Origin: Flammeovirga kamogawensis | GTDB lineage: Bacteria > Bacteroidota > Bacteroidia > Cytophagales > Flammeovirgaceae | Reading direction: 5' to 3' | NCBI RefSeq assembly: GCF_018736065.1 | Contig: NZ_CP076129.1 | Span: 1-64,000 of the forward strand | Length of the DNA stretch: 64,000 nucleotides | The notes under the pieces: generated by a model | Databases searched by the model: none | What the model was told of the DNA's origin: nothing | The model's input: only the letters and a program-made list of their open reading frames with translations | In this document: piece after piece, positions 1 to 64,000 of the stretch | How positions within the stretch are numbered: the stretch's first letter is position 1 | How the letters are laid out: each line of letters begins with the position of its first letter | Made by a program: the position numbers and the translations under genes

Positions 1-3000
1 ATGATCTCTAAATTTTTCATCAATCGACCTATCTTCTCTGCTGTCTTGGCAATAATTATTGTCTTGACGGGTAGCATAGCGTTATTCAACTTACCAATAG
101 CTGAATATCCCAACATTACACCTCCAACAGTAAATGTTACGGCATCTTACCCAGGAGCAAGTGCAGATGTTATTGCCGAAACAGTTGGTGCTCCTATAGA
201 GCAATCTGTAAACGGTGTAGAAAACATGCTATACATGAGTTCTACTTCTAACAATGATGGTACTTATAGCTTAACCATCACTTTCGAAGTAGGAACAGAT
301 TTAGATATAGCAACAGTATTAGTGCAAAATAAAGTAGCACAGGCACTTCCTAAAATTCCAGATATAGTACAAACATTGGGAGTAGTAACAGATAAATCAT
401 CTTCTGGAGTTTCTGTTCAAGCAGCAAATTTAGTAATGATTGCTGCAATACAATCTGATGATGCCGTTGTAGATTCTTTGTTCTTAAGTAATTATGCTAA
501 GGTATATATTGCAGATGAGATTAAAAGGATTCCAGGTGTGAGTAATGTTAGTATTTATGGGGTTAATGATTATAGTATTAGAATTTGGATGGATCCTTCT
601 AAGTTAAAAGATAGAGGGTTATCATCTGCTGATGTAAAGAATTCAATATTATCACAAAACGTTCAAGTAGCTGCAGGACAATTAGGGCAAACTCCTTCTA
701 GTTCAACACAAAAAAATCAATATGCATTAGTTGTAGCTCCGGGGCGATTAACTGATGTAGACCAATTTAAAAATATCATTATAAAAACCGATCAACAAGG
801 GCACACTGTTTATTTAAAAGATGTAGCTTCTGTTGAGTTAGGTACTAAAGATTACAATATGTTTTTCCATTTAAAGGGAAAACAAGCTGCTGGTATTGCA
901 ATTTATCAGCTGCCGTCTGCAAATGCTTTAGAGATACAAAAGCAGGTAAACGAACGTATGTCTATCCTTAGTGAGAAGTTTCCTCAAGGAATGTCTTATT
1001 CAGTGCCTTTAGATACTACAAAATTTGTGAGAGTATCTATAGACGAAGTGGTAGAAACATTAGCAATAGCCATCTTCTTAGTATTTATAGTAATGTTTAT
1101 GTTCTTACAAGATTGGAGAGCAACACTAATACCTGCAATCACAATTCCAGTTGCCCTTATTGGTACATTTACAGTAATGTCTGCAATGGGTTTCTCTATA
1201 AACATGCTAACACTTTTTGGTTTAGTATTAGCCATAGGTATTGTAGTAGATGATGCGATTGTAGTTGTAGAAAATACAAGTAGGCATTTAGAAGAAGGCA
1301 AGAGCAGAAAAGAAGCGGCAATTTTAGCAATGCAAGAAGTTACAGGGCCAATTATAGCCACAACTTTAGTCTTAATGTCTGTGTTTTTACCTGCGGCTTC
1401 TATGGGAGGTATTACGGGAGAATTATATAAACAATTTGCATTGACAATTGCTGTATCAACATTGTTTTCGGCCTTTAATGCACTTACATTATCACCCGCA
1501 TTATGTGCTATGATTTTACAACCAAAAGCAAAAGATAAAAAAGAGTTTTTCATTTTTAGATGGTTTAATGCAGGGTACAATAAAGTTTTTAGTGGGTATG
1601 CAACTGTACTTACTTTTGCAGTAAGAAAATATGGAATCTCATTACTTGTTTTCATAGCAATATCAGCGTTTGGTATTTTTGATTTCACACAATTACCTAC
1701 CTCATTTATACCTCAAGAAGATCAAGGATATGTAATGACTTCTGTTGAATTACCAAAATCAGCATCTATGAATAGAACAGCTGAAATTAACAGACAGTTA
1801 GATGAGTTATATAGCAATGTTCCAGGAGTTAAGACTTGGATGACTGTAGAAGGTTTCTCGATAATGGATGGAACAACAGCACCGAACAGAGCAACTATAT
1901 TTGTAATTTTTGATGATTGGGATGTCCGTCTAAAAAAAGGACAAGACATTGATCATATAATGAAAGATTTATCAGAAAGATATGATACAGTATTAGGCGC
2001 TCAAGTTTACTCATTTGTTCCTCCAGCAATTAGTGGTTTAGGTAACTCAGGAGGTTTCCAAATGGTAATTTTAGATAAAGGAAATAATGACTATAATACT
2101 TTACAAAAAGTGGTAGATGAATTTGTTGATGAAGGAAATCAACAAGCTTCTTTGAGTGGGGTAGGTACAACATTTAATTCTAAAATTCCTCAGTTAAAAG
2201 TTGATGTTAAGATAGAAAAAGCACAAATGATGGGTATTTCATTAAATACTATTTATGATGCTCTAAATGCTTTTACTGGACAACAATATGTAGATGACTT
2301 TTCTAGATGGAATAGAACGTACCAAGTAAATATAGAATCGAGAGCTGATTATAGAACAAAGGTAGATGATTTATGGAATTTGTATGTTAAATCTACTTCA
2401 GGGAAAATGATATCAATAGGTTCATTAGTAGATGTAAGTTATATGGAAGCACCAGAAATTGTATCAAGATATAACCTTTATAATGCTGCCTTTATAAACG
2501 GTAATGCTGCGATTGGGTATAGTTCTGGAGATGCTTTGACTACAATGACAGAAATGTCAACATCAAAATTAGATAAAAGCATGACGGCTTCATGGACAGG
2601 GCTTGCATATCAACAAATTAAAGCAAACGGGAGTGTAATTTTTGTATTCCTACTAGCTGTAATTTTTGTTTACCTAGTATTAGCTGCTCAATACGAGTCT
2701 TGGATTGATCCATTTGGCGTAATATTAGCCGTTCCTTTGGCCTTATTTGGAGCCGTAATCTCTATACAAATGAGAGGTTTAACCAACGATATTTATATGC
2801 AAATCGGTATCGTATTACTTGTTGCCTTAGCTTCTAAAAATGCAATTTTAATTATTGAATTTGCAAGAGATAATATTGCAAAAGGCGAAAAGTTGTATGA
2901 AGCAATTGTAGATGCAGCTAAAGTGAGATTTAGACCAATTCTAATGACTTCTTTTGCTTTTATTTTGGGTGTATATCCTTTAGTAATTGCCACTGGAGCT

Positions 3001-3147
3001 GGTGCTAATTCACGTCACTCATTAGGAACAACAGTATTTGGAGGTATGATTGCCGCAACTGTTTTAGCAATCATATTTGTTCCATCAAATTATTATATTT
3101 TACATAAATATTTTAGTAAAAAACAAAGAGATTTAAGAAAGAAATAA
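1..3147 (+). CDS. RND-family (HAE1/AcrB-like) multidrug efflux permease
   Basis: Inner-membrane proton-driven pump of a tripartite efflux system that exports drugs, bile salts or other amphiphiles. The N-terminus FFINRPIF begins the first membrane helix and is typical of HAE1 proteins. The 1048-residue length matches AcrB (1049). The fourth helix carries the proton-relay pair in GIVVDDAIVVVEN (about residues 414-426). Two large periplasmic regions (about 35-335 and 565-865) are each followed by a block of membrane helices, the usual internal duplication. The ATG is the first base of the window and fits the family start. The periplasmic adaptor is probably just upstream, out of view, and an outer-membrane channel gene does not follow. 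A terminator lies directly after. The substrate cannot be told from sequence. Confidence 0.95.
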   Translation: MISKFFINRPIFSAVLAIIIVLTGSIALFNLPIAEYPNITPPTVNVTASYPGASADVIAETVGAPIEQSVNGVENMLYMSSTSNNDGTYSLTITFEVGTDLDIATVLVQNKVAQALPKIPDIVQTLGVVTDKSSSGVSVQAANLVMIAAIQSDDAVVDSLFLSNYAKVYIADEIKRIPGVSNVSIYGVNDYSIRIWMDPSKLKDRGLSSADVKNSILSQNVQVAAGQLGQTPSSSTQKNQYALVVAPGRLTDVDQFKNIIIKTDQQGHTVYLKDVASVELGTKDYNMFFHLKGKQAAGIAIYQLPSANALEIQKQVNERMSILSEKFPQGMSYSVPLDTTKFVRVSIDEVVETLAIAIFLVFIVMFMFLQDWRATLIPAITIPVALIGTFTVMSAMGFSINMLTLFGLVLAIGIVVDDAIVVVENTSRHLEEGKSRKEAAILAMQEVTGPIIATTLVLMSVFLPAASMGGITGELYKQFALTIAVSTLFSAFNALTLSPALCAMILQPKAKDKKEFFIFRWFNAGYNKVFSGYATVLTFAVRKYGISLLVFIAISAFGIFDFTQLPTSFIPQEDQGYVMTSVELPKSASMNRTAEINRQLDELYSNVPGVKTWMTVEGFSIMDGTTAPNRATIFVIFDDWDVRLKKGQDIDHIMKDLSERYDTVLGAQVYSFVPPAISGLGNSGGFQMVILDKGNNDYNTLQKVVDEFVDEGNQQASLSGVGTTFNSKIPQLKVDVKIEKAQMMGISLNTIYDALNAFTGQQYVDDFSRWNRTYQVNIESRADYRTKVDDLWNLYVKSTSGKMISIGSLVDVSYMEAPEIVSRYNLYNAAFINGNAAIGYSSGDALTTMTEMSTSKLDKSMTASWTGLAYQQIKANGSVIFVFLLAVIFVYLVLAAQYESWIDPFGVILAVPLALFGAVISIQMRGLTNDIYMQIGIVLLVALASKNAILIIEFARDNIAKGEKLYEAIVDAAKVRFRPILMTSFAFILGVYPLVIATGAGANSRHSLGTTVFGGMIAATVLAIIFVPSNYYILHKYFSKKQRDLRKK

Positions 3148-3174
3148 TAGAGAGAATTAGAGATCAATAGTATA

Positions 3175-3212
3175 AATAGCCCATTATATTTTATGATGGG
3201 TTATTTTTTTTA
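3175..3212 (+). terminator. Rho-independent terminator after the RND permease
   Basis: A 10-bp stem AATAGCCCAT / ATGGGTTATT (one G-U pair) with an 11-nt loop is followed by a run of T. It begins 27 bp after the permease stop and ends that transcript. Confidence 0.8.
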
Positions 3213-3279
3213 TTTTCCTTGGTGACATTTTGATTCTATTGATATTAGTAGATGTATTCACTAATAAAAAATAAAAATC

Positions 3280-3417
3280 ATGGAATTAATGCAAAATCCG
3301 TCCGACTCTCTAATTATGGCAAAATTTGGTAGCGAATTTATTAAAACAACAATAATGGTAATTGCAGCAATTTGGGTAATCAGAACTCAAAAAAAGCAGG
3401 GTAAACCATTATTTTAA
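3280..3417 (+). CDS. Possible 45-residue small membrane protein
   Basis: An ATG-to-TAA reading frame of 45 codons sits between two strong terminators, so it could be its own transcription unit. The translation starts MELMQNPSDSL and has one plausible membrane span, about residues 22-34 (TTIMVIAAIWVI), followed by a basic tail RTQKKQGKP. This looks like a single-pass N-out/C-in small protein. There is no clear Shine-Dalgarno site, as is normal in Bacteroidota. I do not recognise the family. The region could instead encode a small RNA ending at the hairpin that follows. Confidence 0.4.
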   Translation: MELMQNPSDSLIMAKFGSEFIKTTIMVIAAIWVIRTQKKQGKPLF

Positions 3418-3470
3418 TAAATAGATCAATAATAATTTCGCATAATTAAAATAGTGTAATTTAGTTAGTT

Positions 3471-3506
3471 AAGCATTGCTTTATCAGAAAGTCAATGCTT
3501 TTTTTG
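3471..3506 (+). terminator. Rho-independent terminator after the 45-residue ORF
   Basis: The stem AAGCATTG / CAATGCTT is followed by seven T. It lies 54 bp beyond the small ORF and upstream of the esterase gene. Confidence 0.75.
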
Positions 3507-3563
3507 TATCCCAAAAAGGAGGTTGTATTTTTAACTAAACAAACAGCATAAGCAAATATCCTG

Positions 3564-4475
3564 ATGAACAAATTACTACTTCCATTTTTATTTTTTTGTA
3601 TGTCATATACTAGTAGTGCACAAGAAATACGCCCTTTATGGGAAGGGAATATACCAAAAAAAATTACCTCCTCTGAAAAAGAATTTATAGCAACAGATAG
3701 GGAGATTATTTGGATTGAAAAAATTCAAGTACCTACTATCAAGGTATATCATCCTACAAAACGCTTTAATAACCATAAAGCTGTACTGTTATTTCCTGGG
3801 GGCGGTTATAAAGGTTTAGCTTATGATTTAGAAGGAGAAGATTTTGCTAAATGGTTAAATACTTTGGGTTTTACTGCTATTGTTGTTAAATATAGAGTTC
3901 CCGTATCTGAAGCGATAAAAGATAACAAAGATGTTCCTTTAATTGATGCTCAAAGAGCAATTAGACTAGTAAGAGCAAACGCAAAAAAATGGGAGATTGA
4001 TACAAATAAAATAGGAGTGATGGGGTTCTCTGCTGGAGGACATTTGGCAGCCACTTTAGGTACTCACTTTTCTACTACTTACTCTTATAAAAAAGATGCA
4101 ATTGATACTTTAAATGCACGACCAGATTTTATGTTATTGGCGTATCCAGTTATCAGTATGCAAAATGGAGTTACACATAACGGCTCTCGAAATAATTTAT
4201 TGGGAACAAAACCCACAAAAGAACTTATTGACTGGTATTCTAATGAGTTTCAGGTTTCGGCACAAACACCCCCAACATTTTTAATTCATTGTGCAGATGA
4301 CGGGGCAGTATCTGTACAAAACACCTTACTATTTTATAATGCTTTGTTGGAAAATAAAGTAGAAGCAGAAATGCATATTTATCAAAAAGGAGGCCATGGT
4401 TTTGGCTTAGGTACAAACGTAGGAGATGTAGGGAAATGGACCGTTATTGCTGCTGAGTGGTTAGAGAAAATTTAA
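3564..4475 (+). CDS. Secreted alpha/beta-hydrolase, acetylxylan-esterase-like
   Basis: Probable carbohydrate esterase or related lipase-fold hydrolase exported to the periplasm or outside the cell. A signal peptide of about 19 residues ends in SSAQ. The oxyanion-hole loop is FPGGGYKG (about 74-81), the nucleophile is Ser in GFSAGG (about 153-158), the acid is Asp in HCADDGAV (about 242-249), and the base is His in KGGHGFGLG (about 274-282), so the triad is intact. The layout matches the esterase family often linked to xylan and pectin deacetylation in Bacteroidota (BD-FAE / dienelactone-hydrolase-like). It is a lone gene between two terminators, so no polysaccharide locus supports a substrate. 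The esterase class is well supported, the substrate is not. Confidence 0.85.
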   Translation: MNKLLLPFLFFCMSYTSSAQEIRPLWEGNIPKKITSSEKEFIATDREIIWIEKIQVPTIKVYHPTKRFNNHKAVLLFPGGGYKGLAYDLEGEDFAKWLNTLGFTAIVVKYRVPVSEAIKDNKDVPLIDAQRAIRLVRANAKKWEIDTNKIGVMGFSAGGHLAATLGTHFSTTYSYKKDAIDTLNARPDFMLLAYPVISMQNGVTHNGSRNNLLGTKPTKELIDWYSNEFQVSAQTPPTFLIHCADDGAVSVQNTLLFYNALLENKVEAEMHIYQKGGHGFGLGTNVGDVGKWTVIAAEWLEKI

Positions 4476-4479
4476 TAAA

Positions 4480-4521
4480 AAAAACAGGGTCTTGTATTAA
4501 ATTACAAGACCCTGTTTTTTT
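4480..4521. terminator. Bidirectional terminator
   Basis: A perfect 13-bp stem ACAGGGTCTTGTA / TACAAGACCCTGT with a 6-nt loop, A-rich on the left and T-rich on the right. It can end both the esterase transcript (+) and the converging small secreted protein genes (-). Confidence 0.85.
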
Positions 4522-4536
4522 ATTTCCTTTTTAGAA

Positions 4537-4911
4537 TTAACCTTCTAAACTTGCCCAAAACTTATTTGTTACTTGGTTTATTTCTTTCCAATCACGTCCT
4601 GTAAGTGTAGAGATTTTTTTGTTGTAAAATTTCCCTTGTTCTTTCTTTTTATTATTGAATTCTGTTTGTGTAATATCACCTGCATTTTTTTCGTCTTTCA
4701 ACTCTTTTAAAGCAATTTGTTGTTGTAAACGAATTGTGTAAAGTTCTTCTTTTTGGTCTTCAGATAGGTCTGTCCAGATATTAGATACAAAAACAACATA
4801 TTGATTACAGTTATCTTGCATCCAATCAGTAGCACCAGAAATATCTTGAGCTGAAACGCTAAATGAGAATGATAAAACAAAGAAGCTAAATAATAAAGTG
4901 AATTTTTTCAT
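4537..4911 (-). CDS. Small secreted protein, paralogue of the next gene
   Basis: Unrecognised family. The chosen start is the ATG that gives MKKFTLLFSFFVLSF, a clean signal peptide ending near SVSAQDIS. An upstream in-frame ATG adds 24 residues in front of it and is unlikely. The mature part is about 104 residues, charged and mostly helical, with a likely coiled coil rich in Lys/Glu/Gln (middle third), ending FWASLEG. It aligns along its length with the product of 5061-5429: shared DIS.AT.W at the mature start, LYT.RL in the middle, DIT..(E/D)FN..K, and an I...N..FW.SL tail. The pair is a tandem duplication. Periplasmic or surface location is inferred from the signal peptide. Confidence 0.7.
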   Translation of the reverse strand: MKKFTLLFSFFVLSFSFSVSAQDISGATDWMQDNCNQYVVFVSNIWTDLSEDQKEELYTIRLQQQIALKELKDEKNAGDITQTEFNNKKKEQGKFYNKKISTLTGRDWKEINQVTNKFWASLEG

Positions 4912-5060
4912 TTCAGTAGTAATAATAAATTGTTGTAAGAACATGAAAAGTGTTCTTCCTTTTAAAAAATAAAATATTGACATCAGACAAGAGTATTGAC
5001 ATCAATTTTTGAAGAAATTGAACAAATCTATTCAATTTGTTGTAGCACACATAATATATA

Positions 5061-5429
5061 TTATTCAGCAAGACTTTTCCAAAATTCTTTATTTATTAAA
5101 TTAATTTCAGTTATGGAATGTCCTGTTATTTCGATGTGTTCTAAATTGTATTTTTTTATCACAGCTAATTTCTTTTCATTAAAATCATCGTTTGTGATAT
5201 CTTTATTTGCCAAGTCAGTTTTTAATTTTGCTATTTTTAGCATCTGTGATAAACGTGAAGTATATAGTTTATCGTTTTGTTCTGGAGTTTGATCACCCCA
5301 TTTATTATTTACAAAGCGTATAAATAGGTTAGTATTGTCTATTTGCCATTTTGTAGCTTTTGAAATATCTTGAGCTTGTGTTGCAAATGATGAAAGTAAA
5401 AACGTAAGTAGTAAAGCAAAAATTTTCAT
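5061..5429 (-). CDS. Small secreted protein, paralogue of the downstream gene
   Basis: 122 residues with a signal peptide MKIFALLLTFLLSSFATQAQ and a mature domain beginning DISKATKW. It is homologous to the product of 4537-4911, and the two genes are in the same direction, 149 bp apart, with no terminator visible between them. This gene is upstream and could be the first of a two-gene unit. The family is unknown. Spacing of conserved Trp, Leu and Tyr residues suggests a compact helical fold, which is inference only. Confidence 0.7.
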   Translation of the reverse strand: MKIFALLLTFLLSSFATQAQDISKATKWQIDNTNLFIRFVNNKWGDQTPEQNDKLYTSRLSQMLKIAKLKTDLANKDITNDDFNEKKLAVIKKYNLEHIEITGHSITEINLINKEFWKSLAE

Positions 5430-5604
5430 ATAGATATCATTAAATAATGTTTACATTTCAAATATGAAAGTAAAATCTTAAAAAGACAATTTATACCTAG
5501 ATAAGGTAAATATTATATTTATCCTAGTCAATATAGTACTTAAACGTCTCTAGAATTGTAGTAAAACTAGATTTCAAATGTGTTTTTTTTCATTTTTAAA
5601 GACA

Positions 5605-5638
5605 TAAAAAAGCCCTACCTCTTAGAAGTAGAGCTTTC
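5605..5638 (-). terminator. Terminator of the lipocalin-like lipoprotein gene
   Basis: Read on the minus strand, AAAGCTCTAC / GTAGGGCTTT form a stem followed by a T-run, about 60 bp beyond the stop of the gene at 5698. Confidence 0.7.
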
Positions 5639-5697
5639 CTTAAATTGTCTATCGCTAAATAGAATTTTTTATGAAATGAAATGAATTAAACCGTTAA

Positions 5698-6177
5698 TTA
5701 CATTAGAGGTGTAGCGTAAATATTTCCTTTTCTACCTACTTTAACCCTCGTATATTTTTCAATGATTTTTTGTTCTATGCCAAGTTCTTCAATCTCTTCT
5801 ATACCCTCCTGTATTAGTGTATCACCTTTAATAGATACAGAAAAAGTAAAATTATGTCCTTCCCAATCTCTAAAATTGCAATACTCTAAAGATTCTTTAT
5901 ACTGATTACCAATTAATGAATAAGCACCTCCACCTGCTACAAAATGAGCTGTCGTGTCTTTCCCATTATTATTGTCATGGTTTAAAAAAGCAAAATGATT
6001 TTGGTTGATTATTTTAATCATTCTTTTATTATCTAAATTCTGTATTATTGAAGAATCATTACGGATTGTTGTTGCGGATAACAACTCCCATGTTCCTTCA
6101 ATGTTTGGAGTTTTATCTAACTCAATGCACGAGTTAAAAGTTAGAATACAGAATATATAAAAGAGTAACCTTCTCAT
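5698..6177 (-). CDS. Lipocalin-like lipoprotein of unknown function
   Basis: About 159 residues. The chosen start gives MRRLLFYIFCILTFNSC, a lipoprotein signal with the lipidated Cys at about residue 17. An in-frame ATG seven codons earlier is possible. The mature part opens with IEGTWELLSATTIRN, the G-x-W pattern of lipocalin-like beta-barrels common in Bacteroidota, followed by alternating beta strands. A small hydrophobic ligand is possible but cannot be named. The product is expected on the periplasmic face of a membrane. It stands alone, with its own terminator downstream. Confidence 0.65.
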   Translation of the reverse strand: MRRLLFYIFCILTFNSCIELDKTPNIEGTWELLSATTIRNDSSIIQNLDNKRMIKIINQNHFAFLNHDNNNGKDTTAHFVAGGGAYSLIGNQYKESLEYCNFRDWEGHNFTFSVSIKGDTLIQEGIEEIEELGIEQKIIEKYTRVKVGRKGNIYATPLM

Positions 6178-6321
6178 TTTAAAAGAAAAATGCATCATTA
6201 TTAATTGTTCATAAAGCTAATATCTAGTATTAATTAACACCAATTAATAAATTTCGACCAACGTCAGCGTTTTAAGTTTATACGGCTTTTCCCTTTTTAG
6301 ATAGTGGCTCAAAATAAGGCT

Positions 6322-6356
6322 TAACAACAAAAAAAGAGAGACAAACGCCTCTCTTT
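6322..6356 (-). terminator. Terminator of the 43-residue ORF
   Basis: On the minus strand, AAAGAGAG / CTCTCTTT form an 8-bp stem with an 8-nt loop, followed by a T-rich tract. It lies about 65 bp downstream of the small ORF at 6423-6554 and is the main support for transcription there. Confidence 0.65.
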
Positions 6357-6422
6357 AGTAGTAATAGTATTTATGTAGTGGTTATTGGTATCTCAATTTC
6401 TTGTAGAAAGAGATAAAGGAAA

Positions 6423-6554
6423 CTAATATTTTTTTATATCGCCGCTCTTTTTCTTATCAGTAGAAGTTGGCTTTGATATCTTTTTTGTTTCTGAAAATAA
6501 TTTTTCAGAACCCCACTTTAAAGTATTTTCGCTGATTACAAAGGATTTATTCAT
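6423..6554 (-). CDS. Possible 43-residue basic peptide
   Basis: ATG to TAG, 43 codons, beginning MNKSFVISENTLKWGSEKLF and ending in a Lys/Ser/Thr-rich tail. There is no signal peptide and no membrane span. It has its own downstream terminator on the same strand. The two halves (hydrophobic-aromatic front, basic Ser/Thr-rich back) recall short leader or structural peptides, but there is no modification enzyme nearby, and no family is recognised. Confidence 0.35.
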   Translation of the reverse strand: MNKSFVISENTLKWGSEKLFSETKKISKPTSTDKKKSGDIKKY

Positions 6555-6926
6555 TTTGTTATTAAAGGTAAAAGGTTATTAAGTATTAATGTATGCTCAA
6601 AATTAATACATGTTTACTAAAACAACTAATGCAACCGGTTTAAATAACTACAAAAACTCATTCTGAATCATAATAAATATTAATGAGCATATAAATTAAC
6701 CGTTACTAAAGTTTATGTCCTATACAATTTATAATCAAATAGTTGGAGAATTATTTTAAAGGTACTTGCTCTATAACATTTTCACTTAGTCTTAATTAAT
6801 CACAAATAATAATCAAGAGAAATTCTATTAGTAATTCTTTCTAAAAAAAATGATTTCATAGTAGGGGAATATCATTATAATTTCCCTTTACTAACTGAAA
6901 ATCATGTTTTATTCATCTTTTAAGAA
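6555..6926. other. Intergenic region with no gene
   Basis: 372 bp of AT-rich sequence that must hold the divergent promoters of the 43-residue ORF (-) and the barrel protein (+). I see no convincing ORF, repeat or clear TAnnTTTG element on either strand. Confidence 0.5.
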
Positions 6927-7424
6927 ATGAAAAAATTAGCAGTATTACTTTGTAGTTTATGTTGTACAAGCTTTATATACGCACAAAATAAACCAATTGG
7001 TTACTTATCTTTTACAGGAGCTGGTTCAGCTGTTTTACAAAGGCAAGCGGTGAGTTCTGTGTTTACAATAGATTACAACCATTATATAGCTGATCATTGG
7101 ATGATTGGAGGTAGTTTAATAAACGATTGGGAAAAACAAACAGGAACAAGAACAGAATATGGAAGTGGTAATTCTTATAAAGCTACTTTAGCAATTTATA
7201 CCACTTATGTAACAGGTAATTGGGGTTTTGGCGGAGGATACGCTAGAGATATTGCCAAGGAAGGGCAATTGACCAAAAAAGGGAATAATTATTTAGATGT
7301 TTTTGTAATGTACTTTATTAAAGTAGGCAACCATTATATATGCCCAAGAGTAGGTTATATACATGATTTGCACGATCAAGAACAAAGCCTATCTTTAGGG
7401 GTGAGTTATAGCATACCTTTTTAA
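6927..7424 (+). CDS. Predicted outer-membrane beta-barrel protein
   Basis: 165 residues with a signal peptide (MKKLAVLLCSLCCTSFIYAQ). The remainder is alternating amphipathic beta strands rich in Gly and aromatic residues, for example WGFGGGYARDI, and ends SLSLGVSYSIPF with a terminal Phe, the usual outer-membrane barrel insertion signal. The size suits an 8-strand barrel. No specific family is recognised. Role unknown. It is a single gene followed by a terminator. Confidence 0.65.
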   Translation: MKKLAVLLCSLCCTSFIYAQNKPIGYLSFTGAGSAVLQRQAVSSVFTIDYNHYIADHWMIGGSLINDWEKQTGTRTEYGSGNSYKATLAIYTTYVTGNWGFGGGYARDIAKEGQLTKKGNNYLDVFVMYFIKVGNHYICPRVGYIHDLHDQEQSLSLGVSYSIPF

Positions 7425-7439
7425 ACAGCATAATAAAAG

Positions 7440-7490
7440 AAAGTGTCCATTGGCTTGTAATTGATTTTACGTGCAAATGGACACTTTTAT
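7440..7490. terminator. Bidirectional terminator
   Basis: A perfect 12-bp stem AAAGTGTCCATT / AATGGACACTTT with a 24-nt loop lies between two converging genes, 16 bp after the barrel gene stop and just beyond the stop of the DUF3817 gene. Confidence 0.75.
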
Positions 7491-7495
7491 TGAAA

Positions 7496-7789
7496 TTAAG
7501 CTACAAGGTACTTTTTGAAGATTTTACTATCAGCAACGAATGTCCCGAATGGTACAAGTGATGCAATAAACGCCCAGAAAGAATTTATAAACCCCCATTT
7601 GGTATCATAATGTACTTTTAAGACAAGAAGTACATAAGCTATAAACAAGAAACCATGTGCCGAACCAATAATACGGTTAGGCTCTCCAATTTCAGCCATA
7701 TATTTTAAGGGCATTCCAATACCAAACAGTAATAGGTAAGAAACACCTTCTAAAAAACCAATAACTCTTAAATACTTTATACTTTTCAT
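7496..7789 (-). CDS. DUF3817 family integral membrane protein
   Basis: 97 residues with three hydrophobic spans (about 9-28, 42-60, 66-86). The opening LRVIGFLEGVSYLLLFGIGMPLK and the centre IGSAHGFLFIAYV are the recognisable signature of DUF3817 membrane proteins. The molecular function of the family is unknown. It is divergent from the acetyltransferase-like gene at 7915. Confidence 0.85.
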   Translation of the reverse strand: MKSIKYLRVIGFLEGVSYLLLFGIGMPLKYMAEIGEPNRIIGSAHGFLFIAYVLLVLKVHYDTKWGFINSFWAFIASLVPFGTFVADSKIFKKYLVA

Positions 7790-7914
7790 GTTTTGATAAT
7801 GCTTAATTGTTGGAATTCGATGACAAATTTAGGGTAAAGTTTATTTTTGAGAAAATTTCCAATATTTTTGTTTGAATTATAATACAGGATTGATTTTTTG
7901 ATAGTAGAATATAG

Positions 7915-9009
7915 ATGAAAGATATAGTTACACAAGCGGGTTCAATTTGTCTGGAATTAACAGATGAACTGTCTGACGATGTGGTGGAAATGTTAGAAAA
8001 TACCATTTGGGGAACTGAGGGGGGCGTACGCTACACACACGAAGAAACAAGAAAAAATCTTGTAGATACAAAAAAAGCATATTTTCTAAATCTTAGAAGA
8101 AACAATAATTTATTAAGTTCTATAACGCTTATTCACAAATCTACTGTGTTTGAAGGTAAGCCAACAGAAACGTATCATATAAGGTATTTTGCTTTTGTTA
8201 GTTCTATGCAAAGTGCTAAGCAAAATCCAAATAAGAAAAAGAAAAAGAATAGCTTTCTGGATCAACAGTTAATCAATTTTTTTAATAATTACCAAATGCC
8301 AGAAAGTAAGGCTAATGGTACGCCTCAATGTTTTCATGCACAAGTAGAAAACGATAATTTGAGGTCAAAAATGTTTACTGAAAAAGTTGGTTTTGAATCT
8401 ATAGGTAAGATGACAACGCTAACTTACAGTCGTGTTTCTCCTACTAAAAAAGATAATGTGCGTAGAGCAACCAAAGAGGAGTATGCGAGTGTAATTCAAA
8501 AATCAAAAGATTTCTATAAGGATTACGTATTCTATTCTACAGAAAATATGGGCAAAGACAATAACCTATTTGTAGTAGAAGAAGAAGGTAAAATTGTAGC
8601 TGGTGGACAGGCATTTATTGGGAAATGGAAATTTCATCATTTACCAGGTGCAGAAGGAATTGTTGCTAAGTATTTATTACCTTATATTCCGTATGCAAAC
8701 AGACTTTTTAATTTTTACGATCACTCTTTCGTAACTATGGAAGGTTTGTTTTGGGAAAAAGGTTCGGAGCAGAAAATACAAGATTTAATGTCTACAGTTT
8801 TAAAAGATTTAGGCAAAAATGTATCTTTCCTTTGGATGGACCCTGACTGTACAGATTATAAAACTATTAAAGAAAAAGTAGATTGGGGTGTTTTAGAACA
8901 TCTTAATAGTGGTTCGAAATCTTCTATTATTATTAGAGTAGATGATACAAGTGAATATGCAAGATATTCTGCATTAGATAAATATATTTCTGGTTATTAT
9001 ATTTTATAG
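7915..9009 (+). CDS. Tandem GNAT-like acyltransferase-fold protein
   Basis: 364 residues, cytoplasmic. The N-terminal half (1-150) ends in HAQVENDNLRSKMFTEKVGF, the terminal strand-helix pattern of GNAT acetyltransferases (N....F..K.GF). The second half (about 155-364) starts again with RRATKEEY and contains NLFVVEEEGKIVAGGQAF, another GNAT-like beta-hairpin. The acetyl-CoA pyrophosphate loop (Q/RxxGxG/A) is not obvious in either half, so activity is uncertain. A Lys-rich linker lies at about residues 102-112. The stop is 7 bp before the SNF2 helicase gene, so the two are almost certainly co-transcribed and may act together. Confidence 0.55.
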   Translation: MKDIVTQAGSICLELTDELSDDVVEMLENTIWGTEGGVRYTHEETRKNLVDTKKAYFLNLRRNNNLLSSITLIHKSTVFEGKPTETYHIRYFAFVSSMQSAKQNPNKKKKKNSFLDQQLINFFNNYQMPESKANGTPQCFHAQVENDNLRSKMFTEKVGFESIGKMTTLTYSRVSPTKKDNVRRATKEEYASVIQKSKDFYKDYVFYSTENMGKDNNLFVVEEEGKIVAGGQAFIGKWKFHHLPGAEGIVAKYLLPYIPYANRLFNFYDHSFVTMEGLFWEKGSEQKIQDLMSTVLKDLGKNVSFLWMDPDCTDYKTIKEKVDWGVLEHLNSGSKSSIIIRVDDTSEYARYSALDKYISGYYIL

Positions 9010-9016
9010 TATAACT

Positions 9017-12000
9017 ATGGATTTTTCAGTAGAACGCTTTCATCAATTTCAAGCTCAATTTGACGGGTTAGATAAAGAGACTAAATTAAAGTATGCAGCA
9101 GTAATTGTTACTTCTGGAATGAGGGGAGAAGCAAAAACAACTTTAAAGAATACTATTGCTCCCTTTTTCTTTCATTTATCTACCATAGAATATAGCAATG
9201 CTTTTATCGAACTGATAGAAAAGATGAAAGAGGCTGAAATAATTGATGTCTTTATTTTAAATAGAGGTCATTACCATTTTACTTTACATATAGAATATTA
9301 TTTAATTGCCCTTTATTTTTTAAAAGAACATAGAGGAGAAAATTTGGTAGAAAAAGTAATTTCAACAATAAGAGTAGATCAAAAGTTCTACCCTGATATG
9401 TTCGGAACTGCCAAGTTTAAAAAAGAAAGTATCATAAGGGAGTTTGTTTTTGATGACATTAGATTGAATTATCATTTAATGGTTATGAATTACTTTACTC
9501 CAATAGAAGGTGAAAATACCTCTTACCAAGAACCATTAATTTATGGTCTTTTTGCCCTTTTTGGGTTAAAATTAAAAGAGGATACACTTTCAAAAAATCT
9601 TAATATAGATGATTTCCTTATAATTCATAATCATCTTTTGTATGCAATCAAAAACGGTTCTATTGATAACAATACAGCCAAAAGTTTTATTTCTGCATCA
9701 AGTAATAGCATAGAAGATGGGGGTGTAACTAATGCTTTAATTCTCGCTAACCAAGGTTATATTTCTTCGTCATTAGAAGTCTTTGAGAAAGAGAATAACC
9801 TTGAAATCGAATTTTATAAGATTACGCCGTTATTTATTGGCAAAAAGTACGAAGAAGCTTTTACAATCCTTTTAAAAGAAACTGGAATTGATAAGGTCGA
9901 AACACATTTAAAAAAGAAATCTTCTAAATTTTGGGAAGAACTAGATATAATGAACGAGGTCATTTTTCAGATCTTGTTCTTACAAATTAGACCGCAGCAT
10001 ATAGAACTTTTAAGAAATAGATATACTTATTTTAATAAGCAAAATAAGTATTATAACAAGTTCTTTATGAATACTCTTTTAGATGCACAACTGCTTATAA
10101 AGGATGGTTCTGATGTAGATTGTGATTCTTCTAAATACGATTTACGTTTACAGATTAGTAGTTTTATAGAAGAAGACTTAGAGAGCTTACCTAACTTTGT
10201 ACAAGCATTACTTATTTGGTTATACGGTACTATTTGGGGCAAAGAATTTAAGGTAAATCAAAACATTATAAATATTACTGTTAGTAAAGCTTTGTCTTTA
10301 CACAGAGGTGGTTCTTTATGGTTATCTGCATTATTTGCTGAGGCCCATGGGGTATTCCAGGCAATTAAAGCAGAAGATTTCTCTTTAGATTATCTAATTG
10401 ATGATGCACTGACATTGTTTAAAGATGTTATTCAAGAATCTAAGATTGAAGAGTGGGAACTTGTACTTAATAAATTATCCTCGCTAGCAGATAATTTTAA
10501 ATCAATTGATAAAAAACAGAAAAAAGAGCCGTCTAAAGGAAGACTTTTATGGGTAGTCGCAGACCACCGTTTGTACGTGGAACCTATGGAACAAACCATT
10601 CTGAAAAACGGAAAATGGAGTAAACCAAAGAAAATTTCTGATACCCGAATGCTTAAAAAAGCAATAAAAGGGATGTTAGATATTGATTTTGAAATTTTAG
10701 ACAAAGCTATAAGAACATATGGTAGAGGCTATTTTGATTTTGATGTTTTAGAAGTATGGAAACGCCTTCCGGGGCATCCAAATGTCGTATTAGAAAGTGA
10801 TGATAATGTATCTGTAATTGTAGAAAAGAGACCATTAGAGTTACAAATTTATGAAAAAGGGGATAATTACAGGTTAGGCTTTGATAAAGAAGTAAACATT
10901 GATTTTCCTTTAAAAAGAGAAACTCCAACAAGAGTAATCTATTATGATGTGGATAAGAAAATTAAGGAATGGAGCGAATCTTTTCCGTCTGACATCATTT
11001 TACCTAAAAAATCAAAAGACCAATTAAAAAAAGTAGTGGCTGCTCTAGGGCAATCATTAAACATACATTCTCACGTAAGTGAAATTCAAGAAGAATTACC
11101 TGAAATTAAAGCAGATAAAAAGCTTCATGCTTTACTTACACCGAGGGGTAATAATATCTTATTAGAATTATACATGAAGCCCTTCAAATCTATTCCTCCG
11201 TATGTAGTTCCAGCTCAAGGTACTGAGGTTTTAGTAGAGGAGGTAGACCGTATGCGTACACGTGCTGTTAGAAGTTTGAAAGCAGAACAAAAAGTATTAG
11301 AAAAATTCTATGCACAACGTCCGCAATTAGACATGACAAACGATGGTCACCATGCATGGGAACTTTCTGATAGAGAAGAAACGTTAAATGCTTTATTGGA
11401 ACTTCAAAATGGTGATGAAAAACCTATTGTAGAATGGCCAAAAGGTGTGAAATTTAAATTGCTGGGGCAAGTTGGTGGAGATAAACTAACCATGAATGTG
11501 CAAACCAAAAAACGTGATTGGTTTGCTATTGGTGGTGAAGTGAAAATTAATGAAGAGGTTGTTGTTTCTTTAGAATCGCTTTTAAAAGAGTTTAAAAATG
11601 ATCCGAACAGCAAGTACGTTCAAGTAGAAAAAGACCAATTTATTGCATTAACAGATAACTTAAGAAAACAACTTGCAGCCTTAACAAGTGTTGCAGTTCA
11701 AGATAAATTAGAACTCAGAGTACATAAGTTAGCTTCTTATGGTGTACTAAATGATTTAACTAAAGAAGCAGTTGTTAGAAGCGACAAAACTTGGACAGAT
11801 CTTCAGAATAAGATTAATAGTGCAAATGCCGACAATTTTACTGTACCAACTACGCTTGATGCAGACCTTAGAGATTACCAAATAGAAGGTTTTGAATGGT
11901 TGTCTCAATTGGCCTCTTGGGGTGGTGGTGCTTGTTTAGCAGATGATATGGGACTTGGGAAAACACTCCAAGGTTTAGCTTTAATTTTAAGTAAGGCAAA

Positions 12001-13273
12001 AGCAGGACCTTCATTTGTTGTCGCACCATCTTCTGTAACATTTAACTGGGTAAACGAAGTACGTAAATTTGCACCAACAATGCGTGTTCATTTGCTCTCG
12101 CAGGCATCTGATAGAGAGAAGGTTGTAGCACAAGCAGGACCTTATGATTTGGTGGTTTGTAGTTATGGTTTACTGCAATCAAACTATAAAATGATTGTTG
12201 AAAAAGATTGGAATATTGTTTTATTAGATGAGGCACAAGCTATTAAGAATAAAACAACCAAAAGGTCTCAAGTTGCCATGCAATTACAAGCTAATACAAG
12301 AGTAATTACAACAGGTACTCCAATAGAAAACAACCTTTCGGAGCTTTGGAATCTCTTTCAATTTATAAACCCAGGTTTATTAGGTAACTGGGAAGCTTTT
12401 AACAAGAATTTTGTATTACGTATTGATAGCGGAGACCAACAACATGCTAAATCAGCAAAAAAAGTTCTTCGTCAATTAATAGCTCCTTTTATTCTTAGAA
12501 GAAAGAAAAGTGAGGTACTTGATGAACTTCCAAGCAAAACGGAATCTGTATTGTCTGTAACCATGACAGATGATGAGCAAACACTTTATGAAGCACACCG
12601 TAGAGCTGCATTAGAAGAAATTGAAGATATAATTAAGAAAAAAGAACAACAAAATACACATATTCAAGTACTTGCTGAACTTACTAAATTAAGACAGCTT
12701 TGTTGCCATGCTAGTTTAGTAGATCATGAGTGGCAAGTGATGGGGAGTAAGGTAAAACTGCTTTTAGAAACCGTTCATGAACTAAAAGAAGGAGGACATA
12801 GAGCTTTAATTTTTAGTCAATTTGTTGGCTTTTTAAGTATTATAAGAAAAGCACTTGATAATGAAGGCATATCGTATCAATATTTAGATGGTTCAACTCC
12901 TTTAAAGAAAAGAGAATTGGCTATTAATAATTTTCAGAATGGAGAAAGTGACGTATTTCTTATCTCTTTAAAAGCTGGTGGAACAGGTCTTAACTTAACA
13001 GCTGCAGATTATGTTATCCATATGGATCCATGGTGGAACCCTGCTGTAGAAGATCAGGCTACTGATAGAGCCTATAGAATGGGTCAGACAAGACCTGTAA
13101 CTGTATACCGCCTGATTACTAAAGATACAATAGAAGAAAAAATGATTGCACTCCATGCTGACAAGCGAGAACTCGCAGATGATTTATTAAGTGGAACGGG
13201 TAAAGCAACAAAATTAAATACAAAAGAACTTCTGAAATTATTACAGACTAATGGTCCGCTTTTAGATGTTTAA
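9017..13273 (+). CDS. SNF2-family DEAD/DEAH helicase-like ATPase
   Basis: 1418 residues. Double-stranded-DNA translocase of the Swi2/Snf2 superfamily. The ATPase core occupies the last third: motif I DDMGLGKT (about 975-982), motif II LLDEAQAIKN (about 1072-1081), the Snf2-typical RRKKSEVLDELP (about 1162-1173), the C-terminal RecA lobe with VFLISLKAGGTGLNLTAAD (about 1313-1331), and motif VI DQATDRAYRMGQ (about 1346-1357). The first 950 residues are a long alpha-helical and mixed region with no domain I can name. The protein resembles bacterial HepA/RapA-type Snf2 enzymes that remodel nucleoprotein or transcription complexes. It forms a tight operon with the GNAT-like gene (7-bp gap). Confidence 0.92.
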   Translation: MDFSVERFHQFQAQFDGLDKETKLKYAAVIVTSGMRGEAKTTLKNTIAPFFFHLSTIEYSNAFIELIEKMKEAEIIDVFILNRGHYHFTLHIEYYLIALYFLKEHRGENLVEKVISTIRVDQKFYPDMFGTAKFKKESIIREFVFDDIRLNYHLMVMNYFTPIEGENTSYQEPLIYGLFALFGLKLKEDTLSKNLNIDDFLIIHNHLLYAIKNGSIDNNTAKSFISASSNSIEDGGVTNALILANQGYISSSLEVFEKENNLEIEFYKITPLFIGKKYEEAFTILLKETGIDKVETHLKKKSSKFWEELDIMNEVIFQILFLQIRPQHIELLRNRYTYFNKQNKYYNKFFMNTLLDAQLLIKDGSDVDCDSSKYDLRLQISSFIEEDLESLPNFVQALLIWLYGTIWGKEFKVNQNIINITVSKALSLHRGGSLWLSALFAEAHGVFQAIKAEDFSLDYLIDDALTLFKDVIQESKIEEWELVLNKLSSLADNFKSIDKKQKKEPSKGRLLWVVADHRLYVEPMEQTILKNGKWSKPKKISDTRMLKKAIKGMLDIDFEILDKAIRTYGRGYFDFDVLEVWKRLPGHPNVVLESDDNVSVIVEKRPLELQIYEKGDNYRLGFDKEVNIDFPLKRETPTRVIYYDVDKKIKEWSESFPSDIILPKKSKDQLKKVVAALGQSLNIHSHVSEIQEELPEIKADKKLHALLTPRGNNILLELYMKPFKSIPPYVVPAQGTEVLVEEVDRMRTRAVRSLKAEQKVLEKFYAQRPQLDMTNDGHHAWELSDREETLNALLELQNGDEKPIVEWPKGVKFKLLGQVGGDKLTMNVQTKKRDWFAIGGEVKINEEVVVSLESLLKEFKNDPNSKYVQVEKDQFIALTDNLRKQLAALTSVAVQDKLELRVHKLASYGVLNDLTKEAVVRSDKTWTDLQNKINSANADNFTVPTTLDADLRDYQIEGFEWLSQLASWGGGACLADDMGLGKTLQGLALILSKAKAGPSFVVAPSSVTFNWVNEVRKFAPTMRVHLLSQASDREKVVAQAGPYDLVVCSYGLLQSNYKMIVEKDWNIVLLDEAQAIKNKTTKRSQVAMQLQANTRVITTGTPIENNLSELWNLFQFINPGLLGNWEAFNKNFVLRIDSGDQQHAKSAKKVLRQLIAPFILRRKKSEVLDELPSKTESVLSVTMTDDEQTLYEAHRRAALEEIEDIIKKKEQQNTHIQVLAELTKLRQLCCHASLVDHEWQVMGSKVKLLLETVHELKEGGHRALIFSQFVGFLSIIRKALDNEGISYQYLDGSTPLKKRELAINNFQNGESDVFLISLKAGGTGLNLTAADYVIHMDPWWNPAVEDQATDRAYRMGQTRPVTVYRLITKDTIEEKMIALHADKRELADDLLSGTGKATKLNTKELLKLLQTNGPLLDV

Positions 13274-13345
13274 TAGGTGTTTATCAACATTATATTTTAG
13301 TAACACAAAATAATTATCAATATATTTTTCTGTGTTCTTTTATAC

Positions 13346-13389
13346 AAATCTCACTAATTAATTCTATAATTATTAGTGAGATTTTTTTC
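13346..13389 (+). terminator. Terminator of the GNAT/SNF2 operon
   Basis: The stem AATCTCACTAAT / ATTAGTGAGATT is followed by seven T, about 75 bp after the helicase stop. Confidence 0.85.
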
Positions 13390-13437
13390 TTTTCTGTAGA
13401 TTATGCTTTTTAAGCAGACAAAAACTACTACAAATTT

Positions 13438-13746
13438 ATGAATGAACATTCAACAAACGAAAAGAAGAATCCAGAGAAAGAGGCGTTAGCAACTTCTTTA
13501 TCTAGAAAACGTTACTGGCAAAATAATCTAAAGTATTTAGGGGTATTGTTGGGAATTTGGTTTTTATGCTCTTTTGGTGCGGGCATTTTATTTAAAGATA
13601 CACTAAACGAAATTAGGGTTGGTGGTTTTAAATTGGGCTTTTGGTTTGCACAACAAGGAGCAATTTACATTTTCACGTTTATAATAATTGCTTATATCGT
13701 TTTAATGAATCGTTTGGATAAAAAATACGACGTACAAGACGATTAA
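13438..13746 (+). CDS. DUF4212 small subunit of a sodium/solute symporter
   Basis: 102 residues with a charged N-terminus and two membrane helices (about 33-50 and 78-96). The patterns RKRYWQNN...LGVLLGIWFLCSFGAGILF and GGFKLGFWFAQQGAIYIF are diagnostic of DUF4212. This family is nearly always encoded directly before a large symporter of the VC_2705 type, as here with a 56-bp gap, and probably forms its small membrane subunit. Inner membrane. Confidence 0.9.
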   Translation: MNEHSTNEKKNPEKEALATSLSRKRYWQNNLKYLGVLLGIWFLCSFGAGILFKDTLNEIRVGGFKLGFWFAQQGAIYIFTFIIIAYIVLMNRLDKKYDVQDD

Positions 13747-13802
13747 TTTTTTTTGAATAACAGCTTATTTACACCAAAAAACTTTTTAACTATTACAAAC
13801 TT

Positions 13803-15497
13803 ATGAGTGTTCAAACTTGGACTTACATTATTGTAGGCTTTACATTCTTAATATATATTGGTATTGCAATTTGGTCGAGAGCAGGATCGACTAAAGAATT
13901 TTATGTAGCAGGAGGTGGAGTATCTCCTTTAGCAAATGGAATGGCTACTGCTGCAGATTGGATGTCTGCCGCATCATTTATTTCTATGGCAGGGTTAATC
14001 TCTTTTATGGGCTATGATGGTGGTGTTTACCTTATGGGCTGGACTGGCGGTTATGTACTCTTAGCATTATTACTTGCGCCTTATTTACGTAAGTTTGGTA
14101 AGTTTACCGTACCCGATTTTATTGGAGATAGATATTACTCTCAAGCGGCAAGAACAGTGGCAATTGTAGCAGCATTAATCGTTTCGTTTACTTATGTTGC
14201 TGGGCAGATGCGTGGAGTAGGTGTTGTATTTTCTAGGTTTTTAGAAGTAGACATTAATACAGGAGTAATTATAGGTATGGCACTTGTTTTTATTTATGCT
14301 GTTTTAGGAGGTATGAAAGGAATAACATATACACAAGTAGCACAATACTGTATCCTAATTTTTGCGTTTATGGTTCCTGCAATTTTTATCTCCATACAGT
14401 TAACAGGAAATCCTATTCCACAATTCGGTTTTGGTGATACACTTGTAAATTCTGATGTTTACCTTCTGGATAAGTTAGATCAATTGTCTACAGAATTAGG
14501 TTTTACAGCTTATACTTTAGGGCAAAAATCTACTGTAGATGTTTTTTGCATAACAGCTGCATTAATGTTAGGAACAGCAGGTTTACCTCATGTAATTGTA
14601 CGTTTCTTTACTGTACCTAGAGTTAAAGATGCGAGAACTTCAGCAGGCTATGCTTTAGCATTTATAGCCATACTTTATACCACCGCACCCTCTATTGCTG
14701 CATTTGCCAGAGTAAATTTAATAGAAACAGTAAGTAATAAAGAATACAGTAGTATGCCAGAATGGTTCAGTAAGTGGGAAACAACAGGGTTGATTGCATT
14801 TAATGATAAAAATAATGACGGTAAAATTCAATATGTAAAAGATGCTAGTATAAACGAATTACATATTGATAGAGATATTATTGTATTGGCTAACCCCGAA
14901 ATTGCAAAGCTACCTAACTGGGTTATAGCCCTTGTTGCGGCAGGAGCTTTAGCAGCAGCATTATCTACAGCAGCAGGGTTATTATTAGTAATTTCTGCAT
15001 CAGTATCTCATGATCTCTTAAAGAAACAATTGATGCCAAATATTTCTGAAAAAGGAGAGCTTATAGCCGCAAGAATTTCAGCGGCTTGTGCAGTAGTTGT
15101 TGCTGGTTATTTTGGTATACATCCACCTGGTTTTGTTGCAGCCGTTGTAGCATTGGCATTTGGTTTAGCTGCGGCATCATTTTTCCCAGCAATTATTCTT
15201 GGAATTTTTTACAAAAGAATGAATAAAGAAGGAGCTATAAGTGGTATGGTCATCGGTTTATTATCAATGATTCTATACATAATGGTATTTAAATTCAACT
15301 TTTTGGGAGAGACCACATCTGAAGATTGGTTTTTAGGAATATCACCAGAAGGCTTTGGTACAATAGCAATGCTTATTAATGTTGTAGTAGCAGTAGTAGT
15401 TGCTAATTTTACTGCAGAACCACCAAAAGAAGTTACTGATATGGTAGAAGAAATTCGTTACCCTAAAGGAGCATCAAAGGAAATAATAATGCATTAA
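13803..15497 (+). CDS. Sodium:solute symporter, VC_2705/ActP subfamily
   Basis: 564 residues, about 13 membrane helices, SSS family. STKEFYVAGGGVSP and GMATAADWMSAASFISMAG (about residues 28-64) are the conserved first region of acetate-permease-like symporters, and ALAAALSTAAGLLLVISASVSHD carries the Na+-site helix. Together with the DUF4212 partner this is the two-component subfamily, whose likely substrates are acetate or other small monocarboxylates. A soluble insertion near residues 325-365 contains NDKNNDGKIQY, an EF-hand-like acidic loop, between two membrane segments. Substrate is inferred from the family only. Confidence 0.92.
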   Translation: MSVQTWTYIIVGFTFLIYIGIAIWSRAGSTKEFYVAGGGVSPLANGMATAADWMSAASFISMAGLISFMGYDGGVYLMGWTGGYVLLALLLAPYLRKFGKFTVPDFIGDRYYSQAARTVAIVAALIVSFTYVAGQMRGVGVVFSRFLEVDINTGVIIGMALVFIYAVLGGMKGITYTQVAQYCILIFAFMVPAIFISIQLTGNPIPQFGFGDTLVNSDVYLLDKLDQLSTELGFTAYTLGQKSTVDVFCITAALMLGTAGLPHVIVRFFTVPRVKDARTSAGYALAFIAILYTTAPSIAAFARVNLIETVSNKEYSSMPEWFSKWETTGLIAFNDKNNDGKIQYVKDASINELHIDRDIIVLANPEIAKLPNWVIALVAAGALAAALSTAAGLLLVISASVSHDLLKKQLMPNISEKGELIAARISAACAVVVAGYFGIHPPGFVAAVVALAFGLAAASFFPAIILGIFYKRMNKEGAISGMVIGLLSMILYIMVFKFNFLGETTSEDWFLGISPEGFGTIAMLINVVVAVVVANFTAEPPKEVTDMVEEIRYPKGASKEIIMH

Positions 15498-15504
15498 ATG
15501 ATAT

Positions 15505-15546
15505 AAAAAATAAGGTTGAGGAATTTCCCTCAACCTTATTTTTTTA
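15505..15546. terminator. Bidirectional terminator
   Basis: The stem AATAAGGTTGAGG / CCTCAACCTTATT, with A-run before and T-run after, lies between the converging symporter and lipoprotein genes. Confidence 0.85.
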
Positions 15547-15566
15547 ATTAAATCTTGATTAAAAAT

Positions 15567-15971
15567 TTAGTTGAAATAGTTATTAAAAGTGTCGTACGAA
15601 GTATTTAATTCTTTTACTATTTCTTCCTCTCTCTCTAAATTATTAGCTTCAGAGAGTTGTTTAATCAGTTTTATATTGGGTAAAAGCCAGTGGTGAAGCA
15701 TGTCGTGACTTTTTCCACTCATTGTACAGCTTTTAATTAAAATATTATTCTGTTCTTCTAAATCAGAAGCTAACTTCTTATAATTTTTTATCTGGCTTTG
15801 ATTAAATGTATGCAACAGTTCTTCTGCTTTTTTTATCGAACTATTCATACCTGCATCAACTACCCACTTATCGCCATTATTTAAAACAAGATTAGTTTCT
15901 TTTTTAGAATCAACCTGTTCACAAGACACTAAACAAAATAGGGCGATAAAAATATATGCAACTTTTTTCAT
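15567..15971 (-). CDS. Lipoprotein of unknown function
   Basis: 134 residues with a lipoprotein signal MKKVAYIFIALFCLVSC (lipidated Cys 17). The mature part is helical and charged, with likely amphipathic helices around KKAEELLHTFNQSQIKNYKK and near the C-terminus. There is a conserved-looking HDMLHHWLLP with three His, which might bind metal, but this is speculation. No family recognised. It lies downstream of the cupin gene on the same strand, 42 bp away, and may share its transcript. Confidence 0.65.
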   Translation of the reverse strand: MKKVAYIFIALFCLVSCEQVDSKKETNLVLNNGDKWVVDAGMNSSIKKAEELLHTFNQSQIKNYKKLASDLEEQNNILIKSCTMSGKSHDMLHHWLLPNIKLIKQLSEANNLEREEEIVKELNTSYDTFNNYFN

Positions 15972-16013
15972 GTAGAATTATTTTTTACCAAAAGGCTTTA
16001 TCGATTAAAATAC

Positions 16014-16364
16014 CTAAGCAATTTTTATGTTAGATACATCTACAACACGGTTTGTATCATCATTTTTTGTAAGAGTTAATCGAATAACGCTATCTTCTTT
16101 CGCTCTTAAATCGTGAGGTACACCACCATCTAATGCAAGAATTTTTCCTTCGTTTAAATCTAATATTTCTCCTTGTACACCAAAATCAATAGCTCCTTTT
16201 ACAATTTGTACAACAATAGGGTAAGAGGTTTTGTGTTCTTTCATAACAGTACCTTTTTGCATTGCTATTCTTATTTCTTTTGTGAAATGAGTTTCAAAAA
16301 GAACAGTGATTAGAGGCTTTTTTTCATTGAAAACTAATTCGTTTTGGATATCTGCAAGTTTCAT
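16014..16364 (-). CDS. Cupin-domain protein
   Basis: 116 residues, cytoplasmic. The chosen start gives MKLADIQNELVF. The longer frame would translate the promoter and operator and is rejected. The single small beta-barrel is recognisable from IVVQIVKGAIDFGVQGE and LDLNEGKILALDGGVPHDLRAKEDSVIRLTL, the two cupin motifs. The first metal-binding motif is degenerate (its usual His pair is missing) while the second keeps His in VPHDL. A quercetinase- or sensor-like role cannot be decided. Bacteroidota often have such cupins in nitrosative or oxygen-stress regulons. The palindrome in its promoter fits this, but the link is inference. Confidence 0.75.
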   Translation of the reverse strand: MKLADIQNELVFNEKKPLITVLFETHFTKEIRIAMQKGTVMKEHKTSYPIVVQIVKGAIDFGVQGEILDLNEGKILALDGGVPHDLRAKEDSVIRLTLTKNDDTNRVVDVSNIKIA

Positions 16365-16406
16365 ATAATTATTATTTTTATTAGTAGAATTAAATTTTTG
16401 ATGAAA

Positions 16407-16429
16407 CAAATGTACTTGACTTAAGTCAA
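16407..16429 (-). promoter_or_regulatory. Promoter with Crp/Fnr-type palindrome for the cupin gene
   Basis: On the minus strand a TACATTTG (TAnnTTTG-type -7 element, 16407-16414) lies about 43 bp before the cupin ATG. Directly upstream is the perfect 14-bp palindrome TTGACTTAAGTCAA (16416-16429), which matches the layout of Fnr/Dnr/HcpR-type sites (TTGAC-N4-GTCAA). It overlaps the spacer between -33 and -7, a position more typical of repression than activation. Confidence 0.6.
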
Positions 16430-16643
16430 ACAATTTTTGATATATATCAGTTTCTGAGCTGATTTGTTACAGGTTCGTTTGAGCTAATTTTAAAGTATCA
16501 ATCAACCTATTTATGAAATTCGAAGAGTGATAAGTGAGAATATTTAGTATAAAAAGGAGTTACTTTTAGCGTTCCATATAGAATCAATCATTTTTTTATT
16601 AATTTCATCTTTTAGAATAAAGACAAAAACTTAAACACAATCA

Positions 16644-17513
16644 ATGGCTTCAGGATTTTTTGCATTGCTCGATGATATTGCCGTAATCATGGACGATGTA
16701 GCTGTAACGGCAAAAGTAGCAACTCAAAAGGCAAGTGGTATTTTAGGGGATGATCTTGCTGTAACAGCTGAAAAAGCATCTGGTTTTAAATCTTCTAGAG
16801 AAATACCTGTATTATGGGAAATTTGTAAAGGATCTTTCATTAATAAATTAATAATTTTACCAATGGCGTTTTTACTGAGTGCTTTCTTGCCTTGGTCTAT
16901 TACGCCAATACTTTTATTTGGAGGTGTTTATTTAGCGTTTGAAGGCGTAGAAAAAGTGTATCATTATGCTTTTGCAGGAGGACATGCAAAGGCTGCCGAA
17001 GCTAAAACTACAATGACTGATGAAGAAGCAAAGGCAAATGAAAAAAAGAAAATAAAATCTGCAATTGTTGTAGACTTTATTTTATCTATAGAAATAGTGA
17101 TTGTTGCGTTAAGTTCTGTAATGGAAGAAGACCTTACTGTACAAATATTATCAGTTTCTTTAGCTGCTATTATTGCAACAATTGGTGTTTATGGCTTAGT
17201 GGCATTAATTGTTAGAATGGATGATTTTGGCTTAAAACTTATCAAATCTACAAACGGGAAAAAAGGTATTGTTCAGAAAATTGGTTTACTATTAGTTAAC
17301 GCATTGCCTTGGGTAATTAAAAGCTTAACGGTTATTGGTACGGTAGCAATGTTATTAGTAGCTGGTGGAATTTTTGTGCATAATGTTCCACAAATTCATG
17401 AATTTTTACATGCAGTGCCAACTATTTTAAGCGAATTATTAACGGGTACTGTAGTAGGAATCATTGCATTATTAATTGTAACTCTTTTTTCTTCTTTATT
17501 TAAGAAAAAATAA
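16644..17513 (+). CDS. DUF808 (YedI-like) inner-membrane protein
   Basis: 289 residues. The opening MASGFFALLDDIAVIMDDVA and KASGILGDDLAVTAEKASGF are the signature of DUF808/YedI. Membrane helices follow at about 70-105, 140-165, 170-195, 220-240 and 255-285. Family function is not established. It is a single gene with a bidirectional terminator downstream. Confidence 0.9.
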   Translation: MASGFFALLDDIAVIMDDVAVTAKVATQKASGILGDDLAVTAEKASGFKSSREIPVLWEICKGSFINKLIILPMAFLLSAFLPWSITPILLFGGVYLAFEGVEKVYHYAFAGGHAKAAEAKTTMTDEEAKANEKKKIKSAIVVDFILSIEIVIVALSSVMEEDLTVQILSVSLAAIIATIGVYGLVALIVRMDDFGLKLIKSTNGKKGIVQKIGLLLVNALPWVIKSLTVIGTVAMLLVAGGIFVHNVPQIHEFLHAVPTILSELLTGTVVGIIALLIVTLFSSLFKKK

Positions 17514-17564
17514 AATACTTAATATTAGACTACATTAATTAAAAATAATGTAGTGCTATTATAC

Positions 17565-17598
17565 AAAAAAAGACTACCCTAAAAGAGTAGTCTTTTTT
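17565..17598. terminator. Bidirectional terminator
   Basis: The stem AAAGACTAC / GTAGTCTTT, with A-run before and T-run after, lies between converging DUF808 and YaaW-like genes. Confidence 0.8.
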
Positions 17599-17651
17599 AA
17601 TTTTTAGATTGTAATGGTTTATATCTCGTTGTTTACCAACGGATAATTGTT

Positions 17652-18200
17652 TTATCTTAATGCATCTACATAATCATAGATGTTTATATTTTTGCTGGAA
17701 TCCAGACGTAACAATGCAATGTATAATACTGCTGGTACTGCTACTCTAAGAGCAGAAGATCTTCGTATTAATGTTGTCATGCCTTCACTTAGTAATACAT
17801 CAAAAGGTAATTCTTTAACACCAGAATTTTTTAACCCAATAGAACGATCACAAAGTGTATTTATAAAAGTTTCTTCTAATTGTATTACAGACGTATTTTC
17901 ATCAAAATCAATTTGTAGTACATTAAATATCTTTTCAAGAATATTTAAATATGGTAATTGAAATTGCCTTAAAAAATCTCCAACCGTTTCGTTGGCTAGA
18001 TACTGAAGTTCCAAAGCAATACGATCACTATATTTATAATAATCTCCTTCATAAATTTGTGCTTCTAAACAGTTACTCAGACGTTCTCTTCTGCGGTACT
18101 CTCCATTTTGCTCTAAAGTTAGAATATCAAATAAAGTTGATAACTGTTCATTAGAACACTGTTCGAGAAACCAAAGATTTTTATCTGAGATCATATTCAT
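17652..18200 (-). CDS. YaaW/UPF0174-like protein (DUF3944 type), short form
   Basis: 182 residues, cytoplasmic. The N-terminus SDKNLWFLEQCSNEQLSTLF parallels E. coli YaaW (SDLDFLQHCSEEQLANFARLL). The middle ALELQYLANETVGDFLRQF matches GELQHFGGDSIANKLR, and the end RVAVPAVLYIALLRLD matches YRVTIPAVLQIACLR. It is clearly shorter than YaaW (about 237) because the Gly/Ala-rich segment before the last helix is reduced. Function unknown. The homology was recognised from memory of YaaW and is good at both ends. Confidence 0.65.
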   Translation of the reverse strand: MNMISDKNLWFLEQCSNEQLSTLFDILTLEQNGEYRRRERLSNCLEAQIYEGDYYKYSDRIALELQYLANETVGDFLRQFQLPYLNILEKIFNVLQIDFDENTSVIQLEETFINTLCDRSIGLKNSGVKELPFDVLLSEGMTTLIRRSSALRVAVPAVLYIALLRLDSSKNINIYDYVDALR

Positions 18201-18442
18201 AACACATGCTGGATTAATAATTTAATATTGTATTCAAGCTGTTTATACTTTCTAACTGTTAAAAAGGATGCTTTTATTTAAGTTTATTTCATTTGGTTAA
18301 CGTATGATTACAACTACATAGGTGTTTTCTATAAAATTCATAGTACTTTCGTGCACTATTTTTAGCACACCTCTTGGAAGTTGAATTAACTTCGTACATT
18401 CAGTTGCTTATAAAGTAGCATCAAATACAAAATACAAATAGA

Positions 18443-19765
18443 ATGAGTTTAGTAGTACCATCTATAGAAGATATAAGAAAGCATTTAAAGTTCGAAACTT
18501 TTAATGCTATTCAGCAAGAAGCCATTGAGAAATCAAAAGATGCCAATGAATTAGTTGTTTTAGCCCCAACGGGGTCTGGAAAAACCATTGCCTTTTTACT
18601 TCCAATTATTCAAAGAATAGATCCTAATTTAAAAGAGGTTCAATGTGTTATTGTAGCTCCTTCTAGAGAGCTTTCTTTACAAATTGAACAAGTATTTAAA
18701 AGCTTAGGAACACCTTTAAAAGTAAACTGTTGTTATGGTGGTCATTCTATGAAAGTAGAAATGAACAACATGCAAAATCCACCTCATGTATTAATTGGTA
18801 CTCCTGGGAGATTAGCAGATCATATAGAAAAAGAATCTTTTGATTACAGTGCTGTAGAAGCAATTGTATTGGATGAATTTGACAAAGCATTAGAGTTTGG
18901 TTTTAAAGATGACATGTCTTTTATAATAGAAGAACTTAGAGCAGTAAACTTTAAAATGCTTACTTCAGCCACCAAAAGTGATGAATTGCCTGAGTTTACA
19001 AAAATAGAATCACCTGTTACTATAGATTACTTGGGGGATCAAGTACCTCCAAAGTTAAACCTTCAGATGGTGTATGCAAAAGGAGTTGATAAGCTTTATT
19101 CTTTATTAAAACTTATCTGTCACTTAAAAGCAGAACCTATGCTAATTTTCTGTAATCATAGAGCAGCTGTTGATAGAATTAGCGAAATTCTTAAAGAAAA
19201 AGGAATTGCACATGAGTCTTTTCATGGGGGTTTAGATCAAGAAGAAAGAGAAAGAGCATTAACTAAGTTTAGAAACGGTAGTGCATCTGTATTTATTACT
19301 ACAGATCTTGCAGCAAGAGGCCTTGATATTCCTGATATTAAACATGTAATCCATTATCAGCTTCCTCCAAAAGAAGATGCATTTATACATAGAAATGGCA
19401 GAACAGCAAGGATGGATAAAGATGGAGACGCTTATTTGGTTTTATCTGAAGAGGATAAACTACCAGAATATATTGAGAAAAAGCCACAAAACTTGCATGT
19501 TCCTTCTAATGTAGAAATTCCAGCCTTACCCAAGTGGGTAACTTTATATATTAGTGGTGGTAAGAAAAATAAAATCAATAAAATTGATATTGTTGGTCTA
19601 CTAATGAAAAAAGGAGGTTTATCAAAAGATGAACTAGGACTGATAGAAGTAAAAGATTTTATTTCTTTTGTAGCTGTCGATAGGAAAAAAGCAAAAGAAG
19701 TTTGCGAATTAGTAAATAAGGAAAGAGTTAAAAAATTGAGATTAAGAGTAGCTATTGCTAGATAA
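18443..19765 (+). CDS. DEAD-box RNA helicase with DbpA RNA-binding domain
   Basis: 440 residues. ATP-dependent RNA helicase, probably acting in 50S ribosome assembly. Motif order: Q motif FETFNAIQQEAI (about 17-28), I APTGSGKT (about 40-47), Ia PSRELS, Ib TPGRLADH, II LDEFDKALEFGF (about 142-153), III TSAT (about 174-177), V TTDLAARGLDIPD (about 289-301) and VI HRNGRTAR (about 317-324). The last 75 residues (LYISGGKKNKINKIDIVGLL...) are the DbpA domain that binds 23S rRNA hairpin 92. Motif II reads DEFD in place of DEAD, a variant common in Bacteroidota DbpA-like proteins. Single gene with terminator. Confidence 0.92.
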   Translation: MSLVVPSIEDIRKHLKFETFNAIQQEAIEKSKDANELVVLAPTGSGKTIAFLLPIIQRIDPNLKEVQCVIVAPSRELSLQIEQVFKSLGTPLKVNCCYGGHSMKVEMNNMQNPPHVLIGTPGRLADHIEKESFDYSAVEAIVLDEFDKALEFGFKDDMSFIIEELRAVNFKMLTSATKSDELPEFTKIESPVTIDYLGDQVPPKLNLQMVYAKGVDKLYSLLKLICHLKAEPMLIFCNHRAAVDRISEILKEKGIAHESFHGGLDQEERERALTKFRNGSASVFITTDLAARGLDIPDIKHVIHYQLPPKEDAFIHRNGRTARMDKDGDAYLVLSEEDKLPEYIEKKPQNLHVPSNVEIPALPKWVTLYISGGKKNKINKIDIVGLLMKKGGLSKDELGLIEVKDFISFVAVDRKKAKEVCELVNKERVKKLRLRVAIAR

Positions 19766-19787
19766 GCAATGCAGTAAATATATTTAT

Positions 19788-19830
19788 AAACCCTACAGAA
19801 ATATTAATTTTCTGTAGGGTTTATTGTTTT
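19788..19830 (+). terminator. Terminator of the DbpA-like helicase gene
   Basis: A 14-bp stem AAACCCTACAGAAA / TTTCTGTAGGGTTT followed by a weak T-rich tract. Confidence 0.8.
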
Positions 19831-20176
19831 ATTGGAGTTCTTAAGGCGTACTAATTTGTAGTTCAAATTATATATAAAAAAGTCGTTTTTACGCTTTAAT
19901 GTTTGGAGGGACTATGTATCAGGTTACTAAAGTTTTTTTTATAAATGAGTGGGTGTATATAATGTTATTATAATTTTTTAATACAAATGTGAAGAAAATT
20001 TAAAAAAGCGGTTTGTTTGGTGTATTATTTGTTTATATTTATTTAACGAATACGAACTTTTCCTATTATTTAGGAGTAACTATTGTAATAAATAAATATC
20101 AAAATACCAGCTCTTCTTTGATCTATTTTGTTTCCCATATCAATCAATTAAGGCAAACTATTGTACTTTTATTTTA
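19831..20176. other. Intergenic region without a supported gene
   Basis: 346 bp of AT-rich sequence. It holds one 19-codon frame (19914-19973) preceded by GGAGGG, a strong Shine-Dalgarno-like run that is unusual here, but nothing else supports translation. No hairpin terminator is visible for the minus-strand lipase-like gene. Confidence 0.5.
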
Positions 20177-20692
20177 TTACACAATTCTATAATCTCTTTG
20201 ATTTTTAGGAAAAGCATACCCAAACAATCTAATTGGTAAAGTACCAATCAAATCAAACCCAAATATATAATGTTCCTGTATACTTATTAGAGTGTCAAAC
20301 TCTTCTCTTTTAACCTGATTAAAAGGAGTAGGGCTATCATAAGTAATAATTTTGATAGGTTGCTTAATGTGTTTAGACATAAACAGGCAAAATACTTGAG
20401 CAATAGCACCACCAATACCAAAGCCAATAACTTCAATTGTGCAAATAGCATTACTGTTTGTTTCTATAATTTTTTCAAGTTTATTCGCACAGCTAAAGTA
20501 GCTTCTTAAATACCCTAAGTGTACTCCATTCCTTTTTTTATATTTTAGACGTACGTTTAACCAATCTAAAAGATTCTCTGTAGGATGAAACTCAATAAAA
20601 AGAGTTTTTTTAAGAATACGATATTTTATATCAAACCCTTTCATGTTTAATGAATGGAATTTCTTTGCTGAACTTGCTGTTAACGGGTCCAT
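20177..20692 (-). CDS. Lipase_3-fold protein lacking catalytic residues (pseudoenzyme)
   Basis: 171 residues, no signal peptide. The order of elements follows class-3 lipases: VHLGYLRSYFSCANKLEKII (usual VH.GF...Y), then TIEVIGFGIGGAIAQVF at the nucleophile elbow, IITYDSPTPFN after the next strand, and DLIGTLPIRLFGYAFP at the C-terminus. The elbow, normally GHSLGG, is GFGIGG, so Ser is Gly. The usual catalytic His before the end (family GY.H) is Phe. Both changes argue against hydrolysis, so a binding or regulatory role is more likely. It is an isolated gene, and fold assignment rests on this motif order. Confidence 0.6.
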   Translation of the reverse strand: MDPLTASSAKKFHSLNMKGFDIKYRILKKTLFIEFHPTENLLDWLNVRLKYKKRNGVHLGYLRSYFSCANKLEKIIETNSNAICTIEVIGFGIGGAIAQVFCLFMSKHIKQPIKIITYDSPTPFNQVKREEFDTLISIQEHYIFGFDLIGTLPIRLFGYAFPKNQRDYRIV

Positions 20693-20821
20693 TGATTATA
20701 GGTGATTTTATGTGCTAAAAAGGTCCATTTTGATTATACACAAAAGTAGGTCTTGTTTGTGTTATGGAAGTGAACAAAAAATCAATTGATGTTTAAATAT
20801 TTACTATAATTATTCATATAC

Positions 20822-20853
20822 TTTGGCAAATGCATAACATTAGATTTACTTTG
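20822..20853 (+). promoter_or_regulatory. Putative Bacteroidota-type promoter for the HAD gene
   Basis: TTTG (20822-20825), a 20-bp spacer, then TTACTTTG (20846-20853, consensus TAnnTTTG with one mismatch). This is close to the TTTG-N19-TAnnTTTG pattern of Bacteroidota sigma-A promoters and lies about 40 bp before the ATG. Confidence 0.55.
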
Positions 20854-20893
20854 TATTTTTATAGCGTTTATATACTACCATTATAGATAGAAA

Positions 20894-21583
20894 ATGAAAG
20901 ATAGAATTAAAGTTATTGCTTTTGATGCCGATGATACTTTATGGATAAATGAACCATATTTTAGAGTATTTGAGGAAGACTATTTTAATTTGATGGCCCA
21001 TTATATGCCCAAAGAAGCATTAAAAGCTAAACTATTTGATTTGGTAATAAAAAATATTCCAATGTATGGTTACGGAACAAGAGGTTTATCGTTATCTATG
21101 TTAGAAGGAGCTGTTTTATTTTCTAATGGAAAAGTGAAAGCTAACGAGGTTTTAGAAATACTTAATTTTGGTAAAAGGATGTTAGGAAACCCTGTCGAAT
21201 TAATTGACGGTGTTGAAGAGACATTAGCTTATCTATCAAATAAATACAGGTTGGTAGTAGCTACTAAAGGTGACCTTTTAGAGCAAGAAAAGAAATTGGA
21301 AAAATCTAACCTACTAAAATATTTTCATCATACTGAAATAGTTTCTGAAAAAACAGAGAAAGAATACAGTAAATTACTTCAGCACCTAGATATAGAAGCT
21401 GATGAATTTTTAATGGTGGGTAACTCTTTAAAATCCGATATAGTACCAGTTCTAAATATTGGAGCACATGCTTTTCATGTTCCTTTTCATAGCACTTGGG
21501 CTCATGAAATGGTAGACGGGATTGTAGAAGGTGAGAAGTTTAGGGAGTTAAAAAAAATAACAGAAGTAATAGAGATACTGTAA
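20894..21583 (+). CDS. HAD-superfamily hydrolase
   Basis: 229 residues, cytoplasmic phosphatase-type enzyme. Motif I is FDADDTLW (nucleophile Asp about 10, acid/base Asp about 12), motif II is VVATKGD (about 116-122), motif III Lys lies in the SEKTEKEY region, and motif IV is MVGNSLKSDIVP (about 177-188). The helical cap between motifs I and II makes it subclass I. The specific phosphate substrate is unknown. The next small membrane-protein gene follows 39 bp later and may be co-transcribed. Confidence 0.85.
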   Translation: MKDRIKVIAFDADDTLWINEPYFRVFEEDYFNLMAHYMPKEALKAKLFDLVIKNIPMYGYGTRGLSLSMLEGAVLFSNGKVKANEVLEILNFGKRMLGNPVELIDGVEETLAYLSNKYRLVVATKGDLLEQEKKLEKSNLLKYFHHTEIVSEKTEKEYSKLLQHLDIEADEFLMVGNSLKSDIVPVLNIGAHAFHVPFHSTWAHEMVDGIVEGEKFRELKKITEVIEIL

Positions 21584-21622
21584 CCTTTAAGTAGTTACAA
21601 AATAGTCTACAAATAAATCACT

Positions 21623-21853
21623 ATGAAAGCATTTTTTATTTTGGTAATCAAAAAGATATTATTTTTAGTTGTGGCTCTTTTTGAAAGTGCCATGACTATT
21701 TTCTTTTTAGCAAGTATGGTTGCAAGTAGTGTGTTTTATTACGTTGTACGCATAGTTACATGGCCCTATCGATTTCTAAGAAATGGGTACCTTCATTTTT
21801 TTGGATCAAAAGAAAAGAAATCTTTATATACAAAAGAGCCTAGAAAGAAATAG
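21623..21853 (+). CDS. Small membrane protein
   Basis: 76 residues with one long or two short hydrophobic segments (about 4-45: KILFLVVALFESAMTIFFLA and SMVASSVFYYVVRIVTW), then a basic tail ending KSLYTKEPRKK. Unrecognised. It follows the HAD gene closely. Its last 14 bases overlap the end of the converging YiiX-like gene, so there is no room for a terminator between them. Confidence 0.55.
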   Translation: MKAFFILVIKKILFLVVALFESAMTIFFLASMVASSVFYYVVRIVTWPYRFLRNGYLHFFGSKEKKSLYTKEPRKK

Positions 21854-22478
21854 AAATAATATCTAGATAATCTGATTTAGATACACCTCCAGGGTTTAAT
21901 CCTGGTTCACCTTCAGGAATCTGTACATTAAGCTTTTTAAAATAATCTACCCAAATAGGGAAATAATCTTGCGTGTCTGGGTCCTTGTACGTCATAGGGA
22001 ATAATTTAAAAACATCTTTACCATTATTGGCCTCTCTGTAGGTTTCATAAACTAATTCAGAACAATAATATTTATCATTATTAATGTCAAAAACATCATC
22101 ATATTCTTTTCCTAAATATTGAAAAGCATTTTTTGCTGCTTTTGGAGCAAGGTAAGCGTATTGCTTTTTTACTCTTCCAACAAGCGTACCTCCGGCGGCT
22201 ATTTTTTTACCAAAAAACTGATGAAATGATGTTTTTACAACTCCTTGTCCTACAGCTTCAATAATAAATAATGAATCGTTTTCTTGAACCACCAAAGCAC
22301 AATGAGAAAAATCTTTACCATTGTATCCAGATGTTACTTTGTCTACAGCATCGCAAAAAGGACCACAATCAACATCTTGGAAAATGATATCACCAGGTTT
22401 TAAATCACTTATATTGAATGAAGTAGTAGTACAACCACAAAAAAGGATACATAAAAGGCTATAAAGTAGGTTTTTCAT
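21840..22478 (-). CDS. YiiX/YebB-like NlpC/P60-superfamily lipoprotein
   Basis: 212 residues. Lipoprotein signal MKNLLYSLLCILFCGC. The permuted papain-like fold of the YiiX family is seen from LKPGDIIFQDVDCGPF (start of the domain), His in FSHCALVV (about 85-92) and the catalytic Cys in YYCSELVYETY (about 138-148). The circular permutation puts His before Cys, the order seen here. Likely a periplasmic amidase or peptidase acting on cell-wall or lipid amide bonds; substrate unknown. Confidence 0.8.
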   Translation of the reverse strand: MKNLLYSLLCILFCGCTTTSFNISDLKPGDIIFQDVDCGPFCDAVDKVTSGYNGKDFSHCALVVQENDSLFIIEAVGQGVVKTSFHQFFGKKIAAGGTLVGRVKKQYAYLAPKAAKNAFQYLGKEYDDVFDINNDKYYCSELVYETYREANNGKDVFKLFPMTYKDPDTQDYFPIWVDYFKKLNVQIPEGEPGLNPGGVSKSDYLDIISISF

Positions 22479-22676
22479 AATTGAAATTTGGATAATCAGT
22501 AAACCACGAAGGTACTCTTTTCAATTATAAATTTATTATTTCAATTCATCAATTTTTTGATTCAAACTATTAAATCAGAGTTTTTATTAATTAGAAAAAC
22601 GTATTTAGAATTGAATATAAAAAAAGACCCAAACCTACGTAATGGCTTGAGTCTTAAATTTAATAGTAAAAGGGAA

Positions 22677-22985
22677 TTATTTATTCCATTTCATATAAGG
22701 GTATACACCTGGAGTTTGATCAACTGTTTTACCAGCATTTACACCTTGAGCTTCATTTAAAGTATTTACTCCATTTTTATTTTGAATGTGATAAGCACCT
22801 TTACGGTTTTTTGTCATCACTACATTATCATTATTAGATTGTACTGTTTTATCTGTTTTAACTACAGTAGTAGTTTTATAACCTTTTCTAATTTTATTTT
22901 TTTTCTTAATAGGATTATCAGCTAAAGTATTTAAAGAAACTGCGCCTATTAATAATGCTGTGCCAAGTAGTGTTTTAGTATTCAT
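22677..22985 (-). CDS. Small basic secreted protein
   Basis: 102 residues with a signal peptide MNTKTLLGTALLIGAVSLNTLA. The mature part is Lys/Asn/Thr/Val-rich and hydrophilic (NPIKKKNKIRKGYKTTTVV, VVMTKNRKGAYHIQNKNGVN). Low complexity suggests a disordered or surface-associated protein. No family recognised. The promoter region is shared with the NtrC-type regulator gene on the other strand. Confidence 0.55.
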   Translation of the reverse strand: MNTKTLLGTALLIGAVSLNTLADNPIKKKNKIRKGYKTTTVVKTDKTVQSNNDNVVMTKNRKGAYHIQNKNGVNTLNEAQGVNAGKTVDQTPGVYPYMKWNK

Positions 22986-23308
22986 TTTTGTAGATTTTTT
23001 ATAGATAAGTATTAATTACACTTATATATACTCCCTTTGTACGGTGTTGGTTTCGCACTTTTACTTAATGAACGTCAATAAGATAGGGTAAAATGAACTT
23101 TTTATTAACAATTGATTTACCTCTCTAAAAGCTGGTGATTATTGTCACCATTTTAGATGTTCTTGCCTCAAAATAGACATGCACTCTTGATGATTATAAA
23201 TATTTTTCACAAAAAATAATAGTAGATATTATTTGAATTGATAAATTATCCTTTTATTGTTGTGTTCGAGAATGAACATAGATTATAATCTACACTAACC
23301 AAAACACA
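22986..23308. other. Divergent regulatory region
   Basis: 323 bp between the secreted-protein gene (-) and the two-component operon (+). It contains the inverted repeat noted separately at 23133-23150. I looked for a sigma-54 promoter (TGGC-N8-TTGC type) on both strands and found no convincing match. Confidence 0.5.
23133..23150. promoter_or_regulatory. Inverted repeat, candidate operator
   Basis: TGGTGA-N6-TCACCA, a perfect 6-bp inverted repeat with half-sites 12 bp apart centre to centre, lies about 160 bp upstream of the sigma-54 regulator gene. The distance and symmetry suit a dimeric enhancer-binding protein, perhaps the regulator itself. Confidence 0.45.
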
Positions 23309-24697
23309 ATGAGTAAGCCCTTAGGTAAAATTCTAGTCATAGATGACAATGAAGATATTTTATTAGCAGCAAAAATGCTGTTAAAAAAGAACGCAGATTT
23401 AGTACAAGTTGAAAGCAACCCTGGTAAAATTCCGTTCTTATTAAAGAACGACTCTTATGATGTAATTTTATTGGATATGAACTTTACTAAAGATACTACT
23501 TCTGGTAAAGAGGGATTCCATTGGTTAGAGCAAATATTAGAAATAGATCCGAATGCAGTAGTTGTAATGATAACTGCCTATGGTGATGTAGAAACAGCTG
23601 TAAACGCTGTTAAACAAGGTGCAACAGATTTTGTATTGAAACCTTGGAATAACGAAAAACTAATTGCTACGTTGACATCTGCTGTAAGATTGAAAAAGTC
23701 TTATGAAGAAGTTAAAGTTTTAAAAGAAGAAAAAACGGAATTATCTTCCGCACTTAACAAAGCTGCAGGTACAGATGGTATAGTAATAGGAGATAGTCCT
23801 GCTATGAAAAAAGTTTTTGCACTGATAAGTAAAGTAGCAAAAACAGACGCCAACATTTTGGTTCTTGGTGAGAACGGTACAGGTAAAGAAGTAATTGCAC
23901 GTGCAATACACGAACAATCATTAAGAAACGATAAAGTATTTATTGGTGTTGATATGGGATCTATCTCAGAAACACTTTTCCAATCAGAGTTATTTGGTCA
24001 TAAAAAAGGAGCATTTACCGATGCAAGAGAAGACCGAGCAGGTAGGTTTGAGATTGCAAATAAAGGAACATTATTCTTAGATGAAATTGGTAATTTACCC
24101 ATGACATTGCAATCTAAGCTCTTAACAGTACTGCAAAAAAGAGAAGTAATTAGGGTTGGTGATAACAAACAAATACCAGTTGATATTAGGCTAGTGTGTG
24201 CAACCAACATGCCTGTTTACGAAATGGTAGAGAATAAAGAGTTCAGACAAGATTTACTTTACCGTATAAATACTGTAGAAATACACTTACCACCGCTAAG
24301 AGATAGAGTAGAGGATATTCCTTTATTGGTGACACACTTTTTAAATACCTACACTAAGAAGTACAGAAAAGATAAAATGAAAGTTTCTTCTGCAACAATG
24401 AAGAAACTACAGAAATATTATTGGCCTGGTAATGTAAGAGAGCTACAACACGCCTTAGAACGTGCAGTAATTATGGCTGAAGAAGATACATTACAACCAA
24501 TGGATTTTACATTTTTAGTAGAAAAAAATAAGGATGAAGACAATTTCGATTTGTCAGAATTTGATTTAGATACTGTAGAGAAAATGATGATTCAGAAGGC
24601 AGTAAGTAAGTATTCTGGGAATATTTCTAAAGCGGCCAAATCTCTTGGTTTAACAAGAGCGTCGTTGTACAGAAGATTAGAAAAACATGGTCTATAA
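23309..24697 (+). CDS. NtrC-family sigma-54-dependent response regulator
   Basis: 462 residues. Receiver domain (about 1-125): acidic pair in VIDDNED, phospho-accepting Asp in ILLDMNF (about 55), Lys in FVLKPWNN. AAA+ domain (about 150-390): Walker A GENGTGKE, the sigma-54 contact loop as GAFTDA (usual GAFTGA), Walker B FLDEIG, and the R-finger region PPLRDRVEDIPLL. C-terminal Fis-type helix-turn-helix NISKAAKSLGLTRASLYRRL. It activates sigma-54 promoters after phosphorylation, presumably by the kinase encoded next with an 11-bp overlap. The regulon is unknown. The GAFTDA form occurs in many Bacteroidota members. Confidence 0.94.
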   Translation: MSKPLGKILVIDDNEDILLAAKMLLKKNADLVQVESNPGKIPFLLKNDSYDVILLDMNFTKDTTSGKEGFHWLEQILEIDPNAVVVMITAYGDVETAVNAVKQGATDFVLKPWNNEKLIATLTSAVRLKKSYEEVKVLKEEKTELSSALNKAAGTDGIVIGDSPAMKKVFALISKVAKTDANILVLGENGTGKEVIARAIHEQSLRNDKVFIGVDMGSISETLFQSELFGHKKGAFTDAREDRAGRFEIANKGTLFLDEIGNLPMTLQSKLLTVLQKREVIRVGDNKQIPVDIRLVCATNMPVYEMVENKEFRQDLLYRINTVEIHLPPLRDRVEDIPLLVTHFLNTYTKKYRKDKMKVSSATMKKLQKYYWPGNVRELQHALERAVIMAEEDTLQPMDFTFLVEKNKDEDNFDLSEFDLDTVEKMMIQKAVSKYSGNISKAAKSLGLTRASLYRRLEKHGL

Positions 24698-26045
24698 ACA
24701 ATTCAGGCTTCAAATAACACTAAGAGTATTCTTGTTGTTAATATCTTCTTTTGTATTAAGTTTCTTCTTGCAATTAGAATATTGGGCAACATCTATTTTT
24801 GTGTTTGCAGGCATTTGCTATCAGGTTTATTTATTACTTCAAAAATTAAATAGTATAACGTTTGAAGTTAAGAAGTTTTTGGACGCCATTAACTACGATG
24901 ATTTTACACAAACGTTTACGGTTTCTAGGTCTGGTGATATTCAAGATGAATTGAATAAATCTTTACAGAAATCACTTACAAGATTTAAAGAATTAAGAGC
25001 GGATAGAGAAACTGATTTAATGTTTTATAAAAGCATTGCTCAGCATATTGATGCGGGGTTGATTGCTTTTAACCCAGAAGGAAAAGTTATCTTTTCCAAC
25101 TTGATCACGAAACGAATTTTTTCTGGTATTAAGTCTGCAAATATTGAAGATTTCAAAAAAGTATCTCCAAAGTTATATGAAATTTTTACCGATGACTCTG
25201 AAGAAGAAATTCATCATGTAAGCGTTCCTGGGCGTTATGATATTCAACGTTTAGTAGTTCAAAAAATCACGATCTATGTAAAAGGAGAGGTGGTTAGGGT
25301 ATTTAGTATGGACAGAGTACAAGAAGAGGTAGAGCAAGCACAAATAGAAGCTTGGGAAGCACTCATTAAAGTACTTACCCATGAGATGATGAATGCAATG
25401 GCTCCAATTGCATCGTTAAGTAATACTGTAAATAACGAACTGAATGAGCTTAAAACAGAATACGAAACCAATGGTAATGTCCCTTCTAAAGAAGATTTAA
25501 GTGATATTCAATTGGCCATGAATACGATCGAACAACGTGCAAACTCTATGTCTGCACTTGCAGAAGATTTTAGAGTAATGGCACATTTGAGAGATAGTGA
25601 ACCTCAGCATATTGATAGTATTGCTTTGTGCAAAGAATATATTGAAGGAATACAACAAGAATGTGATGACAAGAACATTAAGATTGTTTTTGAAGCAACA
25701 CAAGATGTACTCATGATAACAGCAGACCCTATTCAGATACGAACAGTAATAGATTGTTTGTGTAGAAATAGTATAGAGGAATTATCGGATACAGAAAATG
25801 CTAAAATTACAATTCGCTGTAATCAAGATGACCATAACGGTAGACCTATAATACAGGTTATTGACAACGGTTCTGGTATTGACTTAGATGCCTTAGATAG
25901 AATTTTTGTTCCATTCTTTACTACAAAAAAGGAACATACAGGTATTGGTTTAAGTTTATCACAACAAATAATGAGACGAAATAATGGTCGTTTAACTATT
26001 AAGAAAGAAAGTGATCAAGGAGCAGAGTTTGCCCTTCGTTTTTAA
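24687..26045 (+). CDS. Membrane sensor histidine kinase (NtrY/NtrB-like)
   Basis: 452 residues. Two membrane helices at about 13-50 with almost no periplasmic loop, a HAMP-like helical linker, a PAS-like domain (about 110-200), then a His-containing dimerisation helix LTHEMMNAMAPIASLSNT (phospho-His about 232) and the ATPase with N box (CRNSIEEL), G1 DNGSGI and G2 GIGLSLSQQI. The HEMMNA signature replaces the common HELRTP, as in NtrY-type kinases paired with NtrC regulators. With no sizeable external domain, the signal is probably cytoplasmic or within the membrane. Its start overlaps the regulator gene, implying translational coupling. Confidence 0.92.
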   Translation: MVYKQFRLQITLRVFLLLISSFVLSFFLQLEYWATSIFVFAGICYQVYLLLQKLNSITFEVKKFLDAINYDDFTQTFTVSRSGDIQDELNKSLQKSLTRFKELRADRETDLMFYKSIAQHIDAGLIAFNPEGKVIFSNLITKRIFSGIKSANIEDFKKVSPKLYEIFTDDSEEEIHHVSVPGRYDIQRLVVQKITIYVKGEVVRVFSMDRVQEEVEQAQIEAWEALIKVLTHEMMNAMAPIASLSNTVNNELNELKTEYETNGNVPSKEDLSDIQLAMNTIEQRANSMSALAEDFRVMAHLRDSEPQHIDSIALCKEYIEGIQQECDDKNIKIVFEATQDVLMITADPIQIRTVIDCLCRNSIEELSDTENAKITIRCNQDDHNGRPIIQVIDNGSGIDLDALDRIFVPFFTTKKEHTGIGLSLSQQIMRRNNGRLTIKKESDQGAEFALRF

Positions 26046-26062
26046 ACTTTTAAGCAAAAAAT

Positions 26063-26104
26063 AAAAAGCACAGAAACATTCAATTGGTTCTGTGCTTTTT
26101 TTAT
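26063..26104 (+). terminator. Terminator of the two-component operon
   Basis: The stem AAAAGCACAGAAAC / GTTCTGTGCTTTT (one mismatch) is followed by a T-run. Confidence 0.8.
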
Positions 26105-26224
26105 GTTTTTAAATTATCTATTTTTATTGATAATGTTACAAGGCCAATCAAACTAAAATTCAAATTTTACCATCTTAATACTCTTTTTTTAAGACGACGA
26201 CTTAAGATACATAATCAATTTATT

Positions 26225-27268
26225 ATGAAAGCAACGACTATTATTCTAACAGTACTATTATGTGTATTTCAAACTTTCTCTTTCGCTCAAGGACAAAACT
26301 CTGATAGTGAGATTTTTATTAGAAAAGGGATTGAACTCCATGATAATGGTAAGTACAAAAAAGCAATAAAACAGTACAAGAAGGCACTAAAACTAAATAA
26401 TGAAGATGTTTTGGCTCTTTATGAGCTAGCAATGTCTTATTTGGCAATGGAAGACTATAACAAATCTATCTATTATTCTAAAAAAGTAATTGAACTAGAT
26501 AAAGATGATAATAGTACTATTTTAGGCTATGTGAACTATGGTACATCTTTAGACATGTTGGGAAAACAAGATGAGGCTTTAAAGGTGTATGAAAAAGGGA
26601 TGCTGCGTTTTAATTATTATTTATTGTATTACAATCATGCTGTTACTGCTTTGAGCATGAATAAAATAGAATTAGCTAGAGAATCAGCAATTTCATCTAT
26701 TACTGTAAATCCTAATCATGGAAGCAGCCACTTATTATTGAGTAAAACGTATTTATTGGAAAATAAGCTAACTCAATTTTTACTTTCTAAATATTTTTTC
26801 TTCTTAGTAGAACCTTCTTCTCAAAGGTCATCAATAGAATATTCAAATTTAAAAAAGTTACAACATCTTGATAAAGATCTAATAACAAAAGATGATAAAG
26901 GGAATTTGAATCTAAATTTAAACTTTAATGTAACAGATGATACTACATACCTTCATCAAGAAATTTTTCTCTTATCAGCTAAGACAAAAAAAATAATAAA
27001 CCCATCAATCACTGATACAGAATTATTTGTTTCCACAGTTAAAGGTTTATTTGAAACATTAGAAGATTTTAAATCGAATGAGCCAGAATTTGTGGCAGAT
27101 TTTTACATCCCAATTTATCAAAAAATTCAGGAAAAGAAGCTTACTGAACCATTTGCATATTTTATTCTACAAGGTAGCGAACCTGACGCTAAGAAATGGT
27201 TAGAAAATAATGAAAAAGAACTTGAAAGGCTTTATTCCTTTTTTAGTGCTGATCAAGAAGGTAAATAA
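26225..27268 (+). CDS. Secreted TPR-repeat protein
   Basis: 347 residues from the ATG giving MKATTIILTVLLCVFQTFSFAQ, a signal peptide. An earlier in-frame ATG would start inside the upstream terminator and is rejected. TPR units cover about 30-180, for example AIKQYKKALKLNNEDVLALYELA and ALKVYEKGMLRFNYYLLYYNHA. The C-terminal half is helical without a recognised domain. Probably a periplasmic scaffold for protein interactions. Single gene. Confidence 0.75.
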   Translation: MKATTIILTVLLCVFQTFSFAQGQNSDSEIFIRKGIELHDNGKYKKAIKQYKKALKLNNEDVLALYELAMSYLAMEDYNKSIYYSKKVIELDKDDNSTILGYVNYGTSLDMLGKQDEALKVYEKGMLRFNYYLLYYNHAVTALSMNKIELARESAISSITVNPNHGSSHLLLSKTYLLENKLTQFLLSKYFFFLVEPSSQRSSIEYSNLKKLQHLDKDLITKDDKGNLNLNLNFNVTDDTTYLHQEIFLLSAKTKKIINPSITDTELFVSTVKGLFETLEDFKSNEPEFVADFYIPIYQKIQEKKLTEPFAYFILQGSEPDAKKWLENNEKELERLYSFFSADQEGK

Positions 27269-27307
27269 AAAAAGCCAGTCATTTTAATTTAATGACTGGC
27301 TTTTTTA
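27267..27307. terminator. Bidirectional terminator, left of the IS insertion
   Basis: The stem AAAAAGCCAGTCATT / AATGACTGGCTTTTT ends the TPR gene. Before the IS landed it would also have lain close to the end of the converging beta-lactamase gene and could have served both. Confidence 0.85.
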
Positions 27308-27314
27308 TTAAACT

Positions 27315-27339
27315 TGTCTCGTCCTGAATTAGTGTTACA
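27315..27339 (+). repeat. Left terminal inverted repeat of the IS
   Basis: 25 bp starting TGTCTCGTCC and ending GTTACA. 18 of 25 positions match the right repeat. Confidence 0.85.
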
Positions 27340-27353
27340 CAAAACGTAACATT

Positions 27354-27782
27354 ATGAATGAAGATCAAGAATATCAGTACACTAAACGTACACAAAAAGA
27401 TTATAGCTACTCTTTTAAATTACAAGTTGTAGATGAAGTGGAACGAGGGGAAATAGGTATAACGGCAGCAAGACTTAAATATGGAATACAAGGTCATGGT
27501 ACCATCCGTACTTGGATAAGAAAGTATGGTAATTTAGATTGGGATAATAAATCTGATTTAAAAATGGGAAAGACACCAGAACAAAAATTATTGGAGCTAG
27601 AACAAAAGGTTCTATTATTAGAGAAGCAAAAAGCTTCTTTAGAAAAACAACTCTACGTAACAGATAAAAAAGCAATTTTCTTTGATATGATGATCGATAT
27701 TGCTGAGGATGAGTTTAATATTCCTATTAGAAAAAAGTCTTTACCCAAGCAGTTGACCAATTCAAAAAAGAAGAAAAAATAG
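27354..27782 (+). CDS. IS3-family transposase OrfA
   Basis: 142 residues. The N-terminal helix-turn-helix SFKLQVVDEVERGEIGITAA...IQGHGTIRTWIRKYG (about 20-65) binds the element ends. It is followed by a leucine-zipper-like coiled coil KLLELEQKVLLLEKQKASLEK split over about 78-105, needed for multimerisation. It ends in a Lys-rich tail at the frameshift site. On its own OrfA acts as a regulator of transposition; fused to OrfB it forms the transposase. Confidence 0.92.
   Translation: MNEDQEYQYTKRTQKDYSYSFKLQVVDEVERGEIGITAARLKYGIQGHGTIRTWIRKYGNLDWDNKSDLKMGKTPEQKLLELEQKVLLLEKQKASLEKQLYVTDKKAIFFDMMIDIAEDEFNIPIRKKSLPKQLTNSKKKKK
27764..27770 (+). promoter_or_regulatory. Slippery site for programmed -1 frameshifting
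   Basis: A AAA AAG in the correct zero-frame phase lies four codons before the orfA stop. Slipping back one base continues translation as KKEEKIGVKPTCELLGL, directly into OrfB, whose frame is open from 27731. Confidence 0.8.
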
Positions 27783-27802
27783 GAGTCAAACCGACTTGTG
27801 AA

Positions 27803-28660
27803 TTGCTTGGGTTAAATCGACAAATTTATTATCGTTCGAAAAGGAAAGTAAAAAAGAATAATAGTATTGCATCTAAAGTAGTAGACTTAGTGAAAAGAAT
27901 TCGTTTGAAGCAAACTAAAATAGGGACAAGGAAATTATATCAATTACTTCTTCCTGAATTGCAATTACTAAATGTAGGTAGAGATAAGCTTTTTGATATC
28001 ATGAGGGCTAATCGACTCGATATCAAGCCTAAAAAACAATATCATGTCACTACAAATTCTCATCACAGATTTAAAAAGCATAAAAATCTTATTGAGCATT
28101 TGGAAATAAATAGACCTGAACAAGTATTAGTTTCTGATATAACTTACATAGGTGAGCGAAGTAACCCAATGTATCTCTCCTTAGTAACAGATGCCTATTC
28201 TAAGAAAATAATGGGGTTAAATGTATCAGATAGTTTGAATGCAAATGGAGCTATTGCAGCATTAAAAGAAGCACTGAAAAATAGAAACTATGTTGATTTA
28301 CCAATGATACACCATTCAGATAGAGGATTACAATATTGTAGTCACGAGTATCAACGACATCTTCAGGAAAATAAAGTATTGTGCTCGATGACGGAATCTT
28401 ACGATCCTTATCAAAATGCGGTAGCAGAAAGAATAAACGGAATTCTTAAGCAAGAATTTATTTTAGGAATAAAAATTAATGATCTCGATTTAATGAATAA
28501 ATTTATTAGAGAATCTGTATATATTTACAATAATGAAAGGCCTCATTGGAGTAATTATATGAAGACACCTGTTGAGATGCATCAGCAAAGTGAAATAAAA
28601 ATGAGAACTTATAAAAGTAAAAATAGCACCGAGTCTACACTCGATGCTATCAATATATAA
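27803..28660 (+). CDS. IS3-family transposase OrfB (integrase catalytic domain)
   Basis: DDE-type catalytic part of the transposase. The entry begins at a TTG codon, but there is no ATG at its front and the frame is open back to 27731. The likely product is the OrfA-OrfB fusion (27354-28660) made by frameshifting at 27764-27770. An HTH_21-like segment (about 25-75) precedes the rve core: first Asp in VLVSDITYIG, second in IHHSDRGLQYCS and the Glu in NAVAERINGILKQEF, the D,D(35)E layout of IS3 elements. C-terminal YNNERPHWSNYMKTPVEMH is also typical. All catalytic residues are present. Confidence 0.92.
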   Translation: MLGLNRQIYYRSKRKVKKNNSIASKVVDLVKRIRLKQTKIGTRKLYQLLLPELQLLNVGRDKLFDIMRANRLDIKPKKQYHVTTNSHHRFKKHKNLIEHLEINRPEQVLVSDITYIGERSNPMYLSLVTDAYSKKIMGLNVSDSLNANGAIAALKEALKNRNYVDLPMIHHSDRGLQYCSHEYQRHLQENKVLCSMTESYDPYQNAVAERINGILKQEFILGIKINDLDLMNKFIRESVYIYNNERPHWSNYMKTPVEMHQQSEIKMRTYKSKNSTESTLDAINI

Positions 28661-28672
28661 TAGGTCTAAATC

Positions 28673-28697
28673 TGTAACGCTATGGACGGACTAGACA
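28673..28697 (-). repeat. Right terminal inverted repeat of the IS
   Basis: Reading inward on the minus strand: TGTCTAGTCC... ending GTTACA, the partner of the left repeat. Confidence 0.85.
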
Positions 28698-28707
28698 ACT
28701 TATGCGT

Positions 28708-29463
28708 TTACTTTTGCTCAAAAAGTTGTATTGTGTACTCAAATAAAGAATTATTACCTGTAGGTCCATGGCCTGGAATTACAACTTCTACATCTTTATA
28801 ATGATCGCTTACTTTTTGAATTGTAGAAGCCCATACATTTGTATCTGCATCCGCTAAATTACCTTTACCTGCATTCATTTTTTTAACAAGACACCCACCA
28901 AATAAAACTTTATCTGTAGGTTGGTAGACCACTATATTATCTTCTGTATGTCCTTTTCCAAAATAAGAAGCAATTACTTCATGATCGTCTACAAAAAATG
29001 TTCTTGTATTATCAAATCCATTTTGAGGAATCGGGAAGCCCTTTTCTTTTGCAAGGTTAATGGTTTGGGAAGTAGCATATGATGGTATACCACGCTTATG
29101 AAACTCAGGCAAACCACCTACGCAATCAACATGAAAATGAGTAGGTATTACACCTTTAATCTGTGCTTTTAAAGAGTCTTGTACATAATTTATTAACGCT
29201 ACTGTACTAGCACTATCAGTAGGTGAATCTATTATTATTGCTTCACCGTCATCAATAACAATCATACCATTACATGCAACGTCACCAAAGTCTTTGGTAT
29301 GTAAATAAGAAATATGAACAAGTGTATGTTCTGTTAAAGGTTTTACTGTAAGAATATCAGTAGAATACGTTTGAATTTGAGTTGATGTATTCTCTTTAGT
29401 TTTACAGCAAGAAAATGCAATTATCAAACTGATAAAAGAGAACGAAATGTTTTTTAAAGTCAT
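28708..29463 (-). CDS. Subclass B1 metallo-beta-lactamase, predicted lipoprotein
   Basis: 251 residues. Zinc-dependent hydrolase of beta-lactams. The start is the ATG giving MTLKNISFSFISLIIAFSC, a lipoprotein signal with a lipidatable Cys at 19-20, so it may be membrane-anchored. All zinc ligands of subclass B1 are visible: HFHVD (His116, His118, Asp120 in standard numbering), GKGHTEDN (His196), GGCLVKK (Cys221) and PGHGP (His263). Cys221 separates B1 from B2/B3 and glyoxalase-type relatives. LVKK keeps the substrate-binding Lys224. It is a single gene with no obvious regulator. An IS3 element begins 10 bp beyond the stop and has displaced any natural terminator. Spectrum cannot be deduced. 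Confidence 0.85.
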   Translation of the reverse strand: MTLKNISFSFISLIIAFSCCKTKENTSTQIQTYSTDILTVKPLTEHTLVHISYLHTKDFGDVACNGMIVIDDGEAIIIDSPTDSASTVALINYVQDSLKAQIKGVIPTHFHVDCVGGLPEFHKRGIPSYATSQTINLAKEKGFPIPQNGFDNTRTFFVDDHEVIASYFGKGHTEDNIVVYQPTDKVLFGGCLVKKMNAGKGNLADADTNVWASTIQKVSDHYKDVEVVIPGHGPTGNNSLFEYTIQLFEQK

Positions 29464-29717
29464 ATTTGGGGTGTTATTTTTTTTAATACACAAATATACA
29501 ATAGAGAATATAGATGTGATCTATTAAATAATCAATAAATCTAAATTAGTTATAATTAGAATTTAGTGTAGAATAAATAACAGATTTTTGATCTAAACTA
29601 TAAGATATCTAAAAATGAAGTTTATTTTTATACATTAATTTTTTATTATGATGTGAACCTAGGATAGTTCTTGTCGATTATTGAATAAAAATAAAAACAC
29701 CAAAATATATTATCATT

Positions 29718-30692
29718 ATGAAAGCAGCTTGGTATACTGAGCAAGGAAAAGCTGAAGAGGTTTTCTTTATTGGTGAACGCAATGAGCCTCAACCTTTAGA
29801 TGGGGAAATTCAAATTAAAGTGCAATATGCAGGTGTTAACCCTGGCGAAATATCTAAAAGAATTGCTCGTTTTGGAGGTGAAATGCCCTACCCATTAGTT
29901 ATTCCACATAGTGATGCTAGTGGTATAGTTACTAAGATTGGTGAAGGAGTAGATAAGCATTGGCTTGGGAAAAAAGTAATGTGCTTTGGGGCGCAGTCTT
30001 ACAGGCCTTTTGGGACTGCTGCAGAATTTACATGTGTTCCTGCAACTCATGTTTTTGAGTTAGACGATTCTATTGATATGCAACAAGCAGCTCAAATGGG
30101 TATACCTGCAATTACAGGGCATTATGCTATCTATAAAGCTGGAGACCCTAGAGGAAAAACAATTCTTGTTAGTGGTGGAGCGGGTGCTGTAGGGCAATGT
30201 GCTATACAATTTGCAAAACGTGGTGGAGCTAAAGTAATTGCTACAGTACGTAAACAAGAAGATAGAAAAATAGCACTTTATGCAGGTGCTGATGAAGCAA
30301 TTTGTACAGATGAAGAAGGGTTGAATAAACTTGATAACTATAAAAGAACAATTGACCATATTGTAGAAGTTGCTTTCTCTAGTAATTTAGAATTGGACAT
30401 TCAGTTATTAAAAGTAGGAGGGAGTATTGTAACTTTTGCTACTGCAGATGGATCGCCTAAAATTCCTTTTTGGCAGTTAGTTTTTGATAATATCAGTATT
30501 CATTTTTTAGGGAGTGATGATTTTCCATTAGAAGCAAAACAAAAAGCTATGCGAGAAGCTGCTAATGCTTTAGAAGCTGGATGGAAGGGCTTATCGATCT
30601 ATAAAATCTATCCTTTAGATGAAATTGCTGAAGCACATAATGAAGTAGAATTTAGACGTACAAAAGAGCGTGTATTACTAAAAATCTCATAG
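29718..30692 (+). CDS. Zinc-free medium-chain dehydrogenase, quinone-reductase-like
   Basis: 324 residues. NADPH-dependent oxidoreductase of the quinone-oxidoreductase branch of the MDR family. Catalytic domain at 1-125 with YAGVNPGEISKR (no structural-zinc Cys cluster), Rossmann motif VSGGAGAVGQCAIQFAKRGG (about 151-170), and C-terminal RRTKERVLLKI. Cytoplasmic. Likely acts on quinones or enones. Single gene with a terminator behind it. Confidence 0.85.
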   Translation: MKAAWYTEQGKAEEVFFIGERNEPQPLDGEIQIKVQYAGVNPGEISKRIARFGGEMPYPLVIPHSDASGIVTKIGEGVDKHWLGKKVMCFGAQSYRPFGTAAEFTCVPATHVFELDDSIDMQQAAQMGIPAITGHYAIYKAGDPRGKTILVSGGAGAVGQCAIQFAKRGGAKVIATVRKQEDRKIALYAGADEAICTDEEGLNKLDNYKRTIDHIVEVAFSSNLELDIQLLKVGGSIVTFATADGSPKIPFWQLVFDNISIHFLGSDDFPLEAKQKAMREAANALEAGWKGLSIYKIYPLDEIAEAHNEVEFRRTKERVLLKIS

Positions 30693-30700
30693 TTATAAAT

Positions 30701-30742
30701 AATAAAGCATCGTCAAAGGGAATACCATTAGACGATGCTTTA
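30701..30742. terminator. Bidirectional terminator
   Basis: The stem ATAAAGCATCGTC / GACGATGCTTTAT lies between two converging genes. Confidence 0.75.
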
Positions 30743-30759
30743 TATATAATTTCTAGTTT

Positions 30760-31164
30760 TTAAAGCTCATCAACAAAAGCCTTTACCTCAAAAATATTGT
30801 GCTCGCCAATAAATTGTAGGATACCTATTGCCGCTGATCTAGAAAGGTGGTCAACAAGATTAATATAAATATCACATGTTTCTCCATCAACAGTTGAATG
30901 CGTATTTTCAAAAAACTCTAACGGAAATTTAGTATGGGTAACGTTAAAAATGTGTTTTTCAAATAGAAACTGTAAAATACATTCTGTACCTATAAAAGCC
31001 ATATCACTTTCATCTAGGGCTGCATTTCCTAACAGTACATCAATTTGTTGTTGTAAAGCATCTGCTTCCTCTTCTTCTATACCCCATAATCTAAAAACAT
31101 CCCAGCATGTATTTAGGTCAAAACTGATTAGAATGGTTTTGTGTGCATCTGTAACTCTTATCAT
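30760..31164 (-). CDS. Acidic cytoplasmic protein of unknown function
   Basis: 134 residues, no signal or membrane segment. Rich in Asp/Glu, with WDVFRLWGIEEEEADALQQQ (helical), a hydrophobic core around FLFEKHIFNVTHTKFPLEFF, and a final helix IGILQFIGEHNIFEVKAFV. No family recognised and no informative neighbour. Confidence 0.6.
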   Translation of the reverse strand: MIRVTDAHKTILISFDLNTCWDVFRLWGIEEEEADALQQQIDVLLGNAALDESDMAFIGTECILQFLFEKHIFNVTHTKFPLEFFENTHSTVDGETCDIYINLVDHLSRSAAIGILQFIGEHNIFEVKAFVDEL

Positions 31165-31363
31165 AATTAATATTTTATTGCAGTAACTAAATGAATAGAT
31201 AGTTACTTTTTATCAGAATTAAATCTCATCTATTTGTTTCACTATTTACATAAACAATATACTTTTTTTTAGCATTCATTTCACAATGTTAATATTGTTT
31301 AAACATTTTGAGGTAGATGTTGTTATCTAAGCATATCAAATAAGTGGAACAAAAATAATTAAA

Positions 31364-32062
31364 ATGAAAAACTATTTAGTGATAGGGGGTTCCTCAGGAA
31401 TTGGGTTAGCTTTAATCAAGCAATTATGTGAAGAAGGAAACATGGTATATGCAACTTACAATACTACTATTCCTATTTTTAATCATGAAAATGTTAATTA
31501 TCACGCACTAAATGTTTTAGATAGTACTTTAGATCTATCGTTTTTACCAGACACTTTAAATGGAGTTGCTTACTGTCCTGGGAGTATAAATTTATTACCT
31601 TTCAGTAGAATTGAAGTAGATAGTTATACAAAAGATTTTGAGTTGCAAGTTGGAGGAGCGATAAAAGTTATACAGCAAACTATTAATAAAATGAAAAAGT
31701 CAGGGAATGCATCTATAGTTATGTATTCTACCGTTGCTGTACAGTTAGGTTTTAAATTTCATGCTCAAGTTGCGGCATCCAAAGGTGCTATAGAAGGATT
31801 AACGAAAGCGCTTGCCGCTGAGTTTGCCCCAAAAGTTAGAGTTAATGCTATAGCACCTTCATTAACAGATACACCATTGGCAGGGAAATTATTAAGCGAT
31901 GATGCAAAAAAGCAAGCTAATGCAGCAACTCATCCTTTAAAAAAAATAGGAGAATCTGAAGATGTAGCATCTTTGTCTGCATTCCTATTATCAGATAAAT
32001 CAAGTTGGATGACAGGTCAAATTCTTCATGTTGATGGAGGTATGTCAACCATCAAAGTATAA
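31364..32062 (+). CDS. SDR-family protein without the catalytic Tyr
   Basis: 232 residues. Rossmann nucleotide-binding motif GGSSGIG (about 8-14), a stretch VLDSTLDLSFLP, Ser in MYSTVAVQ (about 123-130), and the active-site helix HAQVAASKGAIEGLTKALAAE (about 135-155). The SDR Tyr of YxxxK is Val here while Lys is kept. C-terminal DVASLSAFLLSDKSSWMTG and HVDGG are classical SDR. Without Tyr, normal ketoreduction is doubtful. Similar Tyr-less SDRs are known in Bacteroidota. First gene of a three-gene unit with DUF6435 and SRPBCC genes. Confidence 0.8.
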   Translation: MKNYLVIGGSSGIGLALIKQLCEEGNMVYATYNTTIPIFNHENVNYHALNVLDSTLDLSFLPDTLNGVAYCPGSINLLPFSRIEVDSYTKDFELQVGGAIKVIQQTINKMKKSGNASIVMYSTVAVQLGFKFHAQVAASKGAIEGLTKALAAEFAPKVRVNAIAPSLTDTPLAGKLLSDDAKKQANAATHPLKKIGESEDVASLSAFLLSDKSSWMTGQILHVDGGMSTIKV

Positions 32063-32081
32063 ACTTTTAAATAGAAATATT

Positions 32082-32249
32082 ATGTTCGGATTGTTTAAGA
32101 AATCATCTCCAAAAGAAAAATTAGAGAAAAAATATAAGAAGTTATTAGAAGAGTCGCACAAGCTATCTACAGTAAATAGAATGGAAAGTGATTTAAAGAT
32201 GTTTGAGGCATCTGAGGTATTGAAAGAAATTGAAAAATTAGAAAATTAA
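32082..32249 (+). CDS. DUF6435 family small protein
   Basis: 55 residues from the ATG giving MFGLFKKSSPKEKLEKKYKK, the recognisable start of the family. A longer in-frame start overlaps the preceding gene and is rejected. Almost wholly helical and charged. 19 bp after the SDR gene and 6 bp before the SRPBCC gene, so clearly part of that operon. Function unknown. Confidence 0.75.
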   Translation: MFGLFKKSSPKEKLEKKYKKLLEESHKLSTVNRMESDLKMFEASEVLKEIEKLEN

Positions 32250-32255
32250 TGGTAT

Positions 32256-32753
32256 ATGGCATTTTATCAATTTAAAAGGGAGCAGTTAATTAATGCAAGT
32301 GTTGATGAGGTATGGGATTTTATTTCATCTCCTAGAAATTTAAAAGAGATTACACCAGATTATATGGGTTTTGATGTTACTTCTACAGATATACCAGAGA
32401 AGATGTATGAAGGCATGATTATTACCTATAAAGTTAGTCCGCTTTTTGGAATCAAAATGGATTGGATGACGGAAATTACAAAAGTAAGAGATAAAGAATA
32501 TTTTGTTGATGAACAACGTGTTGGTCCTTACAACATTTGGCATCATCAACACATTTTAAAAGAGGTAAAGGATGGTGTATTAATGAAAGATATAGTGACA
32601 TATTCACCACCGTTTGGACCTCTAGGTGCAATTGCAAATTCATTGATGATACGTTCCAAATTAGAGGAAATATTTGCCTATCGTAAAAAAGTAGTAGAAA
32701 AAAAATGGGGCGCATTGCCTAAAGTAAGATCTGTAGAAGGACTTGCTGGATAA
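32256..32753 (+). CDS. SRPBCC-fold (START-like) protein
   Basis: 165 residues, cytoplasmic. The opening YQFKREQLINASVDEVWDFISSPRNLKEITP is typical of SRPBCC proteins that bind hydrophobic ligands in a helix-grip cavity. The central MDWMTEI..V.DKEYFVDEQRVGPYNIWHHQH and C-terminal FGPLGAIANSLMIRSKLEEIFAYR agree with the coenzyme-Q-binding/cell-division-inhibitor-like branch. Ligand unknown. It closes the SDR/DUF6435/SRPBCC operon; such SRPBCC and SDR genes often accompany photolyase genes in Bacteroidota, but none is here. Confidence 0.8.
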   Translation: MAFYQFKREQLINASVDEVWDFISSPRNLKEITPDYMGFDVTSTDIPEKMYEGMIITYKVSPLFGIKMDWMTEITKVRDKEYFVDEQRVGPYNIWHHQHILKEVKDGVLMKDIVTYSPPFGPLGAIANSLMIRSKLEEIFAYRKKVVEKKWGALPKVRSVEGLAG

Positions 32754-32821
32754 TCGTACTTTCCTGTTAAACCAATCCTATCTAAAAACAGTTCTTTTAT
32801 AACGGCAAACAAAATTAATCT

Positions 32822-32860
32822 AAAAAAAAGCCTCAATCCATATAGGGTTGAAGGCTTTAA
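32822..32860 (-). terminator. Terminator on the minus strand
   Basis: Read on the minus strand, AAAGCCTTCAACCC / GGATTGAGGCTTT (with mismatches) ends in eight T. It most likely ends the DUF6515 gene about 140 bp upstream. Confidence 0.6.
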
Positions 32861-33002
32861 GAATTGTAGAAGCTAGATAGTATATTTATTTTATCTTAGG
32901 CATTCTTCATATTTAAATATAAACTATATATCAGTTTTCATTCATTCATTCTTTATTACTGTTATTTATCAAAATATATTTTGTAGAGTTTAACTTAAAG
33001 TA

Positions 33003-33683
33003 TTAATTTTTTGGTGTTGTGACTGCATAATTCACAGTGTTATCTGTTTGAGGAACTGAAGTGTACCAGATGCCATTACAAACATGGTAAGTTATACCAT
33101 TTACAATTTCTGTTGTTGTACCTTCAGGAAGAGCGTTTACAACAGCTCCTTGAGGTGCGGTTATTACAGCGTACCCACCACTTGGATTTGCTTGATAATA
33201 ATTACCAGCAAAATAATAATATGTTTTCCCACTAACAATTAATGTCACATTTCCTGTAGGTAAGGTTTTTATAGTAGATCCTATCGGAGCTGCCACAACT
33301 TTATAATTTCCACTAGGTTGTTTTTCATAATATACACCTTTGTCACAGTAATAATCTTGTTTTTGGTTGTTTTCATCTATAGCATGAACAATTATTGCTG
33401 TAGTTGCAATTGTTGCAACTGTAGCACCAACTGGATGCCAATAAGGACCATACATTGGAGCACCATAATATACAGGGTGTGGAGCAACAACTACAGGACC
33501 TCTATGTACATAAGTAGGGCCAGTATGTACTACTGTTGGCCCTCTATTTACATAGGTAGGACCATGATGCACTACTGTAGTGTTACGTGTAGGGTAAACT
33601 CTTCTTACTTGAGCAAAACTTGTATTTGTTAGGAAAAGAATTCCAAGTAATAATATCGATAATGATGATCTGAGGATATTCAT
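33003..33683 (-). CDS. DUF6515 family secreted repeat protein
   Basis: 226 residues from the ATG giving MNILRSSLSILLLGILFLTN (signal peptide ending SFAQ); a longer in-frame start is not preferred. After the signal come short repeats of the form (V/T)H(T/H)GPTYV(H/N)RGP, at about residues 35-65, then a Gly/Pro/Tyr-rich stretch, one hydrophobic segment (about 88-102), and two 45-residue repeats, each YYYxxxxxYYxxxPSGxYxVxxAPxGxxxxxLPxG-like. This is the arrangement of DUF6515 proteins, thought to be periplasmic or surface-associated. Function unknown. Confidence 0.75.
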   Translation of the reverse strand: MNILRSSLSILLLGILFLTNTSFAQVRRVYPTRNTTVVHHGPTYVNRGPTVVHTGPTYVHRGPVVVAPHPVYYGAPMYGPYWHPVGATVATIATTAIIVHAIDENNQKQDYYCDKGVYYEKQPSGNYKVVAAPIGSTIKTLPTGNVTLIVSGKTYYYFAGNYYQANPSGGYAVITAPQGAVVNALPEGTTTEIVNGITYHVCNGIWYTSVPQTDNTVNYAVTTPKN

Positions 33684-33789
33684 AATTTTATATTTAAAGT
33701 TCTTGCTATAGAGAACGCTTAACATAGTATTACGTTGGAAGCCTTTACAGTCATTTACTTAAATTGTAGGTGTTTTTAAATTTAAAATC

Positions 33790-33797
33790 TAAATTTG
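33790..33797 (+). promoter_or_regulatory. TAnnTTTG-type -7 element
   Basis: TAAATTTG lies 26 bp before the ATG of the membrane protein gene at 33824. No clear -33 element was found. Confidence 0.35.
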
Positions 33798-33823
33798 ATA
33801 CTTTCTAGTCATAATCTGAAAGT

Positions 33824-34747
33824 ATGCTACAATTAAACAACTCAAAACAATTACTATCTTTCGTTATATTACATTTTCAGTGCCTTTTACTCTATACCAT
33901 AATCAATTGGTTTTTGACGATGTATATAAGTAATGAAGTAATTGATATTTTTTGGTCAGATCTATTTTTACCGTTTTTTATATTCCCTTTCATCTTTCTT
34001 TATTTTAGTAATAATCATTTTAAAGGTTACGTACTTAAAAATGGAAAGATGGGGAGGTTAGTTATCAGCTTTTCATTAGGTTTACTTACTGCAATAGTAA
34101 GCTTATTTATTCAAGGAACGATACGAGAACACTCGGGAGCTTTAAAAGAAATTAGAACAGTAGACGAACTTTCTTATAAAAATGGAGATCGTAAGTACCA
34201 TATCAAAGATTATTTTATTGATATTAAACATGTGACATATACAGCTTACCTTACTTATAAAAAGAACAACAATACTGTTCTTAATGTCATATTTACATCA
34301 CCAATAAAAAGTTATTCTTCTTCTGTAAATACAAAAATTTTATACGGATTTTTGGCAACCCCTTATTCAATTGTAATAAAAGATAAAGGGACACAAGGAA
34401 ACTATAAAGCATTGAAAGAGTATTATGAACAAGTCAAAATTAACTATATGGACTTAGACTTTACTAAGATTCAATATTTTAAAAAAGTTCCAAATTCTGA
34501 AAAATTAGTAACATATAATAAGTGTGCAGCAAAGAATAAGTACTATTACAATAAAGAAGTAAGTGTGATATTAGAGGCGAGTTTAGAACCGTATGGAGCA
34601 ATTGATATCAATAGTTTTTTTTATATTCTGATTGCTGAAATATTCTATTTCTTAGTTCTTGGCTTAATATACAGTGGGATAAATCGAAAAGTAAAAAAAA
34701 GAGATATAGCAAATCAACCTACTAATATACATTTAGATGTACACTAA
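33824..34747 (+). CDS. Membrane protein of unknown function
   Basis: 307 residues. Three N-terminal membrane spans (about 10-32, 45-62, 80-100), a polar domain of about 165 residues rich in Lys and Tyr (YLTYKKNNNTVLNVIF, YKALKEYYEQVKIN), and a last span at about 268-290 followed by a basic tail. No family recognised. The polar domain is expected in the periplasm by the positive-inside rule. It is a single gene. Confidence 0.6.
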   Translation: MLQLNNSKQLLSFVILHFQCLLLYTIINWFLTMYISNEVIDIFWSDLFLPFFIFPFIFLYFSNNHFKGYVLKNGKMGRLVISFSLGLLTAIVSLFIQGTIREHSGALKEIRTVDELSYKNGDRKYHIKDYFIDIKHVTYTAYLTYKKNNNTVLNVIFTSPIKSYSSSVNTKILYGFLATPYSIVIKDKGTQGNYKALKEYYEQVKINYMDLDFTKIQYFKKVPNSEKLVTYNKCAAKNKYYYNKEVSVILEASLEPYGAIDINSFFYILIAEIFYFLVLGLIYSGINRKVKKRDIANQPTNIHLDVH

Positions 34748-34783
34748 TAGGTTGCTTTTATATATCAATAAATAATTAACTTT

Positions 34784-35356
34784 TTATTTTTTTGAATGCA
34801 TTCCTTCTTTTATACTTTTCAATTTACTTGCAACTATAAATTCAGAGATACCTGCATTAAATAAAGCAAGACTAAACCAGAAAGTAGCAGTTAAACTAGC
34901 AAATGTCATGTTAGTGATAATTATGAAACCTAATAAAAGACCTACAATACCAGAGAACATTAATAAACCCCAACTGTTAGAAACATCTTTATATTCTATA
35001 GATTTACCAATTGTTTCTAAGCCTTTAATTAACACATAAAAACCTAAATAAAGAGGTAATGTAGTAAGCGACATTGCTGGGTTTGAAATTAATATAATAC
35101 CCAATATTGTAGTAAACATACCTCCTGTAAAGCTCCAACCCCAATTTCCTTGAGATTTTCTATTATCTAATGCAGTAAACATTTGACCGGTACCTACAGC
35201 TAAAAATGTAATACTAAAAAGGTAAGATAATGAAACAAAAGTTTCTAATAGATGAGCTACGGTCCATGCACCTAAACCAATTAAAAGTAAACCAGAAATT
35301 AAAGGATAATACCAATGTTTAACGTTGTATTTTAAAGCACTTGATAAATGATTCAT
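34784..35356 (-). CDS. HdeD/DUF308-family membrane protein
   Basis: 190 residues with six membrane helices in three hairpin pairs. YPLISGLLLIGLGAWTVA, FLAVGTGQMFTAL, GGMFTTILGIILISNP and GIVGLLLGFIIITNM are the short repeats of the HdeD family. E. coli HdeD belongs to an acid-resistance island at high cell density. Here the neighbour is cydAB, so a stress link is possible but not shown. Single gene. Confidence 0.85.
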   Translation of the reverse strand: MNHLSSALKYNVKHWYYPLISGLLLIGLGAWTVAHLLETFVSLSYLFSITFLAVGTGQMFTALDNRKSQGNWGWSFTGGMFTTILGIILISNPAMSLTTLPLYLGFYVLIKGLETIGKSIEYKDVSNSWGLLMFSGIVGLLLGFIIITNMTFASLTATFWFSLALFNAGISEFIVASKLKSIKEGMHSKK

Positions 35357-35535
35357 AATTATATGTTTTGTATAAGCGTAAATGATTTCTCATTAGAGAG
35401 ATACATATAATAACGGCGTTACTAATTTAAATATTTATAACATATAACTAATAACTATCAAATTGTAATAATTAATTGATAGATGGTATATAGATTCATC
35501 GTTCATCTTTTTGAAAGGACAGACAGGAGACTCAT

Positions 35536-36573
35536 TTAGTAACTATGTTCGTCTAATTTTACTTTACCCCAAAATACTCTATAAACAATAAAAGTATACG
35601 TAAGCACTAATGGTGTTCCAATAGCAGCTATAGTAAGCATTATCCCTAAAGATTTTTGAGAAGCTGCCGCATTATATATTGTAATAGTATTTTCAGGATT
35701 ATTTGTGGCAATTAATAATGAAGGGTAGAGTTGTACCGCCACCAATATTAATAATAAACTAAAAGTGATAGATGAGAAAATAAATGCAGACAAATACTTT
35801 TGCTTTTTGGCTAAACGTGGAATATTTGCAATACTTAAAACTGCTAAAACAGGCAGTATAAATAAAACAGGATATTCTTTAAAACGTTCTGCTAAATGAG
35901 GGAAGAATATTAGCGTATACAAACTCATTATTGTGTACATAATAATGAAAGCAATCATGCATTTTTCTAACATTAATACAACATGGTCAAAGAGTTTTCC
36001 TTCTGTTTTTAAAGAGAGGTAAATCGCTCCATGCATCATCATTAACGTTAATGTGGTTAACCCAACTATAATGGCATATGGATTCAAAAACATAGTTAAA
36101 TGAGGGTTTATTGCCTCGTAGTTTTCATCCAAAGGAAAACCTTGTAGTATGTTTCCTAATACTACACCTAATAAAAACGCAATCATACCACTCGAAAGTG
36201 TATAAGTAAAATCCCATAAATTTCGCCACCATTTCATTTGTTCTTTAGATCTAAATTCTATAGAAATAGCTCTAAGAATAATAAAGAAAATAAAGAGCAT
36301 AAAAGGAATATACATTGCAGAGAATAGTGTGGCATAAAATACAGGAAAACCAGCAAATAAAGTACCTCCGCCAATTACTAACCAAACCTCGTTGCCATCC
36401 CAAACTGGGCCAACAGCATTTAAAGCAATACGTCTGTTTTTATCGCTTTTTATAAATAAGTGCATTGCACCTGCACCTAAATCAAAACCATCTAAAATTC
36501 CGTAACCAGAAAATAAAGCACCCACTACTAAAAACCATAGCGTAGGGTAGTCTAAGCCTAAAATTGTTTCCAT
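35536..36573 (-). CDS. cydB: Cytochrome bd ubiquinol oxidase subunit II
   Basis: 345 residues, about nine membrane helices. Stabilising subunit of the bd oxidase, which passes quinol electrons to O2 without pumping protons and works at low oxygen. LWFLVVGALFSGYGILDGFDLGAG (helix I, family hallmark), VWDGNEVWLVIGGGTLFAGFP and the RDLWD/RNLWDFTYTLSSG region are classical CydB. Encoded 8 bp after cydA. No CydX-like small gene is seen after it. Confidence 0.95.
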   Translation of the reverse strand: METILGLDYPTLWFLVVGALFSGYGILDGFDLGAGAMHLFIKSDKNRRIALNAVGPVWDGNEVWLVIGGGTLFAGFPVFYATLFSAMYIPFMLFIFFIILRAISIEFRSKEQMKWWRNLWDFTYTLSSGMIAFLLGVVLGNILQGFPLDENYEAINPHLTMFLNPYAIIVGLTTLTLMMMHGAIYLSLKTEGKLFDHVVLMLEKCMIAFIIMYTIMSLYTLIFFPHLAERFKEYPVLFILPVLAVLSIANIPRLAKKQKYLSAFIFSSITFSLLLILVAVQLYPSLLIATNNPENTITIYNAAASQKSLGIMLTIAAIGTPLVLTYTFIVYRVFWGKVKLDEHSY

Positions 36574-36581
36574 GAGTAGTG

Positions 36582-37961
36582 TTAATCTTTAGTGAAAAAG
36601 TTATTTATACCTTGTTGATGAGGACGATGATCTATCAGATGAGCATCTTCTGGACCGTGTTTAATTTTCTTATTTAATAAGTAGATAAACAAGACTAATA
36701 GAAGAGAATAAATTAAAGAAAACATTATTAATGAAAATAATACTTGATCTGCCTGAACTGCCTTAGAGAGTGCATCTGATGTGCGCAATAAGCCATAAAC
36801 TACCCAAGGTTGTCGTCCCATTTCTGCAGCAAACCAACCAAACTGATTAGCCAATTGAGGCAATATTACTGCAAATACAAAAATCCATAATAACCATTTA
36901 TGATTGAAAAGCTGCTTTCTCCATAGCAAGAAACTACCTAAAAGAGAAAGACCAATTAGTAGCATACCAATTCCTACCATTAGATGATAAAATTGGAAAA
37001 TAGCATTTATTTGACTGGGTTGGTCTTCTACTGCAAATTTATCTAATCCCGTTACCTTGCCATCAAAAGTTTGGTATAAGAGTAGAGAAAGTCCACCAGG
37101 GACTTTTAAACCATAAACTTCTTTATTTTCTTGATCTACCCATCCGAATAAATACAAATCGGCAGGGTCTTCAGTATGATAATGTCCTTCAAAAGCGGCT
37201 AATTTAGCAGGCTGATTCTTTGCGACACCATCAGCAGATAAGTGTCCAAGGAAAAGTTGAACAATAGAAAAAACAGTTGCAGCAATTAAGCCTAATTTAA
37301 TACCTGTTTTAGAAATCTCTTGATGTCTATCTCTCACTAAATAATAGGCATGAACACTAATGTATAAAAATGCTCCTGCAAGAAAAGCACCTACCCAAAC
37401 ATGTAAAATCCGTTCTACACTTGAAGGGTTAAAAACCATTTCCCAAAAATCTGTTATTTCTGCTTTAGCCATCATGCCTTCTCCAACAATATGATAACCT
37501 GCAGGGGTTTGTTGCCAACTGTTGGCTACCACAATCCAAATTGCAGAAAACATAGAACCTAAGAAAACACCTAAAGTAGAAATAAAATGAACTTTAGGAC
37601 TAACCTTGTTCCACCCAAATAATAATATACCTAAAAAGCTACTTTCTAAAGCAAAGGCAAATATCCCTTCGGCTGCTAGTGCAGAACCAAAAATATCGCC
37701 AACATAGCGGGAGTAAGTAGCCCAATTTGTGCCAAATTCAAATTCCATTACTATACCTGTTGCTACACCAATACCAAAGGTTAAAGCAAATATTTTAGTC
37801 CAAAACCGAGTTAGAACTTCATATTTTTTATTATGTGTTTTTAAAAACATTCCTTCGGAAATGACAAGCATTAAACCGATACCAATACTTAATGGAGGAT
37901 AGATATAATGGAATGAGATTGTAAAAGCGAATTGTATTCGAGAGAGGATTTCTACGTCCAT
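36582..37961 (-). CDS. cydA: Cytochrome bd ubiquinol oxidase subunit I
   Basis: 459 residues, about nine membrane helices; carries hemes b558, b595 and d. His18 in FAFTISFHYIYPP corresponds to E. coli His19. LHVWVGAFLAG holds the second His, and FYHLMVGIGM the Met ligand of heme b558. E..........FALES near residue 100 carries the conserved Glu pair of the proton channel. GRQPWVVYGLLRT is the classic signature. The protein is shorter than E. coli CydA (522) because the Q-loop is short, the non-proteobacterial type. It probably supports growth at low oxygen and resistance to NO and sulfide. Confidence 0.96.
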   Translation of the reverse strand: MDVEILSRIQFAFTISFHYIYPPLSIGIGLMLVISEGMFLKTHNKKYEVLTRFWTKIFALTFGIGVATGIVMEFEFGTNWATYSRYVGDIFGSALAAEGIFAFALESSFLGILLFGWNKVSPKVHFISTLGVFLGSMFSAIWIVVANSWQQTPAGYHIVGEGMMAKAEITDFWEMVFNPSSVERILHVWVGAFLAGAFLYISVHAYYLVRDRHQEISKTGIKLGLIAATVFSIVQLFLGHLSADGVAKNQPAKLAAFEGHYHTEDPADLYLFGWVDQENKEVYGLKVPGGLSLLLYQTFDGKVTGLDKFAVEDQPSQINAIFQFYHLMVGIGMLLIGLSLLGSFLLWRKQLFNHKWLLWIFVFAVILPQLANQFGWFAAEMGRQPWVVYGLLRTSDALSKAVQADQVLFSLIMFSLIYSLLLVLFIYLLNKKIKHGPEDAHLIDHRPHQQGINNFFTKD

Positions 37962-38279
37962 GATTAATGATAGGTTTTTTAAGTTTAAGTATTATAAAGC
38001 TAATAACTTTTTGATAATATTGAATGTTTAACGGAGTATTCTTTCCTATTTTTTTTGTTGATCTTGAGGTATTGAATTAATCGATGTTTTGGTTGTATTT
38101 ATTAATTGAAATAGTAGAAATACACCTTTTTAAATGAGTTAACTTGATAAGACAAATAAGAATGGATTGTGACACTTTTTTTTTGTCAACATACCATAAT
38201 AGATGCTACTTTATATCTCTTTTTTAAAGAAATTTATAATTATTATTATGACGATCAACTATTTTAGATTAACTACCTG
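37962..38279. other. Divergent regulatory region of cydAB
   Basis: 318 bp, AT-rich, no gene. It contains an imperfect inverted repeat TTGTGACA...TGTCAACA (38167 to about 38191) around a T-run. Whether it belongs to the cydA (-) or the lipoprotein (+) promoter is unclear. Confidence 0.35.
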
Positions 38280-39158
38280 ATGTTTAATAGCAAAATTATT
38301 TTTCTGTTCTTACTATCTCTTGTTTGTATTTATTCATGTAAAACGATAGAAAAGAAGAGTGAAGTTCCTAATTCTGGCTTTTATTTGGCCATACATGAGG
38401 AAGCTATCTCGCCTGATCTAGAGAAAATTACTGGAATTATACCTTCCCAAAACAAGGATTATTTGTGGGTTCAAGAGAATAAAGGAAATAACCCATTCAT
38501 TTATTTATATAACACAAAAACAGGAAAACAAGAAAAGAAAGTATTTATACGAGGAACTTCTATAGCATGGGAAGATTTAGCAAAAAGCTACAATGATAAA
38601 GACCAGATGTCGATTCATGTAGCAGATATTGGAGACCCTCATTTATCCCGTAAGGATATTCAAGTATATTCTTTTAAAGAAAATGATATTGAAGACGATT
38701 TTGTAGCACCAGAAGTAAAGTATTTTACATATCCCAACGGCCCTAGAAACGCTAGTGCAATGATTGTGAATCAGACAACGGAGGAATATTATATTTTTAC
38801 TTTAAGTAAAGAATTTACAGAAGTTTATGCCATTAGTATTCATGAAAGAGCTGGGCAGCTAAAGCAAATTGGGGTGTTACCTTTTGGTAATGTTACCAAC
38901 GTTGATATCTCTTTTGATAATAGTCGTTTATTGATTGTAAAAGAAGGAGACTTGAGTATGTGGAATTTAGAGAACAAAGATAAATTAATCTCAAACTTGT
39001 TGAATAAAAAACCAGATTATATTCATGTAAAAGAAGCCTCTGAATATTTAGGTTCATGTTTTAAAGATGAAGGTAAATTTTATGTTCTTGATAGAAAGAA
39101 GCCTGATCAAAAACCTGTAATTACTACGTATGAAGGTGGTGGTGTAACTTCTTTATAA
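38280..39158 (+). CDS. Lipoprotein with predicted beta-propeller
   Basis: 292 residues. Lipoprotein signal (…VCIYSC, Cys about 20). Motifs WEDLA (about 98-102), HVADIGDPHLSRKDIQVYSF (about 117-136) and repeated strands with small blades recall bacterial propellers of the SdiA-regulated/NHL type, where W-E-D-(I/L)-A and VxDIGD..R are conserved. A ligand-binding or scaffolding role at a membrane surface is likely. No enzyme motif is seen. Confidence 0.6.
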   Translation: MFNSKIIFLFLLSLVCIYSCKTIEKKSEVPNSGFYLAIHEEAISPDLEKITGIIPSQNKDYLWVQENKGNNPFIYLYNTKTGKQEKKVFIRGTSIAWEDLAKSYNDKDQMSIHVADIGDPHLSRKDIQVYSFKENDIEDDFVAPEVKYFTYPNGPRNASAMIVNQTTEEYYIFTLSKEFTEVYAISIHERAGQLKQIGVLPFGNVTNVDISFDNSRLLIVKEGDLSMWNLENKDKLISNLLNKKPDYIHVKEASEYLGSCFKDEGKFYVLDRKKPDQKPVITTYEGGGVTSL

Positions 39159-39183
39159 TCTTTAATATACTGCACAAAATATA

Positions 39184-39236
39184 AACACCTCTCTTAATTG
39201 TCTCCATTTTATAGAAGACGTTAAGAGAGGTGTTAT
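39184..39236. terminator. Bidirectional terminator
   Basis: A long hairpin AACACCTCTCTTAA / TTAAGAGAGGTGTT with a 24-nt loop between converging genes. Confidence 0.75.
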
Positions 39237-39255
39237 TTTATTGTAATACAAATAA

Positions 39256-41745
39256 TTACAACATTTCTGTAAATTGATTCCTTCTAATTACAGGATCAAG
39301 GTTTTGAAGTATTTTTGCTTCTAATTTATCGTCAATATTATTATGTTCTAGAAATTGATGTACCTTTTTAATAACGCTTTTTTCAGTTCGCTTTCCAATG
39401 CTATTTTTTAAATAACCGAATGGGAAAAAGATATCGCCAGTTTTTTGTATTTCAGGCAAAAGGTTTAAAGTCGCTTCAATATATTTGATTGAATTTGCGG
39501 CCTGTAATGGGTGGTTTAAGTACCCAAGTCCATTTTCTACCCAAGGTTCGTTACCTCTATTTTTTACATTTTTAATATCTTCAAAAAAAGCATCTCTTTC
39601 TATATAATCAGGACTTGTAGAAGGGGTTATATATGTAAGATAACTTCTATAGTAATCAGAAGAGAGATTATTTGCCACTGTTCTTTCCATTTCTCTAGAT
39701 GTAGCTAATTTTTCCATTCGTAGTTTCATGAAAAGTGCAATTCTATTGGCATCACTAATAGTTGGGATAGTATTTTTCTGCGTAATGTATTGTTCTAAAA
39801 ATGCATATTCTTCTTTAGTATGATCAAGTGAAATTAGTACCTTTAAGTAAAAAGTTTTTAATGTATTTGTAGTACTTTTTTCTAAAAGGTTTTTAAAAAT
39901 TGGAAATTCTTTCTTTGTAAGCTTTGTACGTTCACTTTTAGATAAATAATACCAATAAATCTCTTTAAACTGACCAAATAACATCTTTTTTAACAGAGAA
40001 TTATCTTCAACTTTCAAACGCTCTAAGATAAACGGAAGATAGGTTTCTATAGCTATATTTTTATGCAGAAAATTTTCCCACAAATTACCATAAACAGTCA
40101 TGGCTTCTTTATCAGAATAATTAGCAATGTTCTTAATCAATAGTGTTTGTAAATCAGCTGCAAGTTCAAAATATCCATAACCTTTTGCAGATTGGTCTAA
40201 AGGATAATTTCCTGCTTTGCCTAAAGGAGCTGAAGTGTTTGCTGAGTTGATATTTACTGTTGTATTGTTCACTTTAATTATTTGTGACCAACCAATATCT
40301 TCAGTTTTAATAACTAAGTTATCTTCTTCAATACTTAATTTATATTTAGGCATTCCTGCTTTTTTTACCCATTGATCTGCCCATGGCTTAATATCTTTTG
40401 CAGTAGTTTCTACGATTACATTAATTAGATCATCGAAGGTAGCATTACTAAAAGCATATTTCTTTAAATAATTCTGTAAAGAAAGTTGTAAGGCCTCAGA
40501 ACCAATTATTTCTTCTAACTGAGCCATTACAACAGGTGCTTTAGAGTAAATTATAGCACCATATAAAGTACCTGCTAAGTTTAAGTTTTCTAGATTTTGC
40601 TGAATAGGATGTGTACCTTCAGTTCTATCAATAGGATAGGCCCTGTATTGATGAGAAACATAGAATTGTACATCATGATTAATTTCTGGGTAAGAGGGTT
40701 CTACTGCTTTTGCTGCAATAAAATTAGCAAACACTTCTTTTAACCAAACATCATCAAACCATTTCATGGTTACTAGATCTCCAAACCACATGTGTGCTAC
40801 TTCATGCGAAATTAACTGTGCTCTTCTTAATTTTTCTGTATCGCCAGCGTTTTCATCAAGTATTAAAGACGAAGATCTGTACTGAATTGCTCCAACATGT
40901 TCCATACCACCATATTGAAATGGAGGAAGCAGAGCAAAATCAAGTTTATGAAAAGGCAACGGTATATTTGTATAGTTTTCAATCCAATCAATGGCTTTAA
41001 CATGCAGCTTAAAAATAGCGTCTTTATTCTTGTCTATTTTCTCTTTATCAACTAAATGAAGCATAGTAAATTTGTGTTTACCATCATCATACTCTTCCTT
41101 TTTAAAATTACCTGCTACAAACGAAAATAAGTATGTAGAAATTGGAGCAGTTTCACCAAATACTAATAGTTTTCTACCTTCAACGGTTTCTTTCTGCGTA
41201 GCATATTCTCCTGCAATAGCTTCCCATTTTTCGGGCATGTCTAAACTAAGCACATATTTTGCTTTCAGGTCTGGTTGATCAAAACAAGGAAATAAAGTTC
41301 TTGCTCTGTCCGGAACAAGCAAGGTATACATATAATCCTTATTTCTATTTAAAGATTGTTTACCAGCTTTAAATTGAAAAGAAATTTTATTTTCACCTTC
41401 AACTAAATATGTATTAGGGATAACAATATGTTCCTGAATATAATCGTAAGAACACGTTTCATTGTTCACTATAAGATTATCAATGTGTGTGTCGTTGGCT
41501 TTAAAATCAAGTATTAAAGGCTTAGTATTATCTTTAAGTGTTACTTTAATTAATGAAGTAGCAAAAATATCAGCTTCTTTTTCTTCAGGTAGTTCAAAAT
41601 GAAGTTCATAATGAATATTAGAATAATTAGAAAAACGATATTCAGCTAATTCTTTAGATACGCCTAATGTTATTTCTACAGTATTAGATGTACACGAAAA
41701 AAGCATTAGTAATACAATTAAATAAGTGAAATGATTGAATCTCAT
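39256..41745 (-). CDS. M1-family (gluzincin) aminopeptidase, predicted lipoprotein
   Basis: 829 residues. Removes N-terminal residues from peptides. The start is the ATG giving MRFNHFTYLIVLLMLFSC, a lipoprotein signal; a longer frame adds 25 residues. The exopeptidase substrate loop is GGMEHVGAIQYR (the GAMEN motif in the GGMEH form common in Bacteroidota). Zinc is bound by HEVAH (His314, Glu315, His318) and the distal Glu in WLKEVFA (Glu337), the HExxHx18E pattern. Signal and lipid anchor suggest a periplasmic or surface enzyme for peptide use. Confidence 0.92.
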   Translation of the reverse strand: MRFNHFTYLIVLLMLFSCTSNTVEITLGVSKELAEYRFSNYSNIHYELHFELPEEKEADIFATSLIKVTLKDNTKPLILDFKANDTHIDNLIVNNETCSYDYIQEHIVIPNTYLVEGENKISFQFKAGKQSLNRNKDYMYTLLVPDRARTLFPCFDQPDLKAKYVLSLDMPEKWEAIAGEYATQKETVEGRKLLVFGETAPISTYLFSFVAGNFKKEEYDDGKHKFTMLHLVDKEKIDKNKDAIFKLHVKAIDWIENYTNIPLPFHKLDFALLPPFQYGGMEHVGAIQYRSSSLILDENAGDTEKLRRAQLISHEVAHMWFGDLVTMKWFDDVWLKEVFANFIAAKAVEPSYPEINHDVQFYVSHQYRAYPIDRTEGTHPIQQNLENLNLAGTLYGAIIYSKAPVVMAQLEEIIGSEALQLSLQNYLKKYAFSNATFDDLINVIVETTAKDIKPWADQWVKKAGMPKYKLSIEEDNLVIKTEDIGWSQIIKVNNTTVNINSANTSAPLGKAGNYPLDQSAKGYGYFELAADLQTLLIKNIANYSDKEAMTVYGNLWENFLHKNIAIETYLPFILERLKVEDNSLLKKMLFGQFKEIYWYYLSKSERTKLTKKEFPIFKNLLEKSTTNTLKTFYLKVLISLDHTKEEYAFLEQYITQKNTIPTISDANRIALFMKLRMEKLATSREMERTVANNLSSDYYRSYLTYITPSTSPDYIERDAFFEDIKNVKNRGNEPWVENGLGYLNHPLQAANSIKYIEATLNLLPEIQKTGDIFFPFGYLKNSIGKRTEKSVIKKVHQFLEHNNIDDKLEAKILQNLDPVIRRNQFTEML

Positions 41746-41838
41746 AGGTATGTGATAGGTAATAAAAAATAAGTATATAAATATATTAATATCTGAGTTA
41801 AGATCACTATGGGTTTTCAATTTTTTAAATTAGGGGGG

Positions 41839-41873
41839 TAAAAACAACAGTTCATGAACCACAAACTGTTGTC
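41839..41873 (-). terminator. Hairpin with T-run upstream of the aminopeptidase gene
   Basis: On the minus strand a perfect 9-bp stem ACAACAGTT / AACTGTTGT with an 11-nt loop is followed by TTTTT. It lies about 95 bp before the aminopeptidase ATG and 130 bp beyond the terminator of the kinase-like gene, so it is either a second terminator or an attenuator. Confidence 0.5.
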
Positions 41874-42002
41874 CTATTTCTAACTATTTTAACTTATTTC
41901 AAATCAATATTTCTAGTTTAACAAATAGAAAAGAGGATACGGTAAATTTGTAATGAAGCCAATTTTAAAAGGTGAATGATGAAGCATTCTTAAACGAAAA
42001 CT

Positions 42003-42042
42003 AAAAAAAAGCCCCTTCACTAAAAATATAGAGAAGGGGCAC
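42003..42042 (-). terminator. Terminator of the first cytidylate-kinase-like gene
   Basis: On the minus strand GCCCCTTC / GAAGGGGC (8 bp) followed by TTTTTTTT. Confidence 0.85.
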
Positions 42043-42047
42043 ATCAA

Positions 42048-42752
42048 CTAAACGTTTCGCATCATTTCAATTTCTCTTTCAGAAACTAAGGAAAGAATAC
42101 TACTAGCGATTTCATGGTCTGATAAATCGTCCCTTTCTATGGTTAAATCATAGTTAATTGGGACACTCTGCGAAACATATTTTAAAAAGTTTTTACGACG
42201 TTTGTTTTTACGTCGCACGATTTCCCGAGCATAACTTTCTCGTAAATCGTTTTTCCTAGCAAATTGGGTTACTCTAAATTTTTCTGATGCAGTTACTTTT
42301 ACCCTGAGTGCATTTTGCAATCCATCGGTAAAAAATGAAGCCCCTCTTCCTAAAAAGACAACATTACCTCTTTCTAGATAACTTAAAATTACGGTTTTTA
42401 ACGCGTTTAATAATTGCTCATCGAGAGTATTATTACCTATATCAAGGCTGTACATAATTTGGTCTATTATGCTTTTGTTCTGAACGGGAATAAAATTATT
42501 TAATTCTTTTGCAGATACTTTAAGTTCTTTAGATAGGTTATTTAAAATAGTGCTATCAACTAATTTCCAAGATTTTTTTAGCATTTTAAACCCAACCTGT
42601 TTTGCATTAAGCTCATCTACTAATAATTGTGCAGCAGGTCGAACATTTGTGCCAAACTCTCTCGACATGGTTACGATCATGCCATTGGCAACAGGAACTT
42701 TTTTATGCCGTAATTCTGTTTCGATTAAATAATTATAGATAAATGATTCCAT
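42048..42752 (-). CDS. Cytidylate-kinase-like protein, copy 1
   Basis: 234 residues, cytoplasmic. Belongs to the Cytidylate_kin2-type family: IVTMSREFGTNVRPAAQLLVDEL at the front (P-loop position), VVFLGRGASFFTDG in the middle (usual GRG), and YAREIVRRKNKRRKNFLKYV for the lid-like Arg-rich helix. In place of the usual GSGG the front loop reads GTNV, so canonical nucleotide binding is doubtful. A paralogue is encoded at 49762-50484. The two bracket the sensor and GH5 genes. Function of the family is unclear. Confidence 0.75.
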   Translation of the reverse strand: MESFIYNYLIETELRHKKVPVANGMIVTMSREFGTNVRPAAQLLVDELNAKQVGFKMLKKSWKLVDSTILNNLSKELKVSAKELNNFIPVQNKSIIDQIMYSLDIGNNTLDEQLLNALKTVILSYLERGNVVFLGRGASFFTDGLQNALRVKVTASEKFRVTQFARKNDLRESYAREIVRRKNKRRKNFLKYVSQSVPINYDLTIERDDLSDHEIASSILSLVSEREIEMMRNV

Positions 42753-42993
42753 GGGTATACTAGTTTTAGTGTGCTTGAATATTTTGTTAGTGTCAATTTA
42801 ACACTTAAAGTGTAATGATATGGTAATCAAAGTCATTAATAAATGATGATATATTCACTTATTTTCTGTAAGCTATAAACAGTTTTCTTTTTGAATAATC
42901 AATTATAATACAACATGAAATTATTCTGAGAAGGAGTATTTCTTATTTAATATTAATAAGTGATTTTACTTTATAACCTACTTCAATTATTGA

Positions 42994-43001
42994 TATATTT
43001 G
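42994..43001 (+). promoter_or_regulatory. TAnnTTTG-type -7 element of the sensor-regulator gene
   Basis: TATATTTG lies 22 bp before the ATG at 43024. Only the -7 part is convincing. Confidence 0.45.
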
Positions 43002-43023
43002 TAGTAATTATAATATAATCAAA

Positions 43024-45717
43024 ATGACAACTATAAATAAACTTCTCTGGGCTTGTTTAACCATTCTCATAGTAACAACAACTGTTTTCTCTTTTCCTTT
43101 TTTACCAAAGGTGACTTCTTATTCTAAATTAGACTATAAGGCAGGAAGACAAAATTGGGCTATAGGCTATGATAGCTATGGATCAGTATATTTTGGAAAT
43201 AATGAGGGTTTACTACATCATATTTACAATAGTTGGGAGGTTATACCTACATCAAAAAACGATAATGTTAAAAGTTTACTTGTTTACAATGATACGATTT
43301 GGACTGGTGGTAGCATTCAATTGGGTTATTTTGCAGCTAATGGATTTGGTAACATAGAATATAATCATGTAGCTAACATTGTAAAAGGGCAAGTTTGGAA
43401 AATTGAAACTAGAGACAATAAAATTTACGCTCAGACAGAGGCTGGTGTATATATTTATAATAAAACGATTAAGGAGACTTCATTTATAGAATTTCCTAAA
43501 GGTCTGTATAATATCATAGATTTTGATAATAAAATTATAGGAATAGACCGTTTAAATAGAATTGGCTTTTTTAATGAGAATGATTCTTTTGTAATTAAAG
43601 ATACCTTAAATTCAATTACAGATATTCATACATCGTTTAAAGGTGCAAACCATTATTATATAATAGCTGATAAATCTAAGTTAATTACTCTTGATAGACA
43701 GCAAAAGAAATCAGAATATAACCTTCCGAAAGAAATTACAGATGCAACAATTTTTAAAGGAATAGAATACAGTCAAGAAGGACAAGTTGTTTTTGGAACA
43801 ATTTCTAAAGGGTTAATATTTTATGATTACAAGCGAGGTTTAATTTTAAATCAGGTCAATACATCAAATGGTTTAATTGATAACACAACTTTATGTTTAA
43901 AATCTGATGAAATAGGTAATATCTGGACTGGCTTAGATTATGGGATTGGATATGTAGAGAATCAACAAATAGTAAAATCAATCTTTAACGGAGGAGCAAC
44001 CTACGATTTTCTTGTAAAGGACAACTTTACTTTATTAGCCACAAATAAAGGGGTTTTTAAGTCTGATAACAGAAATAAGTTTCAATTTATACCTAAACTT
44101 TCTGGACAAACATGGTCTATTGAAGAAATAAATAATCATCTCTTTATCAATCATAATAATGGTATTTTTTCTTATGAGAATGGTGTTTTTAAAGAAGTTT
44201 ATACTGCTGCAGGGGTACTTAGAATTGTTAATTTTAAAGGAACAAACAAATACATTTTATCTACATATATAGGTTTATTATTTGCTGAGTTTGATGGAGT
44301 TGAGTTTAAAGAAATTGGTAACTTATATTATTGGGGAAACCCTAAAATTGGTTACGATGCAAAAGAAAAAGCTATATGGGCAAAAAGTAAAGAGGGAAGC
44401 CTAAAAAAATACACACTTACAGCAAATGAAAAAGCAATAGAAACTGAAGATTATCAGGGACAAGACGATTTTTTTACCTTAAAAAACAAAGTTGTATTCT
44501 ATAATGGCAACTACTTGTCAGAATATATTGATGGTTCTTTCATTCAAATTAATACTCCACCTCTAAACAAAATTTCAGGAGGCGGTCTTACACGTTTAGT
44601 TGTAGGTAATCACGATCAATACTTAGCTTTTATTCAAAATGGTAAACTAGATTTGCTAATGAATATTCATGATGGCAATTATTATTCATTTAATAAAGTA
44701 CTAAGTGCTATTGATACTAATTTATTAGAAGGAGATGAGTGTTTTAAATTTATTGATAATTCGCTTTGGATAGCTACAGACAGGGGGGTAGAAATATTTA
44801 ATCCACAAGCGAAATCTAAAAGGGTAAAAACGCCAAAGCCATTTATTACGAATGTTAAAGCCATAACATCTGATACTACAATCAATTATATGTATCCTTT
44901 TAAGAATACTAAATTAGTTCTTAATGCAGAGGTAAATGATTTAAACTTTAATTTTGGTATTCTAAAGAGCTCTCGAGATTTTGTTGAGTTTAGTTACAAA
45001 CTAGAAGGCTACGATACAGACTGGTCATCATGGTCTGTAAACGAGGTAAAAGAATATACACAGATTAAAGGAGGAAATTATAAAATGCGATTGCGATCTC
45101 GCTTAAATGGAGGTGTTGTTGCCGAGTATAGCTTATTACTTTCTATAGAATTAGAATGGTTTGAAACAAAATGGATGATCATTCTTTATTTATTTGTAAT
45201 ACTCTTTTTAGTTTTTCTTTTTTATCTATTTTACAAATATTCTACAGCGAAGAAATTAAAGAAATTACAATTAGAACAACAACTAATTCTTGATGAGGAA
45301 AAGATCTCTTTTAAAAATGAACAACTCTTAAAATATACAGAACTCTTAACTCAGAAAAATCAATTATTAAGAGAATTAAAAGACGATTTAATAGGGGTAA
45401 AGCACAGAGTGACTGATTTATGGATAAAGAAAATTGATAAGGAGATGAATACTGAAAAAAAGAGTCTCATTTTTCATGAATTGTTTAAAGATCTCCACAA
45501 AGACTTTATCTCTAAAATGGAAGCAAAACATCCTACATTAACTCAGAATGATATTAGACTTATTTCTTTGATTAAATTCAATTTAGGTAATCATGAAATT
45601 GCTAATTTAATGAACATAACGCAAAAAAGTGTTATTGTGAATAGGTATAGGTTAAAGAAGAAGCTGGAGTTATCTAACGATATGGACTTAGATCATTACA
45701 TTAAAGAATTTGAGTAA
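43024..45717 (+). CDS. Membrane sensor with periplasmic propeller, Y_Y_Y and LuxR-type HTH
   Basis: 897 residues. One-component transmembrane regulator. N-terminal signal/anchor (about 5-22), then two-component-regulator-propeller-like repeats over about 30-610 (for example NDTIWTGGSIQLGYF, DEIGNIWTGLDYGIGYV). Triple-tyrosine domain (about 620-715) with FSYKLEGYDTDWSSWS. One membrane helix (about 720-745, IILYLFVILFLVFLFYLF), a coiled coil (about 750-810), and a LuxR/GerE-like helix-turn-helix at the end (NHEIANLMNITQKSVIVNRYRLKKKL). It probably senses a periplasmic carbohydrate and controls transcription at the membrane. The GH5 gene follows in the same direction, a plausible target. Confidence 0.88.
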   Translation: MTTINKLLWACLTILIVTTTVFSFPFLPKVTSYSKLDYKAGRQNWAIGYDSYGSVYFGNNEGLLHHIYNSWEVIPTSKNDNVKSLLVYNDTIWTGGSIQLGYFAANGFGNIEYNHVANIVKGQVWKIETRDNKIYAQTEAGVYIYNKTIKETSFIEFPKGLYNIIDFDNKIIGIDRLNRIGFFNENDSFVIKDTLNSITDIHTSFKGANHYYIIADKSKLITLDRQQKKSEYNLPKEITDATIFKGIEYSQEGQVVFGTISKGLIFYDYKRGLILNQVNTSNGLIDNTTLCLKSDEIGNIWTGLDYGIGYVENQQIVKSIFNGGATYDFLVKDNFTLLATNKGVFKSDNRNKFQFIPKLSGQTWSIEEINNHLFINHNNGIFSYENGVFKEVYTAAGVLRIVNFKGTNKYILSTYIGLLFAEFDGVEFKEIGNLYYWGNPKIGYDAKEKAIWAKSKEGSLKKYTLTANEKAIETEDYQGQDDFFTLKNKVVFYNGNYLSEYIDGSFIQINTPPLNKISGGGLTRLVVGNHDQYLAFIQNGKLDLLMNIHDGNYYSFNKVLSAIDTNLLEGDECFKFIDNSLWIATDRGVEIFNPQAKSKRVKTPKPFITNVKAITSDTTINYMYPFKNTKLVLNAEVNDLNFNFGILKSSRDFVEFSYKLEGYDTDWSSWSVNEVKEYTQIKGGNYKMRLRSRLNGGVVAEYSLLLSIELEWFETKWMIILYLFVILFLVFLFYLFYKYSTAKKLKKLQLEQQLILDEEKISFKNEQLLKYTELLTQKNQLLRELKDDLIGVKHRVTDLWIKKIDKEMNTEKKSLIFHELFKDLHKDFISKMEAKHPTLTQNDIRLISLIKFNLGNHEIANLMNITQKSVIVNRYRLKKKLELSNDMDLDHYIKEFE

Positions 45718-45753
45718 AAGCTAATTCAACTAGTAGAAACTATTTTCTTTATA

Positions 45754-45786
45754 CAAACTGTCTAAAATTTTAGGCAGTTTTTTTTA
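45754..45786 (+). terminator. Terminator of the sensor-regulator gene
   Basis: AAACTGTCTAAA / TTTAGGCAGTTT (one G-U pair) followed by eight T. Confidence 0.8.
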
Positions 45787-46111
45787 TGTCAGAACAGTTT
45801 TATTATTTAATAATACGTCATAAATCAGAAGTCTTTTATCAAATATTTACCTTTATAATATAACATTGTAAAATATTGATTTTTAGTTGAGTAGTGCTCT
45901 TTGTATATCGTTTGTATATTCTTTTTATCAATTTGTAGTTGGTATTTAATTATTAGAAGTTAGTTGTAGTATTTACGTTTATCTATGTTTGTATCATCAA
46001 ATGAAAAAGAAATGAACAAAATGTAATTTAGTGTTGGAATGATAATTACTCATCATTAAAAAGTAATATATTACCACCACTAAAGCTCAAAACTTCAATT
46101 TATCTAAATCA
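45787..46111. other. Long leader and promoter region of the GH5 gene
   Basis: 325 bp, no gene. A TATGTTTG -7 element (noted separately) implies a leader of about 110 nt. The upstream part is AT-rich, with no clear operator. Confidence 0.4.
45984..45991 (+). promoter_or_regulatory. TAnnTTTG-type -7 element of the GH5 gene
   Basis: TATGTTTG with TTG 17 bp upstream (45964-45966). This would give a leader of about 110 nt. Confidence 0.45.
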
Positions 46112-49100
46112 ATGAAAAATAAACTTATACTGATTTTATCAGCTCTATTATTCAATTTTACACTATCAACCTATGCACAATATTTACATGCTGAAGGCAG
46201 GGAAATTCATGATGGGGATGGAAATAACTTTATTATCCGAAGTATGGGTTTAGGAGGCTGGATGTTACAAGAAGGCTACTTAATGAAATCTGATGGCGCT
46301 TACGGAACACAATGGGCTTTTAAACAAAAGTTGGCTGAAACAATAGGAGAAGCAAGAACTGAAGAGTTTTACGATGCTTGGCTTGCTAACCATTGTACAA
46401 AAGCTGATATAGATTCTCTTAAAGCTTGGGGTTTTAATACGGTACGTGTTCCATTACATTATAACCTTTTTACATTGCCAATTGAGGATGAACCAATTAT
46501 AACAGAAAATACTTGGTTAACTAAAGGTTTTGATATGATGGATGAACTACTTTCTTGGTGTGAAGCCAACGAGATGTATGTTATTCTTGATTTACATGCT
46601 GCTCCAGGTGGTCAGGGTGCAAATGCAGATATTTGTGATTATGATCCTTCCAAACCTTCTTTATGGGAAAGCGAACATAATAGAAATAAAATGGTTGCAC
46701 TATGGGGTAAATTAGCAGAGCGATACGCCAATGAGAAATGGGTAGGTGGTTATGATTTATTGAACGAAACAAATTGGACTCTACCAAACGAAAATGCTTT
46801 AATGTTGGAATTGTATTTAAATGTTACAGAAGCAATTAGAGCTGTAGATCAGAATCATATTCTTTTTATTGAAGGGAATTCATGGGCAAATGATTATACT
46901 GGATTAACGCCTCCTTGGGACAATAATATGGCATATAGTTTTCATAAATATTGGTCGTACAATAGAGCAAATGATCTTGATTGGGTAATAACGTTAGGCG
47001 AGGAGTACAATGTACCATTATGGTTGGGTGAAACTGGAGAAAATTCCAATACTTGGTACACAGATTTGATTGCACTTTGTGAAGCGAATAATGTGGGGTG
47101 GTCTTGGTGGCCGTTAAAAAAAGCAGGTATAAATAACCCTATGGAAGTACCTATGAATGAAGACTACGAGTATTTAATGCGTTATTGGAAAGGTGAAGAA
47201 ACAGTTGCTTTAACAGAAGACGAAGCCTACAATGCTGTTATGACCTATGCTAGAAATTACAATATTGCGAATGTAAAAATTAAATATGATGTAGTAGATG
47301 CAATGATGCGTCAGCCTTATACTACAGAAACAATACCATTTAAAAATCATCTTTTAGGAGAAAATATTTATCTGTCAGATTATGATTTAGGACGTAACGG
47401 ATCTGCCTACTCAGATAACACAGTGGCCAACTATAGTATGAATACAAATGAATTTGTAGCATGGAATACAGGTTGGAGCTACAGAAATGATGGCGTAGAT
47501 ATGCAAAAATGTACTGATACAGAAACTAATGGATATAATTTAGGGTGGGTAGAAACAAATGAATGGTTACAATACACAATTAATGTCCCAACTTCAAAAG
47601 TATATGATCTATTAATTAGAAACGCATCTGCTACAGATGATGCTGCAATTATTCAACTTCTTATTGATGATGTAGCTGTTGGTGCAACTATGCATTTAGA
47701 TAACACTGGTGGTTGGGATCTATGGGAAGACAAAGTGTTTTCTGATATTGTATTGAGTGAAGGAACACATAAAATAAAGCTTTTATTAGCTAGAGGTGGA
47801 AGTAACCTTAATTATATGCGTTTTACTAATGCTAGACCTTTATCATCTATTGAAACAACAATTGAAAAAGCATATACCAACCAACAAGGAACACAAATTC
47901 AATTAGTATTAAATAAAGAGTGGGATCAAAACCAAGCATTATCTTTAGAAGATGTAGCCATTAAAGTAAATAACGAAAGTTCTACTATTACTTCTATAGG
48001 TTACAACGCAACGAATAAAAGACTCATTGATATTACTATTGATAGAGAAATACTATTTAAAGATAACATTGCATTAACTGTTAACTCAACTCATTTAATT
48101 GCTGAAGATGGTTCTAACGTGGGTACTGTAGCCAACTTAAATGTAGAGAATACTACATATTTAATACACCAATTACCTGGAAACATTAAAGCCGAAAACT
48201 ATTTTGTAAATAGTGGTTTTGAGTTGGAAGAATGTTTAGATACGGATGGTGGTAATAATTTATCTTTTGCTGATAGAGATGACTATGTAGATTATAAGGT
48301 ACAAGTTGCTGAGGAAGGTTTTTATGAACTGACTTATAGAATTGCAACAGCTTATATGAATGCAAAAGTTGAAGTGATAATTTTAGGAGATGATGGTATT
48401 CCTATAGGAATTCAGACATCTACATTTGTAAGTACTGATGGATGGCAACAGTGGGATGATTTTGTGACTTCTGCTCACCTTAAACAAGGAGAATATATAC
48501 TTCGTTTTAAAGTGAAAGAAGGCTCAGTGAATATAAATAGAATGAGTTTTACCAATAAAGTAAATAGCTTGTCTATTCCGGGTAAAATACAAACAGAGTT
48601 TTATACTGTTAATCAAGGATTAAATTTTGAACATTGTGCTGATGCATTTGGTGGATACAATACTTCTTATGCAGATCCGGGAGATTACTTAGATTTTAAT
48701 GTTGAAATTCAAGAAGCGACTGTGTATAATATAAATTATAGAGTTGCGGCAGCTTATGAGAATGCAGGAAGTGCCTCACTATCTTTAATTTCTAGCACCG
48801 ATACAACTTTGCTAACTACCACTGCTTTCGAAAAAACAGGTGGATGGCAAGATTGGAATACTTTTTCTTCTGAGGTTGTTTTACCAGAAGGTAATTTTAC
48901 TCTTAGATTAACTATTGAAAGTAAGGAGTTTAACTTAAATTGGGTCGATTTTACACCAAAAAATTATGTAATCCATACACTCCCTGCCAATATTAATGTA
49001 GGTGAACATTACTTTAATCATATGGTTACTTTTGATTCAACATTAAGTAGTAATGGAACACCGGCTATAGTACAACCTCAGATAGGAAGTTATTTAGAAT

Positions 49101-49645
49101 TTATGGTTAATGTTCCTACTTCAGGTCTTTATGATGTTACTTATAATGCAGCCACTCCATTAGATAATACGGGAAAAACAAGCCTTTATCAAGTTATAAA
49201 TAATGAAGAAACATTACTTTCTGAGTATACTTTTACCAATACAGGAGGGTATAGTGAATGGGAAAATCAGGAAAGTACTTTACAATTAACAGAAGGAGAA
49301 TATCTTCTTAAAATACAAGTAGATAACTCTAGCTTTAATCTTAAGTCAATAGATTTTAAATTACATGTAGAAGACGATATCATAAGCAGCTTTGTTGCTC
49401 AAGAATTATCTAAAATTAAAGTATATCCTAACCCTACTAATCAAAATATAAAAATTGATTTACATCAAAAAGATAGTTTAAAATCAATAGAATTATATAC
49501 AATTCGAGGACAGAAATTAAGAGAAATACAAGTTGATAATCAACGTTTTTATACAATTGATCTCTCAACTTTACAAAAGGGCATTTATATTCTAAAGTTG
49601 AATGATAATGATTCAACAACAGTCACTAGAGTTGTGAAAAACTAA
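46112..49645 (+). CDS. GH5 glycoside hydrolase with four CBM6-like modules, T9SS cargo
   Basis: 1177 residues, secreted. Signal peptide (ends STYAQ). GH5 catalytic domain over about 25-360 with the acid/base Glu219 in DLLNETNW and nucleophile Glu307 in WLGETGEN; HAAPG and the WLQEG/GGWM opening resemble exo-beta-1,3-glucanase/beta-glucan members. Next come four CBM6-like beta-sandwiches (about 430-585, 685-820, 825-950, 955-1090), each ending in a GG(W/Y)..W....F... strand and an N(L/I)N(Y/R/W)M/V-type ligand site, with one extra beta domain at about 590-680. The last 80 residues (VYPNPTNQN...GIYILKL) are a type A T9SS sorting domain that directs the enzyme to the cell surface or outside. Substrate (a marine beta-glucan) is inference. 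Confidence 0.9.
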   Translation: MKNKLILILSALLFNFTLSTYAQYLHAEGREIHDGDGNNFIIRSMGLGGWMLQEGYLMKSDGAYGTQWAFKQKLAETIGEARTEEFYDAWLANHCTKADIDSLKAWGFNTVRVPLHYNLFTLPIEDEPIITENTWLTKGFDMMDELLSWCEANEMYVILDLHAAPGGQGANADICDYDPSKPSLWESEHNRNKMVALWGKLAERYANEKWVGGYDLLNETNWTLPNENALMLELYLNVTEAIRAVDQNHILFIEGNSWANDYTGLTPPWDNNMAYSFHKYWSYNRANDLDWVITLGEEYNVPLWLGETGENSNTWYTDLIALCEANNVGWSWWPLKKAGINNPMEVPMNEDYEYLMRYWKGEETVALTEDEAYNAVMTYARNYNIANVKIKYDVVDAMMRQPYTTETIPFKNHLLGENIYLSDYDLGRNGSAYSDNTVANYSMNTNEFVAWNTGWSYRNDGVDMQKCTDTETNGYNLGWVETNEWLQYTINVPTSKVYDLLIRNASATDDAAIIQLLIDDVAVGATMHLDNTGGWDLWEDKVFSDIVLSEGTHKIKLLLARGGSNLNYMRFTNARPLSSIETTIEKAYTNQQGTQIQLVLNKEWDQNQALSLEDVAIKVNNESSTITSIGYNATNKRLIDITIDREILFKDNIALTVNSTHLIAEDGSNVGTVANLNVENTTYLIHQLPGNIKAENYFVNSGFELEECLDTDGGNNLSFADRDDYVDYKVQVAEEGFYELTYRIATAYMNAKVEVIILGDDGIPIGIQTSTFVSTDGWQQWDDFVTSAHLKQGEYILRFKVKEGSVNINRMSFTNKVNSLSIPGKIQTEFYTVNQGLNFEHCADAFGGYNTSYADPGDYLDFNVEIQEATVYNINYRVAAAYENAGSASLSLISSTDTTLLTTTAFEKTGGWQDWNTFSSEVVLPEGNFTLRLTIESKEFNLNWVDFTPKNYVIHTLPANINVGEHYFNHMVTFDSTLSSNGTPAIVQPQIGSYLEFMVNVPTSGLYDVTYNAATPLDNTGKTSLYQVINNEETLLSEYTFTNTGGYSEWENQESTLQLTEGEYLLKIQVDNSSFNLKSIDFKLHVEDDIISSFVAQELSKIKVYPNPTNQNIKIDLHQKDSLKSIELYTIRGQKLREIQVDNQRFYTIDLSTLQKGIYILKLNDNDSTTVTRVVKN

Positions 49646-49723
49646 GAACTACTTATAACCCAACTTTTAACTATCAATGAGAAGAGGCGTGTATTTCATT
49701 TAATGAAAAATGTTCTCAAAGTT

Positions 49724-49764
49724 TAAAGCCATTAAGTATCTATTTACTTAATGGCTATTTTTTA
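49724..49764. terminator. Bidirectional terminator
   Basis: AGCCATTAAGTA / TACTTAATGGCT, T-run on the plus side, between converging GH5 and kinase-like genes. Confidence 0.75.
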
Positions 49765-50484
49765 TTTAGAATGCTGAACGTCTTTAAAGGTTTTATACTG
49801 AATCTCTTTATTTTTGCACAAATCAAAAAGGAGGGAAGTGAGTGTGTCGTCATCCATAATATCTCTATTTAGAACAAAATCGTAACTCTGATGTTTCCCT
49901 TTAGAAATATAACTCAGAAAGTCGTTTCTTCTTTTGGCTTTTCTGCGGACAATTTCTTTAGCATAATGATAATTTACTTTGTTTTTTTCACCATAACGGT
50001 GTATTCTGTTTTCGTAACTTGACTTTATTTTAAAGTTGACCGCATTGTCCAATTGATTTGTAAAATATGCGGCTCCTCTACCTAAAAACACAACGTTTCC
50101 TCTTTCAAAATAAGAATATATAACGGTTTGAATTGCCTTGTGTAAATTATCGTCTAATTGACTCCTATTAAAGTCTAAACCATGTAAAATTTGGTCAAAT
50201 ATACTTTTATGTTCAATGGGTACAAATTGATTGAGGGCGTCGTATCCTATTTTAAGTTCTTTAGAAATGTTACTTAAAATAACACTGTCAATAAGTGCCC
50301 ATTTCTTTTTACAAATAGAAAAACCAACACGTTCATTATTGAGTTTTTCTACAAGATCTACGGCACAATTTTTTATGTTTGTACCAAAGTCCCTCGATAG
50401 TGTGAAAATTAGTCCTTTAGATTTAGGTGTTTTTATTTCTTCTAAATTCGAGGAAGCTAAATAATTATAAATATAGGTTTCCAT
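49762..50484 (-). CDS. Cytidylate-kinase-like protein, copy 2
   Basis: 240 residues, paralogue of the 42048-42752 product over its full length: IFTLSRDFGTNIKNCAVDLVEKLN, ERGNVVFLGRGAAYFTN and YAKEIVRRKAKRRNDFLSYI line up with the other copy. The P-loop region again lacks the usual Gly-rich/Lys form, so both copies share the same degeneration and it predates the duplication. It converges on the GH5 gene. Role unknown. Confidence 0.75.
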   Translation of the reverse strand: METYIYNYLASSNLEEIKTPKSKGLIFTLSRDFGTNIKNCAVDLVEKLNNERVGFSICKKKWALIDSVILSNISKELKIGYDALNQFVPIEHKSIFDQILHGLDFNRSQLDDNLHKAIQTVIYSYFERGNVVFLGRGAAYFTNQLDNAVNFKIKSSYENRIHRYGEKNKVNYHYAKEIVRRKAKRRNDFLSYISKGKHQSYDFVLNRDIMDDDTLTSLLFDLCKNKEIQYKTFKDVQHSK

Positions 50485-50826
50485 AGCATTTAAGTTAGTT
50501 AGAGGTTAATACTAATGTACATAATTTCTATATAAAAAGAAAGACTTTTAACTTTGTAATTAATTGATATTCAGCAATAAGAGGTTGTTTTTAGTGGTTG
50601 TATATCAGTTTGTTATTTCTCCTTATATGTGAATAAATTATAACTATTTTTACTTGTTGCTATTAAATACGTATTTATAATTCATTTTCTACTAGTTTAG
50701 TAGACTAAAGAAAAGTACTAAAGTCATTTAATGGTCTTAGTATTTATTTTAACTTCACTTAAAGAAAAGACTTTAAAACCATTGGTAAATATACTTGTAT
50801 GGTTTTGGTAAAATGAAATACACATT
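50485..50826. other. Regulatory region upstream of the symporter gene
   Basis: 342 bp without a gene. It contains two possible hairpins (CTAC..GTAG near 50690-50705, and TACTAAAGTC..GGTCTTAGTA near 50716-50742) about 85 bp before the symporter ATG. The second is followed by TTTATTTT, so it could be an attenuator. Confidence 0.35.
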
Positions 50827-52206
50827 ATGATATTACTTCTTGCAATTATCGCCTTTGTAAGTATACTAGGCATACTATATTCCATGTCAAATCAAAAAGT
50901 TAAATTCCATTATCGTAATTTAACCGCTATTGGATTAGGAATTATTTTTGGATGGGGACTTTATGCGTTCATTCCACAAGAGGTTTATGTGGATTTGAAA
51001 TTTTACATGAAGACCATTTCAAATATTTATATTAGGTTCTTAAAATTAATGATTGTACCTATTGTTTTTATTTCGATTGCTCATACGCTAGTAAATATTA
51101 GTAATGATAGTAATATAGGAAAAAGAATAGGGCAAATTATCACTTATTTTGTTGCTTCTATTACAGGCGCCGCAACTCTTGCTTTTGGTATGGCAAACCT
51201 TTTTAATTTCGATTCTTTAATTGATGTTTCTAAAGTTTCTGCCGAAACAATTTCTAAAGGATATGCAAACAGAATAGATACTTTAGGCGATGCCTCTTTA
51301 GGAAAAGTTATATATGGGTTTACGCAAAATATTCCCACATCAATATTTCAGGCTTTTAGCGAGAACAATATTATTGGTACTTTACTAGTAGCATTATTAA
51401 TTGGTATGGCTGTTAGAAGAATGTCTACTAAGAAACCTAAAGAAATGGGTTTAGTAATAAGAGGATTAGATTCTGCCAAACTTATTATTAATAGCATGAC
51501 AATGACGATTATTAAATTAACGCCTTATGGTGTATTTACTTTAATGACAATTGCAGTTGCAGAAAAAGGACCTTCTTTATTTGGTGATTTAGCCATTTTT
51601 ATTGTGGTTTCTTATGCCACAATGCTATTAATTTTTATGATGCACATGGCAGGGTTAACCACAAAAGGAGTGAACCCAATTAAGCATGTTAGAAATTTAC
51701 TACCAGCTATAATTACAGGTTTTTCTACACAATCTAGTGGAGCAACTTTACCTGTTACTATAAGTTCTTTAGAAGACAATAATGGTGTAGATACAGAAAC
51801 GGCAAATATTGCTGCTTCTTTAGGAACCACAATGGGAATGAATGCTTGTGGGGCTATGTGGCCAATTTTTATGATTGTACTTTCTGTTGGTGTGAATAAC
51901 GCACTTGGTTTACCTCCAATAGATTTAATGTCGCCGGGTACTTTATTTACAATGTTTATCTCTGTAATTATATCTTCGTTTGGTATTGCAGGGTTGCCAG
52001 GCACAGCTTCTTTTGCTGCAATTACAGCCATGACAATTATGGGAATTACACCAGAAGTAATGGGAATGGTATTAACTTTTGTGTTATCAGTAGACTCTTT
52101 AGTAGATATGGGACGAACAGCAACAAATATATTTGGTGTATCATCTGCAGCTACTTTTATATCTAAAAAAGATGGTTTAATGGATATGGAAAAATTTAAT
52201 AGTTAG
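50827..52206 (+). CDS. Dicarboxylate/amino acid:cation symporter (TcyP-like)
   Basis: 459 residues, eight membrane helices and two hairpins (DAACS family). LGIIFGWGLYAFIP (helix 1-2), FSTQSSGATLPVTISS (hairpin 1 serine-rich), MNACGAMWPIFMI (substrate helix), and AGLPGTASFAAITAMTIMG (hairpin 2), with DSLVDMGRTATNIFG for Na+ and substrate. The N-terminal extra helix and hairpin sequence are closest to L-cystine transporters of the TcyP type. The substrate is inferred. Single gene. Confidence 0.9.
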   Translation: MILLLAIIAFVSILGILYSMSNQKVKFHYRNLTAIGLGIIFGWGLYAFIPQEVYVDLKFYMKTISNIYIRFLKLMIVPIVFISIAHTLVNISNDSNIGKRIGQIITYFVASITGAATLAFGMANLFNFDSLIDVSKVSAETISKGYANRIDTLGDASLGKVIYGFTQNIPTSIFQAFSENNIIGTLLVALLIGMAVRRMSTKKPKEMGLVIRGLDSAKLIINSMTMTIIKLTPYGVFTLMTIAVAEKGPSLFGDLAIFIVVSYATMLLIFMMHMAGLTTKGVNPIKHVRNLLPAIITGFSTQSSGATLPVTISSLEDNNGVDTETANIAASLGTTMGMNACGAMWPIFMIVLSVGVNNALGLPPIDLMSPGTLFTMFISVIISSFGIAGLPGTASFAAITAMTIMGITPEVMGMVLTFVLSVDSLVDMGRTATNIFGVSSAATFISKKDGLMDMEKFNS

Positions 52207-52229
52207 TAATTATTTGTACATAAATTTAA

Positions 52230-52272
52230 TATAGCCTTGAAGAATTTAAAAGCTCTTCAAGGCTATTTTTTT
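52230..52272 (+). terminator. Terminator of the symporter gene
   Basis: ATAGCCTTGAAGA / TCTTCAAGGCTAT followed by seven T. Confidence 0.85.
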
Positions 52273-52486
52273 GATCAAATAAACAACTCTATTATTGTTT
52301 CTCAACAATAGTTAATTTATTCTTTGAATTGAACTTTTTTCTGTTGTTTACTAATTTTCAGCTGTCATAAATGTAAAAATAAAGTATCCAAATTAGAGGA
52401 TAATTTATGAAATGAATGCGATCTAAATTCTAATACATTATTTAGAATAACCCTGAATATTATTAATATCAAAAATTAGCAACGTC

Positions 52487-53278
52487 ATGTTATTTGAGAA
52501 AAAAATTAAGAAATTGATCTTTTTAATTTTACCATTAAAGCTTTATTTTCTTGTACTAAGGAGGAGTTTTAGTATATGTTACAAACTTAACCTTCTCAAA
52601 AAAAACAGTATTTATAACTATCATTATCTTGTTAAAAAAATTATCAATAAAGGAGATGTTTGTATTGATATAGGAGCAAACCTTGGTTATTATTCTTCAA
52701 TTTTATCAGATAGTGTTGGTGCTATTGGTAAAGTACATGCTGTTGAACCAATTAAACCAATATTTGAAGTCTTGAAGACCTCAACAAAAAGGCGTAAAAA
52801 TATTATCTATCATAATTTTGCGTTAGGAGATAAAAACGATAAAATAAAAATTTACAATACTTCCTTAGCTCAATCTAGTTTCTTAAAAAGTGGCTCTAAT
52901 TTTATATCAGAAAAAGAAATTAAATCAGATACACTAAACATTAGCTTTGATGCTGAAATCCGAAATGGTCATGAAGTGTTCTCCGATTTAAAAAAAGTAG
53001 ATTTTATTAAATGTGATGTAGAAGGCTATGAAGATGTTGTTTTAAAGAACTTAAGAGGAATAATTAATAAATTCAAACCTATATTACTGGTTGAGTCTTA
53101 TGGAGAAACAAGAGAAAAAGTATACAAAATTTTAAAGGAACTTGATTATGCCATCTTTTTTGCTGAGAATAATAAACTAATTCAAGATGAAGAAATAAAG
53201 TCTCAAAAAACGAGGAATCAGGATATTTTATTCATCCATAAAAATCAACTAGATAATTATATGCAGCTTATTAGCTAG
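52487..53278 (+). CDS. FkbM-family methyltransferase
   Basis: 263 residues. S-adenosylmethionine-dependent methyltransferase: motif I VCIDIGANLGYYSSIL (about 65-80), VHAVEPIKPIFEVL for the ribose-binding acid, LGDKNDKIKIYN, and KCDVEGYEDVVLKNL (about 173-187) of the FkbM family. The N-terminal basic-hydrophobic segment (about 5-30) could be a membrane-associating helix. Such enzymes usually methylate glycans or secondary metabolites; no biosynthetic cluster lies next to it. Confidence 0.85.
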   Translation: MLFEKKIKKLIFLILPLKLYFLVLRRSFSICYKLNLLKKNSIYNYHYLVKKIINKGDVCIDIGANLGYYSSILSDSVGAIGKVHAVEPIKPIFEVLKTSTKRRKNIIYHNFALGDKNDKIKIYNTSLAQSSFLKSGSNFISEKEIKSDTLNISFDAEIRNGHEVFSDLKKVDFIKCDVEGYEDVVLKNLRGIINKFKPILLVESYGETREKVYKILKELDYAIFFAENNKLIQDEEIKSQKTRNQDILFIHKNQLDNYMQLIS

Positions 53279-53290
53279 TTTTAGAAATTA

Positions 53291-53340
53291 CAAAAATGTC
53301 CTTGAATGATTTATTATTTTCATTCAAGGACATTTTTTTT
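53291..53340. terminator. Bidirectional terminator
   Basis: A 16-bp stem AAATGTCCTTGAATGA / TCATTCAAGGACATTT followed by T-run, between converging genes. Confidence 0.85.
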
Positions 53341-55717
53341 AGAATTCTATTTTATAATATAAATTTGGCATAATAAAGAACACCTTATCTTTTTCTACTT
53401 GTTGTTCTTTTAAATTGTACTTATAGCCATTTGTTTGTTCTGTGAGTAAAGCGTTTTGCATATCTAAACCCCAAGTACGAGTACTTTTCTTTTTATGAAT
53501 TTTGTAAGTGATACCAAAATTTAACCACACTTCATCTTCTCCTTTTACAGAGTACAATTCATTTTCTTTATACACTACTTTTTGTTGATCGTGAGATGCT
53601 TTTTCATCATAAGGAGTTAAAGGTACACCACCTAAATAAGTTGCATTAAAGTTTATCCCAAGAAGGTTTTTCTTTTTTACCAAAAACTCTTTACCAAATG
53701 TAACGGTAGCCATATAATTTCTATTAAATAATGTACTTCTTGTAACTCCTTGTGCATCTTGGTACTCAGAAGTATACATAGAACCTGTTATCATATAATA
53801 AATACCGTTTACCATTGAGCGTTCTAATGTTACATCAACACCTTTATTAGATCCTGTTCCTTTATTAGAAATAGGTCCATTTGCACCCCACATTGTTGTA
53901 TAATTTGCAAAAGAGTAGGGAGTGCCATCAATAACTGGAACATCAAATAAATCTTGATAATACACCTCTGTAGTTAAACGAGTATTTTTGCTTAAATTAA
54001 TTTTCACACTTCCTACATAATGATCCGATTTTGATAATTTTAAATCATTTGGTTGCCCAGTAATCGGATTAGTAAATGAATAGACTTTTAATTCTTCTCT
54101 TTTGCTATGTCTTCCATAAGCTGCAGATAAGACAACACCGTTTATTGGTGTATATTCAAGCCCTAAACGAGGTTCGATTGTTATCTCATCACTATATTGA
54201 AATTTTGTGCTTGCAAGGCCAGCATTTACACTAAAATTAGGAGTGAATTGATATTTAAATTGTGTAAAAAAGTTAATTGAATAACCACTCTCTTTACCAT
54301 AGAAAACAGGCTGAACTGTACCCATTAAAGTATCTGCTTTGTTGGCAAATGCATCTACGTGTAATAGATCTGTTCTAATACCAGTTTTATTAATTAATTT
54401 AGGTGATAGAGTACTTGTTAATGTACTAGCAAACGACATTTTATATTCAATACTTTGTTGATTCTGATGGGGATGAAGTGTTCCTGTATTTAAAGTGTCT
54501 GCATCTTCTTCAAAATAACGTGTATTATTTTGGTATTTATTTGATGTGAAACCAACAGTAGAAGTCAAATCACTATAGTTGCCAACCTTAATAGAGTGAT
54601 TCACACCGATAGCTCCCATTCCAAAGTTAATTTCTTTGTCTAAATAGTCTTTGTCATATTGTCTGTACTTTACTGTTGCATCATATTCTTCAGTTGGATC
54701 AGAATGTACTTTTACTTTGTATTTTTTATAAGGAGTATCTATTGCACTTAAACCGCCCATTCCCCAAATATTTACATTACCATATTTTTGAGATGGAAAA
54801 GAAAGGTTAAAAGATAAGTCTTGAAAATGTGGAGCAGTACCACCAGATAATTTGCCAATATACCCTATAAATCCATGTCTGTAATTGATCAAGTACGAAG
54901 ATCCTTTCTCTTTATTAATAGGCCCTTCAGAAGAAATATCACCGCCAATTAAACCAAGTTGCACTGAATGTTTATATGTTTCATTATTTCCTTTTCTAAA
55001 ATTAATATCAAAAACACCAGATGTTGCATTAGAATATTCAGAAGGAAAAGCACCTGTAAAGAAGTCTGTACTTCTAAGTAAATTTGTACTATAGATAGAG
55101 ATTAGACCTGCACCAGCAAGATTTCCACCTCCAAAATGAGCAGCACCTGAAACATCAATACCGTTTACTCTCCATAATACAGAACTAGGAGAATTACCAC
55201 GGATAACCACGCCATTATCTTGAGGAGAAGAGAAAGTAACACCTGCAAAGTTATACGCAACCCTTGATGGATCACTTAAACCACCAGCAAACCTGCTAGA
55301 TTGTTCTACCGAAAATGAGCGTGCACTTACGGTAGACATTACATTATTAGCATCCTTGTCGTTAGATGAAGTAATAGTTACTCCTTCTAATGTGATAAAG
55401 TCCTCTTCCATTTCAAAATTGAGTTCCATTCCTTTGTTACCCGTAATAAGAACTTCAGTTTTACGGATACTCTTAAACCCAATTGAATTTACTATTAATG
55501 TATATCGTCCGACTTTTATAGCCTCTAATTCAAAATTACCATCAATATCTGTGCTTGTACCTATAATTGGGTTGCTTCCTTCAATCTGAATGGTTGCACC
55601 TATAATGGGTTGTTTTGAAATAGTGTTTATTATAGTTCCTTTTAATGATTGCGTTTGTGCAAATAATACAGATGTAAAAAGTATAAATAGGAGAGTTAAA
55701 ATTAAATTCTTTTTCAT
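53339..55717 (-). CDS. TonB-dependent receptor with carboxypeptidase-like domain
   Basis: 792 residues. Outer-membrane transporter energised by TonB. Signal peptide (ends LFAQ), a CarboxypepD_reg-like domain at about 22-105 (LKGTIINTISKQPIIGATIQIEG... TLIVNSIGFKSI), a plug domain at about 115-225 (PQDNGVVIRGNSPSSVLWRVNGIDV), and a 22-strand barrel ending FFIMPNLYYKIEF with terminal Phe. No SusD partner is encoded next to it, so polysaccharide uptake is not indicated and a siderophore, metal or peptide substrate is equally possible. Confidence 0.9.
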   Translation of the reverse strand: MKKNLILTLLFILFTSVLFAQTQSLKGTIINTISKQPIIGATIQIEGSNPIIGTSTDIDGNFELEAIKVGRYTLIVNSIGFKSIRKTEVLITGNKGMELNFEMEEDFITLEGVTITSSNDKDANNVMSTVSARSFSVEQSSRFAGGLSDPSRVAYNFAGVTFSSPQDNGVVIRGNSPSSVLWRVNGIDVSGAAHFGGGNLAGAGLISIYSTNLLRSTDFFTGAFPSEYSNATSGVFDINFRKGNNETYKHSVQLGLIGGDISSEGPINKEKGSSYLINYRHGFIGYIGKLSGGTAPHFQDLSFNLSFPSQKYGNVNIWGMGGLSAIDTPYKKYKVKVHSDPTEEYDATVKYRQYDKDYLDKEINFGMGAIGVNHSIKVGNYSDLTSTVGFTSNKYQNNTRYFEEDADTLNTGTLHPHQNQQSIEYKMSFASTLTSTLSPKLINKTGIRTDLLHVDAFANKADTLMGTVQPVFYGKESGYSINFFTQFKYQFTPNFSVNAGLASTKFQYSDEITIEPRLGLEYTPINGVVLSAAYGRHSKREELKVYSFTNPITGQPNDLKLSKSDHYVGSVKINLSKNTRLTTEVYYQDLFDVPVIDGTPYSFANYTTMWGANGPISNKGTGSNKGVDVTLERSMVNGIYYMITGSMYTSEYQDAQGVTRSTLFNRNYMATVTFGKEFLVKKKNLLGINFNATYLGGVPLTPYDEKASHDQQKVVYKENELYSVKGEDEVWLNFGITYKIHKKKSTRTWGLDMQNALLTEQTNGYKYNLKEQQVEKDKVFFIMPNLYYKIEF

Positions 55718-55857
55718 TTGAGTGAGTAGGTTTAATTAGACATATAATTTTGATTTACATATACATGACTCGCTCAAATCATTTTACCCCTATTCTAAAA
55801 AATATTTTTTTACCAAAAGGTGTTTTTTTTTTACGCCAAGAGAATTTTACCACCCAT

Positions 55858-55865
55858 TACATTTG
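55858..55865 (+). promoter_or_regulatory. TAnnTTTG-type -7 element
   Basis: TACATTTG lies 41 bp before the ATG of the 67-residue acidic protein. No clear -33 element. Confidence 0.45.
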
Positions 55866-55906
55866 TATCATAAAGTTTTTCAATCGAACAATAAAAATTA
55901 CACATT

Positions 55907-56110
55907 ATGTTTTACAACAATCAATCTAACCCTGAATCTTTTCAGGATAATGACTACGGCTTTATAGTGGACGAAAATGAAACTGAAAAGGAAGAAATAT
56001 TACAATCTTTAGAAACATTTTTTGATAACCCATTCCATTCAGAAAGCGCTTCAATGTACAGAGAAGACATGAATGAAATGGTCGATGAAATAGAATTCAG
56101 ATATTTTTAA
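55907..56110 (+). CDS. Small acidic protein of unknown function
   Basis: 67 residues, strongly acidic (about 20 Asp/Glu against 3 Lys/Arg), no signal peptide or membrane span: DNDYGFIVDENETEKEEILQ and EDMNEMVDEIEFRYF. It lies directly upstream of the acid-resistance cluster, in the same direction, with its own promoter candidate and 142 bp between. A role in that cluster is possible but unproven. Confidence 0.5.
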   Translation: MFYNNQSNPESFQDNDYGFIVDENETEKEEILQSLETFFDNPFHSESASMYREDMNEMVDEIEFRYF

Positions 56111-56154
56111 AAATTAGTATCAAAAAAAGACTAAAGAGTTTCAAAAAATAACAT

Positions 56155-56221
56155 TTACACAACGATAGTTTAGTAATTCCGTTTCACAAATTATAACAAA
56201 TAAGAAACATCGTTACACAAC
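56155..56221 (+). repeat. Direct repeats upstream of the acid-resistance operon
   Basis: TTACACAAC occurs at 56155-56163 and 56213-56221 (58 bp apart), with a related TTTCACAAA at 56182-56190 between them. They lie in the 142-bp region before the antiporter gene and could be binding sites for an activator. Confidence 0.4.
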
Positions 56222-56252
56222 TTGATTTATACATTTTAATAAATACACAATT

Positions 56253-57680
56253 ATGGAAAGTAAATCTACAAAAGTAGGCTTAGGCGGTTTGGTCGCCATT
56301 GTATTTGGCTCTATGATAGGAGGAGGTATATTTAATATCCCTCAGAATATGGCAGCTGAAGCATCATTAGGAGCAGTAATTATATCATGGATTATTTCTG
56401 GTATAGGCGTAGGTATGTTAGTTTATACTTTTAAGACCTTATCAGAAGAACGTTCAGATATTAGTTCAGGAATTTATGGATATGCAAAAGCAGGGTTTGG
56501 CCGTTTTGTAGGTTTTAATTCTGCTTGGGGATATTGGATAAGTGCTGCCTTAGGTAATGTAGCATTTGCAGTTATGTTAAACGATGCATTTGGTGTTTTC
56601 TTTCCTGTTTTATTAAAGCATGGTTGGCAAACAATAGTTTTTGGTTCTGGATTAATTTGGTTAATGAATTTTATCTCTCTTTTTGGAACAGAGAAAACAT
56701 CATTTTTAAATACAGTCTCAACTATTGCTAAATTCGTAGGTCTTATAATCGTTATTGGTATTTTAGTTATCTCATTTAAGTTTGATATATTCACTTCAGA
56801 TTTCTGGGGAAATGCCTATCACTTAGATGGTTTAGCAGAGCAGATTAAATCAACAATGTTGGTTACTTTATGGTGCTTTATTGGTATTGAAGGTGCAGTA
56901 GTTATTTCATCAAAAGCAAAAAAATCTTCTGATGTTGGTACAGCGACAACAATTGGTTTTATTGCTGCATTAGTAATGTATGTATTGATTTCTGTATTAG
57001 CATTTGGTATAGCACAACAACCAGAATTAGCAAAATTATCAGATCCATCAGCAGGTGCTTTATTGGGTATTGCAGTAGGATCTTGGGGAGCTACTTTTGT
57101 AAATATAGCAGTAATCATTTCAGTATTAGGTGCATGGATAGCATGGACTATCTTAGTAGCTGAAGTACCTCATGATGCAGCAAAAGACGGTGTGTTACCT
57201 GCTTTCTTTAAAAAAGAAAACAAAAATGGAGCACCATCAACAGCTTTATATATTTCTTCAAGTATTATGCAAGTGGCAATGATCTTTGTGGCGTTTGCAA
57301 GCGATGTTTATATGGCTGCAATTGATATAGCAGGGGTAATGATTTTACCAGCTTATCTACTTTCATCAATGTATTTATTGAAAGGTGCTAGCTTAAAACA
57401 ACTATTAAAAAATAAAAAGAATAGAAAAATAGCAGCCTTCATTGGTTTACTATCAACACTTTATTGTTTATGGTTAATCTATGCTGCTGGTATTTCATAT
57501 ATGCTTACCTCTTTTATCTTCTATGCAATCGGAATTCCTTTTTACAGATTAGCACATAAAGATGAAGTAAAAGCAGGAAAACAAATTTATACTAGAAACG
57601 AACGCCTTTTGGAAATATTCATCATAATTATGGCATTAGTAGCTGTAGTGATGATAGCAACTGGTCAGGTTTCTTTCTAA
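56253..57680 (+). CDS. Basic amino acid/polyamine antiporter (ArcD/AdiC-type, APC)
   Basis: 475 residues, about 12-13 membrane helices. Electrogenic exchange of a basic amino acid for its amine or ornithine. VGLGGLVAIVFGSMIGGGIFNIPQNMA (helix 1, GSMIGGGIF substrate motif) and GIYGYAKAGFGRFVGFNSAWGYWISAALGN match ArcD-type arginine/ornithine antiporters. CFIGIEGAVVISSKAKKSSDVG (helix 6) follows the family. First gene of the cluster: the ClC gene begins 13 bp after it, and an arginine-type decarboxylase follows, so a likely job is substrate-in/product-out exchange with protons consumed inside. Confidence 0.9.
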   Translation: MESKSTKVGLGGLVAIVFGSMIGGGIFNIPQNMAAEASLGAVIISWIISGIGVGMLVYTFKTLSEERSDISSGIYGYAKAGFGRFVGFNSAWGYWISAALGNVAFAVMLNDAFGVFFPVLLKHGWQTIVFGSGLIWLMNFISLFGTEKTSFLNTVSTIAKFVGLIIVIGILVISFKFDIFTSDFWGNAYHLDGLAEQIKSTMLVTLWCFIGIEGAVVISSKAKKSSDVGTATTIGFIAALVMYVLISVLAFGIAQQPELAKLSDPSAGALLGIAVGSWGATFVNIAVIISVLGAWIAWTILVAEVPHDAAKDGVLPAFFKKENKNGAPSTALYISSSIMQVAMIFVAFASDVYMAAIDIAGVMILPAYLLSSMYLLKGASLKQLLKNKKNRKIAAFIGLLSTLYCLWLIYAAGISYMLTSFIFYAIGIPFYRLAHKDEVKAGKQIYTRNERLLEIFIIIMALVAVVMIATGQVSF

Positions 57681-57693
57681 TAGGAATAGAGTC

Positions 57694-59007
57694 ATGGAAA
57701 GAGAGACTACATTATCACATAATCAATCAAGAATATTATTTCTTCTTTCTTTAACGGTTGGTGTATTGGTTGGTCTGTTAGGTGGAATATACAATTTAAT
57801 AACAGACAATGCAGTGTCGATTTTATCCTCTCTTCAACAAAATTCTTCTTCCGTTTTAGTCATATCAGTTATGGCAATGTGTACTTTCTTATCCTTTTAT
57901 CTGGTTAAAAAGTTTGCACCAGAAGCAGGAGGAAGCGGAGTTCAAGAAGTTGAGGGTAGCATGATTGGTGTTAGAAAAATAAAATGGAAACAAGTAATAC
58001 CAGTTAAGTTTATTGGTGGTATTGCTGCACAATTCGGAGGTATGGTAGTAGGTCGTGAAGGCCCTACCATACATCTGGGAGGTGCAATAGGAGAAGGTCT
58101 TTCTAAGTTATGGAAATATAAAGTGAGCGATTTAGATGTTAAGAATCACTTACTAGCATGTGGAGCCGGAGCTGGTTTAGCTGTTGCTTTTAATGCACCA
58201 TTAGCAGGTATATTACTTGTAATTGAAGAGATGAGACCTTCTTTTAAATTCAACTTTAGATCATACACAGGCATTATGTTAGCTTGTTATGTAAGTACTT
58301 GGGTAGCTCAGTTTATTGTCGGAAATAAAGTAGAAGTACCTGTAGTTGATGTTCAACTTTTATCAGGAATAGATTTTTATCATTTTATTGGTTTTGGTTT
58401 TTTCCTAAGTATTGCTGCAGTAATCTTCTTAAAGTCCATTAAATCTGGATACAAAGTTTTTGATTACTTAAAAAGTAGATCACCTTATTTAACCTTTACA
58501 GTTGTTGCTTTATTATTTGCCGTTGTTTATCAGATAAATCCAGATTTAAATGGTTCTGGAATGGCACTTTTAAGAACACATTTAGAAGGTGAAAATAGTT
58601 TAAGTTGGATTATCTCTACAGCCTCTTTAAGGTTTTTAGGAGGAATTATTTCATTCTGTAGTGGGGTAGTTGGTGGAGTGTTTTCACCGATGTTGTATTT
58701 AGGTTCTTCACTAGGAGAAATTTATTCAATGTTACTACCAAATTTAACTCCCTATTCTACAGAGTTTGCAATTTTAGGTATGGCAGGCTTCTTTACAGCA
58801 GTAGTTGGAGCACCAGTTACAGGAGTTATTTTAATTGCTGAGTTGACCGGGCAGTACGAATTAATATTACCGTTAGGCATAGTCTGTTTAGTATCGAATT
58901 TTATAACGCACAACCTTGGTGCAAAACCATTGTACGAGAGTTTATTAAAACGAGATATCAGGTTATTTGGTAACGAAAAATTAAAGAAAAATACAGAAAC
59001 GAAATAG
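57694..59007 (+). CDS. ClC-type H+/Cl- exchanger
   Basis: 437 residues. Cl-/H+ antiporter of the ClC family. The selectivity filter reads GGSGVQEVEG (usual GSGIPxxEG, Pro changed to Gln). The gating glutamate in GREGPTIHLGG is Glu122, equivalent to E148 of E. coli ClC-ec1. The internal proton glutamate in IEEMRP is Glu179 (E203). The Cl--coordinating Tyr in KPLYESLL is Tyr414 (Y445). These show an exchanger, not a channel. In E. coli, ClC exchangers act as the charge shunt during extreme acid resistance. Here the gene sits between antiporter and decarboxylase genes, 13 bp after the former. Confidence 0.93.
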   Translation: MERETTLSHNQSRILFLLSLTVGVLVGLLGGIYNLITDNAVSILSSLQQNSSSVLVISVMAMCTFLSFYLVKKFAPEAGGSGVQEVEGSMIGVRKIKWKQVIPVKFIGGIAAQFGGMVVGREGPTIHLGGAIGEGLSKLWKYKVSDLDVKNHLLACGAGAGLAVAFNAPLAGILLVIEEMRPSFKFNFRSYTGIMLACYVSTWVAQFIVGNKVEVPVVDVQLLSGIDFYHFIGFGFFLSIAAVIFLKSIKSGYKVFDYLKSRSPYLTFTVVALLFAVVYQINPDLNGSGMALLRTHLEGENSLSWIISTASLRFLGGIISFCSGVVGGVFSPMLYLGSSLGEIYSMLLPNLTPYSTEFAILGMAGFFTAVVGAPVTGVILIAELTGQYELILPLGIVCLVSNFITHNLGAKPLYESLLKRDIRLFGNEKLKKNTETK

Positions 59008-59027
59008 TAGTTTCTATAAAAAATATA

Positions 59028-59047
59028 ATTGAGGAATTGATCTCAAT
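59028..59047 (+). repeat. Small inverted repeat between ClC and decarboxylase genes
   Basis: ATTGAG-N8-CTCAAT in the 70-bp intercistronic gap, 31 bp before the decarboxylase ATG. It may shape the leader of that gene. Confidence 0.35.
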
Positions 59048-59077
59048 AGATCTCAAAAAATAAAAATTAATAATATC

Positions 59078-61357
59078 ATGAATTTACAAGAATGGCCTTT
59101 ATTAGTCGTATCAGAAAAACAAATTGATACATTTGAAAGCAATAGATTAAAAGAATTAATTACTCAATTAAATACTGATAATATTAAGACAATCTTATCT
59201 AAAAAATTAAAACATGTGGTTGATTTATGTACGAGTCAACGTGAAATATCTGGTGTTTTAGTAGATTGGAATTTAGATTTATCAGTTGAAGAAAAAACAA
59301 GTGTAATCTTAGAGTTACGTAAAAGATTTCCAAGATTACAGATTTTCATTTTAGCAGAAAAAGCTGCTCCAGAAGAATTACCAACAGCAGTATTAGAAGC
59401 ATCGAATGGCTTTTATTGGTTAGATGACGACACTATTACGTTTATGGCGGGTCGTTTAACGCACATGATTAAAGAATATGTAGAAGGTAATTATGGTCCA
59501 TTTTTTAAAGGACTTGTAAATTATGTTGATGAGTACAAATATGCATGGCATACACCAGGCCATATGGGTGGTGAAGGATTTAAGAAAAGCCCTGCAGGTA
59601 CTGCTCTTTACAACTTCTTTGGTGAGAATACTTTAAGATCTGATTTATCTATTTCTGTTCCAGATTTAGGTTCTTTATTAGACCATAGTGGTCCGATTGG
59701 TGACTCTGAAAAATTTGCATCAGAAACATTTAATTCAGATAAATCTTACTACGTTTTAAATGGTACTTCTACAGTAAATCAAATTATTTGGAGAAGCCAA
59801 GTTGCACAAAACGATTTAGCTTTAGTAGATAGAAATTGTCATAAATCTTTGAATTATGCAATGGTAATTACTAATGCAAAACCAATGTACATGATGCCAA
59901 GAAGAAATGCTCTAGGTATTATTGGACCAGTTAAAATGTCTGAGATGACAGCCACTACAGCTTTACATAAAAAATCTGCTTCTAATTTAGTTGGAGAAGA
60001 TGAAATGGGTAAAGAAATTGTAATGTCTGCATTAACAAACTCTACTTATGATGGTCTTGCATACAATGTAAGAAAAGTTAAAAAAGAATTGGGAGACCAT
60101 GTTAAATACATGCACTTTGATGAGGCTTGGTATGCTTACGCTCGTTTCCATCCAATTTATGATGGTTTCTATGGCATGACTCCTGATGAAAATAAAGAAC
60201 ATCCTCCAGTGTTCACTTCACATTCAACACACAAGTTATTGAATGCATTTTCTCAAGGTTCTATGTTGCACATTAAAGATGGTTCTAATGAAAAAATTGA
60301 TCCAGACGAATTTAATGAAGCATATATGATGCACGGGTCAACTTCTCCAAACTACCCAATGATTGCTTCTTTAGATGTATCTACTAAAATGATGCATGAT
60401 AATGGAGAGCAAATGAGTCATGATAATATCTTAGATGCAATTAGTTTAAGACAAAGAGTTGCACAAATGAACGATGAGTTTTCTGCAAAAGAAGATTGGT
60501 TCTTTGATATGTGGCAACCAACAACATATAAAGGTGAAAAATTTAGTAAAGTAGCTGCAGAAACTTTAGCGTCTAATCAAGATGCTTGGGTATTAAACCC
60601 AGACGATGCATGGCATGGATTTAATGGTTTAGAAGATGATTTTGTACTTCTTGATCCTATTAAATTAACCTTCACTACTCCAGGTGTAAACGCTGACGGT
60701 TCTTACACAGAACAAGGTATACCAGCTGGAATTGTATCAGATTACTTAATAAATAAAGGGATTGTAACAGAAAAAACAGATTCTTACTCTTTCTTAATGT
60801 TACACTCATTTGGTACAACAAAAGGTAAACAAGGTGAATTGTTATCTGCTTTATTGAACTTCAAAAAAGATTATGATAACAACACATCATTAAGATTAAT
60901 TTTCCCTAACCTTTTAGAAACTGATGCAGCTTTTTATGGTAAAATGGGCTTAAAAGATCTTTGTGATAAAATGCATACTTTCTTTAAAGAGAACGACTTC
61001 TTGAACCAAATGCAACAAGCATTCGAGATTCTTCCACAACAAGAAATGAAACCTGCAGAAGCCTACGAACAAGTAGTGCGTAAGAATGTAGAATATGTGT
61101 ACTTAGAAAACATGATGAAAAAAGTACCAGCAGTAATGATCGTACCTTATCCTCCAGGCATTCCAGTAATGATGGGCGGTGAAAGAATGGACGAGTCTAC
61201 TAAAGCAATACATAATTATCTTTCAATTTTAGAAAAATATGAAAATGCTTTTCCTGGTTATGAAAAAGATATCCATGGTGTTGAAAGAGATGTAGTAGAC
61301 GGTGTTATCAAATACAAAACACTTTGTATTAAAGATGCTCCTGAGTTAGAAGCATAA
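59078..61357 (+). CDS. adiA: Arginine decarboxylase, AdiA-like (Orn/Lys/Arg family)
   Basis: 759 residues (E. coli AdiA 756). PLP enzyme of fold type I. N-terminal wing (about 1-130), then core: TPGHMGGEGF, GTSTVNQIIW, DRNCHKSLNYA, FDEAWYAYARFHPIY and the PLP lysine in SHSTHKLLNAFSQG. That lysine is residue 386, the same number as in E. coli AdiA. FDEAWYAYARF is the AdiA form; lysine and ornithine enzymes have FDSAW instead. The C-terminal domain ends in YPPGIPVMMGGE. Product agmatine plus CO2 consumes one proton in the cytoplasm. Between the ClC and porin genes, 70 bp after the former. Arginine is the likely substrate, though lysine/ornithine cannot be excluded without assay. Confidence 0.93.
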   Translation: MNLQEWPLLVVSEKQIDTFESNRLKELITQLNTDNIKTILSKKLKHVVDLCTSQREISGVLVDWNLDLSVEEKTSVILELRKRFPRLQIFILAEKAAPEELPTAVLEASNGFYWLDDDTITFMAGRLTHMIKEYVEGNYGPFFKGLVNYVDEYKYAWHTPGHMGGEGFKKSPAGTALYNFFGENTLRSDLSISVPDLGSLLDHSGPIGDSEKFASETFNSDKSYYVLNGTSTVNQIIWRSQVAQNDLALVDRNCHKSLNYAMVITNAKPMYMMPRRNALGIIGPVKMSEMTATTALHKKSASNLVGEDEMGKEIVMSALTNSTYDGLAYNVRKVKKELGDHVKYMHFDEAWYAYARFHPIYDGFYGMTPDENKEHPPVFTSHSTHKLLNAFSQGSMLHIKDGSNEKIDPDEFNEAYMMHGSTSPNYPMIASLDVSTKMMHDNGEQMSHDNILDAISLRQRVAQMNDEFSAKEDWFFDMWQPTTYKGEKFSKVAAETLASNQDAWVLNPDDAWHGFNGLEDDFVLLDPIKLTFTTPGVNADGSYTEQGIPAGIVSDYLINKGIVTEKTDSYSFLMLHSFGTTKGKQGELLSALLNFKKDYDNNTSLRLIFPNLLETDAAFYGKMGLKDLCDKMHTFFKENDFLNQMQQAFEILPQQEMKPAEAYEQVVRKNVEYVYLENMMKKVPAVMIVPYPPGIPVMMGGERMDESTKAIHNYLSILEKYENAFPGYEKDIHGVERDVVDGVIKYKTLCIKDAPELEA

Positions 61358-61380
61358 TAGTTGGATTAATCACATACAAC

Positions 61381-61409
61381 GAAGAGGAGTTGTTTTGCAA
61401 TTCCTCTTC
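61381..61409 (+). promoter_or_regulatory. Stable intercistronic hairpin before the porin gene
   Basis: GAAGAGGA / TCCTCTTC (8 bp) extended by G-U and TTG / CAA to 12 pairs with a 5-nt loop. No T-run follows, so it is not a terminator. It lies between decarboxylase stop and porin start, where it could stabilise the mRNA or mark a processing site. Confidence 0.55.
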
Positions 61410-61424
61410 ACTACAAAAATCATC

Positions 61425-62582
61425 ATGAAAAAGAATTTTATTTTATTAGCGGCTTTAGTTTTACTAATTATTGCTAATGTAAATGCACAAGACAAAACAT
61501 TATCAAAACAAGACTCATCTACAGTTAAGGAATCGAATTATTGGCAATTCTTTAAAAAGAACCTTTCATTAACAGTAGACGCAAGAATGGATTTTACTCA
61601 TTTAGGATACCAAGATGATATGAACGGTGTCTATAATTCAGACCAACGTTTTCAATTTTCAGATTTTCGTATTGGAATGAGTGGCATGCTAAATAAGAAT
61701 TTTGGTTTTAACTTCTTATATAGTCCAAACGCATCAGGTTTAGGAGAGAATAATATTTCTGATGATATTCTTTATGCAAACATTACTTACTTATCTGATA
61801 ATGGACATTGGTTTTTCCAAGCAGGTAAAGGCTTCTTAAATGTAGGTACAGCAGAGCAATATTACGATCCCAATGATGTATACACGTATAGTATAATTGG
61901 TAACAATTTAGGTGTTTACAAAACTGGGGTAACGGTTCAGTACAATACTACAAGCGGGCAGTCTTTTGGTGCTCAGGTAGTTAATGGAGTGGCAGATACT
62001 TTAGGTAACCAAATGAACATGGAATATAATCTGTACTGGTACGGCTTTATAGTGAAAGATAAGATTAACACATTTGCCAGTGTAACAACTATAAATGATA
62101 AATCTGATTTAGCAACAAGTACACCTTATACCGTTAACCTGGGTTTGCAATGGATGTTAGGCGACTTTATTATTGATACAGATTATGCTGTTGCTAAGAA
62201 TATGCCTAATTTCTATGATAATGCTTTATACCAATCTGCACCAATTAAAGTAATGTATAACGGTAAAAAGTTCAAGCCATATATTAAATATATCTACAAC
62301 AATGTTCGTTTTGATGATCCTAATTATGAGATTTCAATGGATAACGGAACAGTTCAAGATATAGAAGATGCGAATGTGCATACTATCGAAGTAGCACTGC
62401 AATATTACCCAATCGAAGGTAAAAATTTAAGATTCCATTTAGTAGGGTCTTATACTACCGATGCAAATATTATGTACGGTACACCAGAAAATAATTATCC
62501 AGATTCACGTCAACATTACAACGCACAGTTCCAAGTTATGGCTGGTGTACGTATTGGTTTTGATGCACTGAAAGGATGGTAA
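61425..62582 (+). CDS. Outer-membrane porin, phosphate-selective porin O/P-like
   Basis: 385 residues from the ATG giving MKKNFILLAALVLLIIANVNAQ (signal peptide). The body is all beta-strand: LSLTVDARMDFTHLGYQDDM and FSDFRIGMSGMLNKNFGFNFLYSPN are like the OprO/OprP porin family, with GHWFFQAGKGFLNVG later. It ends VMAGVRIGFDALKGW, terminal aromatic. Expected to be a 16-strand trimeric porin. Placed in the acid-resistance cluster, it may give arginine or agmatine passage through the outer membrane; the link is inference. Confidence 0.75.
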   Translation: MKKNFILLAALVLLIIANVNAQDKTLSKQDSSTVKESNYWQFFKKNLSLTVDARMDFTHLGYQDDMNGVYNSDQRFQFSDFRIGMSGMLNKNFGFNFLYSPNASGLGENNISDDILYANITYLSDNGHWFFQAGKGFLNVGTAEQYYDPNDVYTYSIIGNNLGVYKTGVTVQYNTTSGQSFGAQVVNGVADTLGNQMNMEYNLYWYGFIVKDKINTFASVTTINDKSDLATSTPYTVNLGLQWMLGDFIIDTDYAVAKNMPNFYDNALYQSAPIKVMYNGKKFKPYIKYIYNNVRFDDPNYEISMDNGTVQDIEDANVHTIEVALQYYPIEGKNLRFHLVGSYTTDANIMYGTPENNYPDSRQHYNAQFQVMAGVRIGFDALKGW

Positions 62583-62671
62583 GTAGACACTTACTAACAA
62601 TATTAAATTGTAGAACGCTAAATGTTCTACCCATGTTATTAATAAAACAACTCTTTTAAAAAAATAATATT

Positions 62672-64000
62672 ATGCAAAAAGTTACAAAAAATTACCGCGT
62701 TGGAAAATGGCTTTCATCTGATCAAAAATTTCTTGAAAGTTGGTTAGAAAAATTAATTCATCATGTTGACAATAACCCTAAAAAATTATTACCTCCTGTA
62801 CAAGATTTAAAAGACCTTATAGAAGGAGAAAATTATTACAAAAATTTATTTACAAATATGTTTAATGAGGTTCCTAAAAAGGCTCCTTATAAAAACGACC
62901 CAACAAATAAACCTCAAATTAGAGATTACGATCATATGTTATCATTGATGAATGAAATTATGACGCAACCTCCTTACTTTAATAAAACAGGTTTAGTTGG
63001 TTTCCCTATTAATGCAATTTTAGACTGGCCAATGGGTACAGTATCTGGATATGTAGCATTTTTAGATAAAAAAGTAAACGAGAAATTAAAAGCAATTCTT
63101 CAATATTGGAGTGCATTTTTATCAAGTCAAGAATCTGCTAAAGTATTAAATACAAGCGAGTCTGGTTGGTTAAATGATTATGCTTTAGAGCAAATGTGTG
63201 ATGCCGCTTATGGATCAAATTTCTTAGATTTATTTCAAACAAAATCGGATAAGAAAGAAGAAAGCTATGGTTTTACATCATGGGATAATTTCTTCACAAG
63301 ACAATTTAAAGAAGGTGTAAGACCTGTTGCAGGAGTAGATAATGATAACATTATTGCCAATGCATGTGAGTCTGCTCCTTACAGATTAGTAACTAATGTT
63401 GCAGAAAAAGAGGAATTCTGGATTAAAGGACAACCGTATTCTTTAACTGATATGTTAGCAGGAGATGAACTTACATCTCAATTTGTAGGAGGTACTGTGT
63501 ATCAAGCCTTCTTAAATGCATTAAGCTACCACAGATGGCATAGCCCAGTTAGCGGTACTATTAAGAAAATTGTTTTTGTGGATGGTACGTATTATTCAGA
63601 AAGTTATTATGAAGGATTTTCTAACCAACAAGGTCCAGATGATTCTGCTCCAAACAACTCTCAAGCCTTTTTAACAGAAGTAGCAACAAGAGCTATTGTT
63701 TTTATTGAAGCTGATAATCCTGCAATTGGACTAATGGCGTTTATGTCGATTGGTATGGCCGAAGTATCATCAAATGATGTAACGGTAAAAGAAGGTCAAC
63801 ATGTATCCAAAGGAGAACAATTAGGTATGTTCCACTTTGGTGGGTCTACTCACTGTTTATTCTTTAGACCAGAAGTAGAGTTAGCTTTTGATTTACACGG
63901 TCAAAATGCAAGTCTTGAATCACATAATATTCCATTAAGATCAAAAATTGCAGAAATATATACTAAAACTCCTGACACAAAAGAAGTAACGGTCCAAGCG
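62672..64000 (+). CDS. PsiD-like pyruvoyl amino-acid decarboxylase (PSD family), 3' end beyond window
   Basis: 443 residues visible, open at the window edge. Resembles fungal L-tryptophan decarboxylase PsiD (about 439 residues), a branch of the phosphatidylserine decarboxylase family with the extra N-terminal PSDC-related domain: GWLNDYALEQM, YGFTSWDNFFTRQFKEGVRPV, ACESAPYRL, SYHRWHSPVSGTI (His287, His290), AIVFIEADNPAIGL, VKEGQHVSKGEQLGMFHFGGST. The self-cleavage Ser392 in FGGST should form the pyruvoyl group. No membrane helix is seen, which suits a soluble amino-acid decarboxylase better than a lipid enzyme. Fifth gene of the cluster, 89 bp after the porin gene. Substrate unknown. Confidence 0.85.
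   Translation, partial: MQKVTKNYRVGKWLSSDQKFLESWLEKLIHHVDNNPKKLLPPVQDLKDLIEGENYYKNLFTNMFNEVPKKAPYKNDPTNKPQIRDYDHMLSLMNEIMTQPPYFNKTGLVGFPINAILDWPMGTVSGYVAFLDKKVNEKLKAILQYWSAFLSSQESAKVLNTSESGWLNDYALEQMCDAAYGSNFLDLFQTKSDKKEESYGFTSWDNFFTRQFKEGVRPVAGVDNDNIIANACESAPYRLVTNVAEKEEFWIKGQPYSLTDMLAGDELTSQFVGGTVYQAFLNALSYHRWHSPVSGTIKKIVFVDGTYYSESYYEGFSNQQGPDDSAPNNSQAFLTEVATRAIVFIEADNPAIGLMAFMSIGMAEVSSNDVTVKEGQHVSKGEQLGMFHFGGSTHCLFFRPEVELAFDLHGQNASLESHNIPLRSKIAEIYTKTPDTKEVTVQA

Follow-up and report, generated by a model that had tools for sequence, protein, structure and literature searches.

Five adjoining genes at the end of a 64,000-nucleotide stretch of the Flammeovirga kamogawensis genome (the window; contig NZ_CP076129.1) probably encode an amino-acid decarboxylation and antiport unit that would serve as a proton-consuming acid defence. 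The unit brings together an antiporter, a ClC exchanger, a probable outer-membrane pore and two unrelated decarboxylases, the second of which is a pyruvoyl enzyme of the phosphatidylserine decarboxylase (PSD) family and is predicted to act on arginine.

Layout and conservation of the unit

Open reading frame calls place five co-directional genes on the + strand, encoding an ArcD-like antiporter of the APC family (gene 1, 56253-57680, 475 aa), a ClC H+/Cl- exchanger (gene 2, 57694-59007, 437 aa), a winged PLP-dependent Orn/Lys/Arg (OKR) decarboxylase (gene 3, 59078-61357, 759 aa), a probable outer-membrane beta-barrel (gene 4, 61425-62582, 385 aa) and a PSD-family pyruvoyl decarboxylase (gene 5, 62672 onward). 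Gene 5 is truncated by the window edge at 64000; its full reading frame of 557 aa ends at 64345 (L002:8346). The intergenic gaps, from gene 1 to gene 5, are 13, 70, 67 and 89 bp, confirming the 13-89 bp spacing on one strand that a preliminary description of this DNA had given. Pfam and NCBIfam assign genes 1, 2, 3 and 5 to families, and no regulator gene was seen within the unit.

The same description saw no terminator between the genes. This stands only in part. The decarboxylase-porin gap has a 13-bp hairpin on the + strand (61381-61409; −21 kcal/mol, z −5.64) that lacks a U-tract, and the porin-PSD gap holds one weak terminator-like site (62610-62630, z −2.3) without a counterpart in the sister genome described below. 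In an intergenic alignment the stem of the first hairpin is identical in that genome (z −3.48 there), and the hairpin may serve in mRNA stabilisation or processing. The terminator scan returned 6 terminator-like sites in the region versus 3.1 expected by shuffling, while the promoter scan was uninformative (36 found versus 40.7 expected by shuffling). The hairpins may split the putative common transcript, which counts against the acid-defence reading.

Only one sister genome (G324, locus L065) shows the five genes in this order, which was seen nowhere else among the genomes examined. Values of dN/dS between the window and this genome are 0.03-0.10 for all five genes; the unit has been kept there in order and under purifying selection, and conservation of the order in relatives extends to this single sister. 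A small ORF at 55907-56110 and the downstream hydrolase and HlyD/TolC/FUSC genes were rejected as members, being without a match in the sister locus. In that locus an apparent IS3-type transposase pair, named by eye, comes after the unit. Base composition gave no sign of recent transfer, the operon genes having 33-34.5% G+C versus 31.3% for the window, and comparison of the insertion site with genome G351 found a TonB-receptor orthologue at about 70%, but with different neighbours.

Transport proteins

Gene 1 scores 506.9 bits against the TIGR00905 basic amino acid/polyamine antiporter model (cut-off 409.05) and 177.5 bits against the AdiC equivalog, far under the cut-off of 574. A 30-row tree splits it from AdiC/CadB/PotE with support 100/100 and groups it with two annotated ArcD rows, in a comparison set without an AaxC sequence. 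On this tree AdiC was rejected as a name for gene 1, and the AdiC-type exchanger implied by the preliminary description is not supported. Five AdiC positions chosen for comparison (Y93, N101, W202, E208 and W293) are conserved in gene 1 as Y94, N102, W207, E213 and W298. The genome carries a second antiporter copy with 59% identity, the nearest relative of gene 1 outside the sister genome, and for this reason the antiporter was set aside as proof of transfer jointly with the decarboxylases. Antiporters of the TIGR00905 type also accompany arginine deiminase genes, a further point against the acid-defence reading.

Gene 2 matches PF00654 and the ClcA equivalog (374.5 bits, cut-off 350), and its best solved structural matches are ClcA-type. 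When it is aligned with a ClC exchanger structure, the glutamates E122 (GREGPT) and E178/E179 (IEEMRP) are present; residues of the E122/E179 type are the gating and proton glutamates of ClC proteins. The preliminary description had reported E122 and E179, together with K386 (HSTHK) of the gene 3 decarboxylase, as intact, and all three are in place.

Gene 4 has no Pfam or NCBIfam family match. Its signal-peptide-like N-terminus and C-terminal Trp, both recognised by eye, suggest an outer-membrane beta-barrel, here of a lineage-specific family. Three paralogous stretches occur in the same genome at 45, 38 and 34%, the latter two crossing stop codons, and a fold model from the single sequence (pLDDT 33.4) is not usable.

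The winged PLP decarboxylase

Gene 3 contains PF03709, PF01276 and PF03711. In a 26-row tree, elsewhere in which the tool flagged long branches, it falls outside both the AdiA and the CadA/LdcC clades; the window and sister proteins and a fragment from a Veillonellaceae locus (L072) cluster together (100/99) outside a 10-row AdiA clade (99/98). At 37 columns that separate AdiA from lysine decarboxylases, gene 3 is lysine-type at 22, AdiA-type at 4 and neither at 11, although its lysine-type residues may be simply ancestral. On the tree and these columns the name AdiA was rejected, and the earlier view of gene 3 as an AdiA-like arginine enzyme is not borne out. The best solved match is 6q6i, at 46% identity and with a branch order relative to gene 3 that the tree does not fix; its PDB listing title is 'biodegradative arginine decarboxylase', and we take it to be LdcA of Pseudomonas aeruginosa. 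Lysine and arginine are roughly even candidates for the substrate, with a lean to lysine.

A sub-case of the acid-defence reading, which we hold to be possible at somewhat less than an even chance, is that gene 3 is a second arginine decarboxylase, so that one substrate is served by two isoenzymes for different pH or PLP supply. The Veillonellaceae locus would suit it. There the PSD-like gene is intact and OKR survives as a C-terminal remnant, 58% identical to the window's enzyme, in one locus with an antiporter and with AguA- and AguB-like genes, as though one arginine decarboxylase had taken over from the other. The diagnostic columns and the position of gene 3 outside the AdiA clade argue the other way. 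The presence of OKR as a mere remnant in this locus counts against the acid-defence reading. Among 61 genomes of its order no complete OKR of this type was found; the known fragment was near at 61%, and the other listed matches were at 31-35%.

Of 118 genomes from the window's order, 2 have the winged enzyme at high identity; of 395 from the phylum, 1 does, and this is the window's own. Further OKR matches at 27-35%, in 6 genomes of the order and 8 of the phylum, were of a different type or fragments, and a related-locus search with the OKR protein alone returned no relative.

The PSD-family decarboxylase

The preliminary description did not recognise the second decarboxylase as a PSD-family pyruvoyl enzyme. 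Gene 5 contains PF12588 (PSDC) and PF02666 (PS_Dcarbxylase), a family other than the one to which AaxB presumably belongs, and its predicted self-cleavage serine, S392 in GGST, is invariant among aligned relatives. The nearest solved structures are those of the Aspergillus oryzae pyruvoyl arginine decarboxylase (9jer/9jf5, one entry titled 'complexed with arginine'), with 295.7 bits against 223.4 for PsiD and 44.9 for E. coli PSD. Identities follow the same order (43.0%, 38.8% and 20-21%), and D118, W119, Y277, E310 and Q331 of gene 5 are common to the A. oryzae enzyme and absent from PsiD. Gene 5 is thus probably an arginine decarboxylase with agmatine as product. The two proteins differ in that the A. 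oryzae enzyme is fungal and its aligned part, to residue 462 of the chain, is without the PA-IL(LecA)-like C-terminal tail found at about residues 438-557 of gene 5 (E 9e-4 to a LecA-type chain; Pfam PA-IL 21.4 bits, below the cut-off of 22.5). A fold comparison took in 32 PSD-like proteins, the window's and 31 from the 80 loci described below; the fold of gene 5 fits PsiD equally well as the arginine enzyme, which counts against the arginine reading, and its placement in an 88-row quick tree depends on a long branch.

Gene neighbourhoods and alternative readings

A scan of 212 relatives kept 80 PSD-like loci, whose neighbours were counted by tblastn with chosen probes. A TIGR00905-like antiporter lies beside the PSD-like gene in 10 (two genes away in L072) and 2.8-7.4 kb from it in 3 further loci. 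A deiminase of the guanidino-type PAD_porph family adjoins it in 12, one of these matches (L118) being a 155-residue piece. Locus L121, missed in ORF picking, is counted from its tblastn match. AguA- and AguB-like genes occur in L072 and L113, and an AguB-like gene in L130. With the probes used, 54 of the 80 loci lacked antiporter, deiminase and AguB, many of them ending at contig edges; ClC and porin probes matched in none of the 80, so the linkage of ClC and porin to the unit rests on two sister genomes. A Pfam scan of 98 of the 142 immediate neighbours gave AA_permease_2 9 times, PAD_porph 7 times and Peptidase_C69 4 times.

Antiporter-PSD pairs were also found on plasmids of Photobacterium damselae and Enterobacter cancerogenus, the latter near the acid regulator EvgA and YfdX, which lends indirect support to an acid role for the unit. 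Near relatives without an adjoining antiporter include Lactobacillus kefiranofaciens (L087) and plasmids of L. intestinalis and Plesiomonas, and in four loci of the same class (L006-L009) short flanks, inspected by eye, show other genes. The antiporter, OKR and PSD trees all group the window with the same Veillonellaceae locus, L072.

These neighbourhoods bear on a different role, in which the unit would produce polyamines such as agmatine and cadaverine and export them to serve growth, biofilms or signalling, with ClC acting in general chloride and pH balance. The AguA- and AguB-like genes of L072 and L113 would yield putrescine, and the passages on LdcA in two reports link it to polyamine production and not to acid stress (PMC8983666, PMC7806604). 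We nevertheless regard this role as unlikely: the window unit includes an antiporter, genes for agmatine processing are missing both from the five and from the DNA directly downstream, the Enterobacter pair lies near EvgA, and a ClC shunt suits decarboxylation-driven proton consumption, as the relevant part of one account has it (PMC10394335). Less likely still is a PsiD-like action of gene 5 on an aromatic amino acid, which would require the antiporter to serve two very different exchanges; gene 5 is closer in sequence to the arginine enzyme, and its informative neighbours are guanidino-type and basic-amino-acid genes. A true PSD remodelling membrane lipid in acid would accord with the PF02666 domain and with the annotation of plasmid relatives as 'phosphatidylserine decarboxylase family protein', but is very improbable, and phosphatidylserine decarboxylation was rejected as the main reading in view of the structure and sequence matches and of a separate PSD gene (G000:C1:2105506-2106012).

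Proposed mechanism and comparison with known systems

Under the acid-defence reading, the pore would pass basic amino acids across the outer membrane and the antiporter would exchange a basic amino acid for its more positively charged amine. The two decarboxylases, one using PLP and the other a self-made pyruvoyl group, would each spend one proton and give off CO2, the PSD-family enzyme consuming arginine so that agmatine leaves, and the ClC exchanger would relieve the charge built up by this virtual proton pump.

The E. coli AR3 system (AdiA-AdiC) with ClcA/ClcB works on the same principle of decarboxylation, antiport and charge shunting by ClC, but the decarboxylase and antiporter of the window fall outside the AdiA and AdiC clades; the E. 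coli AdiA, AdiC and ClC genes are scattered. The preliminary description had contrasted this scattering with acid-resistance parts joined in one operon. A unit of decarboxylase, antiporter, ClC and probable outer-membrane protein is indeed kept in the sister genome, but the AdiA and AdiC identities fall away and the one-operon layout has partial precedents.

One of these is Chlamydia aaxABC, described as a co-transcribed unit of outer-membrane porin, pyruvoyl arginine decarboxylase (AaxB, a 195-aa self-cleaving enzyme) and antiporter; it parallels the window's unit, with its probable pore and predicted arginine enzyme, and, as there described, is set apart by having neither a PLP enzyme nor a ClC (PMC2720952). 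Clusters of adiA, an aaxC-type antiporter and hdcA, found also in Bacteroidota (Ornithobacterium), likewise join PLP and pyruvoyl decarboxylases to one transporter, as the window does; their pyruvoyl enzyme is a histidine decarboxylase whereas the window's is of the PSD family, and the passages describing them mention no ClC, porin or lectin-like tail (PMC8465708). Two decarboxylases with one antiporter are a known design, of which the window's unit is a variant with a PSD-family pyruvoyl enzyme, a ClC, a probable pore and a lectin-like tail. In Lactobacillus reuteri, ClC exchangers were shown to influence how much amine a histidine decarboxylase/antiporter system puts out, as well as internal pH and membrane potential; the substrate differs from those considered here and, in the part of the report concerned, the two ClC genes are listed separately from the hdc cluster (PMC6909576).

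Implications

A PSD-family enzyme paired with an ArcD-like antiporter was not recognised as an acid-defence module in the literature searched. We tentatively suggest, at a little below even likelihood, that a PSD-family arginine decarboxylase and an ArcD-like antiporter form a mobile acid-defence pair across several phyla, that many 'phosphatidylserine decarboxylase family protein' genes are truly amino-acid decarboxylases, and that in the window's genus a PLP decarboxylase, ClC, local porin and lectin-like tail have made the pair a self-contained two-cofactor, two-substrate proton pump. This would give a plausible function to a widespread and probably misnamed bacterial family, part of which would be tied to pH defence, and, if true, would mean that PSD-family arginine decarboxylases occur in bacteria as well as in fungi. 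With pore, exchanger, decarboxylases and charge shunt in one compact set, it would become testable whether proton consumption by decarboxylation requires ClC.

Organization of the unit

Five genes on the forward strand make up the unit, as assigned with Pfam and NCBIfam: an APC permease above the TIGR00905 cut-off (56253-57680), a ClC protein above the ClcA equivalog cut-off (57694-59007), a PLP Orn/Lys/Arg (OKR) decarboxylase with wing, major and C-terminal domains (59078-61357), a protein matching no family (61425-62582), and a pyruvoyl decarboxylase of the PSD family (PSD-like; PSDC and PS_Dcarbxylase) whose gene runs past the window end (62672-64345). Gaps of 13, 70, 67 and 89 bp confirm the five co-directional genes, 13-89 bp apart, of the preliminary description, and all the residues it reported as intact are present (E122 and E179 in the ClC protein, K386 in the decarboxylase). 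Its gathering of AdiA and AdiC does not hold: neither is present, and the antiporter and OKR trees place both proteins elsewhere. The signal-peptide-like N-terminus and C-terminal Trp of the fourth product fit an outer-membrane barrel, hereafter the porin, for which a single-sequence fold gave a useless model.

The OKR-porin gap contains a 13-bp hairpin lacking a U-tract (61381-61409; -21 kcal/mol, z -5.6), whose stem is identical in the sister genome G324 of the same genus (z -3.5) and which could make transcript levels differ between the two halves of the unit. A weaker hairpin lies between the porin and PSD-like genes (z -2.3) and has no counterpart in G324.

Conservation and distribution

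The unit is real and is kept in G324, where all five genes occur in the same order with protein identities of 94, 91, 97, 90 and 96% and dN/dS of 0.051, 0.098, 0.038, 0.051 and 0.030 (genes 1-5). The gaps preceding the OKR and porin genes are near-identical in the two genomes, and those preceding the ClC and PSD-like genes differ. Upstream, the two genomes share genes for an SDF-family symporter and a TonB-type receptor; downstream their genes differ. In the window's own genome an efflux set of HlyD-type adaptor, TolC-type channel and FUSC transporter lies downstream (L002, a stretch reaching past the window end, 10071-14881), with no match in the G324 locus. The gene order, which the preliminary description proposed to look for in relatives, was kept in this sister genome and found nowhere else in the genome draws of family, order and phylum.

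Of 118 genomes from the order, two carry a winged OKR enzyme of high identity, as does one of 395 from the phylum; six and eight more, respectively, match only at 27-35%. With E 1e-60 as the cut-off, the only one of the 395 to show the antiporter type was the own genome, which holds two copies, and the porin was matched only there, in four places, and weakly in one more of 296 genomes. PSD-like enzymes at 96% or above were found in 2/18 genomes of the family (two others at 44%, two at 26-30%), and some match in 37/296 of the phylum; five of the 37, own genome aside, reach 49-63% over long stretches, one split between frames. Two genomes of the same genus carry another PSD-like enzyme of about 44% (L214:7662-9716; L215:8719-10755) that carries at its C-terminus a different extension, around 250 residues long; the stretches fetched around these genes held no antiporter match. 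PA-IL(LecA)-like C-terminal stretches with 44-52% identity to the gene 5 tail occur in other proteins, lacking a confident Pfam match, of genomes of the same class (L012, L013, L022, L032).

Neighbours of PSD-like genes

The best 80 of 212 PSD-like relatives in genome contigs were retained. A TIGR00905-like antiporter adjoins the PSD-like gene in ten of these loci, four co-directional (L072, where it is two genes away, L073, L104, L110) and six convergent (L107, L111, L113, L121, L123, L125), and lies 2.8-7.4 kb off in three more, all Photobacterium; in L130 the permease is of another kind (24%) and is accompanied by an AguB-like gene. In twelve loci from several phyla (L082, L089, L091-L095, L101, L112, L118, L141, L142) the neighbour is a PAD_porph-type deiminase, mostly with a C69 peptidase, a recurrent cluster of which the literature searched yielded no description. 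The other 54 loci, many of them short, had no antiporter, deiminase or AguA-/AguB-like match, and none of the 80 had a ClC or porin match.

Coordinates place the antiporter and PSD-like genes together on three Photobacterium damselae plasmid records (one inspected directly), and the pair also occurs on a conjugative Enterobacter cancerogenus plasmid, about 6 kb from an 'acid-sensing' EvgA, with DUF308, YfdX and EmrA/K-type genes between. YfdX and EmrKY have an acid role. No antiporter adjoins the PSD-like copy on the L. intestinalis and Plesiomonas plasmids; the closer plasmid relatives that are annotated are labelled 'phosphatidylserine decarboxylase family protein'. A Lichenicola plasmid brings together an outer-membrane barrel, an OKR enzyme, an antiporter of 43% identity and a pyruvoyl arginine decarboxylase, and a Vibrio pelagius plasmid has OKR, adiA and porin genes in line. 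More than one locus therefore joins a pore and an OKR enzyme; neither of these two has a match to the window porin.

Origin and substrate

In its tree the window antiporter falls together with L072 (Veillonellaceae), L073 and a second copy from the own genome (100/99), and AdiC, CadB and PotE branch elsewhere; that second copy (59% identity; contig C1, L213:8788-10224) stands alone, without an adjoining decarboxylase. A quick tree joins the PSD-like enzyme to L072, L073 and L087 (Lactobacillus kefiranofaciens; SH-aLRT 94), and in its own tree the OKR enzyme pairs with an L072 fragment (100/99), otherwise forming a separate branch. L072 encodes, on a single strand and in this order, this OKR remnant, the antiporter, AguA-like, AguB-like and PSD-like proteins (Agu names by resemblance, AguB also by Pfam CN_hydrolase). 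The remnant (5551-6390), the C-terminal third of the decarboxylase, is abruptly truncated with the genes behind it intact, and is either decay or an assembly artefact. That three genes point to one distant locus suggests that a module may have passed between phyla, in either direction and at any date; the antiporter may instead be a resident gene.

The nearest other reference to the OKR enzyme by identity (46%) is 6q6i, which we take to be LdcA; branching there lacks resolution. Two papers, in their available parts, describe LdcA as a lysine enzyme for polyamine production (PMC8983666, PMC7806604). Four AdiA-clade rows share a residue that sets them apart from CadA, LdcC and 6q6i at 37 columns; the window enzyme is lysine-type at 22 of these, AdiA-type at 4 and neither at 11. 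The lysine-type residues may be ancestral, since many recur in further OKR enzymes from proteobacteria whose specificity is unassigned. The OKR enzyme would act on either lysine or arginine, lysine being slightly favoured. The same antiporter type goes with OKR enzymes in Salmonella and Caballeronia and also with arginine deiminase genes, company that is consistent with arginine exchange in the window but no proof of it.

Relation to known systems

The available parts of published accounts describe a PLP arginine decarboxylase next to a pyruvoyl histidine decarboxylase, together with a single AaxC-type antiporter, Bacteroidota included (PMC8465708), co-transcription of a porin, a pyruvoyl arginine decarboxylase and an antiporter (PMC2720952), and support for ClC as a partner of decarboxylase/antiporter systems (PMC6909576, PMC10394335). 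Among the literature matches listed, which covered few subscription papers, no title or abstract opening presented PSD-family enzymes of bacteria as decarboxylases linked to an antiporter. Decarboxylation by the unit most likely serves acid defence, or at the least consumes protons, and the unit's notable feature is the PSD-family enzyme with its recurrent antiporter, rather than a gathering of AdiA and AdiC.
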